A stretch of 64,000 nt of DNA from Polytrichum commune. Taxonomy: Eukaryota > Streptophyta > Polytrichopsida > Polytrichales > Polytrichaceae. The first letter of the stretch is position 1. Each line of letters starts with the position of its first letter. Positions 1 to 64,000 of the stretch are shown piece after piece. Location of the stretch: NCBI GenBank assembly GCA_950295325.1, contig OX485809.1:16120001-16184000 (forward strand), read 5' to 3'. The notes under the pieces were generated by a model, which saw only the letters and a list, made by a program, of their open reading frames with translations, was not told the origin of the DNA and searched no databases. The translations under genes were made by a program, and so were the position numbers.

Positions 1-1536
1 TATGTTAAATCTGATGCTCAAACTAGGGAGACTCTATTGTACAAGTAGGGAGTTTGACTTCCTTGCTACTTAGGAAAAATGTAATTAATTATCTACAAGG
101 AATAAAATTACATAACAACTTGCATTCCTCATTATTTCCTCTACTCCATCTTTGAAAAAATATTCGACAAATTTCAAGCCACTTTTTCTAGCCAAATCAA
201 CTTATTTTCAGTGCTTTCTGGTTTTCTACCTAAGTCTTGATTGCATGTGACCCTTTAGAAGTGTACAATGCATCACACCTCTCGATTTGGCTAGTTGGCT
301 ATTTTTGTTGTTCCTTGCCCTTTAAGATAAACCTAAACCAAATTAAGGCCAAATGCAAAGGACCACTTAAGACAAATATCCACTTCACACCCACCACTAG
401 TATTAAAGTAATTCTAGATTTTTTTTTTGGTCAATTACGGACTAGATCGCCATTGCACGCATGTTTTAATATCTCAACTACAATGCCAAATGTTTGCAGA
501 CATCATGTCCATTGGTTCTCTAATAGACAATCACCTACATAATGATTACATGCGAGTACAAATAACAACACTTTGAAGCACAAGAGTTCACACTTCCTAA
601 AAATTGTTTGCTTATTTTGGACTCATTAAAAGTCCGGAATCACCTAAATACTAGTTCTACATACCTTAAGGGTTAAGTCCGACACATGCACTTTACAAAA
701 AACATGTGTTCTTTTTCTATCGTTCCTTCATGTCCCACCACCATGGAGAAGATGTGCATATACCTTCCTTCTAGAAATTCCCCTAAATTATGCATTTCAT
801 AAATTCACTCTGCCTTGACAAGCTGCTTCCAAAGGGCTTCCAAATTTCAATAGTGGACCCCCTATTAGCAATATTATCCCTTAGTCATTTTCAATGGTCA
901 TGATTGTCCGATCTATGAGCATATGTCATGACCTACCAAGTTCCTAGCACCCCAATTCTTCTACTCGACTTATCCATAGCTTCTTTGCGCATCATTCCCC
1001 TTTGTCTTCATTGATTGTTGCTATTTGAGATGGGACTCCCAAACCTACACTAATACACATCATGTATAGTGTTGACCACACTATTTTTCATCAATCCACA
1101 TACATGATCTTGTAATCATTGGGTGACAAACAAAGAAGGTGATATGAGACACTTGATATTCCATGACAAGTCATGAAGTCCACTCTAGTAGAGCTTTAAG
1201 GTAGAGGTGCTTAAACCAACACTTTAAGCTATTGCACATACATACAGCTGATTGAGATTAAAAATTAAAAATAAAATAAGTAAAATAAAATAATCATATT
1301 AGCCTTTAGGCTAAACATATTATGTATAGGGGGGGGGGATTAGCCTCAATTAATCATTTGATGAATATTTAAAGTCAAAACCACTAGCTTCCTTAATCCA
1401 ATCTCTAGGCCCCGGTGTATGATGCCCTTGCATATGATGAGGACCCTGCCTTCATTTGCCTAGCCTCAACCCAACATAGCTCAGTACTCGATCCAAGCTA
1501 GATCAAAACCCAACTAGTACACTATTTATGGTGTTT

Positions 1537-1710
1537 AGTGCTACTTACTATTCAGAATATCGCAATGTAATAACTCCTTACTATAGTCAAATTTTTACAA
1601 GCAAAGGTTATATAGGTTGTTCACATATTATAACATATAAATGGTTTTCTGGTTAAATATTACATTCTCAACAAATATTTATAGCAATGCACAACTATAA
1701 ATAATAAGTT
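1537..1710 (+). repeat. Dispersed repeat, copy 1 (copy 2 at 3160-3333)
   Basis: This segment and 3160-3333 share an extended, gapped similarity on the same strand: both run from a tract like 'gctactta/gctattcgg' through 'ttgttca' and end near 'ataataa/atagtaac'. Divergence is substantial, so the copies are old. No terminal structure was recognised, so the element class is unknown. Confidence 0.55.
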
Positions 1711-2235
1711 CCACTAAATACCTTAAATGGTGTAGTGGTACGCAAAGCTACATGACCACCCCCATGATCCCACCCAGTTCGGTTGTAGAACCGTCCCCTT
1801 GCATCACGAGTACCAACTCCCTTTATGCTGGAAACTGACCACCTTTATGCCTATACCCCCCCACCCCTGAGAATAGAATGTAGGGACCGTTTACCCCCGT
1901 GAGGAGAATGGCTAGAATAGGCATTGACAAGCCACCCTAAACCAATCTTGAACAAGGTGAGATAGAGTGGAGCCCGTTACCTACCCTATACGAAGGTAGT
2001 GGAGGCCCAGTATGAAGTGGTGCCACTAATGACACCTTAACATGTCACTCTGTGAAGCTACTGGGCACTCCTTTTTCATGAGGAACGGTTCAAGGTAATA
2101 AAGTGATGGCGATTGAGAGACATTTAACTTATAGGTGTTGCTTTTGGGTGGAGTGTTGGTTTTAGCCCCCTCTACCTTAATAGAACCCTACATAAATATT
2201 GGGTTATTTGTGCTTGTATGGATAACGTAGAGTCT

Positions 2236-2262
2236 ATACACACACACACACACACACATACA
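2236..2262. repeat. CA dinucleotide microsatellite
   Basis: A run of alternating C and A of about 24 bases followed by 'tacatacat'. Simple sequence repeat with no visible link to a gene. Confidence 0.9.
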
Positions 2263-2879
2263 TACATAGTTGTCATCATTATTACATATGAATGTATTTT
2301 CACAACATAGGTTTTCTGGGAAAGGTTGTGTTAAATACATCATAGACTGAGTAGTAAAATTAAATTAACTTTAATATATGTTTGGGGCTCACATAAACTC
2401 TTCCATGGATCACAAACGTATACTAGTGTCTTTAATGATTTACAGGGCCCACATCAATTCTTAAGGCACATTAAATCATGTACATGTGAGTGTGCTATTA
2501 TAAATGCTTTCTGGATTTCAACATATGTAGAGGTTTGTTAACAAAACATAATTACATGAGCACATTAGAAAATTCAAATGAGAAATGTGAGAGTTGAGCT
2601 TATCAATTTGCAATTCATAATTTTTGAAGTGAAAGTCATAGGCCTATAATGTATAGAACAAGTGTACCAAATATTACATTTAAAATTTAATAGATTTATA
2701 CCTCTACTTTATAATCCATTATAGGTCACAATTTATGAACTACATAACAAGTGAGAGACAAGTGGATGATGAGTTGCAGGAGTGAGAGGGTTGGTTATCA
2801 ACCATAATTGATCGGCTCATGGACAATCATGTAGTTACCTAAATTTGAGTGCTTTGTGGTAAGGTGTCATACTAAGAAC

Positions 2880-3100
2880 TAGCACCAAGAAGACATGTGT
2901 TCAATAGAGATTGGGCAAAGTGCTCAAAATATGCCAACCATTTTACGTTTAATAATCAACATGATTGGAGGGACTCATATGGCCAATTAATGACCGCAAG
3001 TATCTCCACTTTGATAATGAACAAGACATTTATTATTATGAGCTCCAAGCTGTATGAGGAAAGAGGCTACAACCACAATTTGGATTTGCTAACCATCTTG
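2880..3100 (+). repeat. Dispersed repeat shared with 6235-6430 (opposite strand)
   Basis: The plus strand here resembles the minus strand of 6235-6430 along about 200 bases; both contain 'ctttgataatgaa' and a block around 'ttcaataaagattgg'-like sequence. Each copy happens to encode a short open frame of about 65 residues with similar residues, but the frames have no recognisable domain and the similarity looks like shared repeat DNA rather than selection on a protein. Confidence 0.6.
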
Positions 3101-3159
3101 TATTAATTGCGTGTTTCATATCCTAGAAGAACTGGGCTACATTGACTATCCCGATTAGT

Positions 3160-3333
3160 GCGTGTTGCTATTCGGAGTTATGCAATGCAATAACAACTTA
3201 CTAAGGAGTTCAATTCTTACTAACGAAAGCTCAATCGGTTGTTCAGCATTTATGAACATAATGACTTTTGCTCAAGTAAAATATTATATTCTCACTAAAT
3301 AGTTATAGCACCACGTAACTCCAAATAGTAACA
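3160..3333 (+). repeat. Dispersed repeat, copy 2 (copy 1 at 1537-1710)
   Basis: Second copy of the diverged repeat described for 1537-1710, same orientation, immediately downstream of another repeat (2880-3100). It may be part of one compound element, but no ends are visible. Confidence 0.5.
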
Positions 3334-3616
3334 CTCACTAATTGGGATGCTCAATTTAGTCAGAAATTGTTATCATTTAAGACCCTACCTTACGCCTTCT
3401 GCTCTCGGATGGGCGATTGGTTACGATAGGTGCACGTCTCGCTTTACAGTCTACACTAAACATCGTATGTAGTGTCACTTACTATTTGGAGTCACAGAGT
3501 GCCATACATATCGTTCTACTATTGATGTAATCTTTTACCAAGTAAAGCTGTTTATGCTGTGTAATGTCCAAACAATCAATTTGACATTTGTTGGCAAACG
3601 ACCGTATGAGATATAC

Positions 3617-4027
3617 AACAAGAAAACGGTAGAACCGTGAGGCTTTGTCCTTTCTTATGAAAGATTATAAGTGTATATAGTTATACACTTTGTTCATGCC
3701 AGTTTATGAGTATTTACTATACCTATAACCAATTATAGTCGATTATATTTTTTTAGACGTTTCAGGAAACAATTATAGTTAACTACATTTTTTGGTAGGT
3801 CAAATCACGATCAACTATAGTTACAAAAGGCAACTAGTTAACTAATAGTTGAATTAGTTGGTTAGTTGTCCAAGGTATGCAAGCTTTCACCATCCACATT
3901 AACTAAACTGGACCAAAAATAACAGGAACAAGCAATGTCCAAGTGTGAACGCAAAGTGGTTAGGAAAGTTGCTCTTGAAACATAGAAGTTGGTGCATAGT
4001 TATGTCCTACAGACATAGCCAATAAAT
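3617..4027 (+). repeat. Dispersed repeat, copy 1 (copy 2 at 37822-38326)
   Basis: Starts with 'aacaagaaaacggtagaacc' and ends with 'gtcctacagac.tagccaataaa', both also present at 37822 and up to 38326. Between these conserved ends the two copies differ by an AT-rich microsatellite expansion in the second. Short inverted matches (GGCTYTGTC near the start, GACAKAGCC near the end) suggest a decayed DNA element, but similarity extends left of the inverted match, so these may not be true termini. Confidence 0.6.
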
Positions 4028-4567
4028 AGATATAGCATTGCATAATTCCAAATAGCAAGTGATGCTAGTTACGATGTGTAGTGTCCAAACAATGATTTCC
4101 CAAAGTGAAAACAAGGCCGTCAATTCACGAGTGGGACGAGTCGAGTCTCGTGCAAAGTCGGGCACGCTAGAAGCTGCTATAGGGGCAAAACTAAAAGGGA
4201 AAGGGAAGCACCTCCCATCTCAGGCTCCGTGCGGCATCTATTCTAATAAGTTTATCTACCCATCCGAGCCCGAGAGTCTCATGGTTTCAAGAGCTACTTT
4301 CCGAATCCCTTGTTTATTCTTTTTGACATATGGTGCAACGCGTAGGTGACATCTAGACGCCACAAATTTGGGCACAACTTACGTCCTTCGTCCTTCTCCT
4401 GCACACTTGGCCAGGATCAGAACCCATAAGAAGGAAGCGACCTGAAGCGATCTTGGCTCACAAGATCTGTACTTACACAATAGCCTGGTTCCGATCCACA
4501 ATCAACAATCAGACTCCAATTACTGCAGTCAGGCCGAGTTGCTGTGACAGTTCTGTAATCGTGGGCA

Positions 4568-4599
4568 GAGAGAGGGAGAGAGAGAGAGAGCGAGAGAGA
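4568..4599 (+). promoter_or_regulatory. GA-rich leader tract of the ABA/WDS gene
   Basis: An almost pure GA dinucleotide tract lies 19 bases upstream of the start codon at 4618. Such tracts are common in plant 5' leaders and core promoters and can bind BBR/BPC-type GAGA factors. That role is inferred; only the tract is seen. Confidence 0.5.
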
Positions 4600-4617
4600 T
4601 TGTAAGTTAGTGTTATA

Positions 4618-6777
4618 ATGGCGTATCCTGGGCAGTTGGGAGAAGACGGTTATGTTGGAGGCGAGACCCGGGAGCGGGGGTTCTTTGGCGGCGGTGGCGA
4701 GTATGGGCGAGAAGGTTACGGTCGTCCTGGTTATGGAGGTGAAGGCTATGGTCGTGAAGGTTATGGTGGCGAGTATGGCCCTCCCCAAGGAGAAGGGTGA
4801 GCGCCTTGTTCCGTGATGTCCTTGTTAAGTTGGTTTCAGAGGATTGTTAGCAAGTTACCCATACCTCCTCTTTTTGATTTGCGGCTATAACGGCTCGAGT
4901 TGGTGCTACTCTCACGCTTCTTAATTAGTTGTCGTTAGGTGCTCCTTACGATGGTCTAAGTTAGTCGTGCAACACAATTCTCTTTCCTACCCAATGTGTT
5001 CTTCTGGTTTTGTTCTGATAGTTCTAAGATATCGTTCTAGCAACCCATACCTCGTCCCGACGGTTCTTGGAATTCGCACTTGGTGATGGCTTGTTTTGGC
5101 GCAAGACTCCTCACGCTTCTCAATTAGTTGTTGTTAGGTGCTCCTTATGATAGTCTAGTCATGCGATCCCATTCACTTTCCTACCCCATGTGTCCAGTAT
5201 CTCTTATCGTCTCGTTTTAATTATATTTTAGTAATTTTAGCAACCAACTGTTCCTCCTGGTAAGTCTTGGAAATCACAGTTATACTGTCTAAGTTTGGTG
5301 CAAGTCTCACGCTTCTTACTTGTTGTTGGTACTCCCTATGATGGTCAAGGTGTGCAATTCTGTTCGATTGCCTAGCCCCGTGTTCATCACCTCTTGTGGT
5401 TTTTGTTTCTCATCTCCCTCTAGCCTTTGCACAGGAAAGCCCCAATCTTGTGACAAAAGTTGCAGTCGGCTTTGTGCCAAATTCTTGGTCACTAAAACTC
5501 CGATGCATCATCGTTGAATTGACAACAACAATTTGTTGGCCATAGACCAGTTGGAGACCTTCAGACTGGATTAAGCCCTGAACTACAACATACAATCTTC
5601 ACTAGTATTACACGTGTGTCTAGTATAGCTAGCGAACTTGGGTTTGACAAATCAATAGCATATACCCAGACAAACTTCCAGAGATGCAACTTGATGACAT
5701 ATTGCCGTTGCCCGGATTGGTACCAAACTATCCGTGACTGATAAGATGAGCCATATATATATGGGCTGTTATAATGATGTGTAGTAAAAGTATAATCACG
5801 TCGACTGATTTTGGTTTTTGGTTTTGCAGACACCACCATGGCCATCACAGGCGGCCAGAATACGCCCAAGAAGAATATGGTCGAGAAGGCTATGGAATGC
5901 AGCAGCCCCAGGTGGTGTATGTACAGCCTCAGCCTGTGTATGTGGAGGCCCAACCTTCGGACCTTGGAATGGGGTTACAGGACGCGGGACTTGTTGACAG
6001 AACTGGGTACGGTGGTGGATATGGAGGAGGAGGATATGGAGGAGGAGGATATGGTGGTTACGAAGATGTGAGTAACTCGTCCTGAGTTTAACAAACATGT
6101 GGTTTAATTAATATAATGAAGAAGTTGCTGTGTCATTTGATTGTAAGGTAGATGGGTCTTAAATGATTACTTTTTCTGACTAGCCCACTTTGCCTAGTAT
6201 ATGAAACACACACTTAGTACATATGGTTAGTAAATACACATTGAGGATGTAGCCACTTTCCTCATGATTTTTGGAGCTAATATGAATATCTTATTCATTA
6301 TCAAAGTGAGGATTCTTGTGCTCATTGAATGGTCAAATAGGTCCTCCCAATTAAGTTGACTATTGAGCCTTGAATGATTATCATGTTTTGAACACATAGT
6401 CCAATCTTTATTGAGCACATGCCTTTTTGTTATCCGTTCTTAGAGCCACACCTAACCACATACCACTCAAATATAGGTGCCCTAAGAAGGAAAGTAATCA
6501 AATAAGGGTGGTCAACTTTAGAGGGTCATGTTCTTCTATCTGAAAGTCTCTACCAATTAATCGATGGGTTGGTTTGGTGCTGCAGCCTGAAAAGGAACAA
6601 CTCCGTGAAGAGTTGAAGCATGAGAAGAGGAGGGCCCATGAAGCAGAGCTTGCAGCAGTTGCGGCCGCTGGATATGGCATTCATGAGCGTCATGAGAAAC
6701 GTGAAGACGAGGATGAATTGGAACGGTTTGAGCCAGAGAGGGAGGAGAAGCATCACCACCGTTTGTTTGGCCTCTAA
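4618..6777 (+). CDS. Glycine/tyrosine-rich protein with C-terminal ABA/WDS (ASR-type) domain
   Basis: Three exons: 4618-4796, 5830-6067 and 6586-6777, total 609 nt, 202 residues. Donors are GTGAGC and GTGAGT, acceptors TTTGCAG and CTGCAG, and phases join cleanly. Residues 1-59 are Gly/Tyr/Arg repeats (GYGREGYGG-like). After the first junction comes a histidine cluster (GHHHGHH), then a Gln/Val/Tyr segment and a second GGGYGG block ending exon 2. Exon 3 (residues 140-202) resembles the ABA/WDS family: Glu/Lys-rich helix, Ala-rich segment, then AAGYGIHERHEKRED and a terminal HHH. Family members (ASR) are small, hydrophilic, often zinc-binding proteins induced by abscisic acid and water stress, acting as chaperones or DNA binders in nucleus and cytosol. 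The low-complexity N-terminus is unlike classic short ASRs. The start is the first ATG after the GA-rich leader. Induction by drought is inferred from the family. Confidence 0.82.
6235..6430 (-). repeat. Dispersed repeat in intron 2 of the ABA/WDS gene
   Basis: Inverted relative copy of 2880-3100. It lies wholly in the intron between exons 2 and 3 of the ABA/WDS gene, so it is a repeat insertion and not a gene. A short related piece with 'cacatagtccaatct' occurs near 26421. Confidence 0.6.
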
Positions 6778-8657
6778 GCCTTTGACATCGCCTTACCTAG
6801 GTAGGGATAAATAACAACCACTTCCTCATTCAAAGCAACAAAAAGTGGAAAGACATTTGTGTTTAGTTATGTAAACTTCTATATATCGTTGTTTCAAGTT
6901 TTTAAGTAGAGTGGCATAGGTTGAAGCCTCTGAGGGTTTTAAAAGTGAACAAGCATGTTAGGTACTTGACCTGATTGTGGGCACTTCTATCTCCACATAC
7001 AATTATGACCGTTGGATTGGCTTGGGGAGTGTGTTGTCCAATCGGCAATTACAAATCGCCCTAGATTGTCATTTCAAGAATGGCCATCATGTTTCTTGGT
7101 GTCCATTCTTAACTAGAAACCTTGCTATAAACTACTCAAAGAGAGGTGTACAATAAGGAGCAATCACATAAGGTCCACATACCTTAGGAGAACATACTTC
7201 TGCATACAAGATTTGGACAAAGATCTCATCCTAATGTTTTTTGCAGACTCTTGTACCCTAATTAGTGTTCTCGGCAAGCCAGTGACTACAGGATGATGTA
7301 CAGCAAAAAGCATGCCATGCAACAGCAACAGCTTGCGTCCTTATTTTGAATTGCAACCTCATGCTATGACCCATGTTGAGGACTCCTATTTCCGGCAGTT
7401 TAGTATGGTGCATTTTTAAGCAGTGAACTTGTGGATATTACATTTATCATGTATTTATCAATCTCTGGCTACATGAATAGTCTGGAATGTGTGTGGAGGA
7501 TTGGAGTGCACTTGAGTTTAGTTTTTCCCCCTTGCACTTTTCTTGTGCATGAAATTTCTCCATCATTTTAGCATTAATTCACCATTTTTGACTTCAGTGA
7601 AGAATTCATTCTGCTTCTCTAATCCGAACAGAGTGGAGATACAAACTTGAGCATATCCTGTGAACTTTATTGTGGCCCAACCTCTAATAACAAATAAAGA
7701 TCCAAAATACTCTAGATACACACATGTCACCTCTGTGAATAGATATGTAATGAAGTCAGAGTCCAAGCTATTGACATTGTATTTCTTGCCCCAAATTCTT
7801 TTCATGCATGGAAAGGCTCTAAACAGTAGCAAACACTTTTCCAAAATGGTTACATGTATCAAAAATTTACATTTGCCTCTACTGTAGATTGCAGAGACAT
7901 GCTACTCTGTTAACAATTGACCACTTTGCATGCAATCTTCATAACAAGGTTACATACCCAATTCATGCATCAGCTCTAGAGATATTTGGGTATGGGTGTG
8001 CTCCACCATGGAAAAGAAGTTTTCAAATCAGCCCAAACAGACCAAATCAAAATGAGGGAAGATGCTTCCAAATGTGGTCAGTAAGCTAAACTAAGATCCA
8101 CAGTATGCTAATAACTAAAATATAACTTGAGATGTATCCAACAAAGAAGCAATAAAAGAACAAAATAATTCTTGGGTTGACACACAATCCAGTGTCTTTG
8201 TTGTTTTAAGCCACCAGATCAAAAACCATAGCCATGGTAGCATCAAGAATTCAATAAAACTGATGGTCTTCCTGGAATATGCCATTGAGACTATATTGTG
8301 GTGAAACAGATGCTAGGTGATTGCTAGATGCTCTAATCTGCGTCCAGTGTGCTCCTTTTTCTTAATTTGATGGTGAGTGCTCAGTTAAAATGAGCATCTT
8401 CTCACATACTAGCAACCATTCTTGCTTTCAAGAAGACTACATCAAACCTAATGCACACTTTGCTACAGCAATTCTTGTCCGCTTACATGGCATAATGAAA
8501 TTGTCATCAACTTTCCATGAATTTGATGCCATGTTCATTATTGGCAGGTATACATCATTTACTACTTTGCCTATGATTGTTTGAATTAGTCAATCCACAA
8601 TCCCTCAAAATGAGCTTCCCAGATTTTCCAGGTAATGCTAAAGTTCATATGGAGCAC
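6778..8657. other. Convergent intergenic region between ABA/WDS and RpoT genes
   Basis: Contains the 3' flank of the plus-strand ABA/WDS gene and the 3' flank of the minus-strand polymerase gene, so transcription converges here. Short open frames at 7563-8089 and 8390-8584 show no domain, start context or splicing pattern, and are taken as chance. Confidence 0.6.
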
Positions 8658-11600
8658 CTAGTTGAAGAAATAAGGAGACTTGAGAACTACTTTTAGCTCC
8701 AAGTCGCCACGAACTGGAACCTCTGGGAAAGTCAAATCGGGGAACTGTTCTTGGAAGTCCTTAAATAGCTGCAACACATACCATCAACAAAGTCTCACAG
8801 TTCGATCACAACATGACTTTGAACAATCTTTATAACTGAAGTTTTACGCACACTGTGATGTCTTCCAACACACTTGAATGATACAGATAACTGCATTACT
8901 TACAGAGGGCCAATGGTGAAGAAACAATTGACATAGGGGCCCAGCAATAAGCAGCAATACCCTAAACTTCAGTCTTCCAAAGGTAAATTAAATTTAAAGA
9001 CTCACATTTTCAAGAATGGGCTGACTGTGAAGTTTGACAAAATTCTCTCGAAGTAAGACATTCATGTGCTCCACGTCTCCAGCATGTGTCCAGTAGGAGT
9101 CATGAACACCTGAAACAAGGTCACCTCATCAAACAAATGCAGGATACTCTTTTCAGGCTTTAAAAGTCTCTACTGAACAATTAATACTACAGAAAGATCA
9201 TCAAACCCTGAAGAATTACAGTGCAGATCATGGAATTTTTCATGACATAAACTGTTGGACACTGATGCAATAAAAAATTAATACCTGCAAAAGTGAGACC
9301 TGCTTCATGACAAGCAAGAGCAGTCATCATCATATGTGAGCTGTCTAATGAGTGCACAAAATTTGGGGGAAAGGCACTCCGCTGCCTTGACACCAACACC
9401 TGAGTGCAAGAAAACATTCACTAAACTTATTATTTGGTGACACTTGATGCACTTTCCAATATAATCATGAAAATTTATAACTTAATGGCCTAAGTTTACA
9501 ACATAGAAGGATGTCCATGCTGTTTTTCCAGCCCACACTAATCGCTATGAAAATACATTGGACAGAGTGAACAGTTATGTCTCATGGAGCAGATAATTAT
9601 TACGTATAGGAATATATCAATTATTTGTCGAGACATGGCTAGATAGATATCAATGTACAGGGAGGAAGAAAAAGAAGAACATGGTAAATACCGGATGAGT
9701 GTCATCTGAATTTCTGAGAGCCAAGACCTGTAATGAGGTTTTTACCTGGACATGCAAAACCACATACCTATGGCTGTCACCAACAGACACAACTTGGTGT
9801 GATATTGTCCCGCAAAAGCATACTATACTTGACTCTACAATACATTATGCTGTATATAATACAAGTATACATTATGTTGTATACATTAAAAAGCAATGTG
9901 TGACTCCAAATGGTAACAGCACTAATAATTTGATGTTGGTGTAGCTACGTTACGTATTTCACAGTTATTCTTGAATTAAGATACAACTCGTAATAGTCTC
10001 TCATTCCGTAGTTTGACACTCTGTATCATTCTCTATTGAGTTGCTCTTGAGGTCATTACCAATTGGCGACTGTGTTTTCGATATGGCTGAACCACTGGCA
10101 GGCCCAAAGGAGATGTCCACTTCACAGTGTGACCAGCAGCAGCAATAATCTGGACGGAAACAAAGTCACACCATACTATTAGATATCATGTAGAGTATGT
10201 GAAAATATGAAGATAATTAGGGCAGCTTCTCCAGAAGTATACGAGAATTCAACAAAACAAAAGGTCTGAGTTCTATACTGTTCCTCTCTTGGACACTCTT
10301 TGTAAATCCAACTTTTTCTTCAAAAATTTATTAACTAACTGCCAATCTTTATCATCTTCGAGAACATTAATCTGCAATACAATCATCAGCAGTTTGGCAG
10401 TTAAGCTACCACAGCACCAGATCTGAGATGAACAATCTTACCTTAGCGCAATCACCAAGCCAAGCCATGATACAACGTGCTTCCTTAAACATCTCACCTA
10501 ATGCGTCGAGAGTGACCTGAAAAATTTATTAAAAAATATGTATTAAAAAAAAATTTGTAAATACAACTTAGAACTTCAGATATATTCATAAATTCCACAC
10601 TACAACATCAAAAACATAGTATCAACACTGCATCAAACATAGCCTGCAATATATAAGGAAACAGTCTACATTAAAGACCACCAACAATTACACCATAGAA
10701 AGTGCTCACATAACTTCCTCCCGCAACTTATTCATAGAGATTGCTATTAACATACTCATGATAATTCTTTTCATCCCAGCTGGCATTTAGTGGATTAGAA
10801 GAACATGATCTTAACAGTAAAATGACTTCTTACTTGAATCTACAAGCCTTTCCAGAAATTGCATCATAATGTATGTAACACCAAGGGCAAATTGTACAAA
10901 ACACATAGGAACATGAGCTTAAAAGGCACCTTGGCAGCATAACATGCCGCCCTATATGTGTCTACTGGATTAGAAGCGATAGGACCCCTCTCCTTTAGCC
11001 TGTTAGAAATTTGCATACGTGCTCCAATGAATGTCACCCCATACACTGATGTCATCACTGTCTGCTTCACAAGTTTTCTGTCAATCTGTACCCAGTCCCA
11101 AAAATCATTTAGATCCTTAACCATCACTAGGGAGTAAGTCTATATTCAACCCTTAAAATGTACGAGAGGTCCAGAATGGCCTCAAGGTATTGTACAGAGG
11201 GGTTTAAGATTACTTCTTGATATTTTAAGGCTACGTTTAAGTGTCAGAAGGTTACTGTATCTAAGTTTAGACCATTTATCATATGCATTATTCCAAATGA
11301 AGAATACATGTGTTCAATGAATTTTGGGTCGATTTGATCTTGTTGACCTAGACTCAAATATGTACCACATATGTCTAATCAATGTTGTCACACATGACTT
11401 TATTTTAACTTCCTCTTTTTGATATGTTGTGCTAAATATGGAATCTATGTCATAGAACATATAGATTACTCTTTCAAACAACATTCTAAAACATGTGCTT
11501 TGAGTGGAGGAGGAACCTGTCCAACAAGACGTCTTGCATTTGCTGCATTTCGACTCGTGAGGGGGTTCTTCAGAGCATCCTTCTCCATAATAATCCGGAC

Positions 11601-14600
11601 TCTGTTGACAGCATCCACTTTAAATGTGTTACCATGAATTGAACTGTACGGGTGGATGATCCTTGCAAAACTTGTCAAAGCCTCAACCTCAATTTGATTA
11701 AATTGGAGTCTCTTAGCTGTTTATCTTTCCAACACATTAAGCTCTTAGCAGGTTGAGGGTTTTATAGACAATACTTTTATTGTTCAACAAATGATATATA
11801 CATACCAAAGAACACAAAGTTTGATGACCCTCAGGATGAATACTGGCCCATTCCTCATATCAATCAAGATCAACACCTGCCAATCTGTGTAAATTTTAGA
11901 TTCTGAAAAGTGTTATAGCACGTCTTATCTCAAATGGAATTAAATTATTTGCAGGTAAGCTCTTAGAGATGCAGTGCAATGGATTATCTTGTGTCCAATC
12001 TATTTAACACAATGACACCCAAAATTGCCATGGACATACCTCTCTGCAATTCCAGAATACACATCTGCGGGTTTCTCTCCAGCTATCAGGTTCACAGACT
12101 CTGCTCCAATCTAGTTCAATCAGAACACCACTCTTGCTTTAGGTTCATTAGAAGAAAAGAAAAAAGCATGGAACATATAACATATATATTGAACTTTGTG
12201 TACTACAGTGTAAGGAAAATTGAGTATGAAGAATGAGTAGTGGTGAAAATTACTCGGTCTCGCCCCAATGCCGCATAGTGCTGTAAGCCATTGCATGAAC
12301 CATCCTGCACCAACCAGCATTTGGTAAAGGTTTAGTTGTTGGAAAGACATGCTAATTAATTGCTAGCAAGAAACATTTGTTTTTTTTGACAATCTAGTAA
12401 TAGTAGCTATTCTAACCTATTAAAGTGATAGGCATATTTAGTGAACAATAAAGGTTTTGAGTACCTGGTGCACAGGCAAACATGACACAAAGGTCTCTGG
12501 GTTGCCACATGCCAGTGCATCATGGAGATCAAGACAAGCTGCAAGAAACTGGAAAGGGTCCTCAGCCTCGAGCCACCACCTTTTGCCTTCCAAAGGCCTT
12601 CTAGCTGAGTCAAGTATATTTTCCATGTGGCTCTCCGTGAAGGCAGCACGACTGTCAAATGACATTTTTCCTACCGAACCTCCGTACAAGTTTGCTAATT
12701 GGATTTTCAACCATCTTAGGCCTTGGGGCCCTAAGGGCTTGCCATCGGCAAACACTAAAAGACCTCGACAGAGGTCAGATCCCAAGTGGTTTAAGTGTGG
12801 GTGCATTGGGTATGCACGTCCTCTGAAGTCAAGATTGTGAGGATAATAAAATGCTTCTTCATCAATTAATCTTCTAGCCACCTGCAGACAACAACAAGCA
12901 GGAATTTGTGCTGCATGAAGACAATACGACTCCATATAACAGATCAACATTGGAATAAACAGGAACAGAATTGAGTTATCCTTTAACTCACTGGATCTTT
13001 TCATCAGGAGTTTGTCCCGTTTGATTCCCCATTGGTTGGTTTGCATACAAAATCAATAACTTCTTTGCACTTGTTGTGCATGCTTGGAGGTCCTGTTTGA
13101 ATGCAAATGAAGAGCAACCTATTTTGGTTCCTTGAGGGCTAAACTCGTCTTAGGACCTCTTGGCATGTCAAAATGAATTTGACACTCAGTGAACCGATAT
13201 AGAACGTTCTTCATTCAACCATCCACACAACCTCCAAACATGGAAGGTGTTGTACAACTCCTTACCAAAAGTCCCATTCAGTTTTAAGGAAAACTCCAAC
13301 AACACTATAGTTAATAGAATCACTCTACAAAACTTCGACAAACATAGCTGATGTCAGCATCTAGATGAGCTTGTGGTTATCGACTGAATGCACACAATTA
13401 CCAATGAATACATATATATTTCCCATATCCACATTCGCTTGGAGAGCTTATTTTGTTGAGTATGACTTACATATTTATAGCCGGCATTTATGATGCAAAC
13501 TAAAAGGCTTAGACATTCAGATGACTCCGGCTTGAAATGATGAGATTTAAAAGATCTTTTGCTAGGTGAAACCTTTGAAGTACTTAACAATAAATGCTGT
13601 CACAGAGTAGTTTCACATGCTTGAGATGCCCTTTACAACTCATTTAGCAGTTTCTAAATTTACTTGTGCATTACTTCTACTACATATTACAATTAACTTT
13701 CTGATACAGGAAGGGAATTCATACCCCAAGCTTTAATTCTGTATCACAGCGCATAGAATGTCGCTCACTATTAGTGCGCTTGGCATTAGCCATGTCAACC
13801 TTCCATTGGTAGTTCGTCTGATAATCATCAGTCGCAGGCTTCTCAGGGAGCAGGACCTAAGCAATCAAAACCACCATACAACATATTAAAGACTGTAAAA
13901 GGACAGCATCCCATGAAGAGCAATTTGATTTCAAATGTCTATCACTTCTCTTCAGAAAAGACAGCCCAATTTCTTGAATTGGATACTTACGTCGGTAGAC
14001 TCAACCAAATCAGCTATACCTCCACCATTTTCCCACAACTTTTCTACAACTTCCATTACTTTTCTATTGATTTTCCAGCGTGTCTCTCCTAGGACATCAA
14101 GAGCCTGCACAGACACGCACAATTAATTAAAAAGGTTGTCAGCGTTCAACTTCATAGGCGCCTATTTCTGGATGCTAAGGCCATACTCATCACTTGAGAA
14201 ATTGAACTCGTCACAATTGAAGCATGCTACTGTACTCACAAAGACACAAATTGAGGGTGAGAGATCTAGATTGAAATAATTGAGCTGAAGTTTTGCTAAT
14301 GCGTTATATTGCTATCAAACAACTAGTGGAGATTATATCAATTTAAACTCCACAAAATTTATTAATACCTTGCTCCTGATCTTCCACATTAGTGCAAACA
14401 ATATATAGTTGGCAAAAAGGCACTTGTAAACTGCAGGTTTCCTTTTCTCTAAAGTTATATACACTGAAACATGGTTTTCCAGGCATGCAAGATTAAAAGG
14501 AAGAGAAACTACTCCCAGAATCAGGTCACCAAGGCCCTTTGGAATGATAGACCTGATTGCTAGGCCCAGCGAAGTGTTTTGCACAATTTGGAGATTAATA

Positions 14601-17600
14601 ACTAGTGATACGAATGAATACCTCTACAACCATCCTCATATTTTTACGAGGGGAGTCTATGACAGCCATGCGCTGCTCCTTCGTACCATGTGTTCGCATA
14701 ATCGAAGATTTCAGATGCAGATAACCTCCTTCATGAAACCTTCATAAGAGCAAATGTCACCACAAAGGAAGAAACAAAACAAAGGCCTTCGAAGTAATTT
14801 GGTACACCATTCGTTAGGTCCTTGGATGATACAAATGTGCAGTTAAATTTGAGAGAAGATCTTTAGAGTCCACAAGCACAGAAATTAAGAAGAGGATGCA
14901 TTTACTTACCCTTTCCATGGCCGTGGCTGCACCAACATGGGCATGTATGGCATCACCATATGCCTGACCTGTCAATCGCCAATTCCATGTCTAAATATTG
15001 AATTGAATACATTAAAATATTTGCATAGTATCTGCATAATATTTGCATACCCTGACTAAATATGAATACCTTGAGCTCTTGACCAGAATATGCATGACCT
15101 AAGTATTCAAGTCCAACTGAGTTCTAAAAGCTAGGTGAGAATAAACTTACAGATTGGTCAATTTCCGCCAGTACCAAGGGATCACACTCTATGACACCAT
15201 ATATCCGATTAACACTGCAAATAGGGAGAACCAGTGTGACTATGGACCCATTCTGATCAATGTTCAAGAATCAAGTAATCTACGATGAAAAGACTAAAGT
15301 AATGTAAAAGGACTTTCAAAACACCTCTATCAATGACAACTACAGCATCATCCTAAAGAAGCATGCAAGAATCTCTAGTATGTGTTACTCATAATTTCAT
15401 GCCAACTTAAACTGAGTCTCACTTTTTGCGTAAGTTGTGATTTCGAAATTTATGCAGGAAAGCTGGTCTTAGCTCACAGTCATCATCACCATCTTGACTT
15501 GCAGGTGCCCGCACATAAGATGTTTCAAGCATAAGCTCTAACAATCGACTTCCAAGCTACACAAACACAACAGGAAAATAAAGAGGCAATCTCAAATAAT
15601 TAAACCCTATATCACAAACTCCCTATTTTGCGTCAGGAAAAGTTTAACAAATATGGTTTGCCTACATAGAGGTTAGGCCTTGCAGATTCACCTTCAAATA
15701 CCACTATACAAATGTGTAACTACATTGTATTGTGCCAGTTAGGTATGCAGCAATGAATCCAAAAGCCTCTTGAAGGTCATTGAGAAAGATTAATGTCATG
15801 TTACTGATTGCATATAGAAATTGACCTTGTACCTTGACATGAACTGCAGTGCACCAAGGCTCATCTGTACTGGCATGCTTCAAAATACTATCAACCCTTC
15901 GCAGCTTATTCTGTCTCATCAACCGTTTTACTTTGTCCCTTACAACCTTCTTGGACTTCACATCAGCCTGCCTACTTGCTTCGAGTTTCTCATTTTCTGC
16001 TACTGTACTCAATTCAGTATTAGCTCCAACCTCCTTTTTCTTCTTCTTTTGGTTCATTAGCTGGAATATTCTCACCTGCACAAATAAAGAGTTGGATATT
16101 TAGAACTACTTACTTGTGTCCCTGCCACTTTGATAAAGTCCTCAAATTGAACTGACACAGCAAACCCTCTAGCACCAATCACTTGGTTCTCCAGTAATAC
16201 CTCCTGAGAAATTGTATTGTTGGGTAGTAGAAAAAACTAAATCTTCTTTTGTTGTTTAACCCTGACAGATCAGAAAAGTAGACTACCTTTCATTGGCCTC
16301 CAGAATTCTCTACTTGCTGGAGATAAGTCTTCCAACCCTAAATAATATAAATCAGATTTAGGAAGGTGACGATGGCCTTGCGAAGACCCTCTGATTTTTG
16401 ACACAGAATACACCTTGTGTGCAGAGGATTCATTTAAAAAATCTTTTCTAGTTTCAAGAGGTTCTCAGATTGTAAAAAGTGAAAAGAAGCACATCGTATA
16501 TTAGGGTTGTTGGAGCATCACTAGCATTGAATGGAAGTGGATTGCCTGACACAACTTTTCAAGACCGTGTGATCCGCAAGTTTCAAAGAGCCTTGCAATC
16601 TAGGACTTGAGTAACCAACCTCTAAACTTCCATAGCATTCTTAAGTGGTGTAGTGGGTGTTCATCCTACATAGGCATCTTCAGAATATACACTTGGTGAG
16701 ATTCATTTTAACAAGGCATTTAATTTGAATCTTGGTAGATGGGAGAAGGCTTTGTCTGGAGATAGGTAACATTGAGGTGTCAAGTGATGAGTTGGACTTG
16801 ACAATACTTGGCATTTCATGCATGTAATCAAGGACCTTGGTTCTTGTATTTAATCTTGAAACTAAAATATAAAAAGAACATCATTACAGACGCTTAGGAA
16901 TGCCCTGTAGGATTATCTTGTTTGTCAGCTGGACACTCTTGCAGAAATGACATCTAACACTTTCACTGAGTACTTTGCAGAAGCAAGACTTAGGGTTTGG
17001 GATTTAAGGTATTTGAAAGCTACCTCCTGCTCAACAGCCTCACCAATTTGAACTGCAGCAAGGACCACCTTCACACACCCATGTTCTTGGTCGCTCATGA
17101 GCAGCCCCATCAACCGGTGCATCGTAATCACGGCTAGCATGTCAGCAGGCAACTGACATATATATGGACCATACATGGATCTGTGCTCTCGATGTTCTCT
17201 GTTTGCATAAGCCCTCTGCTCTTCTAAAATACTGTCCCTGCAAGCCACAAACGACCCAAATCTACTTAATTTCAACTCTGGGGAGTTCATCAATTACTTC
17301 GACACGTGGGTAGATTCCGTATACCACAAACCATGATACTGAAATTTTCCAGCACAAACACCATCACCCACTACCTCCACAACAACCAAGGATTCGCAGG
17401 TCGCACAAGTAACAGGTTATCTACACAAGAATGTCCTTAACTATACCACCCATCAAATAAATGAATGAGACACTGTCAAAAGCTAAAAATGTGCATTTGC
17501 ATACAGTATGCTATAAAGGATCAGTCCATACAAATCCATGATTAACCCCCAATATCCAATTGCAATTCAATTTTGTGACTGTTCATCACAAAAAAGCCTA

Positions 17601-18585
17601 CGAAACTTTTAACATCCGCACATGCAACTCTTGGGGTTTCACACCCCTCTGATTCAGCATTTCCACCAACGCCTCAATTAGAGCTGGAAAGTATGAAAAT
17701 GCCTAGTAGAACTCATGTGAGATTATCAGGTGTATGTTCCGAATGACCTAGACAGAAAAGGAGCTGGGTTGTAAATTGTCACTCAAGACATACTAGTCCA
17801 TGATAGCCCCTGCACAAACTGCAAGTACAGGCAAATATCATATCACCACTACCTTCATTGTCCAATTTCATCAACTTCACAAAGGGGAAATTTATATTCA
17901 GTACCCCAATGACTCACCTGAGTGGCTCAAACCAACCAAGCAAGAGTGACTGGGCAAATGGTAAATTTGGAGCAAGACTTTTGCGACACATTTCTGTCAT
18001 CATCTCCTTGTACGCAGTGGCTGCTTCCTGCCATGCCTCAGTCTCCACCTTCAACTGTCTTTTATACAATTCTCTTTGTTTCTTCCTCTGAATCCTCTTC
18101 TCTTGAGCAATTTGAGAAGCAGATTTGGTGTCATCACAAACATTGAGCCATCCATTCTCAAGTGCTTCGTCATCACTACAATCTATTTCCTGGTCAGAAA
18201 GCCCATGAGCTTCAATTGCACTCAGATACACTTGATTATCAGATACTTCCAAAGATGATTCAGGCTTCCTGTATTCCTGGTTATGGTCTGTAGAGGGTGA
18301 GTGACGCCAGCACTGTGGAAGCAAATGAACGAGTTCAAGGAAAGCAGAATCTAAAGGAGACAATGGATTCGGTGAAACAGTCCCGAAACGTAGGCCGGAC
18401 TTGAGGTCAGGACCACGCTCAAATTCCGGGGGTCTCTCCACTGCTTGTGCATTTGTTGCAGGCGAGTTTGATGTACTCTGGAAGGTTATGATGTGTCGAA
18501 ACAAGGGGAAGTTTGACAAACTCTTAACTCTTCCCACTGCCTCGAACTTTTGTCTAGCAAGCTGTTGTGCTGCCGACCGCCACAT
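8658..18585 (-). CDS. RpoT: Phage-type (T7-like) organellar DNA-directed RNA polymerase, RpoT
   Basis: Single-subunit polymerase transcribing mitochondrial and/or plastid genes. Twenty exons (5' to 3', minus strand): 17918-18585, 17024-17237, 15833-16075, 15423-15556, 15151-15214, 14910-14968, 14622-14739, 13991-14104, 13725-13856, 12465-12881, 12254-12304, 12040-12110, 11517-11601, 10930-11085, 10442-10516, 10060-10149, 9692-9745, 9285-9399, 9006-9109, 8658-8768. They sum to 3075 nt, 1024 residues, all phases consistent. Catalytic signatures are intact: DFRGR (D600), motif [11 protein letters not shown] (D722), motif [15 protein letters not shown] (R793, K797, Y805) and motif C HDSYWTHA (D957); the end SPYFFN is typical. 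The N-terminus [12 protein letters not shown], Arg-rich and acid-poor, resembles plant RpoT organelle presequences. Upstream of the ATG a probable acceptor (exon edge 18637) suggests a 5'-UTR intron. Family assignment is firm; which organelle is not decidable here. Confidence 0.93.
13181..13305 (+). repeat. Single-arm relative of the 52-kb palindrome, in RpoT intron
   Basis: Lies in the intron between RpoT exons 9 and 10. It matches the right arm of the palindrome at 52044-52334 in order: 'gacactcag', 'gatatagaa.gtt', 'ccacac.acctcc', 'aaacatggaaggt.ttgta', 'ctaccaaa'-like and 'aaggataactc'-like blocks, with a gap where the palindrome has an extra 25 or so bases. This shows that the palindrome belongs to a dispersed family. 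Confidence 0.65.
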
Positions 18586-18699
18586 GCCGGGTTGCGGATA
18601 ACCAGTCAAGACAACTTGATTAACATGCTCCTGGCTACTGCAAAAGAATTTGCAAACAAGATCAACTCCAAAAATCACACAAAGCATATGATGCAACCT

Positions 18700-20255
18700 C
18701 TGCCAACAATCTTGTAGTCAAGGGCCACACCATGCGCTTGCAGAGTGGAGACTTCCGATGTATCATAGGGATACAGATTGACCATTCCTTTAAAGTTTGG
18801 GTCTAGGGTTTAGGGTTTTAAGGGTTCAAGTTCCATTGTCGAACATACATTACAGAAACCAGTAACCTCATGTATGCATCAGTACTGAACCCTGAAACAT
18901 CAGTTTGGTTTCGTCAACTGCGAATACAGAGAGGTGGAAGAAAATAATGTGAATGGAAGTACACACATGTATGAGGTCGAGAAAAATGGCTTGCCACCGC
19001 AAACCTCAACTGGCATTGTCTTCCTCCCACAGTATTCCCATACATAGTTCAAAGTAAATCTCTGTCATCCATTGAGCTCCGACAATTAGCTAATGAGGAC
19101 AGAGACACCAAATTCTTCAACCCCTAGCTCTCAATGATCCCCTTCATACCAGGAGTCAATTTCCAGAACCAAGCCTTGGAAATGAAATATCAAAATGATG
19201 GCCCCCACTTCGCTGTTTCAAATGGAATTCAACCCCGTGCCGATGCATGAGAGTGTTAGTGATGGCCAATGCCATACATGCACTAAGTATTACTCTGTTG
19301 ATCGAGCATGTGCATACTGGATTTCGTGTCTCCCAGTGCATGTCCCATTAACCTGGCATCATGTTTGCAAACAGGTGAACTAACTTATAAATCTCTGTGT
19401 TCTGTTGAAGTCATGTGATCGTTCCATCAATCCATTGAGAACCTTCAGGTCTCCAGATTCTTTTCCTATTCCCTGCGTCCAAGGCACCCTCGTATCGATT
19501 GGGTCTACGAAAATCGTTAGGCTCTAAGCGTACACTAAGTTGCCCCGTTCACACTGACGGAACCTAACTGGCGCCTTCTCCGGAACCCTAACCTAACGGC
19601 TCAGTGTCGGCCGCTCTTTGGTCGTTCCTCCTATCCCCCAGTTTATAGGGTTCAAGAGTTTAGGATGTTGCATCCCATTGCCAGACTCCGAACAATGCGA
19701 TTCAGGCCCCCACATGCACGTTAGATGTCGTAATAGGAATTCAACATATTCCTTATATGAGATTCTGGCAGCCAGATGTATATGTCCATCTTCACCCTCT
19801 GTTTCTTGCCTCGTGAATGGCGTACTTCAGGGTTTGGGTTTCAGGGTTGGTTCAGGGTTTAGGATTGATTGAAGTGAGAAGATGAGGATTGAGCGACCAG
19901 ATCCCACTGTTGCAAACTTGACCTACTTGTAAGTAATTAAATGATTTCTTTTTGTGTCGCTTATCGATCTAACTATACCAACATCTCCCACTGATGCTAG
20001 TACTTACCTCCCAGGGGATTTGTGGGCTTAGCAGATTGCCATTCAGGTTTCAGGATTGGAGTTGAAGCAAAAGTTACTTCCACCTCCACAGACAAATTTG
20101 ATCCTTGGTATCGACTCAGGAATTGTCTTGTCCAGTTAGCAGTCGTGAATCACGCAGCTCGTCATTTCAGAATTGGAGTTCAGAATTGGAGTTGACACAA
20201 AAGTACAGGAGGTCAAAGTGAAGATTCGCTTTCCAATTAAGTGACCACCAATGTA
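18700..20255. other. RpoT upstream region with telo-box-like motifs
   Basis: No coding gene recognised. The region flanks the RpoT 5' end and carries telomere-like strings 'ctagggtttagggtttt' at about 18803-18819 and 'cagggtttgggtttcagggt' near 19829-19848. Short open frames here lack domain support. Confidence 0.5.
18803..18826 (+). promoter_or_regulatory. Telo-box-like motif upstream of RpoT
   Basis: Contains 'tagggtttagggtttt', matching the plant telo-box (AAACCCTA on the other strand), followed by 'aagggtt'. Telo-boxes occur in promoters or leaders of many plant translation and organelle-biogenesis genes and bind TRB/PURalpha-type factors. It lies about 220 bases upstream of the RpoT ATG, within the likely 5'-UTR intron or promoter. 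Confidence 0.5.
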
Positions 20256-21591
20256 CAGTCTAACCTTGATAATGTCACTCTTGTTAATAGAACACCTTGA
20301 TATTGTCACCTAGAAGTTTGAAACCGATTTTCATAGTGTAAAACTCCCTCGTTATTATCCCTATCACCCTTGGTAATGTCACTATTTTTTTCCAAAATCC
20401 GTAGTGTAAATGTGATAATACCAAGTATGGATGGATTGTATGTGATGGTTGGATGGACAGATTGTAGTAGCCGAAAGGGTCATGCGCCGCCCCTGTGATA
20501 TAGTCTAACCTTGATATTCATGGTGAGGTCAAGAAAGTTATAGATGAGTTTAATGCTTTTGTACTCTCCCATATCATTATCTTGTTCCTTCCACCAAATG
20601 TGACTTCAGTTGTTCAACCTTTGGATCAAGGAGTGATTGCAGCATTCAAAATGTGCTATAAGCGCAAGCTTGTTGTCTGGACTTTGCAACAAATTGATAA
20701 CAACTCAAATGAAGATTTGGGGAAATTGAATGTTGATCTATTTCAAGCTATGCTATGGTGTGTGGCAGCATGGCATGAACTAGATGATCAAACCATTAGA
20801 ATTGTTGGAGAAAGTCCGCCATATTGCCTACAAAGTGGAATGCAAATATCAACAATTTTGATGAACGTATACGTCCAAAATGGAGGAAGCAACTTTGGAA
20901 TTGGGCAATCTCATTGCCGCATTGAATTTGGGTTTGGATGTCGAAGGCAAGCCTGTAGAAAAGCTTTGTCCTTTGGAGTACATAAACATGGAAGGTGAAG
21001 ATGATTTTGAGGTGGAATATTCTACTGAGGAGCTTGTGCAATTAGTGCAAGATGGCGAATAGGTTCTTGATTCCATGGAAGTAGACCCATTGATTGTTGA
21101 TAGCAATGATGATGAGTCTAAAGTAGTGAAGCTAAGCAATGCACAAAAATATGCTAAAGATGTTTTGAATTTTATGGCTAGCCAAGGTTCTCAGATTTTC
21201 AACACTCTAGAGTTGTTAGGAATGGGAAAAATCCATGACAAACTCATTAGAATTGGTGTTGCACATTTAACATCAACAAAACAATGTGACATTAGAAGCT
21301 TCTTTGTCTCTAGTGAGAGGTCTTTACCTGATCTCAATGACACATTATGATGTGCTCTTGTTGTTATTCACAATTTTGAATTAGATTTTAATTACATTCA
21401 AAAACATTGAAGTCTCGTATTTGTTATTTTTTTTTTTACATTGTAATTTTATTTTGATTTTCTACCTAGTTTTTTGATAATATCACATTATGCACAAATT
21501 TTCAAAATGTGACATTATCAAATATGTCACACCTTGTTTATATCACTCTTTTTGGTGAAACGGATGGTGTGACATTATCAAGGTTAGACTG
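20256..21591 (+). mobile_element. Internally deleted pogo/Tigger-type DNA transposon
   Basis: Perfect 23-bp terminal inverted repeats at 20256-20278 and 21569-21591 begin CAGTCTAACC and are flanked by TA on both sides (20254-20255, 21592-21593), the TA duplication expected of Tc1/mariner-pogo elements. CAGT ends are characteristic of pogo-like families. Inside the left end are several subterminal relatives of the TIR ('gatattgtcac', 'ggtaatgtcac', and a 'tagtctaacc' copy at 20503). Only the C-terminal third of a Tigger/jerky-type transposase remains (see 20582-21350). The element is 1336 bp, so most of the coding region is deleted; it is non-autonomous. Confidence 0.85.
20582..21350 (+). pseudogene. 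Truncated pogo/Tigger transposase (DDE_1 C-terminal part)
   Basis: Starts within a stretch reading LFLPPNVTSVVQPLDQGVI, the signature just before the last catalytic acid in Tigger/jerky DDE transposases. The N-terminal helix-turn-helix, CENP-B-type DNA-binding domain and first catalytic residues are absent. A single-base loss near 20800 shifts the frame, with the homologous reading continuing in the frame used at 20880-21062; an in-frame TAG stands at 21060-21062, after which similarity resumes from 21075 to a stop at 21350. It therefore cannot encode an active transposase. Confidence 0.8.
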
Positions 21592-21593
21592 TA

Positions 21594-23769
21594 TGGGGAG
21601 TACTAAGGTTTAGTTACGAGGTAGCCGAATTTTTTTGGAGATTTCCAAATGAATTCGCAATGATTGGGATGAGGTACCGATGTAAAATCGTCGAGATCAA
21701 AAATCGACTGGTTCAAGGGAGAATAGACCGGTAATATGGTTGGTTGAGGCATCGTAGTTTGGGATATTTACCGAGAATGATTTTTTATTTTAGGCAAGTA
21801 GCCGAAGGGACTAGGGATAGGGCAGAAATTTTTACTAGGGTAATACTAGAGTCATAAAGTCAAAAACCATGGATGCTAATTTATGGTGGGTACCGTTGTC
21901 AGTAGGCCAATTAGGATTTCTAGGCTCTAAGAAGACAGGGAGCCTCTCTCACAAGTACAAGGAGAATTTGAGCCCTTTAGGCAAAGTACCTCACTTTTTC
22001 ATTGGGGTTATTCTCTCTACCTCATTCTTGCTTTGAGCTTTTGCTTCTGCTTCAATTGGTGTTTTCAAGCTTAGTGGTGTTTTCGTGTTGCATGTTTGGC
22101 TTCGACTTCAATGGGTGGTTTCGTGTTGGTGTCAAGGTTTAAGGTTGTGACCTTTTCTTGTTGTGTCGCGACCCTTGCTAGCTCCCCTTAACTTATTTTC
22201 ACCGTTTTGCAACTCTAGCAAGTGTCACAAACACTAACCCTACACATCCCACACACGCGCATGGTCTGTTCCTAATATCAACCTCCAAGCTCATAGCTTG
22301 GTTATTAAATCCTCCTACCCATGCATTCGGGACTCTCCCCTCAACATGTAGCCAATGATTAGGTGCGGATTTCCATTCAGGGAAAATCCAATCATGAGTT
22401 GATCACCGCATTGCCGGAGCAACACTATAATGGCCCAAAGCAAACTTGACAACTTCACCCCACATTGGGCCAACGCCCGTGCAAGCCATGTTGTCCTGCC
22501 TCGGGCGGGGTTGGTCGGCAAAGCCGCCTCACCCATATAAGCCTCGAGGACTTTGGGTAAGGCCCCTACCCCACTGTCAAGCAACATTTTGTCTCTCTCC
22601 TAAGAGTTGGGATCAAGTAGACATATTCCCTTAGTCGATGGGGTTAAAGCACCACAACAGTTTCAAACCTCCATAACTTTGTTGTGAGATCTTCAATTTT
22701 ATCAAGCAACCAGTCCATTGACATGTGAATGCCGAGAGACTCCTCATTTGCTCAATTCGGGCAAGTATTGAGGAAGTTATGATTGTTCTAACCTCGGCAG
22801 TCCCAGGTGCCACTCATAGGTCACTGTTGTCCCAAGGCGGCCCATTCAAATTGCCATATCTCCTAGCTCACACCTGTGATTGGCGAGTTTTTGAGCATTC
22901 TAGAATTCAGACGCCATAAGCTACTCAATGCTCATGGCCTTACCCTCGTAACTCCCAGTCTCCATGGGTGGGAGGCGTTCTCAACGCCTAGGGCCCTCAC
23001 CCACACTAAGATCACTTGGGCCCTCTTACCTATAGTGTCACAAGTCTCGGCCGTCACTCCGGGGTCCCCCTTGTGCGCATGGTGTTGCATGCATTCCACA
23101 TGAAGAGGTGCGCGACAAAGTGACACTTCTTGTTTATCAACTTCAATTATGTTTCTCAATTTTGAGGATGTTGTTTATTTTAAAGGTTGCATGTATTGTT
23201 GTACTAACCAACCTCTAAAAAATGTATTCACCCTCTTTGGATCCATACATTTTTCAAAGGCTACATCCTTGGCCCCAAGATGGTGGGGTTTGGCAAGATT
23301 CAACTCCTTGCAAGGATACTTGGGATTTCTTTCAACACAAATTCACCCCCTTAAAAGCATAACACAAATTTTCTTTTATAAAATAACATTAAAACAAACA
23401 AAATCTAACTTACTATACATAATTTTGAAAACATACCAAAATAAAATTTAGAAAGTAAGAGAATTATTGAATGGTAAAGGTAAATGTAGGAATTTAACCA
23501 ATAAATAAAATTGGCTTCCGGTAGCTTCCAAGTAACAAGAAAAAAATCCGAACCTCTTTATAAAAGGTAGGAAATGTACTGATTTTTGTATAGAACTCCC
23601 TAGATTGTGGTGACCACACAATTGATTGCACATGCCTAGTTTGATGTCATTGTGCCATGTATTTTTATAGTGTCCATCTTTAAATAGAAATATTGCCATA
23701 TTGCACTTGAGTATAGTGTTCACTTTACAAGAGTGACCACATAAGAGTCATACCTTATGTGCTTCCTAA
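21594..23769. other. Intergenic, unassigned, possible retroelement remnants
   Basis: No conserved protein recognised. A minus-strand open frame at 22315-22587 and overlapping plus-strand frames at 22446-23103 are moderately GC-rich compared with flanking DNA, which may mark a decayed retroelement, but no gag, protease or reverse transcriptase motif is visible. Confidence 0.4.
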
Positions 23770-24171
23770 TTATGCATTGAATCTACAATTCATGTAAGAG
23801 GAGCTAATGTACAAAAATATGTGTACATCAATATCTTTGACGAATGGAATTTTGCATTCACAACTAGCTAATTCTTTAGAGTGGTAGAGTGCGGCAGCCT
23901 TTGTGAGATAGAAACTAATGTCAACTTGGTGGTCTAATTGAAAGAAAGACTTGAGGCTCCCTAGAACTATATTCTCAAATAATGATGAAAACTTATCTCT
24001 AATGGGCTTACATAAGCAATATTCCAACACAAAATGTGCCTCATTTTCACCTGCATAATAGAAGCAAAAGTGGCATAGTCTAGTATCTCTAGAGATAGGG
24101 ATAAGTGACCATTGTCCAGTTTCTATGGTTTGAGGTGCGGTAAGCAGCAATGATCTTGTTGTGGTGTCCAT
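23770..24171 (-). mobile_element. LINE 3'-end fragment: reverse-transcriptase zinc-binding (zf-RVT) region
   Basis: The minus-strand frame contains CHFCFYYAGENEAHFVLEY, the CxxC...E.HF spacing of the zf-RVT domain found at the C-terminus of plant L1-type LINE ORF2 proteins. Two further copies in the window (25790-26118 plus, 48430-48790 plus) share the same segment, including 'SFFQLNH/DH'. It lacks the reverse transcriptase and is a truncated copy. Confidence 0.7.
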
Positions 24172-24379
24172 GGTTGCTTCAAGTGAAGTTCACATTGACT
24201 ATTGGATCATAATGCTAGACACAATCTTTGGCAAGCTCTATGGCTATGTTTTAGAAATAAAATAAAATAATCAATGGGTGGAATTGAGAGGGGTTAGAGC
24301 GAGAAGACAAGCAAGTCTCAAGAAGGTACATCTACTATGAACCACATCCTTCCATTACGTACTTTAATTGAACTAGAAA

Positions 24380-26118
24380 TATTTGTAGGCCGACGCCTAT
24401 CTTCTTGTTTTGTTGATTTGAAAAAGCTTGCGATACAATTTTACATGATAAGCTTTGGGAATGCCTCCAATGTTTTGGCATACTACTTTATTTACAACAA
24501 GCTATAAAAGCCATGTATATCATTATTTATGGAAAAGTGTGAATCAATGATGAAACACATGGTGAAGTAATGTTTGACATTGGTGTTAAGAAAGGATGTC
24601 CCCTTTCCCCCACGCGATTTGGCTTGTACATTAAAGAACTTGAAACATATTTGGACAAGATTGATGGGGATTCTCTAAGGTTTATTTGATATGGTGATTG
24701 CCATTCTTCTATATGTTGATGATGTTGTTCTAAACAAACTACACAAGTTTTGCACTTCTTCTAGCCTTGAAGTTAAACTATTTGGAACCATAATTATAAT
24801 CTTTGTCCCTTAACAAAAGGAAATTAAACCAAGAAGCATTTTACTTAGACAAGGACCAAATTGAGATAACAGGGGGCATTCACGGTTGAGGTATTATTTT
24901 TGGGACAAAGGACTTAAGGACTTAAGGAATAGTGAATTTCGGTGTTTATCATGATTTACTATTATTTGATCAATAAATTTTAAATAAATAAGTAGATAGT
25001 TCATAGGCTATATCAAGAAAGATATTATTTCTTATTAAATAATCACCAATAATAGAGAAATTTCTTATGAAATAAGTAGATAAGTCATAAAACTTGAAAA
25101 GGGGTCAAATGACTTGTTTGGGCCACATCAATGGCATTTTTTGCTATTTAGGTGTGCATTGGTGGTCAATTATTTCTTGTTTTGCATCTTGGTACCTTGG
25201 TATAAGTGTCATGTGTTCATTCATATAATTTTTTTTGTCCAATTCTAATACTAGACGTTCCTGTTAGGTGTGGCCGTGATTATATGTATTTTTGGCCATG
25301 TTTGGTGCCACATGTAAAGTTGGGCAATTGGTATTCAATACATTTTTGGTTCTGTTGGTACACACTTGAACGATGATTGTGAGGAAAAAAATTGGGATCG
25401 TTTCGATTAATTCTTGTTGTCCTTTTCATTCCTTGATCCTAAGGTGAACAATTAAGACAACACTCCTAAATGTCCTTTAAGGAATCAAAATGATATCTTA
25501 GATGCCCTATTCCTTCTAAATTAACTTTGTCGGTGTACTCAATATGGAGTATGAATTGTAGGTATGATCCAAAATATGCTTCACAATACAAATCTAAGCA
25601 TACCAAGCATGTGAAGTTATCTAAAAAAGTCCTTTTTCCGTTAGACACCCAAAAGTAGTACCCCAACTGTGAATGCCCCCAACACACAAACATAAATACA
25701 TTGGGATTGAGTTCTATTCACATGGTTACTTTGAGTCATCAAGTAAAAGGCAAACCTTGGCCACATTGGTACTTCACCTCAAACCATAGACTTGAATTGA
25801 AGCTAGATGGTGGTTGACTATCCCTAGCTACCTCTAGAGACAATAGATTATGCCACTTTTGCTCTTTTAATGTAGTTGAAAACAAGGCAAACTTTGTGTT
25901 GGAGTGTCCCCTATATTACCCCTTTAAAGATAAGTTTCCATCATTATTTGAGAATTGTTGTATTAGAGAGCCTCAAGTCTTTCTTTCAATTGAATCATGC
26001 AACTGACACTAGTCTCTATTTCACAGGAGGGTACCGCAGTCTACCACTCTATAGAATTTGTTGGCTTGAATCCATCATGATGTACTTTCAGTTAGCCCTT
26101 TGGTTTCCCGGACTCTAA
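24380..26118 (+). mobile_element. Decayed L1-type LINE: reverse transcriptase and zf-RVT remnants
   Basis: Plus-strand translations show, in order, a VDLKKA-like segment (about 24410), GVKKGCPLSPT (about 24581-24613) and the catalytic YVDD at 24712-24723, all standard in LINE reverse transcriptases. About 1 kb downstream, 25790-26118 carries RDNRLCHFCSF and VLECPLYYPFKDKF, the zf-RVT region. Order and strand agree with one LINE ORF2, but stops and frame changes break it many times, and the stretch between holds no motif. It is not functional. Confidence 0.65.
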
Positions 26119-26306
26119 AATCAATCTCATTTCGTTGAAAGAAACCCTGCAAGAATAGTTATGAAATTCTTGCCAAGGATTGAACATTGTTGTTGCCCAC
26201 TCAGCATCAACCCCCATATTGCAAATCGTTATGGTCGCTCATTGTGTGCATTGATATGTGCAATTAGGTTGCCCCACACTACTTATCGACATTCCACACT
26301 ATTCTG

Positions 26307-26332
26307 CATATATATATATATATATATATATA
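26307..26332. repeat. TA dinucleotide microsatellite
   Basis: Run of about 26 alternating T and A bases in otherwise unassigned DNA, between the LINE remnant and the AP2-like reading frame. Confidence 0.9.
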
Positions 26333-26767
26333 GCCACATTAACAAAATACAAGAATATTTTCTTACCGTGGTTCCCAGTTGTGTTACCAAATAATCTCCA
26401 TTGGTTACTATTTTTTGAGCACATAGTCCAATCTCATTGTAACAAGTGCTAGATACAAGACTAGATGATGCAGTTCACAAAAATTGACACGTCAATTTAA
26501 GAAACTTGAAAATGGTTACTCCAAAGTTGCGTACCAGTGACAATGAGAACATTACTTCATGAAAACGGTTTGTTTGTTGAGCCCAAAGGTGAGTCACGAT
26601 GGAAACATTTCACCTGCTTTTGGCCATCATTTTTGCATTTCACTGACATGAACGAGCTCCAGGCAGGTGCTCCTGTGAACTGGTTGCCTAATCCGACTGG
26701 ACTACTATATTAGAGTAATTCCCTCAAGAACAGAACCCCAACGTCATGTTCATGGGACTCTTCCACA

Positions 26768-27262
26768 TTGGATCAATGTGGTTTGGTCAAACCTGCGGTT
26801 AAAACATGTTTTGTGACACAAGCGTCCCTGTTATTACTTGTACAACAATTGATATTTTACGCTTCCTCGGCACTCACAGGGTTGTATTTGGATCGGTTGC
26901 ATTTCAAACCTGTGGAGACACATTGGCTTTATGAATGCAATCTTTATGATCTTTGCTCAACTCAACATTTAGTACCAAATTATGGAAGGGGATGGCTTCT
27001 GGAACGGATGATGGCACAGAAGATGGCTCAAGAAGTGAAGCGGCTTACTCTAGATTCAACTACGACATGCTGTACAGGAGTTTATTGGCAGCCTGAACAA
27101 CAACATCCATGGGTTGCTGAACTCAAGCTTCCCCAAAACAAGAAGATGTGGATCGGTAACACCGACACCGAAGAAGAAGTTGCACAAGCATATGATAATT
27201 TGCGTTATGGTTTTGTTTTGATGCGGCTTAGTTTTGATGACGCTTCCAAACTCGTGGCGTAA
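26768..27262 (+). CDS. AP2/ERF-like DNA-binding domain protein, possibly a pseudogene
   Basis: The last third of this frame reads GVYWQPEQQHPWVAELKL, then KKMWIGNTDTEEE and QAYDNL, which follows the AP2 domain pattern (GV...W.AEI, ..WLGTF.T.EEAA.AYD). AP2 domains bind GC-rich or DRE-type DNA in plant transcription factors. Departures are notable: the usual Y-R before G-V is C-T, the F after G is replaced by N, and the C-terminal helix ends early at TAA 27260-27262. The N-terminal 100 residues match nothing I recognise, and no true ATG is evident at 26768. A spliced upstream exon could exist, but LINE remnants flank it. Decayed copy or divergent AP2 protein; the domain call is moderate, activity doubtful. 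Confidence 0.5.
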   Translation: MDQCGLVKPAVKTCFVTQASLLLLVQQLIFYASSALTGLYLDRLHFKPVETHWLYECNLYDLCSTQHLVPNYGRGWLLERMMAQKMAQEVKRLTLDSTTTCCTGVYWQPEQQHPWVAELKLPQNKKMWIGNTDTEEEVAQAYDNLRYGFVLMRLSFDDASKLVA

Positions 27263-28623
27263 GAAATATTAGAGTCAAAAATGTTTGTTGGATCACATAC
27301 AATCGATGATCTAACAATTTCCTATGCGCCTTTCGATAACATTGACTCGTGATGGATACCCAATTGTCAAGCAAGAGTCATGTTGACAAATCCTTCATTG
27401 AGCCAAGTGTTGAAAATGAATGAGTTTGTTGTTTCAAACTCAAAAACTCATTATATGTTGGATGGATCTTCAATATTGAAATTAGAGCACGCTCCCCTAG
27501 AGATAGGAACTTACATTTGCCACAAAAGTTTTTGAGAGCATGGATGTTGGGATGAAGTCATTACACGTGTTTGCAGATGACTTGCCTCTCATGGTTGATC
27601 GTGTCTTCACAAACGCAAAGGATGCACAAATGCAACCTTGTCTTTGACAGGCACCAATTGGTTTGGGACATGCTTTCCAAAACGTTCTATGTTTCATAAA
27701 GGATGTGCGATCCCAAATATTGATTGAAGCATGTTAGTTTGCAGGTGTGCAGTACTAGTAGGTTTTAAATGTGCCATCCAAGTTAATATGATTCTTATGT
27801 TTCAGATGCACAATCAAGATATGGTACAAAGATCGAGGATTTATCTTGAGTTTCTTGAATACCTCTGCATAAAAATCCAACCTTTTGTTGTTTTATGGAA
27901 TATTATGTGTGGTGTAGAATGTCATAAGTTGAGCATTACCAATACAATTCGATCATCTATAAATTGTGTATATCAAAAAAACGTGTCATTTTTGGTAAAA
28001 AGTAACTATCCACTTTGCCTTCAGGTTTGTCTTCCACAAGAACTTTTCAAAGTATTTAACACAAGTTGACTACTAAGTTATTTGCACAAATGAGACATCG
28101 CAATGCCCACCCCAACCTTGCAAGACCCCTCCACCAAATTTGAAAGGGAATTCGGGGAAGAGTATAGATGCCAGAGCAAACATCAACGGAACCTAACTGC
28201 ATTCAAGTAATCTATACAAACATTCTAAAGATTGTTGTCTGCGTATTCAAAAGGCTATGCATCTGAATCGACAGATTGCAGTCTGACTGCCATTATTTAT
28301 GTGGGTAAGGCGTTTCCTGGATCAGAACAGCAGCTGACAAGCACATTTGTCCCAAATTTGTACATACACCAAAATGTGGACCTACATGTACCAAAAATTG
28401 AACTAATTCAAGTGACCACCTTTAGAAGAATGTGAAAAAGATTTGCTTCTGGCAATCAAATAGCCACTAGTATATCTACAACCTCTTCATCCACGGCTAT
28501 ACCAAATCAATCTGTACACAATCCACAAGCACTCCATGGCCTGTCAATTCATGTGCAACCAGAAAACCTGGATTGCCAAAAAGTTCCACTTGACTTTTGG
28601 GCTCTTGACATGCAGTGCTGAAG
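27263..28623. other. Intergenic, no gene supported
   Basis: Short open frames on both strands have no domain. The stretch separates the AP2-like frame from the 3' end of the minus-strand R3H/G-patch gene, whose 3' UTR should occupy its right part. Confidence 0.5.
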
Positions 28624-31600
28624 CTATGTAGTTGGTGGTGGTGCATAGGCACCCAGTCCAAGAGATTTTGGACGCTTCACAGCTTCCAATGGATAAGCAA
28701 TACCTTGTCCATCCCTGCCAAGACCTTGGCCTTCAACAAAACCCATCTTTGACATCATACGAGACCCAAAACCCGTGGTATGAGCCTCAAAAGTGCCAAT
28801 TGGTACAGGGACTGTGGTTGTTGTTTTCAATTGTACTCCCGTGGCAGACTTGGGGACAGATGTTTCCCCTCTATCGGCTATACTAAAGGTGTCCACCTCG
28901 GTAGTTATGATTGTAGTTGCCTCCAAGCCAGGTGATGAAATTTCTTCATCATTACCAATTATCCCACTTGAGACAAAGGACATGGGCATGTTCGCATACT
29001 TGGCAGTTCTAGATTTCCCACCCCCACTTCTCTCCTTCGAAGCTTGTCCATGACCTTTTCAAGCACATGAAAAAAGATAGTCATCAACTGCTAAAATCCC
29101 ATCCTCGACATGGAGAACTTCAGTTTAGAACTAAACAGATCTTTTGTTCAAGTCTGGATTATAAAGCCACCAGCACAAGATGAACTGGATATAGTAATAT
29201 CATTTCAAATGTAGAGGGTCACCCACTAATGGCATACCTGATAAATCTCTCTTAGACCTGGACTTGTCTGAAGACCCTTCAAACAGCATCGTCTTCTGAT
29301 GCTTCCTACCACTCCCTTTTAGGTTGGGTCCCTGCATGCTTATGAAAGCTTTGCGAGCTGCTTTATTGAACTTCTTTGCCATCCAGCGATGTACCATTAT
29401 ATTTGCTCCTCCTTGACAAAGCATCTGAAACAAACCACAATTTTCCATTTACTATGTTGCAAAATGTAATGAAGTACCTAGTGAAAGAGCTTTGACATAG
29501 TCCATGGCCTTGTAAAGAGATACTCTGGCTCAAAAACTACTTTAGAAGTCTGACTCAACACTTGTTACCACTCAATAATCAGCAGATTACTCGCAAGAGA
29601 GCTTACAGAGGCCAGGCGGTATTTATCTGCACCCACTGGCAAGCTGGTATGTTGTGTGCGAGTCACAACAGTAAACCTAGTTGCACATAAACCACGTACA
29701 AAATCAACGGACTACACTCTCTGTAGTATTCTGTCCTTTAAAAATTTTGAGCTTACTCCATTCAGAAGCTTCATCAAAAGACGGACTACACCTACATCAA
29801 CACAAGATGACACGACCAATCTCATTTCCAAGTAACAAAGCAAAGAACACAGGAAAGAGCCTTGTACCTCTTCTTGCCTGATCCCTGACTGGCACTCATC
29901 AATCGATACATTCCTGCCATCTTATGAATCTGTTCAAAGTCAGCACCATTATTTCAGTACATTGACAAACAGCAGTGCAAAGACAACCAAAGAGAATGCT
30001 AAAGGACAGACTTCAGCAATGATAAAGGGTGTGAGTATACAAAGGCCCCCTGTTTAAACATTTTTGCTTCATGAGAGAAGTCACACTTGTCAAAGCTAGA
30101 GACATGACATTGACTACCCAAATTCCTACCTAATTCGATGTCAGCACAGAATCAATACCTTATTTATGGCTGCTGTTCATGTTGCTATTACAATGTCATG
30201 GTAAGTACTGGTTTACATACTACGAAAATCACATTGAACCTCAAACATGCAATATCCATCTAATTTTATTATTTCCACAGGCATTGTAAAGGTTGATATC
30301 AGGAGATTTGTGGGAAACACATGGCACAACATTTGATCTACCCAAAGGAAGATTGAGAATAAATAGGTGGACAAACCATCCATCAATTTCAACTTCAAGT
30401 ACCACATCAAGCTCAAATTTGTGTCAACATGCAATTTAAAACACAACACACAAGATTACAATTCTATTATGCTTCACAACAAGTTGACACGACCACTTTC
30501 AGAAGGCACGAGAACATTTACATAAATATGTCCGCAAATTCCAATGTGGAAACTGAAAATCTTAACACACATCTTGCACATTTCTTGTGTGAAACTTCAA
30601 TGTCATTTGGCTGGTGGTCAGGTGAAATTACATTGGGCTCCCATACCATGTGCATGGAATCTTTTGGGTCAATCCACATAAATGAAGAATTAACATCCTG
30701 AGGGGATTCGCACCTGAGCACGATCCCGGTCTTCCATGGGTGCAAAAGCATATATATCAGTGCCACGAACAACAATCTCTTCCAATGCCTGTACCACCAG
30801 AATGGACTTCTTGTAAAGCCAACAACATGCAAGAGGTAGGGTGAGAGGAAGGCCAGACAGGCATGCAAAGTTTCCACAGTAAATATATTAAAAAGAGTAC
30901 AAGGCAAGTAGCCAATGCAAGCAGAAATAATGGAACTTGGATAGGCAAAATGGAATCCAAATTTGATGGAGACACCTGGATTACATAAAGTGATGCATAT
31001 CATCAGATTCATGAGGTCAGGATCAGCACCTTATTTATGGCCTGCAAGTCAAGTCCACGAATTATCGCACATTCTCTATGTTTAGCAGCAATCATCTCCT
31101 TTCTCTCACGCTTTTTCTCTCCTACATAAATGTCCCACCTCTTGTTATCAGAAACCCTAGTGCAACTTGTAAGGTCCAAAACATTGATCAAAAAACTATT
31201 ATACCTTGAACAAAAAAGACTTGTTTGTGTTCAAACTAATGTAATTCTCCTTGACAAATCAAAATACTACAATTCATTGAAAAGTATGGAAAAATACCTA
31301 CAAATAACTTGGTTACATGATCAAAAAGCCAAGGTCGAGTGTAAGAAACTTACCAGGGACGCTTTTGGATTTCTTTTTGCTTTTGTGGACATTCATTGGC
31401 CAAGTCCCAGTCATCTTCTTTCCCTCACGTTTCTTCTCTCCTACATAAATGTCCCACCTCTTGTTATCAGAAACCCTAGTGCAACTTGTAAGGTCCAAAA
31501 CATTGATCAAAAAACTATTATACCTTGAACAACAAAGATATGTTTGTGTTCAAACTAATGTAATTCTCCTTGACAAATCACAATACTACAATTCTTTGAG

Positions 31601-34600
31601 AAGTATGGAAAAATACCTACAAATAACTTGGTTACATGATTAAAAAACCAAGGTCGAGTGTAAGAAACTTACCAAGGACACTTTTGGATTTCTTTTTGCT
31701 TTTGTGGACATTCATTGGCCAAGTCCCAATCATCTTCTTTCCCTCACGTTTCTTCTCTCCTACATAAATGTCCCACCTCTTGTTATCAGAAACCCTAGTG
31801 CAACTTGTAAGGTCCAAATCATTGATCAAAAAACTATTATACCTTGAACAACAAAAACCTGTTTGTGTTCAAACTAATGTAATTCTCCTTGACAAATCAA
31901 AATACTACAATTCTTTGAGAAGTATGGAAAAATACCTACAAATAACTTGGTTACATGATTAAAAAACCAAGGTCAAGTGTAAGAAACTTACCAGGGACGC
32001 TTTTGGATTTCTTTTTGCTTTTGTGGACATTCATTGGCCAAGTCCTAGTCATCTTCTTTCTCTCACGTTTCTTCTCTCCTACATAAATGTCCCACCTCTT
32101 GTTATCAGAAACCCTAGTGCAACTTGTAAGGTCCAAAACATTGATCAAAAAACTATTATACCTTGAACAACAAAGACATGTTTGTGTTCAAACTAATGTA
32201 ATTCTCCTTGACAAATCAAAAGTCTACAATTCATTGAGAAGTATGGAAAAATACCCACAAATGACTTGGTTTAACAAGCCAAGGTCAAGTGTAAGAAACT
32301 TACCAGGGACGCTTTTGGATTTCTTTTTGCTTTTGTGGACATTCATTGGGCAAGTCGCAGGTTGGCTAGATTTCCCATCCCCAGATCTTGATTGTTTCCC
32401 TGTGGCTGGAGTCTTAGGACTCTTATCTGGAGTATGAAAAACCAGAAATTGATATAAATGCCAGAGTTCCAGTAGTAGTCTTGAACTGAAAACAACTACA
32501 TGAAATTCCTTAATTCACGACTCTCACATGCCCAGGCTTGTGTAGGAACCTCTTTCTAACCGAGCAGCAGAATGTCACAAGGCCTTGTAAACCAAGACAC
32601 ACCAGGCATGAAGTTTGCATCCTCCAAAAGCTCAAACAGTTGGTCAACATCATCTTCGTCCTCTGAATTGTAATCCTCACTTAGACTATCATCCAAGTCT
32701 AGGTCTCTAATTCGTAGAGCAGGCCCTGTGTCACACCCGCCTTTTGCATCCACACTGTCTGTGAAAGCCCCTTCAAATAATAACTTTTCAGCCATATCCT
32801 CTAGCTCCGAATCCGAGTCGTCATCTGTCTCCATCACTTCCTTTCCTTTCATCTGCCGCCGTATCCTCCACATTCTCTCTGCTGAAATAATGAATAGCAA
32901 AATAAGAACCACACTCCTTATATCAGCAATTCATAACCTCTACACAACAACTCGAAGGCAGCTGATGTACGTTGCCAATGACACCAAATATAAGTACTAC
33001 AGGAAATCCCCCAAATTACACGCAGAACCAGAAAATTGGAGGGATTGAAAATGCAGCTTCTGCACATAAGCAACTTTGTGAGGTCAAATTTTGTGCCGAG
33101 AAATTCTCCTACAAATTAGTGAGTGTGACAATTAAGCAACTAACCAGGGGATGCATAATCACTTGAACTCAAGTCACCACCACTTTTGGCAGAGCTGTCA
33201 GTACTTGAATCTGTATCATCCTCCCAGCCTTGGATGACCATATCTTCAAGTGGTTCTTGCTCAAATAGCTTATCTTTCAACAGCCAGGTGGCATCTAATG
33301 GCCCACCATCAATTCCCACATTTGCTAGATAGTCCTCAGCCATTTCATCATCAATTTCTGAGTTGCTCGAATCTAATATACTTTCTTCTGAGTCACTACT
33401 AGCATTCTGTAGCCACTGCCCTCGTTGTTGTACTCCAGATTTCCGTCCAGCATCTTTCTTGCGCTTTGACTTGGAATTTTTACTTCCACTACCCCATTGT
33501 TTCTTCCCACTTGCAAAATCAAGTGCCAAGGATACATCTGGCTCTTCATCCAGCCCTTCATTTTCATCAGCACTGCCCTGGTCTGTCCATATTCTCACAC
33601 CTCCAATGCTCAAAACTCCACTACTCCTTTCTGTAGCTATTCCAATATCTCTTTCTTTCTTATTCCTCAGAGTAGGCCTGTTGCTCCTTTCAAATTCAAG
33701 GGTTTTTACTTCAAGGTGATTGGTTTGGCCCATCTCCACATACATGGCCTCTGTCACAGCTCTATCACTTTCTTTTCCAGATTCAGATATTCCTGCAGCA
33801 ACGGTACTTCTCAAATTCCTTGACTCAGAAGCATGATTGCCATTGTCCACAAAACCCAATCCTGTTGTCCTCATTTCAATATCCACGGGCTCGAATGCCT
33901 GCAAACAAAGGGGCAGAGGAAGTTGGATTGAGGACAGAGAAACACATGAGAAAGCCTTCACATGGTTGATGTGATGATGAATCCTCTTCCTTGTCCTCTT
34001 CAGTGTACAGTAAAACTTCATACCTTAAGTCACATTTGCAATTTTGCAATAATCTTTTTCATTTTGTTCAAGCAATTATCTTTTGTTTATCACCTTCAAG
34101 TACAACCTAACCAAGATAATACTAACTTAAGACGTGGTTATTGTTTATTTTATGTAGATTAGGGCCTTTTGGGGTGGTGGAAATTGCTGTGCAAGGGAGT
34201 TGAGAGAAGTTGAGGAATGGACAAGCAGGATTAGTTTCATTTGACAGGATTAGTTTCATTTTATGGTGCGCCCAAGGGAGATTCTAGGAACTCATTTTGG
34301 CAATGACTTGCCATCTGTAGGTTCGTCATTACCTCAGGCTTTGCAACGGACTGCCGAGTGGGATGTTTGGTATCGTGATGAGACTCTGCGTATCAATCAG
34401 GGACGACAAGGCCAACTCTATATCTTCACCAAGATGAGCTAGTCTATCCATTTACAGTCCTGACACGTTACTGTTCTGTGCTAATTTTTGGCAACACCTC
34501 CTTTCAATCAGGAAATGGTTTGTGTCCTTGTTGACTACTAAACAATGATCTGGAGAGTTCCAATTCTCAAGTGATGCCGCCATACCTTAGTGTGTCAGGG

Positions 34601-37600
34601 GGACCTCGGTAAGAGAACTAGCAGATTCTGCTGTTACACATTTAATTTTTCAATTCAATTCGTACAGTGGACACTGAATAACAAGAGAGAAGGAGGTTGA
34701 TGAATCAGCTAGACTTGGATGTTATATTAGTGAAGAACTACCAGTATATACGTTAGAATTGAGTAGTTCATCAAGGCTGTTATCAGTTTTATATTTTTGA
34801 GAGTGTAGCTCAAATATGCAAGAGTTCACTTATTTTTACAATGACAAAGAGGTCAGATTGCTTCAATAATAAGCTCAAATATTGGATGGTTCGGCAACAT
34901 TGCTTGCTACACTCATCAACTCAATGCTAGAGTACATTGCCTTCGGGAAAACATTGAATTTGTACTATTTTTGACTCAAAATAGAAAAATTGACATGTGT
35001 AAACCTTCCCAATCATGATTTTTGTAACTGAGTTCTCAATGTAAATCTGATGTGAGTGCGACACAGTTAGCTTTTGTGAAACTAAAGTTTCTCATTGTGC
35101 TTTTATGTTTCTTACATCCTTCTTATCTTCTGATTCAGGTCAACTGCTATATGTAAATAGAACTTTCTGGCCAATTGGAAGCAAACTCCAAGGAATTCTG
35201 AAATGTCCTTAGGTGGATAATGGATTGTGCCACAATTTATGTCCAAACAAGAGATCCATGGAAAATGACACTTTAGAATTGCACAAAGAAAGGACGAAAC
35301 CCTACCCCGACAATCGACCACCTACAACGCCAATTACTGTCACCAAAACCAAATCAACGCTCACGAGAACAACAAGAACCTATGGTATGTATCCAACCTC
35401 CGCAGAGATGCAAAAAAGTACAAATAAGCTGCAACACCATATCAAAAACGCGAGAGCGACGAACGACACCACACAACCCTACCCCGACAAACGATTTCCT
35501 ACCACGCCAATTCGAGGCCCGTAGATAAAAATTCGAGGCTCACCGGATAGCAATGCTCCCAGCGAGCACGCAGCCGTTGCAAACATGGGAGCAAAAGCGA
35601 GAGCGGTGGCAAGAAACGATGGGAAACTTGGCTATTGGCGATGGCGATGCTGCAAGCAAGGTGTCGAGGGCATGCATAGTGTGAAGGAAACGAGTGGCTA
35701 GTTCATAACTTGGATTGTAATATGGGGACTGTGGGGGAACGTAGGACGACGTGGTCGCCTTAGAGGGCGGCATTTCTGGACGGCACTTCAAGCCTCATCC
35801 TCGAACATATAGTGACAACTCATGACCATTGTACTACTAAATCATATGTGTAGGTTATTTGCATACACAATGCTAAGAACTGGGAATGTTAGTGGTTATA
35901 GACATTCAAACCTTTTGATGATGTTTACGATCCACGAAGACTTCAATTCGACCTTCAATAGCTGGCACAACAACTTCCATCTCTCTTGGCCCTGCTGCTC
36001 TTTCTTCCTTTGCCAACTGCAGAATGGGCCTCTGCAATAATACATGCAATCAAGGATTGACAACACACAATAACAAACCCAAAAAAGAACAAAATTCAAG
36101 TATATGTAGTCCACCATTCCAAAGTGACAGAACCCGCATACCGAAGTTCTTGTGGATTCTTCATTCCTGCTATTACTGTTCTCGTAGGAGAAGTTCACAG
36201 ACAAAAATGGATTTTCTGCACTTCTCATCACTTGCTCCCTGCCGCCTAAGCCCTGCCTACCATGGGAGCTTGGCTGTTTGGAACCTCCTGCAAGCCCTTC
36301 ATGTGTTCTCCCTCTTCTGCCAGTTGCTGCACAAATATTCTCGTAGAAAAAGTTCACAGACAAAAATGGATTTTCTGCACTTCTCATCACTTGCTCCCTG
36401 CCGCCTAAGCCCTGCCTACCACGGGAGTTTGGCTGTTTAGAACCTCCTGCAAGCCCTTCATGTGTTCTCCCTCTTCTGCCAGTTGCTGCACAAATATTCA
36501 CGTCCCCAGACTAAACCACTTGCCACCAATTCTGCATGTAATAAGGCCAATGAAGTGATCTTCATTGTCCACACTGTTATTTTTGCAAGGCTGTGAAGTG
36601 TCCAGAAAGGAGGGAGCTAAGAAGATTTATCCATTTATACCCAGAAAGAAACTGCATTGCTCAGTATATATATCATCAAAGAGCGCCTAATTGTAGTATT
36701 TTGATTCCAGAATCCACAAAACAATCTTTATTAATTGCAATGCCATGTGACTGCAAGCATCGCTGCAACTTTTCTCATACTGAACCCTATTTCGAGGTCT
36801 TTAAATCAAGTCTTCCGCATTTACATGCTTATGATGATCGTTCACTCAAAGATGGCAGAAAAGTGCACAAAATTGGTTGTTTCAAAATACACTTACAGCC
36901 AGCACGATTAAGAGGAGTGGTAACCTCCCAGTCGATTGGAGCTCCTCCAGCTACAAATCCAGTTTGTGGCACGCCCCCTACTCAGACAACGCCATAGCAA
37001 ATTATTTTCGTGGTAAATCCTAAAGGATCGCAACTGATCAGAGCAGCCACACTGTGAACCTTTGTCCTGCAGAAACACGCCAGATAGATCCGCAACTCTC
37101 CTTAAATTGCTGTGGACTCAAGTCAACCTCAATCAGCTCTCAGTCACGGCATAAGAGCATCCTCAGTCGGTCTAGGTAAAGCTCACTGCAAACCAAAACC
37201 TATCTTTTGACTGACCTAAAATTAGAAACTGAATTTACCATCATTAGAAGCGCACCTAAATAAACGTGAGATATTTCTCAAGAACAAAGAATTGTAAAAA
37301 TTTGACGTAGGTGAAATCCCTCATTGAAAACACCACATTTTCAAAATTTAGAGGGAGTGCACCAAATCTTGCTTTAAATGGAAAGATCCTCCCACACTCC
37401 CTCCAAATTTTTGACATTTAGAGGGAGTGTGGGAGGATCTATCCATTTTTAAGCAAGATTTGGTGCACTCCCTCTAAATTTTGAGCAATTTTAAGCAAGA
37501 TAGGTCTTGGTTTGCAGTGAGCTTTACCTAGACCAACTGAGGATGCTCTAAGGTAGACATGTCTTGAGTGGCCACTTTTCTGAGTGACGCTTCACACTGT

Positions 37601-39819
37601 GGCCGAATGTCGAGAGGCCGTCTATGGCCAAATTCCAAAGGCCGCAATATAATATAAAATGATTGATTTTTGAAGGAGGCGACGGACTCTCGAAGGAAGT
37701 TTGGATCAGACGGGAATGGAAATCCAAACTATGGTCGAGAGGCTGTCGATTTTTTTTCATTAAAAAATCAATCATTGACAAGATTTTGGTTGTTAGATTG
37801 AAGGGGTTATTTTGAGTAAGGAACAAGAAAACGGTAGAACCGTGAGGCTCTGTCCTTTGCTATGAAAGACTACAATTGTAGCTAATTACTTTGCTCATGC
37901 CAATCCATGGCTATTCACTATACCAAACCTTTCTTGAATTTGGTGCACCTTCTTTTCAAATATGGGTCAAGGATTGGAGCTACTCACTTATCACCCGAAA
38001 TTTTTAAAATAAATAATCAAGAACTGCCGAAATAACTATAATTAACTAGATTTCTTTCAATGCATTTTAGGGAGCACTTGTATATATCTATATATCTATA
38101 TCTATATATCTATATCTATATATCTATATCTATATATCTATATCTATATATCTATATCTATATATATATATATATAAACTATAGTTAACATCCACATTAC
38201 ATAAAGTGGACCAAAAGTAACAAGAACGAGTAACGTCCACGTGTGAACACAAAGTGGTTAGGAAATTTGCTCTTGAAACGAAGAAGTTGATGCATAGTCT
38301 TTGTCCTACAGACAGAGCCAATAAAGTGGGATGCTCCTTTGGGTTTGGACTTTGGACTTGGCCTTTGGAGGCTTCACACTATGGCCGTCCAAGTTGAGAG
38401 GCCATGGGAGTTCATGGCCAAAGGTTTGGACTTTGGGCTTGGCCTTTGGAGGCTTCACACTATGCCCGGCCGAAAGGCTCCACTTACTATATTTTATTGG
38501 CTATTTTTAGCTCATTTCTTTGGACTCTCAACAAAGTTTGGCCACTCAATCCCACGGCCTCTCGACTTGGACGGCCATAGTGTGAAGCGGCCCTGAGACT
38601 GAAGGCGTCCTATTGAAGATTTCAACACTCATATTTTTTTTAAGTTCTTGCAAATGTATGGAGGAGACAGCAAACGATCCAACACCAATTTGAAATTCAT
38701 GAAAAGTTGTTCTGAATTTCTAAAAATGGAATTCTCTGCCCATAAATTTAGTCACGCAGCCAGCCCCCCGGAAAATGCTCTCATAACTTGAAGTACACTC
38801 CCTACCACTCTCACTCCCATGTTGAGCCACACATGTCACGTATTTTGGGTGCTCATTCACCCCATACAAGAAACTTCTGTGATTGGTGAGTGCATCCACC
38901 TTCAAATCGTGTGACAAGCCTTCATGAAAATAGTTCCATGGTCGAACTAATATGGCCACATACCAGGTTGGTTACGATTTGGAAAGATACACACTAAAGT
39001 AGATAGTCCAATATCGAGTTGTTAGATTAAGAAACAAGTGTAGTAACAAGCCTTCGTGAATTTAGTTGCATGGTAGAGCTAATATAGTCATATTCTAGAT
39101 TGAATACAATTTGACAAAGTGAGCGACAACCATCATCAGAGGTGTTGGATTAAAACACGTCGACCTTATATGTCTCTACGCGCTGAAGCACCACGGGCCT
39201 TGGCTTGGTGGTTAGGGCTCATGGCCCCCAATGAGGAGGTTGTGGGTTCTATTCCCCATGCCGGCGTGGTGCTCACCACCTTAGTCCACCCAACTATGGT
39301 GGGGGGTCCTTGGACCTTGTTGTATGGGTACCTCAAAGCCCTTTGGGGGGATACCATGTCCGGTATCTTCAAGGCACGAGTGGCTAGCTAGGAACTAGTC
39401 TGGTGTGTCACTATAGTGCCCATCCTCGAAAGGGGAGAGTAGTATTTGTCCCAATGTCCCCTTGTCCAGTGGGCATCGGGTCATTGACATTACGAACGGA
39501 CACAATGTTCACGCCAACCCCTTGCTAAAAAGGGACCGGAGTTTCTATCTATCTTTCTATCTATCTATCTCTACGAGCAAGTAGAGTACAATTTAGGTTG
39601 CCAGCCAAGATGACAAATAGACTAGAATCAAATCGAGACCTTACCTTGCCCAGATTGTCTTCCTTCTCGACCTCGACCTCGACCTCGACCTCCTCCTCTG
39701 CCACAACTTTTCCCTCTGCCTCTGCCACTACTCCCATCTCCATGCTCTTGAATTCCATGGCTTCCCCCACCACTACTACCCCCTCGGCCCCTGCCTCCAC
39801 CCCGCCCCTGCCTTCCCAT
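28624..39819 (-). CDS. R3H and G-patch domain protein (plant SQS1-like / D111-G-patch family)
   Basis: Predicted nuclear RNA-binding protein; relatives act in pre-mRNA splicing or ribosome biogenesis as helicase-activating G-patch factors. Fifteen exons: 39645-39819, 36142-36485, 35912-36031, 33145-33898, 32603-32881, 32304-32426, 31992-32078, 31673-31759, 31354-31440, 31030-31121, 30714-30788, 29868-29929, 29607-29676, 29238-29424, 28624-29054; 2973 nt, 990 residues, phases consistent. Exon 1 encodes an RGG-type Gly/Arg tract. Exon 2 holds a 53-residue repeat twice. Exons 4-5 are acidic and serine-rich. Exons 6-9 are Lys-rich (KSKKKSKS), a likely nuclear localisation region. Exons 10-13 form the R3H domain (GLDLQAIN, YAFAPM, SGKKRFTVVTRT). 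Exon 15 carries YANMPMSFVSSG and the G-patch GFGSRMMSKMGF...GLG at about residues 942-983. Exons 4-15 are well supported; exon 3 boundaries (donor GTTTGA) and the long intron 1 are weaker. Confidence 0.82.
31095..32360 (-). repeat. 319-bp tandem array carrying duplicated exons 6-10 of the R3H/G-patch gene
   Basis: Near-identical units step by exactly 319 bases (exon edges 32078, 31759, 31440, 31121). Each full unit holds an 87-nt exon plus a 232-nt intron with intact acceptor (TTTATGTAG) and donor (GTAAGT). Exons 7, 8 and 9 start like exon 10 (EKKRE) and end like exon 6 (MNVHKSKKKSKSV), so the duplicated block ran from inside exon 6 to inside exon 10 and its junctions created hybrid exons. 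Entry and exit phase are identical, so any number of copies keeps the frame. High identity of the introns indicates recent duplication or conversion. Confidence 0.9.
35213..35800. other. Unusual segment in intron 3 of the R3H/G-patch gene
   Basis: A 'aaccctaccccgacaa' block occurs twice (35300 and 35475), each followed by a 'c.acgccaatt' string, a partial tandem duplication. A minus-strand open frame at 35540-35767 starts MPPSKATTSSYVPPQS and ends at a possible donor (GTGAGC), so it could be an alternative or nested first exon; no family is recognised and its downstream partner was not found. Confidence 0.3.
36181..36498 (-). repeat. Two tandem 159-bp copies within exon 2 of the R3H/G-patch gene
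   Basis: Copies occupy 36340-36498 and 36181-36339 and differ at only a few bases. Each encodes the same 53 residues (GRRGRTHEGLAGGSKQP... NPFLSVNF). The copied unit includes the original intron end GAATATTTGTGCAG, so a second potential acceptor lies inside the exon, in the same phase as the first. Confidence 0.9.
37155..37548. mobile_element. Harbinger/Tourist-like MITE with 3-bp TAA duplication
   Basis: Ends GAGCATCCTCAG (37155) and its complement (to 37548) are flanked by TAA on both sides (37152-37154, 37549-37551), the TWA-type duplication of PIF/Harbinger elements. The inverted repeats are long: the outer arms run about 50 bases, and an inner pair (about 37340-37400 and 37415-37485, 'agagggagtg..gcacc') is also complementary, so the whole 394 bp can fold into a hairpin. 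It lies in intron 1 of the R3H/G-patch gene and has no coding capacity. Confidence 0.8.
37590..37810. repeat. Inverted-repeat element related to 38371-38588
   Basis: Carries 'cttcacactgtggccg' and 'gtcgagaggcc' blocks resembling the arm sequence of the element at 38371-38588, plus a weaker complementary half ('ggtcgagaggctg', 'aaaaaatcaatcatt' against 'aatgattgatttttgaa'). Probably a diverged member of the same non-autonomous family. Ends not determined. Confidence 0.5.
37822..38326 (+). repeat. Dispersed repeat, copy 2 (copy 1 at 3617-4027)
   Basis: Shares start 'aacaagaaaacggtagaacc' and end 'gtcctacagacagagcc' with 3617-4027. It has been lengthened by a TATATC microsatellite at 38080-38176. 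Lies in intron 1 of the R3H/G-patch gene. Confidence 0.65.
38080..38176. repeat. TATATC/TATC microsatellite
   Basis: About 95 bases of alternating 'tatatc' and 'tatatatc' units ending in pure TA. Simple repeat expanded within the dispersed repeat 37822-38326. Confidence 0.9.
38371..38588. mobile_element. MITE-like element with 39-bp inverted repeats
   Basis: Arms 38371-38409 (GCTTCACACTATGGCCG...) and 38550-38588 (complement) match along 39 bases with few mismatches. The arm motif recurs within the element at about 38450 and in the related element 37590-37810. Flanking target duplication was not identified, so the superfamily is open. Confidence 0.6.
39181..39567 (+). mobile_element. tRNA-derived SINE
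   Basis: Near the 5' end are RNA polymerase III promoter boxes: A box TGGCTTGGTGG at 39201-39211 and B box GGTTCTATTCC at 39245-39255, each one mismatch from consensus and spaced as in tRNA genes. The body is unrelated to tRNA, and the 3' end is a TATC-type simple tail (39544-39567). An 8-base direct repeat TCTCTACG flanks the element (39173-39180 and 39568-39575), consistent with LINE-mediated insertion. It sits upstream of exon 2, in intron 1 of the R3H/G-patch gene. Confidence 0.75.
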
Positions 39820-39941
39820 TTCTCCTCTTCAATCTCAACAATCATCGACAGCACCAACAACAACAACGAGGAGGAGGATACTAATTAAAATGTAAGAACT
39901 CTCGCCAAATGTGTGCCCACGAGAGACCAAAAAACGCTAAT

Positions 39942-40155
39942 TAAGTGAGCGAGAACTGTACAACAAAACGAGGAGGATGTAATATAGTCGACTCTCTCCG
40001 AATTTGTGCCGTCGACACACAAAACTGCTAAGTGAGCAAGAACTGTACCAGAAAACAAGGATACTGTGATGTAATGAAGTCTCTCCGAATTTATGGCGAG
40101 AGAGAGAGAGGGAGAGATAAAAATGCTAAGTGACCATGGATTGTACAACAAAACT
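39942..40155 (-). repeat. Imperfect ~90-bp tandem repeat upstream of the R3H/G-patch gene
   Basis: Three units start at 39942, 40029 and 40127 with 'taagtga(g)c', continue with 'a.tgtac.a.aaaac' and, in the first two, 'tctctccgaattt.tg'. A GA-rich tract (40098-40117) interrupts the second. Located 120-340 bases upstream of the start codon at 39819, so it lies in the likely promoter or leader. Confidence 0.65.
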
Positions 40156-40229
40156 TGCTTCGGAAGCAAGCAATCTGACTGAATCGCAGCCAGTGTGTGT
40201 TCAAGATTGAAGTCTTCAATGCCCTTCAA

Positions 40230-43200
40230 ACACGATTTGGCCCTTCAAAATGTACCTCTTTCAGAACAACCGTTTAAAACGCAACCCCAGATTGAAAATG
40301 AAGACGTCACTTGAAGTCCTCAATATAATATGCCCGCCACAAGAACCAACAAGCCTAGGGTATGTCACGACAAGAAATTGGCGGGGATTCGTGGCACTCA
40401 TGTATTTTCATTAGTGAGAGTTCATTCATCTTTGCGGATGAGATGAATCACTTTAGACACTACCTCACGTTGTCGGCTCCTTGTCTCAAGGGTTTCAAAA
40501 ATACCAAGTTTTAGTAGTTCTAAATGATCCTAGTCTAATCTAATACTTAAGGCAATAATACAAAGGGGGTTAGATAAAATAAAAATGCCTCATATAGAAA
40601 CAAGTGGGTGCATCATGCGTTGCCAACCTATGATTTACCAGTCTGGTTATTTTTAAGAAATTAATATGGGTGGACATTAAATATCCCCTCACGAACTTTC
40701 GGGGGTGTCAAATCCAAGCTAGGGCAACCCTCGAAAGAAATTTCTGAACCCAATTGAAAATTGTTGCCCATCCCGCCCAACTTCGAAAAAAACATTGCCC
40801 TTGCATTCTTGAAGGCCGCTTGACTACAAATCCCATATTGAGTGCACTTCACTTCAAGGTCTAAAATCCAATATATATGTGCACTTCCAATTAGTGAATA
40901 AGCAATTGATTGGGATTTCATTCCGGAAGTGAAACCATCAATGAAGCACGTAATTAACTTGGAGGTCAAAAACATTACAAAATCCTCAATAACATTGAGG
41001 CACGGGTAGATCACTCCATTGTCAAGTTGAACATCACGTGCGACCAAAAAAAATCTTCTTTTGGTAAGTTGCACCACCAAAATGGGTCAAAATTTTATCA
41101 AATTTTTTTCATGAGTAGATATACACAGTACCTATGACATACTTAAAAATGGTAACGAAATTTGATGATTTGTTTTTTTCATAAAACATACCGTTTCTAA
41201 CTAGAATGACACATAATTGAACTAAAACAATTACTAAAAAAAATAAAGATGACTAAAAATTTCAGAAAACTATTCAAAAGCTACTATCAATGGTTATGTA
41301 TATGTAGAAAAAAAATCATAAATTTTAAAATTATATATGGCATGTAATATAGGGGTAGCAAACTTTGTCCGCACGTGGTGTTCAATTTGACAAGGAGTGA
41401 TCTACCCGTGCATTGAGGTTATAATTTTGTGATTTAAAACTATCTTTGTCATCCTAATGATAGATTAGTGCAAGTGTTCATAAAATGACCAAAATTAAAC
41501 AATGAACATAGAATATATATAAAACATACAACACAAATTATATAAAAATCAATCTTATTTTTTAGGTAATATAATATGAGCTATAAATAAATGATATGTT
41601 ATTTGGAATTAGACTTGTGGGACAACGTTATGGATGGGGTATACTCATAAAATCATAAGTTTATGACTATAGCCTATTTGAAATATTGTAATATTTTATC
41701 CTCATCAAATATTGTATCATCTTTAAATTCACATGATATATATTAATTATTTTAAAAGAAAAAAATTATTATTATTATTATTATTGAATTTATTTTTGAG
41801 TTCACCAATTTACCATAAGTTGATATATATTATTTTGACATATTACAAAAGTTTGAGCAATCACACCCGCGCAAAATAAATGAATTATGAACAAAAAAAA
41901 TGCCTATGACAACACATCATTATTATATATTGCACACGTTGATATCTTGCGATATTTATCAAAATAACCATGTGGAATTCAAAGCCACATCATGGCCTTG
42001 GAAACAACTTATGGGAGGTTAGAAAATAGGCTTAGAGCATCCAATGCCACATCGTTGCCTCTTGCCAACTAATTGATATTTACAAAATAGCTAGTAATTC
42101 ACAATAGCTATGAGGGAGAAAATAGGTCTTACATGTCAACTCAGAGATGTTTCACTAAAATGAGCTCCATCCGAGCTTCTTGATGGACTCATTCGATTTT
42201 TGTTACCGGATGACTTTACTTGAGTGCCACGAATCCCTGGCCCCCCCAAATGCCTTACTACTCACCTATCTTACCATCGGTTTCTGTTAATGCAACTCCT
42301 CGTGCCCTCATAGCTAATATTAAAAAGCAACCAATCACAAGGGTGGGAGGCGACATTTTTAAAGGTTTTATATTTTTGCCTCATGTTTAGGTACTGATGG
42401 GAGGGTCGGTGCTTGAGGCTTAAAACCTCCACTTTTAATCCATGCCACATCATTTGCCAACTAGGCTCGGCACTAGCTAATGTCGATGGTGTGAAGGCCG
42501 GATTGTTAGAACAAACTTTTAGTCTTGGCTAAAGTCAGGTGGGAAGGGGGCATAAGGCTTTAAAACTTTTAGTATCCATATTGCAATCCGTTGGGATCAA
42601 TGTTCAAGATTAAAGCCCTTTGTATGAGTTTCATTTCGAAGGGCTATCAAATTTTAGTCTTTCAGCTGAAGGGTTGGTTCAAATCCAAGACGTCAATCCA
42701 AGAATATAGAATTGAAATACAAAATTCATATTAAAGTTGTGCATGAATCATATGGTACATGTCTCTCGTATAATGTGAAGAATAAAGAATCAACCATCTA
42801 ACTCCATTTCTTGTGGGAAGGGGCATTATACTTGGGGCCACTTTATACTAAAAGGGCCACTTTACACTTGGGGTCGGATTAAGGGCCGGCCCAAACTCCC
42901 ATAATTTGGGTCAATAGGATCGCTCGGTTTCGTCAAATTTGGCTCTCAATGGCTTTATACTATGAGTTGGTCCAAACACTCACTCATCCCATGTGGTGTC
43001 CTAGGTGGCACAATTTTGGTGTTAAATCATTGGGCCGGCTTGAAGAAATCGAGACGAGCTTTTCCTCAGCCTGGACTCTCAACATGGGCCGGATTGGGTT
43101 CATCCATTGGATTGGGCTCATCTCTACCATTAATCTTTAGAAGGCAAATACTTCTCCTCTCCACTCCTCTAATAATGCAATAATTAGCATAAATATGATT

Positions 43201-44080
43201 GCATTAGACTAATAAGACAATAATTAGGGCCTTAGTCACACACTTAAGATAAAAATTGAAACATTCAATCGTTTAATCAAGCACATGATATGACTTAGGC
43301 TATGGGCTAGTCTAATAACACGACAATCAACATAAATACGATAGCATTAGGTTAATGACACACAATTAGGGTGCTAATCACACTTAAGATAAAAATGAAA
43401 CATTTAAGCATTTAATCAAGCTTATGATATGGCTTAGGTTATGAGTTAGGCTAATCATTTGATACCCTACAATTGGAGAGAATATGTGGTTGGGTTCTAT
43501 TTTTGTCAATAGTATTGTAGGTAACAACACGATAACTACGTCTCCTAATTCTATTGCATCTTTATCAATAAGTTGATTGTGAACCCCACTACCTCAACCA
43601 TATTGTAATTTTGTTGTTTTTTGAGGAAGTCTAAAGGAAGAGGAGGTTTTGTCATGTCCACCCACTAGGACTTTTTGGCAATACTGCACTTTTGTATTTA
43701 TTGAAATATTTCCACACCATGAAGGTGATGCGTCTTTGCTCCAATGTTTTAATAATTATATGAGTTTACGTTTATATAAGGAGTTGAAGTGGTTTGTAAT
43801 GTGAAATTTATAATTGTAGGATCATCTAATATTTGGTAACATTTTTTTTTTATATATGGGTAATGAGGTAGGATCGTGGTTGTGAGTTGGTGGGTGTATT
43901 CTTTTTATACAAAGAGTTGGAATTGATAGATGGGTGTGGTATTAGGATTTTATGTGAGTATTTTGGAATGACATAAGGGAGTGATGGGAGATGCATGTAT
44001 TGGGGGAATAATTCATTGTGGGGATCTGTGGGCATTGAATTTGGCTAATTTATATGCAAGCTTCATTACTGAGGATTCAT
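40230..44080. other. AT-rich gene desert
   Basis: No gene supported. Strongly AT-rich between about 41100 and 41950, with an ATT microsatellite near 41766-41787. Open frames at 40661-41080 (minus) and 42949-43183 (plus) show no domain. The stretch looks like decayed repeats. Confidence 0.55.
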
Positions 44081-44213
44081 AAATGGGGGTGGATTTTTTG
44101 AAGGGTGAGGGGCCAACGTGGTGTGATAGTTGTTGGACAATATGCCTTGTTCCATCCGACCATAATCGAATAACAAGATTCCGTTGGAGAACGGTTTATT
44201 ATTTCGATTGTGA

Positions 44214-45510
44214 TTGGATGGGACAAGGCGTATTGTCCCTAGACCGAATCAGAGGGCCTCTTTGGTACGACAAGTGCACGAGGAACTTGGCCATTTTGGC
44301 ATACGCAAGACACATTCAATGTTACGTGGCCAATATTGGTGGACTGGTATGTATCAGCAGGTAGCTGCTTATGTTGGGAGGTGTGAAGTTTGTGACCGGG
44401 TCAGGTCTAGCTTCAACACCTTGTCACCTCAATTACAACCCTTACCTATCGTGGGACTGGGCTACCGTTGGTCATTGACTTCGTAGGACCGTTGGTTGTC
44501 ACACCATGTGGAGCAAAATACGTATTGAGGATGGTGGAGCATTTTAGCAAGTGGATTGAGCTTGTTGTTCTACCCCAAAAATCTGCAGAGTTGCATGCGG
44601 CAGCCTTTTTAGATTGTGTGTTGGTATGTTTTGGAGCACCGGCTAAGGTATTGATGGACCAAGGGAGGAAGTTCCTTGGTGTTATTGAGGAGTTATGCAC
44701 TAAGGCCCTTATAAATCACCGTACCACCTTGCGGGATCATCCGGAGGCGGATGGTTTGGCTGAACGGGTTGTTTAGACAACCAAACGTGGTTTGAGGAAA
44801 TATGGATTACGTCGGGGGAGCCACCGGGATTGGGACCTTATGATGCCTTAGATTGCTATGGGCTACTGATTTAGTAGGCAAGCCTCATTGGTGTCCTACA
44901 ACCCGTATAAGGTGTTGTATGAATGTGAACCTATACTCCCGAATTTTATTCGGAAAAAATTAGTTCATGTTGTGGATTTGGATGACCCAAACATTTGGGT
45001 AGAGTGTTTGCAGGAGCGGGCTCAATTCTTCCAGAGGGCCATGCCTATGGCCATGGAAAATTTGTCCGTAAAACATTACGTTATGCATGTATTCGCAGTG
45101 GTGCTTACCGACCTCAGTTGCGATGATTCTGGCAGGGGGATTATGTTTACCTCCAACATGAGGCACCCACAACATTGGATGTTAGGGCGGGGCGCACTAT
45201 CCCTCGGGTGAAGGAGGTGTTGCCAAGTGGTTTGTTATTGTTGGAAGGCAAGGATGGTAGAGAATGTCGCAAGCATTCCAAAAACTATGTCCCATGTCAT
45301 CTACCCATTGAGGGTACAATTCATCAAAAATTGGCCGTTGTGCCAGAGGGTCTTTCGTGTTTTGTATATGGGGAGAAGAAAATAGCGGTTACTATGCTCT
45401 TGTGTGATCAGTGTCAACGTGGTTGGCACATGACATGCTTGAGGCCACCCTTGACTTCTCTACGATCTAGACAATGAAGTCGTCATTGTTATCGAGGATC
45501 TTTGGTACTT
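44214..45510 (+). mobile_element. Decayed Ty3/gypsy pol fragment: integrase with PHD-like C-terminal tail
   Basis: In order: an H2C2 zinc-binding segment (HEELGHFGIRKTHSML ... CEVCDRVR, 44250-44405); an integrase core with VIDFVGPL (about 44468), MDQGRKF (about 44655) and HPEADGLAERV (about 44735), supplying the D, D and E positions; an IN C-terminal region (44888-45290); then LLCDQCQRGWHMTC (about 45395-45436), the central part of a PHD finger. Frames change near 44460 and 45080, and stops occur at 44774-44776 and 45475-45477, the latter before the last zinc ligands. Reverse transcriptase, RNase H and LTRs were not found. Non-functional fragment. Confidence 0.8.
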
Positions 45511-46176
45511 CATGCTTCCACCAATTGTACTTGATGATTATGTGTGGCTTTCATTGTGTTATGTATACCCAAATGGAAAATGATGGATTATAGTTTAAAG
45601 ATACGATCAAACATAAGATAACAAATTTAATTCTTTGGAATTTGATGGCCAAACATCATAGGCGATTAAGGATGGGACTCACATTGCACCCAACCTACAG
45701 TTCCTCGGAATGACATTTACCACACTTGTTGGTTGCGGATTGATTCTTCATTATTTATGCCCTTTGAATTGGCATTGGTCCTAGTTGTTTGGCATGACTC
45801 CATAGTCAGCTAGGGGGGGGGGGGCATGTGCATGTGTATTGTTTATGTGTGTTTTTGCCATGTTTTAGTTGTATTTATTAGTGGTGTTTGGTACTCAAGT
45901 TATAATGACATACGTTGGTTATTTACACGACAATTGTCACAGTATGCGGCATCAACGGCCACACTTTATCCGTCAAATTTCATTCATTTAAATTTGGATG
46001 GATGAATCTTAAAAGTTGGAGATATCTTAATTCTTGCCAAATTAAATTTTGTAAATGAATGTGTGAAAAGAGCTTATGTGAGGTGAAAATTGCATGTTTT
46101 TACAATAAATCTTAAGTTCTTCTTTCTCTACTTACACTTTTGGATTCTCCCGTGGTGGAGTGAAAGATAACTTGAC
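45511..46176. other. Intergenic, no gene supported
   Basis: Contains a poly-G run at about 45813-45824 and no recognisable coding sequence. Lies between two oppositely oriented retroelement remnants. Confidence 0.5.
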
Positions 46177-48215
46177 TCATTGTCTGTATTTGAAGAGAGA
46201 ATTAGAGCTCTTACAAGGGTTTGGCACGGATTGAACACGTGTCATAGCTGTCGAACTCACTACCTCCCCCGAAGCCCCGAACATATAGTAATTGGAAGTC
46301 GACAAACTAGCCTTAGCTTCGGGTAGGGCCGGTGATTCCAAAATTTGGCCAGATGACGCCAAATTCTTGAACCTATCTTCCAAGGCGCCAAAATTTGTCT
46401 CCAATATATATTTTTTCATTTGGAAGAAGAACATTTTTATAGATGGAAAATGAAGCAATTTTTCACCGTATGATTCTTCCGTCCACAATGGGAACACTTC
46501 AATTGCTTCAATAAATATTTACTGGCATCTTTTGTTGAATTGTTAGCGGGAACAATTGTCTTTCACTTCGGATGATTCGCGTGTGGGTTTGTTTTTGCTT
46601 TGAAGGACAATTCTTTTAGTATAGTCTGACTGCCCACAAGACCAATAATATAAGGTCTTGTCCCCCTCCGCCTCTGCTAATCTTGCAGTCGCGACCGGGA
46701 TCTTCCGGGATTTGCTAAAATCCACTAGCATACACACAAAGTTAGTGGTATGGTACTGACACAAGACACGATTACACTGCTAAATAATAACGAATGCTTA
46801 TGTAAGTATCGCCAGTCTATTATGATTCATAATGATCCTTAACAACGCTTTGTCAATGAGGCGTTTGTCAATTTTTGACAAAAAGACCTTCACCAACTAA
46901 CTCTCCGCAAAAACACCTCCATATTTTTGGCAAATTTTGCCAACATCATGTACATGGTACGATGTGTGTTTTTTTTCCCACTTGAAGTCATGGATTTGCT
47001 GTATTTGATCCTGACAGAAACCTTCACATTTCTCCTCCAAATGGATATGGAATTGTTGCAGAGGATCAAAATTCTGGCGGAACCCCTTAAAGAAGCTAAT
47101 GCCATCTAGGTAGCCTAGACATAACGGGAGAATAAAAAGACCGGGCTAGACGTACTCGCGGATATAGAAGCATAAATCTTCTCCTTAGGTTTACTAGGGA
47201 AAGGCCCCTCCACATTCACCACAAATACGTCCTTTATTAGTTTCATCTTTATCATAGGAGCGGCCAATGAACTGGAAGTTGTGCCCTTTTTCAATGTGGA
47301 AACCAACTCCACTTGTGTCTCCCAGTACCACTCCACCTGATGAAGCTCCATCCAGTGAACATTCTTCCATTATTCATAAGTCTTGAGCATTACGTACTCC
47401 AAATGTTGGGATAAAAACTCGAACGCATACCAATAATTAAAACTAGTATTACGTTGATGTTTTTTCCTCATCAACGTCCTAAACCGAATTTTCCAATTTT
47501 GCAGGGAAATAGTCCCTTATCGACCTAAAAATTCGTCTCGAATTCTTTATCGCGTCTTTTCCTCCATATCGTCCAAGATGTCTATCCAAAGAATGTGAGA
47601 CCGAGTGGTAGTCCCTCACGCCGAAGTAGGCTGAAAAACCTCTTCGGGTATTACCACTAGTTTAACGTTTGAGATATCAGAGGATCGACCTTCCGATGCT
47701 CCTAGAGATAGACAACGATAATGTTGGTTCCGAATTGTAACCGTAAATTCACAATGGTTTCGGTCAATGAAGTCAACAACCTAAATTAATATGGTGTCAA
47801 GATAAAATGTCAAAACATAGAAGGCAACCTATACTTGCAACCACCACCAACCTTATGGTATGTTGGTCATCAATTCAACCTCACCATAAGGGAATATAAG
47901 CACTGCGTACTTGATGCACACATAAGAGTCTCGTCGGTCAATACTCCGACCTCAACCTCATTCATTGTGTGGTAGATATAAGATGGTGAGGGCCACGTGG
48001 TCTATGTGGGCGGTCATTCTGGCCCAATGTAGTGCTTCGACGACAATTTGGAAGTCTAAGGGGTGGGCTGGCCTTTCCCTGCCTATTAGATGGAGTATGT
48101 GTTCCAAATAGTGTGTCTTTTGGGTGGCGGAAGTAGTAATTGTGGAGTTCAAGGGGACATGCGAGGGGTGTTGGAGTATTGTAAATGAGAAGGAGTCAAT
48201 GAGGAAGGCTAACAT
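46177..48215 (-). pseudogene. Decayed gag-like retroelement reading frame
   Basis: Read on the minus strand from 48215 to 46177, open segments follow one another with few stops: 47958-48215, 47115-47351, a region at about 46860-47090 that reads openly as Gln/Lys-rich helices (EEKCEGFCQDQIQQIHDFKW) apart from one TAG, 46543-46764 and 46177-46497. Composition and length suggest a retrotransposon gag-type polyprotein, but no zinc knuckle or protease motif was found. The assignment rests on context beside gypsy and LINE fragments; a decayed host gene is an alternative. Confidence 0.4.
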
Positions 48216-48429
48216 GGATGAAAAGAGGGTGTTGTGGACGAAGGCTTGTTTTAATGTAGTGAGGTTGGTGTGGGAAGTGGGGGGTGGGGTTCAGGTGGGA
48301 ATCTTAGGATAAGCCATGTTAGTTTGGTCATGAGGTCTTGGGAAGGAGGGGGGTTTGAGTATTGGGATGAGTGAGGAGTTGTGAAATCATTGATGCCTAT
48401 TGGTTCAATAGCCATTGGAGACATGCAAT

Positions 48430-48790
48430 GGAGTATTCATGTCTCTGAAGATCATGGATCATGCCTCTTTTATGCCTCTTTTGCTCTCGCAATTTAATTG
48501 AAAATGAGGTGTACTTTATGCTAGATTTCTAAGTCCCTTCTATAACTCCATAATATATAGGTTTCATTCCATGTTTCAAAAAGTAGTACTAGGTGGTCTT
48601 AAGTCTTTCTTCCAATTGAACCATGAACTTGTTATTAGTCTCTATTTCATGGAGGCCACTCCACACCGTTACTTCTAAGGGAATTAGCATTCTTGACACC
48701 ATCTTGATTTACTTCTAGTCCCACAAGTTATTGGCTTTCCAAACTTCAAACTAGTTTCATTTCATTGGGTTAATTTTGGATGAATCGACA
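48430..48790 (+). mobile_element. LINE 3'-end fragment (third zf-RVT copy)
   Basis: Nucleotide and translated similarity to 25790-26118, including the segment reading LKSFFQLNHE. The cysteine ligands are largely lost. Truncated, non-coding. Confidence 0.6.
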
Positions 48791-49230
48791 ATTAGGGATG
48801 CATGTCCCATTGTTATGTGTTGGGATACATAATACCTATGGTATGTGGGTGTTATGTTGAATAGATTAGACATCTATATTTGATTGCCATGTGGTTAGGT
48901 GAGGATCAAAGAACAAACACCATAAAAATGCACGTGTCAAAAAATATTGGATTACATCTTCAATACAATCAACTACTCCACACTCAATAGTGAACACAAT
49001 TGGGAGAACCTATATATGTATTCAGTTCAAAATTCAATAAATGTACACTTTTGATAACCTTAACTAAATCAGGGGAGGTCAAACCGTATACCGTAACATC
49101 TTTAAGCATACCTTTAATGAGATACAAAAATTAAGCATTAGGAAGTGAACTATGATTGCGAAAATTATTTACATCATAGAGGTGCGAATTTGAGTTCCGG
49201 GTTCCCACTTTGGAACCCTGGTGGGATAGG

Positions 49231-49240
49231 TTTAGGGTTT
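49231..49240 (+). promoter_or_regulatory. Telo-box-like motif in leader of the mitochondrial-type gene
   Basis: The string 'aggtttagggtttctcg' about 210 bases upstream of the start at 49447 matches the plant telo-box core, common near transcription starts of plant housekeeping genes. Confidence 0.45.
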
Positions 49241-49446
49241 CTCGCCATAGCCATCGTCACCCTTGCTCTGCTCCTTCACAACTCTGCACTCTGCACAGCT
49301 GAGAGTTTGCAATCAAGCAACCGGCGAAGAAAAGGAGGCATGGTACATGTACGCCGATGGTAGCTTTGCGGTAGAGTGCAATTCGAACGATCGTTGGAGT
49401 AGGACTCTAAGAAGAAGCAAGTTGCTGTCGATACCAGAAAACAACC

Positions 49447-50034
49447 ATGATGGCGCTGGCCCGTATTGGCAGCTCTTCCTCGAATGCGATTCTTCGCCGC
49501 GCGTCATCATCCTCGGTCTCTCTCGATCCACTTCGTCCCTTGTTCGCCACAACAGCTAGGGGTCAGGGAGTTGAAGAAGGGAGGCTGCCACATCACCGCC
49601 ACTTCTCTAATGCTGCTCTGCCGTGTACTCACCAATCGGAGCCACAATTAGGCAATTGCAGCTTAATAGCGAGATCTTTGGATGCGTTGCCATCCAATTT
49701 TGCATTAGGTCTCCAACGTCACAGTAGCAGGTTGCACCATGTGCGAAGCTATTCGGCAGCGCCGGTGAAACAGGACGAATACAATGAGATCGTGGAGGAG
49801 ATTAACTCCAAATTTGCTGATGCACGGGAAGAAATTGAGCTGGCAGCTGAGTCTAAAGAAACTGTTTACTTCAATGATGAAGCGGAGAATGCCAAGACGG
49901 CAGTGAAGGTGGTGTTGGATTTGTATAATGGTCTTCTGAATAGGCTGTCGGAGTCGGAGCGTGGATCTCTGCAACGATCTATGGGACTAAAGATGGAGCA
50001 GCTCAAGGCTGAACTTGCACAGCTAAATGAATAG
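49447..50034 (+). CDS. Small conserved-looking protein with mitochondrial-type leader, function unknown
   Basis: Single exon, 195 residues, stop TAG at 50032-50034. The N-terminus (MMALARIGSSSSNAILRR...) is rich in Ser, Arg and Ala and lacks acidic residues for over 40 positions, as in mitochondrial presequences; a RSYSAAPV site near residue 100 could be the cleavage region. The mature part of about 90 residues is charged and helical: EYNEIVEEINSKFADAREEI, then SKETVYFNDEAENAK and SMGLKMEQLKAELAQLNE. I do not recognise a named family. A second ATG follows immediately (49450); the first is chosen by position only. A telo-box-like motif lies upstream. The gene end is tandemly duplicated downstream (50029-50871). 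The low-complexity leader and single-exon form fit a nuclear-encoded organelle protein or an old retrocopy. Confidence 0.75.
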   Translation: MMALARIGSSSSNAILRRASSSSVSLDPLRPLFATTARGQGVEEGRLPHHRHFSNAALPCTHQSEPQLGNCSLIARSLDALPSNFALGLQRHSSRLHHVRSYSAAPVKQDEYNEIVEEINSKFADAREEIELAAESKETVYFNDEAENAKTAVKVVLDLYNGLLNRLSESERGSLQRSMGLKMEQLKAELAQLNE

Positions 50035-50871
50035 CCTTCCTGAATGGAAGTTTCAGTTGTCATTGTATGGTGGAGCCCCATCAGTCGCAATAAAACCTTG
50101 CTGTCCAGTCTGAGTAAGCATCATGGTCATCAAAATGCCAGAGAATGAAATCACAAGGGTGACACTTCAGGTCAGCTACTTTATGTAACGATGTTGGTGA
50201 AATGAATCCCATTCACGATAGGTTCAGTCTGTATCCATATTCTCTGAGTTTTGTTTTGGTTTTTTTTACTTCTAATTTTTTAAAAATATATATAATGTAT
50301 CCTTCTACTTTAGGGTTCGATTTAACTACTATACCTTAACATGGAAAATGTTGTGTCGGGTTTGAGGATGTACAACTGGAGGTAGGTTTCTTGGTGGAAT
50401 TTTGAGGACTTTTCAACCTTGTTGAGCTCAACGAATGAGCCTTTCTGAAGTGAATTTTTATTTTTCATTACATGGTGGGTGGAGCCCAATCAAGTCGTAA
50501 TAGAATCTTGCTTCCCAGTCTGGAGCATCATGGTCATCGAAATCCCAGAGAATGCAATCACAAGGAGTGACCTGTAAGGGTGCCAATCTGACACTTCAGG
50601 CCACCTACTTTATGTAGCAATGTTGGTGAAATGAATGCCATTCATGGTAGGTTCAATTTGTATCCGTATCTCTTAGTTTGGTTTTGCATGTTTTTGTATC
50701 CTTCTACGTTAGGTTTTGAAATTTCCTACTATACCTTAACATGTTTAATGTTGTTTCAGAATTGAAAACACACAATTGGAGGTAAGATTCTTGGTGGAAT
50801 TTTGAGGACTTTTCAACCGGTTGCAAAGGAGTACCTCCTTTGCAACCGAGTTGAGCTCAAGCCATTGGGTT
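50029..50871 (+). repeat. Tandem duplication of the 3' UTR of the mitochondrial-type gene
   Basis: Unit 1 (about 50020-50425) and unit 2 (about 50426-50871) align along their length: 'gaatagccttcctgaa' with 'gaatgagcctttctgaa', 'gtggagccc', 'agcatcatggtcatc', 'gacacttcagg', 'ctactttatgta', 'atgttggtgaaatgaat', and the shared 'ggtggaattttgaggactt'. The duplication begins at the last codons and stop of the coding region, so unit 2 repeats the gene end. Confidence 0.85.
50818..50848. repeat. 31-bp perfect hairpin inserted in repeat unit 2
   Basis: Fourteen-base perfect arms (CGGTTGCAAAGGAG and complement) around the loop TAC. Unit 1 has the uninterrupted sequence 'tttcaaccttgttgagctc' at the same place, so the hairpin was gained in unit 2 or lost from unit 1. 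Confidence 0.75.
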
Positions 50872-53807
50872 GGATTAGCCTTAAACATGAAGAACATCCT
50901 GATATTGTCAAATTCCTAACATATGGTTAGCTGCTTAGTGTTATGTTCAGAGGATTAGGGCTGGTGAAAGAGAAGAAAACCTTGATTGTGATAGTAGAAT
51001 CTGTTTTCTGAAGTCTTGTTTATTTCACAATCGACATAATCTCCTTAGAGGTCACGATGGTGTATTAAGGAAATGCTCTGTTTGTTGCACCGTTAGGGCT
51101 AGGGCAGGTGGTGATTGGTTTCTTGGTGCCTTTGGAAAACTCTGGATATTCATGGGGAGCACCACCACGGTGTCCTATTCTCGGATTAAGTATGAAGTGA
51201 GAGGGAGAAATTTCATTATAAATTGCATTCATACTGGGAACTGTTAGAACTAGGGAAATTAGCAATGCAATTTTGTCTGTATGGAGCTCTCAGACATATA
51301 AATCTGGATATGGTTGAGTTGGCTGTCAGTGCAGGAGGGGTATGGTGCATGCAGAAATGCAGAGGAATGTGCAAGAATTTGATTTACAATGATGCCTGCT
51401 GAAGGGCTGAATGTGAAGAGGAATGATATCACAAAAACACAGACCCCAAAGTTATTGCAGCAGGCCTAAAAACACTATCTTAAGTATTGTTGTTCTCTTT
51501 GTGGGATCACTTGCATAATTATGCTATTATTAATAAACAGGATTCCTTTCAGTTTGCCAAGACGTTCTAACTTGCAATAAGAGCAGGTCGTCCATCAGTT
51601 CGACATTTGCTCATCCTAACATATTATTTAAAATACACCATGCAGGCAGGGAATCAATTCAAATTTCAACTCCTAAATTGTGCTCACTGTTGCACAAGCT
51701 TGTGACCCAACACATGCTTGTTATGAAGTCTCATTTACATTATGTCTTCAGCTCTGATTCTTCATAGCACATGCGACAGATCATGTTGGAACAGCCAAGA
51801 TGAATTCAACTAAACTCAACCAAGACCAGCCCGGAGAAGTCTAGGAATCGGAGAAACTTCATTTGTCCACACAAATCTATAATGCTTAGTAAACTACGTT
51901 TGGTCACCAATTGGTGATGAATTGGGCATCCTCCATGTAGAGGTAGACATATCTATTTCTGTTAACTTAAATAATTTTGCATAAGTGTAGTACAGGTGTG
52001 ATATGGGGGTGATTTTTCTCAGGTCTGGAAATTGATGTCACAATAGAGTTATCCTTTAATTCAAATGAGTTTGGTAGGGAGTTTCTTACAAAACCTTCCA
52101 TGTTTGGCAAGCTTGAGGTGCATGCGTCGGAGGTCGTGTGGAGGTTTGAACCAATAACATTCTATATCGGTTCATTGAGGGTCAAACTCATTTTGACCCT
52201 CAATTCCTTGATATAGAATGTTATTGGTTCAAACCTCCACACGACCTCCGACGCATGCACCTCAAGCTTGCCAAACATGGAAGGTTTTGTAAGAAACTCC
52301 CTACCAAACTCCTTTGAATTAAAGGATAACTCTAATGTTTATAAAACAAATCACAATTTATCTCCAAGTTTTGAAGTAATTGTAAATGTTCAAAGGCAAG
52401 ATTCTTTCCCAACCCATATTCACAACATAGGTTGACCTATTTCCAATAATTGGCAAGCAAAAACTTGAGTATGATTATTATCCTTTTCAAGCAACCCAAA
52501 TGTATGCCTTTTTAAATTACTTCTTTTAGCACACCAAATATGACGACTACGTGTGTGGAACTTCACGACTTTAGGGGGATTGACAAGAAAAATGAAGATT
52601 TCTTGTTGTTAACTTCATATCTAGTCATTTTGTAGAAAAGCTAACCCTTATTGAAATAGCTTTATCCTTCTACGTTGTTTTGTTAAATGTTGTGGGCCAC
52701 ACTATAAACAAGGAAATCAACACTAACATATTGGGGGTAATACTATGAATGCACACCATATCTCAACCGCAATATATATCATTGGAGGTCTACTTAAAAA
52801 TCCTATTATTGTGGCCCACAATAAGTTTTTAAAGTCCACAACATAAATTCTAACCCATGCAAAAGTCATAGTGAAAAATTAGCATGGGCCATGTTAATCG
52901 TTTTTTTTCCTAGAAATTAATTAATTTTATGCTACTTTTGTCCCGTTAACAAATATTCAATGTGTTGGTCAGAAGTCTTCATGAAGACTTAGGGGAAGAC
53001 TAGGGGTCCCGGACCCACGTTATTTCCACCTTGACTAGAAAATTAATGTGGCCCATGTTAATTATTACCATGCTAGTATTCCACCCACACTAATAGGACT
53101 ATTTAGTGTATTGGGCATTTGAGAAACTTCCAACAAAGTGAGATCCAACTTATACTTGTCCTACTTGGGTGATTTCAAATGTAAGATTCAAAATTAGACC
53201 CCAACAAAATTGAAAATCGCCATTTTCTCAAAAATTGTTTGGTAGAAGTTTAGTTGTGTATGAGTAGGTTCCCCTTCAATTTTGGTGTTTTACAAAATCA
53301 TATAGCCGCTTGGGTAGGATGGAAACCCACATAGAGATTGATGCAATTTTTTCTTCCTAAAGTATAAGGCTTCCACACTATTTTAATGTGTGATGGTGAA
53401 TACCTGGGGCCAAACTAAAGTGCAACGAAGGGTAAGTCACACTGTAAGCATGCCCACACTATTTACCACAGACAACTTACTTTACTTATTCTAGTGATAG
53501 AGGGAGACTTGGGGTGTGGCGGTGGGGGTGGAGCCTGGACGACTGGAAATGCAGGTTGGTTGGTTCTGGGTAACCGAATGAGGAGGTGACCTTGTGTTGT
53601 GGCAGTTGTGTTGCTTGTGCGCTTCAGTCCTTCTGTGGCGAGAGGTAGTTACTTACAGTATTAGTGCTGAGGATTTAGTACGTGGGGGACTCTAAAACCC
53701 ATCCCACACACTCATCAAATGCTTCACTTCACCACATCCTTGCTTCCACACGATGCTCCCTCTGTAGATCTTCACACATGATGTTCCTCTCAGCTTAACT
53801 GAATAGA
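50872..53807. other. Intergenic region holding the large palindrome
   Basis: No coding gene supported. The only structured feature is the palindrome at 52044-52334. The right end passes into the tandem array upstream of the centrin gene. Confidence 0.55.
52044..52334. repeat. 291-bp near-perfect palindrome (foldback element / hairpin)
   Basis: The sequence reads the same on both strands about a centre at 52189. Outer arms 52044-52168 and 52210-52334 are complementary along 125 bases with a single mismatch (52066 against 52312). An inner pair 52175-52185 and 52193-52203 shares the same axis, with only 6 mismatched bases between inner and outer stems and a 7-base central loop. No open frame of note. 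A diverged single-arm relative lies in an RpoT intron (13181-13305). Confidence 0.93.
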
Positions 53808-55075
53808 TGCAGTTTGGAAGTTTGTTTCAGCATATAATTCTTGAGAGGTTTCTTTTCATGGGTTTGCAGTGAGAGGCTTCAGCTTCCCTTGAGTTTCTTT
53901 GTAGATGTTGTTTTGAGGTATCCCGGTCAGCAACCTCGGCTCGCCTGCCCTCCTACTTCGCCATACAAATTTGCATCGCAACAGGTGGTTAGAATCTGTG
54001 TTGGAACATTTTCCACATTTCTCACCCCTTTCTCACATTTGCAGAAGGACTGGAAGGTTAAGCATGTGATAGGGGAGGGGGAGAAGCCCTGATTGGGATG
54101 CACAGTTTGGAAGTTTGTTTCAGCATATAGTTCTTGAGAAGTTTTTTCACGTGGGTTAAATTGAGAGAATTAAGCTTCCCTCGACTTTCTTTGCAGATGT
54201 TGCTTTGAATATCCCGGTCAGTAACCGCGGATCGCGTGCACTCCTACTTTGTCATTCCGATTTGCATTCCAATAGGTGGTTAGAATCTCTGTTGGCGCAT
54301 TTTCCATATTTCACACCCCTTTTTCATATGTGCAAGAGGACTGCAATTTGAAGCAGGTGATAGGGGAAGGGGAGGAGCACAGGCTGTGATGCACAGTTTG
54401 GAAGTTTGTTTCAGCACACAAATCTTGAGAATTTTCTTCACATGTGTTAGAGAGGCTTAAGCTTCTCTTGGATTTCTTTGTAGATGTTACTTTGAGATAC
54501 CCCGGTCAGCAACCTCGGATCACCTGCAGTCCTACGGAGTGATACACACTTGTATTTCAACAGGTGGTTAGAATCTGTGAACTTTGGACATTTTCTGCAT
54601 TTCTCACATTTGCTGGAGGACTGGCATGTTAAGCAGGTGATAGCGGAAGGGGAGAAGCACTGTCTGGGATGCACAGTTTGGAAGGTTGTTTAGCATATAA
54701 GTCTTGAGAAGTTTCTTCAGATGGGTTTGAGAGGGTTAAGCTTCCCTTGAGTTTCTTTGTTCAGCATAAAGTTCTGGAGAGTTTTCTTCACACGAGTTTC
54801 AGAGGGTTAATCTTCCCTTCAATTTCTTTGTTTCAGGATAAAATTCTTGAGGTTCTTTACATGTATTTGAGAAGCTCAAGCTTCCGTTAAGTTTCTTTGC
54901 AAATGCTGCTTTGAGAAACCCCGGTCAGCAACCTGGGCTCGCGTGCACTCCTATTTTGTCTTACAAATTTGCATCGCAACAGGTGGTTAGCATCTATGTT
55001 AAGACATTTTCCACATCTTTTCACATGCGCTGAAGACTGGAAAGTCAAGTAGGATGATAAGGGGAAGGGGAGAAT
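53808..55075 (+). repeat. ~290-bp tandem array upstream of the centrin gene
   Basis: Unit starts marked by 'tgc(ac)agtttggaag' at 53808, 54099, 54390 and 54670. Each unit repeats 'cccggtcagcaacc', 'caacaggtggttag', 'cattttcc' and 'gataggggaaggggag'. The fourth unit contains an internal triplication of about 80 bases ('cttcccttgagtttctttg'-like). The array ends about 70 bases before the centrin ATG, so it forms the promoter or leader. Confidence 0.85.
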
Positions 55076-55142
55076 TAGCACTGCGCTTGCCGTCGGGGGT
55101 GCTTTAACAGATTGATGATTGTTGAGGAGTAGACTGCTGGCT

Positions 55143-58100
55143 ATGGCGTCTCATGATTGGAACCGAAAGTGGTCGTCTCCTCCCACACCGTTAGCAAGGC
55201 CACCTCAAACACCCACCACCCCTTTGTCCTCTTCCCGACATGTGCCCAGCTACACCACTGCATCGCCATACGCGCAGACAGCAGTGCCACGAACTCCACT
55301 CTCCAGGGCTAATTCCAAACAACCATGGAGGGACATCAGTGAAGAGGAGAAACAAGAAATTCGGATGGCATTTGAGTTGTTCGATTTGAGGAACGTAGGG
55401 AAGCTCAATTACAGAGAGCTCAAGGTAACCCCATTCTCCGCATCCAACACACAGATGCCTGTAGTAATACCGTAACACCATAGCAGGTTCATCACCTGGC
55501 GAACGAATATTTATTTATTTTGAAAAAATAAGGTTCGTTTGCTAAAAATAGATTTTTTTTGAAATTCGTTCTTCTATTTTGAGGAAAAAAATAATTCGTC
55601 CTGGAACAGAGTAGATGTACCGGGATGACAACTTAAATTGATTTTTTCAACAGAGTTTGCTTCACCCAACTTTCTGGATTTTCGTTCTTTTCATAATATA
55701 ATTTTCCATAATTTCGTTCTTCATGGCCTGGAATTTCTGATTTTTTTCGTTTTTTTTTTTGGGAATTATTTAAGAACGAACCTGCTATGGTGTTACGGTA
55801 CTCTTTTGCATGTGCTTGAGTCAATGGTTAGTCACAAATTGGCTATAAAGTTAGGTGTATCAACTTTGAAATCTCTTCATGATGTAATATATTACACGAC
55901 ATAGTGGTCAGGCCAAGGTATTTTGCTGATATGTCTATTCTTGACTGGATATGAGGACGCATATTATCACTTGTAATCAATCAATACATCCAGTAATGGA
56001 CCAGTCACCAGGTGTAGTAGACACCTAGTATTTACCTTGCTCCTACTGTAACTCAATATGTTGAGTGCCTTTGTGAGCCCGTGGTAGGACTCCTTGCTCC
56101 ATAACCTAGTTCGTATGGAAGCTCAAGTACAGAGAGCTCAAGGTAAGTCTCTCCTCTTCATTCAACATACATACACATGTAGCACTACTCTTTGCATGTG
56201 CTTTAGTGGTTCATAAATTGGCTATGAAGTTAGGTGTATTAACTTTGAAATCTCTTCATGTTGGAACATATTCCATGACGTAGTGGTCTAGCCAAGATAT
56301 TTTGTTGGCGTGTCTATTCCTAATTGAATACGAGGAGGCACATTGTCACATGGAATGGATCACTACATCCTGTAATGGACATGCCATCAATTGCAGTAGG
56401 CACCTAGCTAGTACCTACCTCACTGTTATTGCAACTCAGTGGGTTGGGTGCCTCTTGTAGCCAATGGAAGGACTCCTTGCATTCATAGCTTGATTCATAG
56501 ACTCAGAAAGCCAATTACAAAGAGCTCAAGATGACCCTATTATTCTATGCATCCAATATACACACGTATGTAGCAATATTCTTTGCAAGTGCATCAATAA
56601 TTCATACATTGGCTATGTGGGCTCTTGAAATTAAGTATAGGTATTAACTTTGAAGTTGAATATTATGCAATGTTGTGCTTAGGCCATGTGATTTTGTTGA
56701 CATGTCTATCCTTGAATGAATATGAGAGTGTACATTATCACCCTTAATAGGAGAGTTGCCATGGCATGACAACTACGTTTTGGTAATGGACACATATCAC
56801 TCTGCAATCTATTGTAGTAGATACTAGCCAATACCTATCTTGCCGCAGTAGTGGTGAGATAGGTTGGGCTCCCCTCCTAGCATCCATTACCTTGTTTAAA
56901 AATGTGAGATCCTGTGACTTCTGTCCAGCATTGATCTTTGGTCATGGGTTGACAATAAATTTTAGAGCTATTTTTCATCACATCAAAAGATAAAGTTGAG
57001 CTACGGATGACTCGGGGAGTTCCAGCTCCAGACTCATCAAACGATAAACAGGTGGTTATAAGAGCATTGGAGTTCAATGTGAAGAAGGAGGAGGTGAAGA
57101 AGCTGCTGGAGAAGCACTGCAAAGATGGAGGCAATGAAGTCAATTATGAGGAGTTTCTGGAAATCAGTTACTTACATTTCAAACTTTGAAAATTTAAAAT
57201 TGAAATGAACTCTCAATTGCTCACCAAGATACCTAACTGCTTCTGTACAGAGCTCTATATGCATTGAGGTAGATAATTAAACTTCATGAGTGTTATATAA
57301 TTCTCAGTGCCCGTAGAGTCCAAGAAGAATTCAGCGTTTTTGTTGGTTAACAAGATCAATCAACCCACCAACTGAAACAAGATCTACAGAAATACATTTA
57401 TGCACTTCAGAGTCCAGTCATGAAGCATAATATATCCTCAACAGCCTTGAAGGACACGCCTAGATCTTTTGCAACCTTTAGTTTGCACAAGTGGCAAGTT
57501 GAAGAGCAAAGTCTACAGTACTCGAAACATCTAAATATTATAGTGTGGCATCAAAATTGATGTGCCACGTTAACTAGAGTGCTCTTGGTGACTTGTTATG
57601 TGACACCAATTGCATGTGACACCCTCTGTAGTTACTACCCAACAATTGCAAGCCAATTTAAGGTGGGCTGATGATGAAAAGCGCTGACCACACTAATTCA
57701 GATGTTTAGTGTAGTTGTGGCCCAATGATTGCAAGGCAATTTATGTGGGTCGCTGATGAACATTGTGGATCACACGAAATCAGATTTCTAGTGTAGTTAT
57801 GCGAGCTTTCCATTGTGAGAGTAGTCAAAGTTGCATGTGCCTGAGTTACTTGCTCCCTACTTATTCTTGATGAGGATGATTGCAGTGATCCAGAAGTACA
57901 AGGAGAAAGACCCTGATCAAGATGTGCTAAAAGCTTTTCGGTGCTTTGACGAGGACAGCACTGGCAAAATCTCTGTAAGAATATTTCCATAAACTCTCTG
58001 TTCTTTTCCCAACATTAAGCAGTGCCATATATGTCCCAGCTGCACAAAAATAAGGTAGAGGTATACATTTCCTCATGTTGTGGGTTATGCTGTTGTAGCT

Positions 58101-59119
58101 GAAGAACTTGCGCAAGATAACAAAGGACCTTGGTGAAAGCATCACAGATCAAGAACTTATGACAATGATTGATGAATGTATGCTCTCAGTTAACAACCTT
58201 CAGCTTGCATCATATTACTGTTCATGTTTGGAACTGGATGGTATCCTACACGTGGGAAAATATAGGTAACTAGATAATATATGGGTGTATGGTCATGCTA
58301 AAATTCTTTTGGAAGAACTTGATGGTGGGTGTTCAAACAATGGTCACTTCGTCATGTGCATGTACTGAAGTGGAACATGTGATTAGAGGTATTTAGAATT
58401 GGCTTCTCACAACTAACAAAGACTTTTGAATGCTCGATCACTCTAAGACACTTTCATAATCACTCCTAATTGACATCAACCTAGAATGAAGCAGCTAATA
58501 CAACTTACTGGCCTATTTATGTGTGTGTGGATTGATTTGCAGTTGATAAAGACGGAGATGGAGAAAGTAAGTTTTTCTTGTTCTTTACATTTTCTTGCAA
58601 AACTTAAAACCGAACCCCCTTGTGGTAGCCACTCTATCCTCATGAGAAAGTTGATTCTCAATTTGTAGGTTTCTTCTAATTCCAAAGTGGTGTCAAATTA
58701 TAGGTTTTCAAAATATTGGTTATCACGAACTTTGACAAATTTTTAAGCAGCTTCAGGAGAGAGTTGGGGGCACTTTACACTAGAGCTTGAGGGAGCCTGA
58801 GGGCCCATAACCATTAAAACCTAAAGTTGTTATTGGTGGAAAACACCGAGACCACCCCACTTCACTATATATCAGATCTTGAGTGGATAAGGGACAAGGA
58901 ATATTGAATGGATGAAAAACCTACATGTAGACATACTTGGCATGCAATGAATATTTTTCATAAATAAGTAGCACGCATTTGCTAGCTCGGTTGTGTCTGT
59001 CTTGTGCAAAATCTAACAACCCTTGATTTAATACTTCTTATTGTGATGTATTTTGTGTGGCATGTGTAGTTAGTGAGGCGGAGTTTTTTTCCATGATGAA
59101 AAGGAGCGAGCTGGAGTAG
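55143..59119 (+). CDS. Divergent centrin/caltractin-like EF-hand protein with N-terminal extension
   Basis: Six exons: 55143-55424, 57052-57166, 57886-57974, 58099-58177, 58543-58566, 59070-59119; 639 nt, 212 residues, all phases consistent. Centrins are small calcium-binding proteins of microtubule-organising centres, basal bodies and nuclear pores. Residues 1-67 form a Pro/Ser/Thr-rich extension. The centrin core follows: EIRMAFELFDL, VVIRALEFNVKKEEVKKLL, DVLKAFRCFDEDSTGKIS, LRKITKDLGESITDQEL, FDKDGDGEISEAEF. EF-hand 1 (DLRNVGKLNYRE) and 2 (position 1 is Cys117) have lost calcium ligands; EF-hand 3 ends in Asn at position 12; EF-hand 4 (190-201) is canonical. The end is MMKRSELE. The start is the first ATG in frame. 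Intron 1 holds duplicated exon-1 ends and a MITE. Family strong; whether the extension is translated from this ATG is less sure. Confidence 0.85.
55398..56880 (+). repeat. Three tandem copies of exon-1 end plus intron 1 in the centrin gene
   Basis: Copy A starts at 55398 in exon 1, copy B at 56116 and copy C at 56503. Each begins 'aagctcaa.tacagagagct' (C diverged), then the donor region, then 'ttggctat.aagttaggtgta', 'aactttgaaatctcttcat', 'gtctattc' and 'ggactccttgc' blocks. Copy A is longer because of the MITE at 55470-55798. Copy B keeps a donor GTAAGT that fits consensus better than the functional GTAACC of exon 1. Confidence 0.85.
55470..55798. mobile_element. TA-inserted MITE (mariner/Stowaway-like) in centrin intron 1
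   Basis: Terminal inverted repeats of about 21 bases begin CCGTAACACCATAGCAGG (55470) and mirror at 55798, flanked by TA on both sides (55468-55469, 55799-55800). The sister repeat copies at about 56178 and 56571 have the same flanks with no insert ('gtagcactactctttgc'), giving an empty-site proof. 329 bp, AT-rich inside, non-coding. Confidence 0.88.
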
Positions 59120-60534
59120 CCCATGGCCCACTGTAAATCTGGTCACTACCTATATGCAAGATTTGGAGGACAGATTACATTCTTTCAAAATTGCTAGGCT
59201 GATGCTTCAGGAGTATTCTCATTTCACCTGTAAATGATTGCAATGGTACATGGCTGTTGTGAATGAATTTCGTATAGATATATTTGCAGACAATTTCACA
59301 CTTCACAATATTAGCCAGATACAGATGATTGTGCATATTCGGGTGTACTCAGGAATCCATCCGAAGACGAAATTTAAATTGTTTACATTCTCTATTCTGC
59401 ACTATTTCACAAACAGGTCAGGTCATTGTTATTGTCGGCCTCGGGCTTTCATCTGTTCCCCTTTTCCAGAGTGTTAATAGGATGCGTTTATTACATTACC
59501 ATAGTATCATTGTATCTTTGGCATTAAAGAAACTCATTTTTGTTTCAAACGTCATGTGTCACATAAGTAATGATGAAAAGCGATGATAAAGCTGATGTGG
59601 CAGAAAATAAATTACAGTTTGACATATGAAGTTTTGAGCCTACCATGGTACTATGGTAACACCTCTTCAGGTGAGTCTGGTGCATGAATTGGTTGACCTG
59701 GTAAATCTGGTTCCCCCTGCAAGAAACAAAGATGGTTGAGAGTGAAGATATATTGTGGTGGAAGTTTAAGGGTAATCCAATATATGGGCCTTGCTTCTTC
59801 CATTTGGGGTCATTAATGTGGGGAGTGCCATAATTTCTTACATATTTAATTGTAGAAATTAACCAACGAGAGCAAGGGGCAATGAGAAGTTTGAAAGCTA
59901 CTAGGGATAAGGCAAGGAGAACCAAGATAAGAACATTTGATCATGACCATGGAAACTAAATTGAAGGATGCACTAGACATAAAAAGAAAAGGAAAGTAAG
60001 AAACATCAAGGCGTGTTTTGCCTCGACGTAAATGTGTGACCTTGATCTCGTTAGGCATCATCATTGTTGCACTAGACAATCAAGAGTGTTCAACTAACAT
60101 CTTTCATGTTAAGTAGTAATTTAAGTTGCATGCCTTTTATTTACCTTGGTTATTTCATCGCCCCTTGCATACCTTTGTTTTCTCTTGAAAAACAGTCATA
60201 ATCCTAGAGCTTACTAGATATAATGTACATGTGGTAAGACCCCCATAAAGGCATTTAAAATCAAAGGGAAAGAAGAGAGGAGAAAATTACAAGATAATCT
60301 ACAATAATGAGGGTGGATTTTATATTAAGGTCTAGGTCCAACAAACTTGACATCCAACATACCTTACTTTGAGACTCAACCTTGAAGATTGGTTTCTCAA
60401 ACTAAGAAGAGTATTCTCTAGAGTGAGAATTGCCAAGATTCCGCAGGATAGCGATGCTGCATTAACACCACTTCAATTCTTTCATGTTTTGGACCGGATC
60501 CTAGTGTGCACTCCTTGGCTCCTGAATAATGCTC
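59120..60534. other. Convergent intergenic region, no gene seen
   Basis: Lies between the 3' ends of the centrin gene (plus) and the coiled-coil gene (minus). Open frames at 59238-59586 (plus) and 59545-60079 (minus) have no recognisable domain. Confidence 0.5.
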
Positions 60535-63063
60535 TCAAACCATAAGATCGCTCGACTTTGGAGTTTCTTCGGTCTTACGAGACTCACTGTGACGCAACTG
60601 CATGTTTACCTTGATGTACATCGTTTCCGGCGGCACTTTGTAGAAAAATTCGTAGAGCTCCGCATACAATGGCCGAGCTGCATCGTTCTGCCCTGCCACA
60701 ACTTCCGCAAACACGAGCTTGTTGCGCAGATGCACATCTTGACCGGCCGAAGGGACGTTGAGGGGATTGGCAGCACGAGGGCGCTCCGGCGGGGGCCTCT
60801 TGTACCGCGTGAGCTCCAACGCAGCGGGAGACAGGCCGAGCTTCACAAACAACTCCTGGTCTTGCAACACTTCATCCACAAACTTGTTCCACAGGTTTCC
60901 CTTGCAGAAGAACTTGGGGGCTACAGCTGCCGCCTCCTGGATGAACTGCCACAAGTCTCCTTCCTCCTCCACTTGCACAAGAGACTCGCGTATTCCCTGC
61001 TCGTGCTGGTGCACACGCTGTTTGAGAGCCCCAAAGTGCCGTTCGTACACCGAGGAGCCGGCCAGTTTCTTGGAGATTCCCTCTCGCACCTGTCCAGGGA
61101 GGGTTGCAGCATTTTTGAAATGCTTTCAGATTCAATATATCGGCAGGGTTGCAAAATGCTTTGAAACAAAAAACCGGCAACTATTGTAGTGTGACCTAAC
61201 CATTTACGGTAATCTGTGTTATGGTCCAAGAGCTCCAAAGTGTTGTTTGTGCACCAAGGAGCCTACTAGTTTTTTGGAAATTCCCTCCCGCACCTGTTGA
61301 GGGTCGAAGGGTTCCAATATTTTTGACATGCTTTCAGATTCAATCGGTGGGGACACAAAATGCTTTGAAATTGAAACCGGCAACTGTTGTAATGCAACCT
61401 AATCGATCAAGGTGTTTTGTGTTAGGTGTTCAAGAGCCTAGAACAGTTGTTCGTACACTGAGGAGCCTACCAGTTTCTTGGAGATTTTCTCCTGCACTTG
61501 TCAAAGGAGGGTTCCAACATCTTTGACATGCTTTCAGATTCTATCGGCAGGGGTCCATAATGCGTTGAAACTGAAACGTGCAACGACTGTAATATGACCT
61601 AACCATTCAAGGTGTTCTGTGTTGCCCGAAGTGTTGTTCGTACACCGAGGAGTTTAACAATTTCTTGAAGACTCCCACCTGTCAAGGGAGGGAGGGTTCC
61701 AACATTTTTGACATGCTTTCGGATTCCATTGGCGAGGGACGCAAAATGCTTTGAAACTGAAACCAGCAACTATTGTAATGCGGCTCAACCATCCAAGGTG
61801 TATTGTGTTAGTTGATCACATCAAGTACCAAGTTGACAGTGCTGAAGATGAATGGTCAGGTCGCATTACAATAGTTGCCTGTTTATTTTTTGTCAGACTT
61901 GGTGGTTTCACCTGATCACCACAGAAGAAAACATGACAAAGAATGTTCCCAGCAGTCCGTGATTTTCACAGGGACACAAAAATTTGGTTTGAATTTGAGG
62001 TGCAACTCCATTTAGGTCTTATGTGTTCGTCAATCATTTCAAGTAGCAATTCCGTGAGGGTTGCCAGTGTTGATGAATGGTTAGATCCCATTACAAGAGT
62101 TGCCGGTGTATGTTTCGTGAGACTCAATTCTTTCACCTATCACTAAAGGAGAAAACAGGACGCAGAGTGTTTTCAGTATTCCCAGGGACACAGAATGCTT
62201 TGAAACTGAGGTGCAACTCCTATTAGGTATCAAGCGGTTGTCAATCATTTCGAGTAGCAATCTCGTGAGGGTTGACAGTGTTGATGAATGGTTAGGTCGC
62301 ATTAGAATAGTAGCCCATGTATGTTTCGTCAGACTCATTGATATCATCTATGACCAGAGGAGAAAAGAGGACCCGGGATTCTCCAAGCAGTCCATGGTAT
62401 TCACAGGATCGATCATATCATATTTTTGTAATATGACATTTAGGGGTTGATGACGCAGAACTCACGCACCTGGTCGTGGAATTGGCGGAAATATATGTTT
62501 CTCATGGGAGCCAGTAAAACACGTTCTTGCTCGGTCTGCCGCTCATCCACTGCAGAGATCTGTTGTGTTTGATGGTCCACGATGACCTCGAGGTCGCCCT
62601 CCTTCTGCACAAGTTCGGCCACACTGGCCTCTAGTTCCTTGTTCCTCGCCAGCACAGCATCAAACCTTGATTGTAGGTCTAGCACAGTTTCTTTCAACTT
62701 TGGATAGAAAGGTTCCGGGTCACCGGTTGGGGCTAACCCCTCATATTTATCAGATCTCGTTAATGTTTCTTGGGAGCTAGCCACTTGCTGCTGCTGATTT
62801 GGAAGTTTGTTGTTGACAATCCTCTCTGGATCCGACTCTTCATCTTCACAATTCAAGCACTTATACTTGCTCTCTGGGGGCACACCACCGACCCCCGATG
62901 CTTGGTCCACATCAAGTGCAAACTTTCCAATGTTTTCTTCGTCAACAATGGCATTGATGCTACAAAGAAGTGAGTCGATATTCGCTTCATTGTTGTCTGG
63001 TGTCTGCGATTGCTCTGGAACGCCATCTTTGCAAAGCACACATGATGTCCCCCTGCCTGCCAT
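60535..63063 (-). CDS. Unrecognised coiled-coil protein with two N-terminal CxxC pairs
   Basis: Two exons, 62470-63063 and 60535-61089, joined phase 0 with donor GTGCGT and acceptor GGACAG; 382 residues. I do not recognise the family. Visible features: CVLC at residues 8-11 and CLNC at 69-72, which could bind metal; an acidic low-complexity stretch; then a coiled coil of about 65 residues (LKETVLDLQSRFDAVLARNK, ELEASVAELVQKEGDLEVIV and onward). Exon 2 encodes a helical, charged segment (GISKKLAGSSVYERHFGALK) with FFCKGNLWNKFVDEVLQDQE and a proline-rich PPPERPRAANP. No signal peptide or membrane segment. Splice frames are continuous and both exons are GC-richer than the flanks, supporting a real gene. 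The intron is made almost wholly of tandem repeats, one of which duplicates the start of exon 2. Confidence 0.7.
61018..62440 (-). repeat. Tandem arrays filling intron 1 of the coiled-coil gene
   Basis: Array A (about 61018-61815): four units of about 200 bases, each with 'cgtacac.gaggag', 'ttcttggagatt', 'gagggtt.ca', 'tgctttcagattc' and 'aaccggcaac'. The first unit overlaps the coding start of exon 2. Array B (about 61820-62440): three units of about 210 bases with 'gatgaatggttaggtcgcatt', 'tgtttcgt.agactca' and 'aggagaaaa'. Array B contains the complement of the array A string 'gcaactattgtaatg', so the arrays are partly inverted relatives. Confidence 0.8.
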
Positions 63064-63359
63064 GGCATCCCAAAGAAAAAGATGCCAGAGTTTTACTGCT
63101 TCATCATCAAATGATCATCTCTCACATCCAAAGCGCTCATAAACTTTCAAAGGATTTCTTTCTTAACTGGGTTCGCTGTTTTTAAGCACTACAAATTTTG
63201 GGGCACAAATTCAATTCAAATGGGCTCAGGTGGGTAGTTAATGGGAACAGATGTCACGCAGTTTACAAAACGGCTTTCTCTGTAATCCTGGTGGACAGGT
63301 GCATTCCTCAATATGGATGGAATATGGTCCAAATCCTTAAGAAACTCCTTTGAAGATGT

Positions 63360-63549
63360 TTAGACTCTGTCTATTTGCTTCAGAAATGGGCTAGTCCTCT
63401 GCAAAAAACTGCTCCGACCTGGAGCAACAAGGGACATTCGATTGGCAGCTGCTGTTGACTTCCTGTCTTCATGATCCTTCGCAGCTGTCCTCATCTTCTC
63501 GGTCTTTTCTATAGTGAAGTCTGCCATCATGTTGGCATCAAGCAAATTG
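63360..63549 (-). CDS. Probable 3'-terminal exon of an unidentified gene
   Basis: The minus strand has a likely acceptor (TTGATTCAG) ending at 63550, then an open frame NLLDANMMADFTIEKTEKMR, a basic helical segment, SLVAPGRSSFLQRTSPFLKQ and a stop at 63360-63362. Composition looks coding and the upstream exon would be beyond or near the window end. The candidate frame at 63656-63841 could not be joined with confidence. No family recognised. Confidence 0.4.
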
Positions 63550-64000
63550 CTGAATCAAGTCCAGTGGAGATGAGAATTTGCACCCAGTTCTCAATGGTGG
63601 CAGATTCATGTCTCTTTGAATGAATGCAAGGGTGTGTCAATAATTGGCAAATGTATCAAATCTCTGCATAGCAACAAAGGTTTCCGATGATGATGCACAT
63701 GACAAATACGAAGTGAAATGGAAATACAGATTGTGGCAAACTTTTCAGAATCCTGCAACGCCTTCCCCCAAAATATGGGCAAATTTCAGGAGGGGAGGAG
63801 GCAGGACTCTGAAAAAGCTCTTTGAATCTGGAGGTTGTCAATTGCTCTCAAGCGACCTTTGGGCCTTGCCAATCTCTCCATATCCCCAAAGTTTAGGTGT
63901 TTCTCTACTATGGATAGGTGAATGACATGAGGGCCTGTTCACACTAGGACCTGCTTTTGACCTCGAGCAGCTACAGTAGAAGCATGTGACCTGACGAGCA

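Follow-up and report, generated by a model that had tools for sequence, protein, structure and literature searches.

The locus described here raises the question of how a gene can acquire exons composed of pieces of two others and still keep its splice signals and reading frame. It belongs to the genome of Polytrichum commune (408 Mb, the seven largest contigs measuring 42-78 Mb) and lies within the window C7:16120001-16184000, i.e., the whole 64,000-nt stretch of DNA that was analysed; positions given below without a contig name refer to this window. The host gene (28624-39819, minus strand) encodes an R3H/G-patch RNA-processing protein and comprises 15 coding exons with a 990-aa open frame (990 codons, zero stops), all introns of the model being canonical GT-AG. 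In the C7 protein, Pfam places an R3H domain at aa 711-768 (1e-9), followed by a C-terminal G-patch at aa 940-983 (4e-17), both above the gathering cut-off; sequence matches to solved structures are confined to the G-patch stretch.

The same order, R3H and then a C-terminal G-patch, is found in yeast Sqs1/Pfa1, a cofactor of Prp43 (PMC13111387, PMC5767255). Judging from the domain order and the papers on the yeast protein, the C7 product most likely serves a Prp43-type helicase as a Sqs1/Pfa1-like G-patch cofactor, putatively acting as its activator in ribosome biogenesis or splicing. Unlike its yeast counterpart, the plant protein has a long Gly/Arg-rich N-terminus, and the C7 copy also carries extra basic modules. 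Near 27 kb of the window, an AP2-like stretch with in-frame stops was also observed.

The extra modules are encoded by an array situated between exons 6 and 10, where four in-register copies follow one another at spacings of 319, 319 and 319 bp; TRF delimits the repeat at 31092-32360 (period 319, 4.0 copies, 95% matches, score 2272). A unit begins 54 nt before the end of exon 6, spans the 232-nt intron and runs 33 nt into exon 10, so that 87 exonic and 232 intronic nucleotides add up to the period. On the minus strand, the array opens with exon 6 (32304-32426; 123 nt, phase 1-1), which encodes DKSPKTPATG...PMNVHKSKKKSKSVP and has an undivided counterpart at C4:39782712-39782834; the part of it recurring in the hybrids is the 3' 54 nt, 32304-32357. 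There follow, on the same strand, intron copy 1 (32079-32303; 225 nt because of a 7-nt deletion; of the four copies, the one closest to the ancestral state), hybrid exon H7 (31992-32078; GEKKRERKKMTRTWPMNVHKSKKKSKSVP), intron copy 2 (31760-31991), hybrid exon H8 (31673-31759; GEKKREGKKMIGTWPMNVHKSKKKSKSVL), intron copy 3 (31441-31672), hybrid exon H9 (31354-31440; GEKKREGKKMTGTWPMNVHKSKKKSKSVP) and intron copy 4 (31122-31353), the latter three introns being 232 nt long. The array closes with exon 10 (31030-31121, minus strand; 92 nt), which leads into the R3H domain and shares its 5' 33 nt (31089-31121) with the hybrids. Each hybrid exon is 87 nt long, fuses the 33-nt start of exon 10 to the 54-nt end of exon 6, and is entered and left in phase 1. 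The preliminary description had recognized exons 7-9 as in-frame hybrids of 87 nt and phase 1-1, exon-10-like at the 5' side and exon-6-like at the 3' side, recurring every 319 bases with intact splice sites; this description is exact to the base at its outer coordinates (31030-32426).

The same acceptor and donor motifs are present in all units. Acceptors read ATGTAG ahead of GAGAGA throughout, and donors read C(C/T)TG ahead of GTAAGTTTC, as at exons 10 and 6, respectively. All of them derive by copying from the donor of exon 6 or the acceptor of exon 10, and the number of new splice sites is zero. Retention of any array intron would introduce a stop within 14-27 codons. The hybrid exons are presumably spliced into the mRNA.

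Short tandem arrays are frequent sites of assembly error, and a single unit falsely multiplied by the assembler would yield a similar picture. Such an artefact is extremely unlikely here, because every unit possesses private differences: 26 columns vary among the four units (pairwise differences of 2.8-5.5%), and intron copy 1 has a 7-nt deletion of its own. Duplication of reads would have produced identical copies, and a mixture of two haplotypes cannot make four distinct units.

The state preceding the array is documented by a second copy of the whole gene in the same genome (C4:39777800-39786084), modelled with 12 coding exons and 857 aa. A genome-wide search found the array at the C7 locus only and a single-unit copy on C4 (C4:39782450-39782834), where a single 232-nt intron lies between a single exon 6 and a single exon 10 and hybrids are absent. 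Thus, the ancestral exon 6 - intron - exon 10 structure, proposed earlier to be sought in related species, turned up in a paralogue within the same genome, and its unduplicated form agrees with the suggestion of a tandem duplication ending inside two neighbouring exons. Since C4 keeps the undivided exon 6 - intron - exon 10, the direction of the change appears clear: C7 would have gained units through a 319-bp tandem duplication with breakpoints inside both exons.

DNA homology between the two loci extends over 26475-39841 (an unstranded feature) and takes in the whole gene with its introns and 2.1 kb past the stop, interrupted by insertions in introns 1 and 3; hence, the pair represents a gene copy made at the DNA level. 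A retrocopy origin of the C7 gene was ruled out, the introns and 2.1 kb of downstream DNA being common to both copies. A third paralogue that could serve as an outgroup was not found in the same genome, the remaining matches reaching the G-patch only. High-copy repeats flank the duplicated segment on both sides (40378-40900 and 25400-25682), each with at least nearly 40 copies among the matches listed, mostly 94-99% identical. Upstream, the homology ends 22 nt before the ATG (39820-39841), and the C4 sequence there follows CAG, a possible acceptor of a 5'UTR intron; the promoter and first exon that the gene originally had may therefore be missing from the C7 copy.

The opposite polarity, i.e., an array ancestral to both gene copies from which C4 lost units by unequal crossing-over, deserves consideration, as an in-register deletion gives back exactly exon 6 - intron - exon 10. 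It is nonetheless very improbable: the intron copies of C7 are 2.6-4.4% apart and thus closer to each other than the introns of C7 are to those of C4 (6.9%), and at seven sites the four C7 units agree with one another and differ from C4.

The gain of units in C7, the preferred reading, is also recorded at the junctions. Exon 10 reads ATGATTG before CTGCC, and exon 6 reads CAACCTG before GGACTTGG; in the hybrids, ATGA(T/C)T(G/A) directly precedes GGACTTGG. This is a clean join with 0-2 bp of common sequence, a form that we regard as the trace left by non-homologous tandem duplication. C4 has GAGTG where exon 6 of C7 has GAATG, and all hybrids carry GAATG. Introns 2-4 have common derived states missing from intron 1 and from C4; therefore, the first split parted intron 1 from the ancestor of the others, and the array probably grew stepwise. 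Gene conversion among the units is too weakly indicated to be claimed (longest invariant run 66 bp, P = 0.046).

Taken together, the following course of events is very probable. The starting point would be an older copy of the gene, ordinary in structure, in which one 232-nt intron separated exon 6 from exon 10. A 319-bp tandem duplication would then have run from exon to exon, with its ends 54 nt before the exon 6 donor and 33 nt after the exon 10 acceptor. Each added unit would thereby contribute a further exon; its splice sites would be native, since acceptor and donor come along with the duplicated intron, and the frame would be kept, since the two exonic parts together make 87 nt (29 codons). 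Further growth, from one extra unit to three, would most likely have come about through unequal exchange in register. As a result, the protein would have gained three strongly basic (+8 to +10) and probably unstructured modules of ~29 residues each between the acidic region and the R3H domain.

The age of the array can be approached through its introns, which differ pairwise by 2.6-4.4%. In the eight alignable introns outside the array, C7 and C4 diverge by 6.6% (6.9% corrected), which places the first duplication at ~0.66 of the paralogue divergence (95% bootstrap range 0.33-1.07) and the later ones at ~0.50 (95% range 0.22-0.86). Common plant rates amount to 0.65-1.3e-8 per site per year, and at these rates a divergence of 3.5-4.6% would correspond to an array age of about 1.3-3.5 million years. 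The "very recent" origin and the "near-identity" of introns stated in the preliminary description do not hold: the array introns are 95.6-97.4% identical, and their divergence reaches about half to two thirds of that between the gene copies. By itself, such an age gives no reason to expect copy-number variation within the species. We consider it improbable that this exon cassette is live and variable in copy number, with more 319-bp units in some individuals than in others and with transcripts that contain varying numbers of modules; if it were, the locus would offer a helicase cofactor in variants of different length, all of them in frame.

An alternative view of the C7 copy is that it represents a decaying duplicate which, released from constraint, gathers internal duplications and intron insertions and makes no protein. 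The copy does harbour two internal tandem duplications, a 30-nt deletion in exon 14 and several kb of intron insertions; its homology to C4 is lost no more than 22 nt before the ATG, and the dN/dS of 0.52 is fairly high. Decay is nevertheless rather unlikely in view of the 990 codons without a stop or frameshift and of the splice sites, R3H and G-patch, which are all intact. The length differences between the C7 and C4 coding sequences (3, 6, 159, 30 and 3 x 87) are all multiples of 3, whereas 8 of the 11 indels in the eight compared introns are not. In the pairwise comparison of C7 with C4, which takes both branches together, dN is 0.0485 and dS 0.0934, and the resulting dN/dS (0.52) is below 1 (Fisher p = 0.0003). 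For most of its existence, the C7 gene copy has probably encoded a protein; a relaxed constraint is compatible with its two internal duplications and the large insertions in its introns.

The second of these duplications (36179-36503, minus strand) is an in-frame tandem repeat of 159 bp x 2, independent of the array and absent from C4, that duplicates the exon-2 acceptor together with exon sequence. The two acceptors precede 36485 and 36326, and either keeps the frame, giving an exon 2 of 344 or 185 nt; C4 has the 185-nt form only. Other structural differences from C4 include a ~394-bp insertion in intron 1 (37152-37551) that C4 lacks and that, carrying long terminal inverted repeats (GAGCATCCTCAGT...) accompanied by a TAA target duplication, is by its features a putative Harbinger/Tourist-like MITE; an insertion of ~1.85 kb relative to C4 in intron 3 (33954-35803); and exon 14 (29238-29424), shorter by 30 nt (10 codons, in frame) than in C4, where the extra sequence encodes a SHRALTGEDR-like stretch.

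What the modules contribute to the protein is a separate matter. Each hybrid exon encodes 29 residues (e.g., GEKKRERKKMTRTWPMNVHKSKKKSKSVP) with a net charge of +8 to +10, located between the acidic stretch and the R3H domain. The Lys-rich KSKKKSKS module, earlier described as an addition made by the array, is indeed added in three copies before the R3H domain, but the motif itself was not introduced in this way, one being already present in exon 6. H7-H9 differ pairwise at 2-5 of 87 nt, which makes 10 differences in 3 x 87 nt of pairwise comparison, eight of the ten differing codon pairs involving an amino-acid change. Since the exons diverge as fast as the array introns, and mostly by amino-acid-changing substitutions, selection on the module sequence is not indicated.

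One could suppose that the modules are functional cassettes, the regulated inclusion of zero to three of which tunes nuclear/nucleolar targeting or R3H-adjacent RNA binding. The uniform 87 nt and phase 1-1, keeping any subset in frame, would suit such a role, as would the charge of +8 to +10 per module and the invariance, across all copies and C4, of the sequence running from GTCCAC to AAAAG. At the same time, the same splice signals in every unit predict constitutive use over regulation, and the exons have accumulated differences at the intron pace, most of them altering amino acids, which makes this role quite improbable. The modules look close to neutral, a specific benefit not being supported by the data; we read them as a tolerated basic linker, which would be constitutively included.

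The locus renders the growth of exon number readable, with breakpoints placed within about 2 bp and stepwise growth traced by common substitutions, and it illustrates that exons with intact splice signals and an unchanged frame can result even when both ends of a duplication fall inside exons. The literature on chimeric exons retrieved by our search deals mostly with clinical and cancer cases of intragenic duplication. Among plants, the calmodulin-like gene TOUCH3 (TCH3) of Arabidopsis has repeated units that carry EF-hand domains. According to Knowles and McLysaght (2006), as related in PMC4974935, the internal tandem duplications of TCH3 took in an existing intron in full together with the exonic sequence flanking it on either side, increasing the intron number with zero new splice sites. 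Likewise, the 319-bp unit of C7 has a whole intron and parts of both flanking exons; unlike the EF-hand units, it is 319 bp long, carries a low-complexity basic segment instead of a domain, and is accompanied by four intron copies.

Segmental within-gene duplications holding entire introns are attributed to Gao and Lynch (2009) in PMC4974935 and PMC3443670, with plants among the hosts. As far as that set is presented there, the C7 array resembles its members in that exons were added through duplication within the gene, entire introns included, and differs from the set in being a single well-resolved case with the pre-duplication counterpart in the same genome. The array thus seems to fit the known TCH3 / Gao-Lynch kind of internal tandem duplication. 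The earlier statement that new exons arose at duplication junctions was right, and the mechanism is one already documented, as the account in PMC4974935 citing TOUCH3 and Gao and Lynch (2009) indicates; for this reason, the array is of value as an example and as a system for testing how faithfully near-identical exons are spliced, the phenomenon itself not being new. Notable in this new member are the four intron copies and the ancestor-like counterpart in the same genome. Finally, PMC4974935 separates the duplication of existing introns from de novo intron creation. As in intron creation by tandem duplication, the exon-intron structure of the C7 gene was changed via inherited signals; unlike that process, in which new splice sites are made, the array copies existing sites and introns and hence represents intron propagation.
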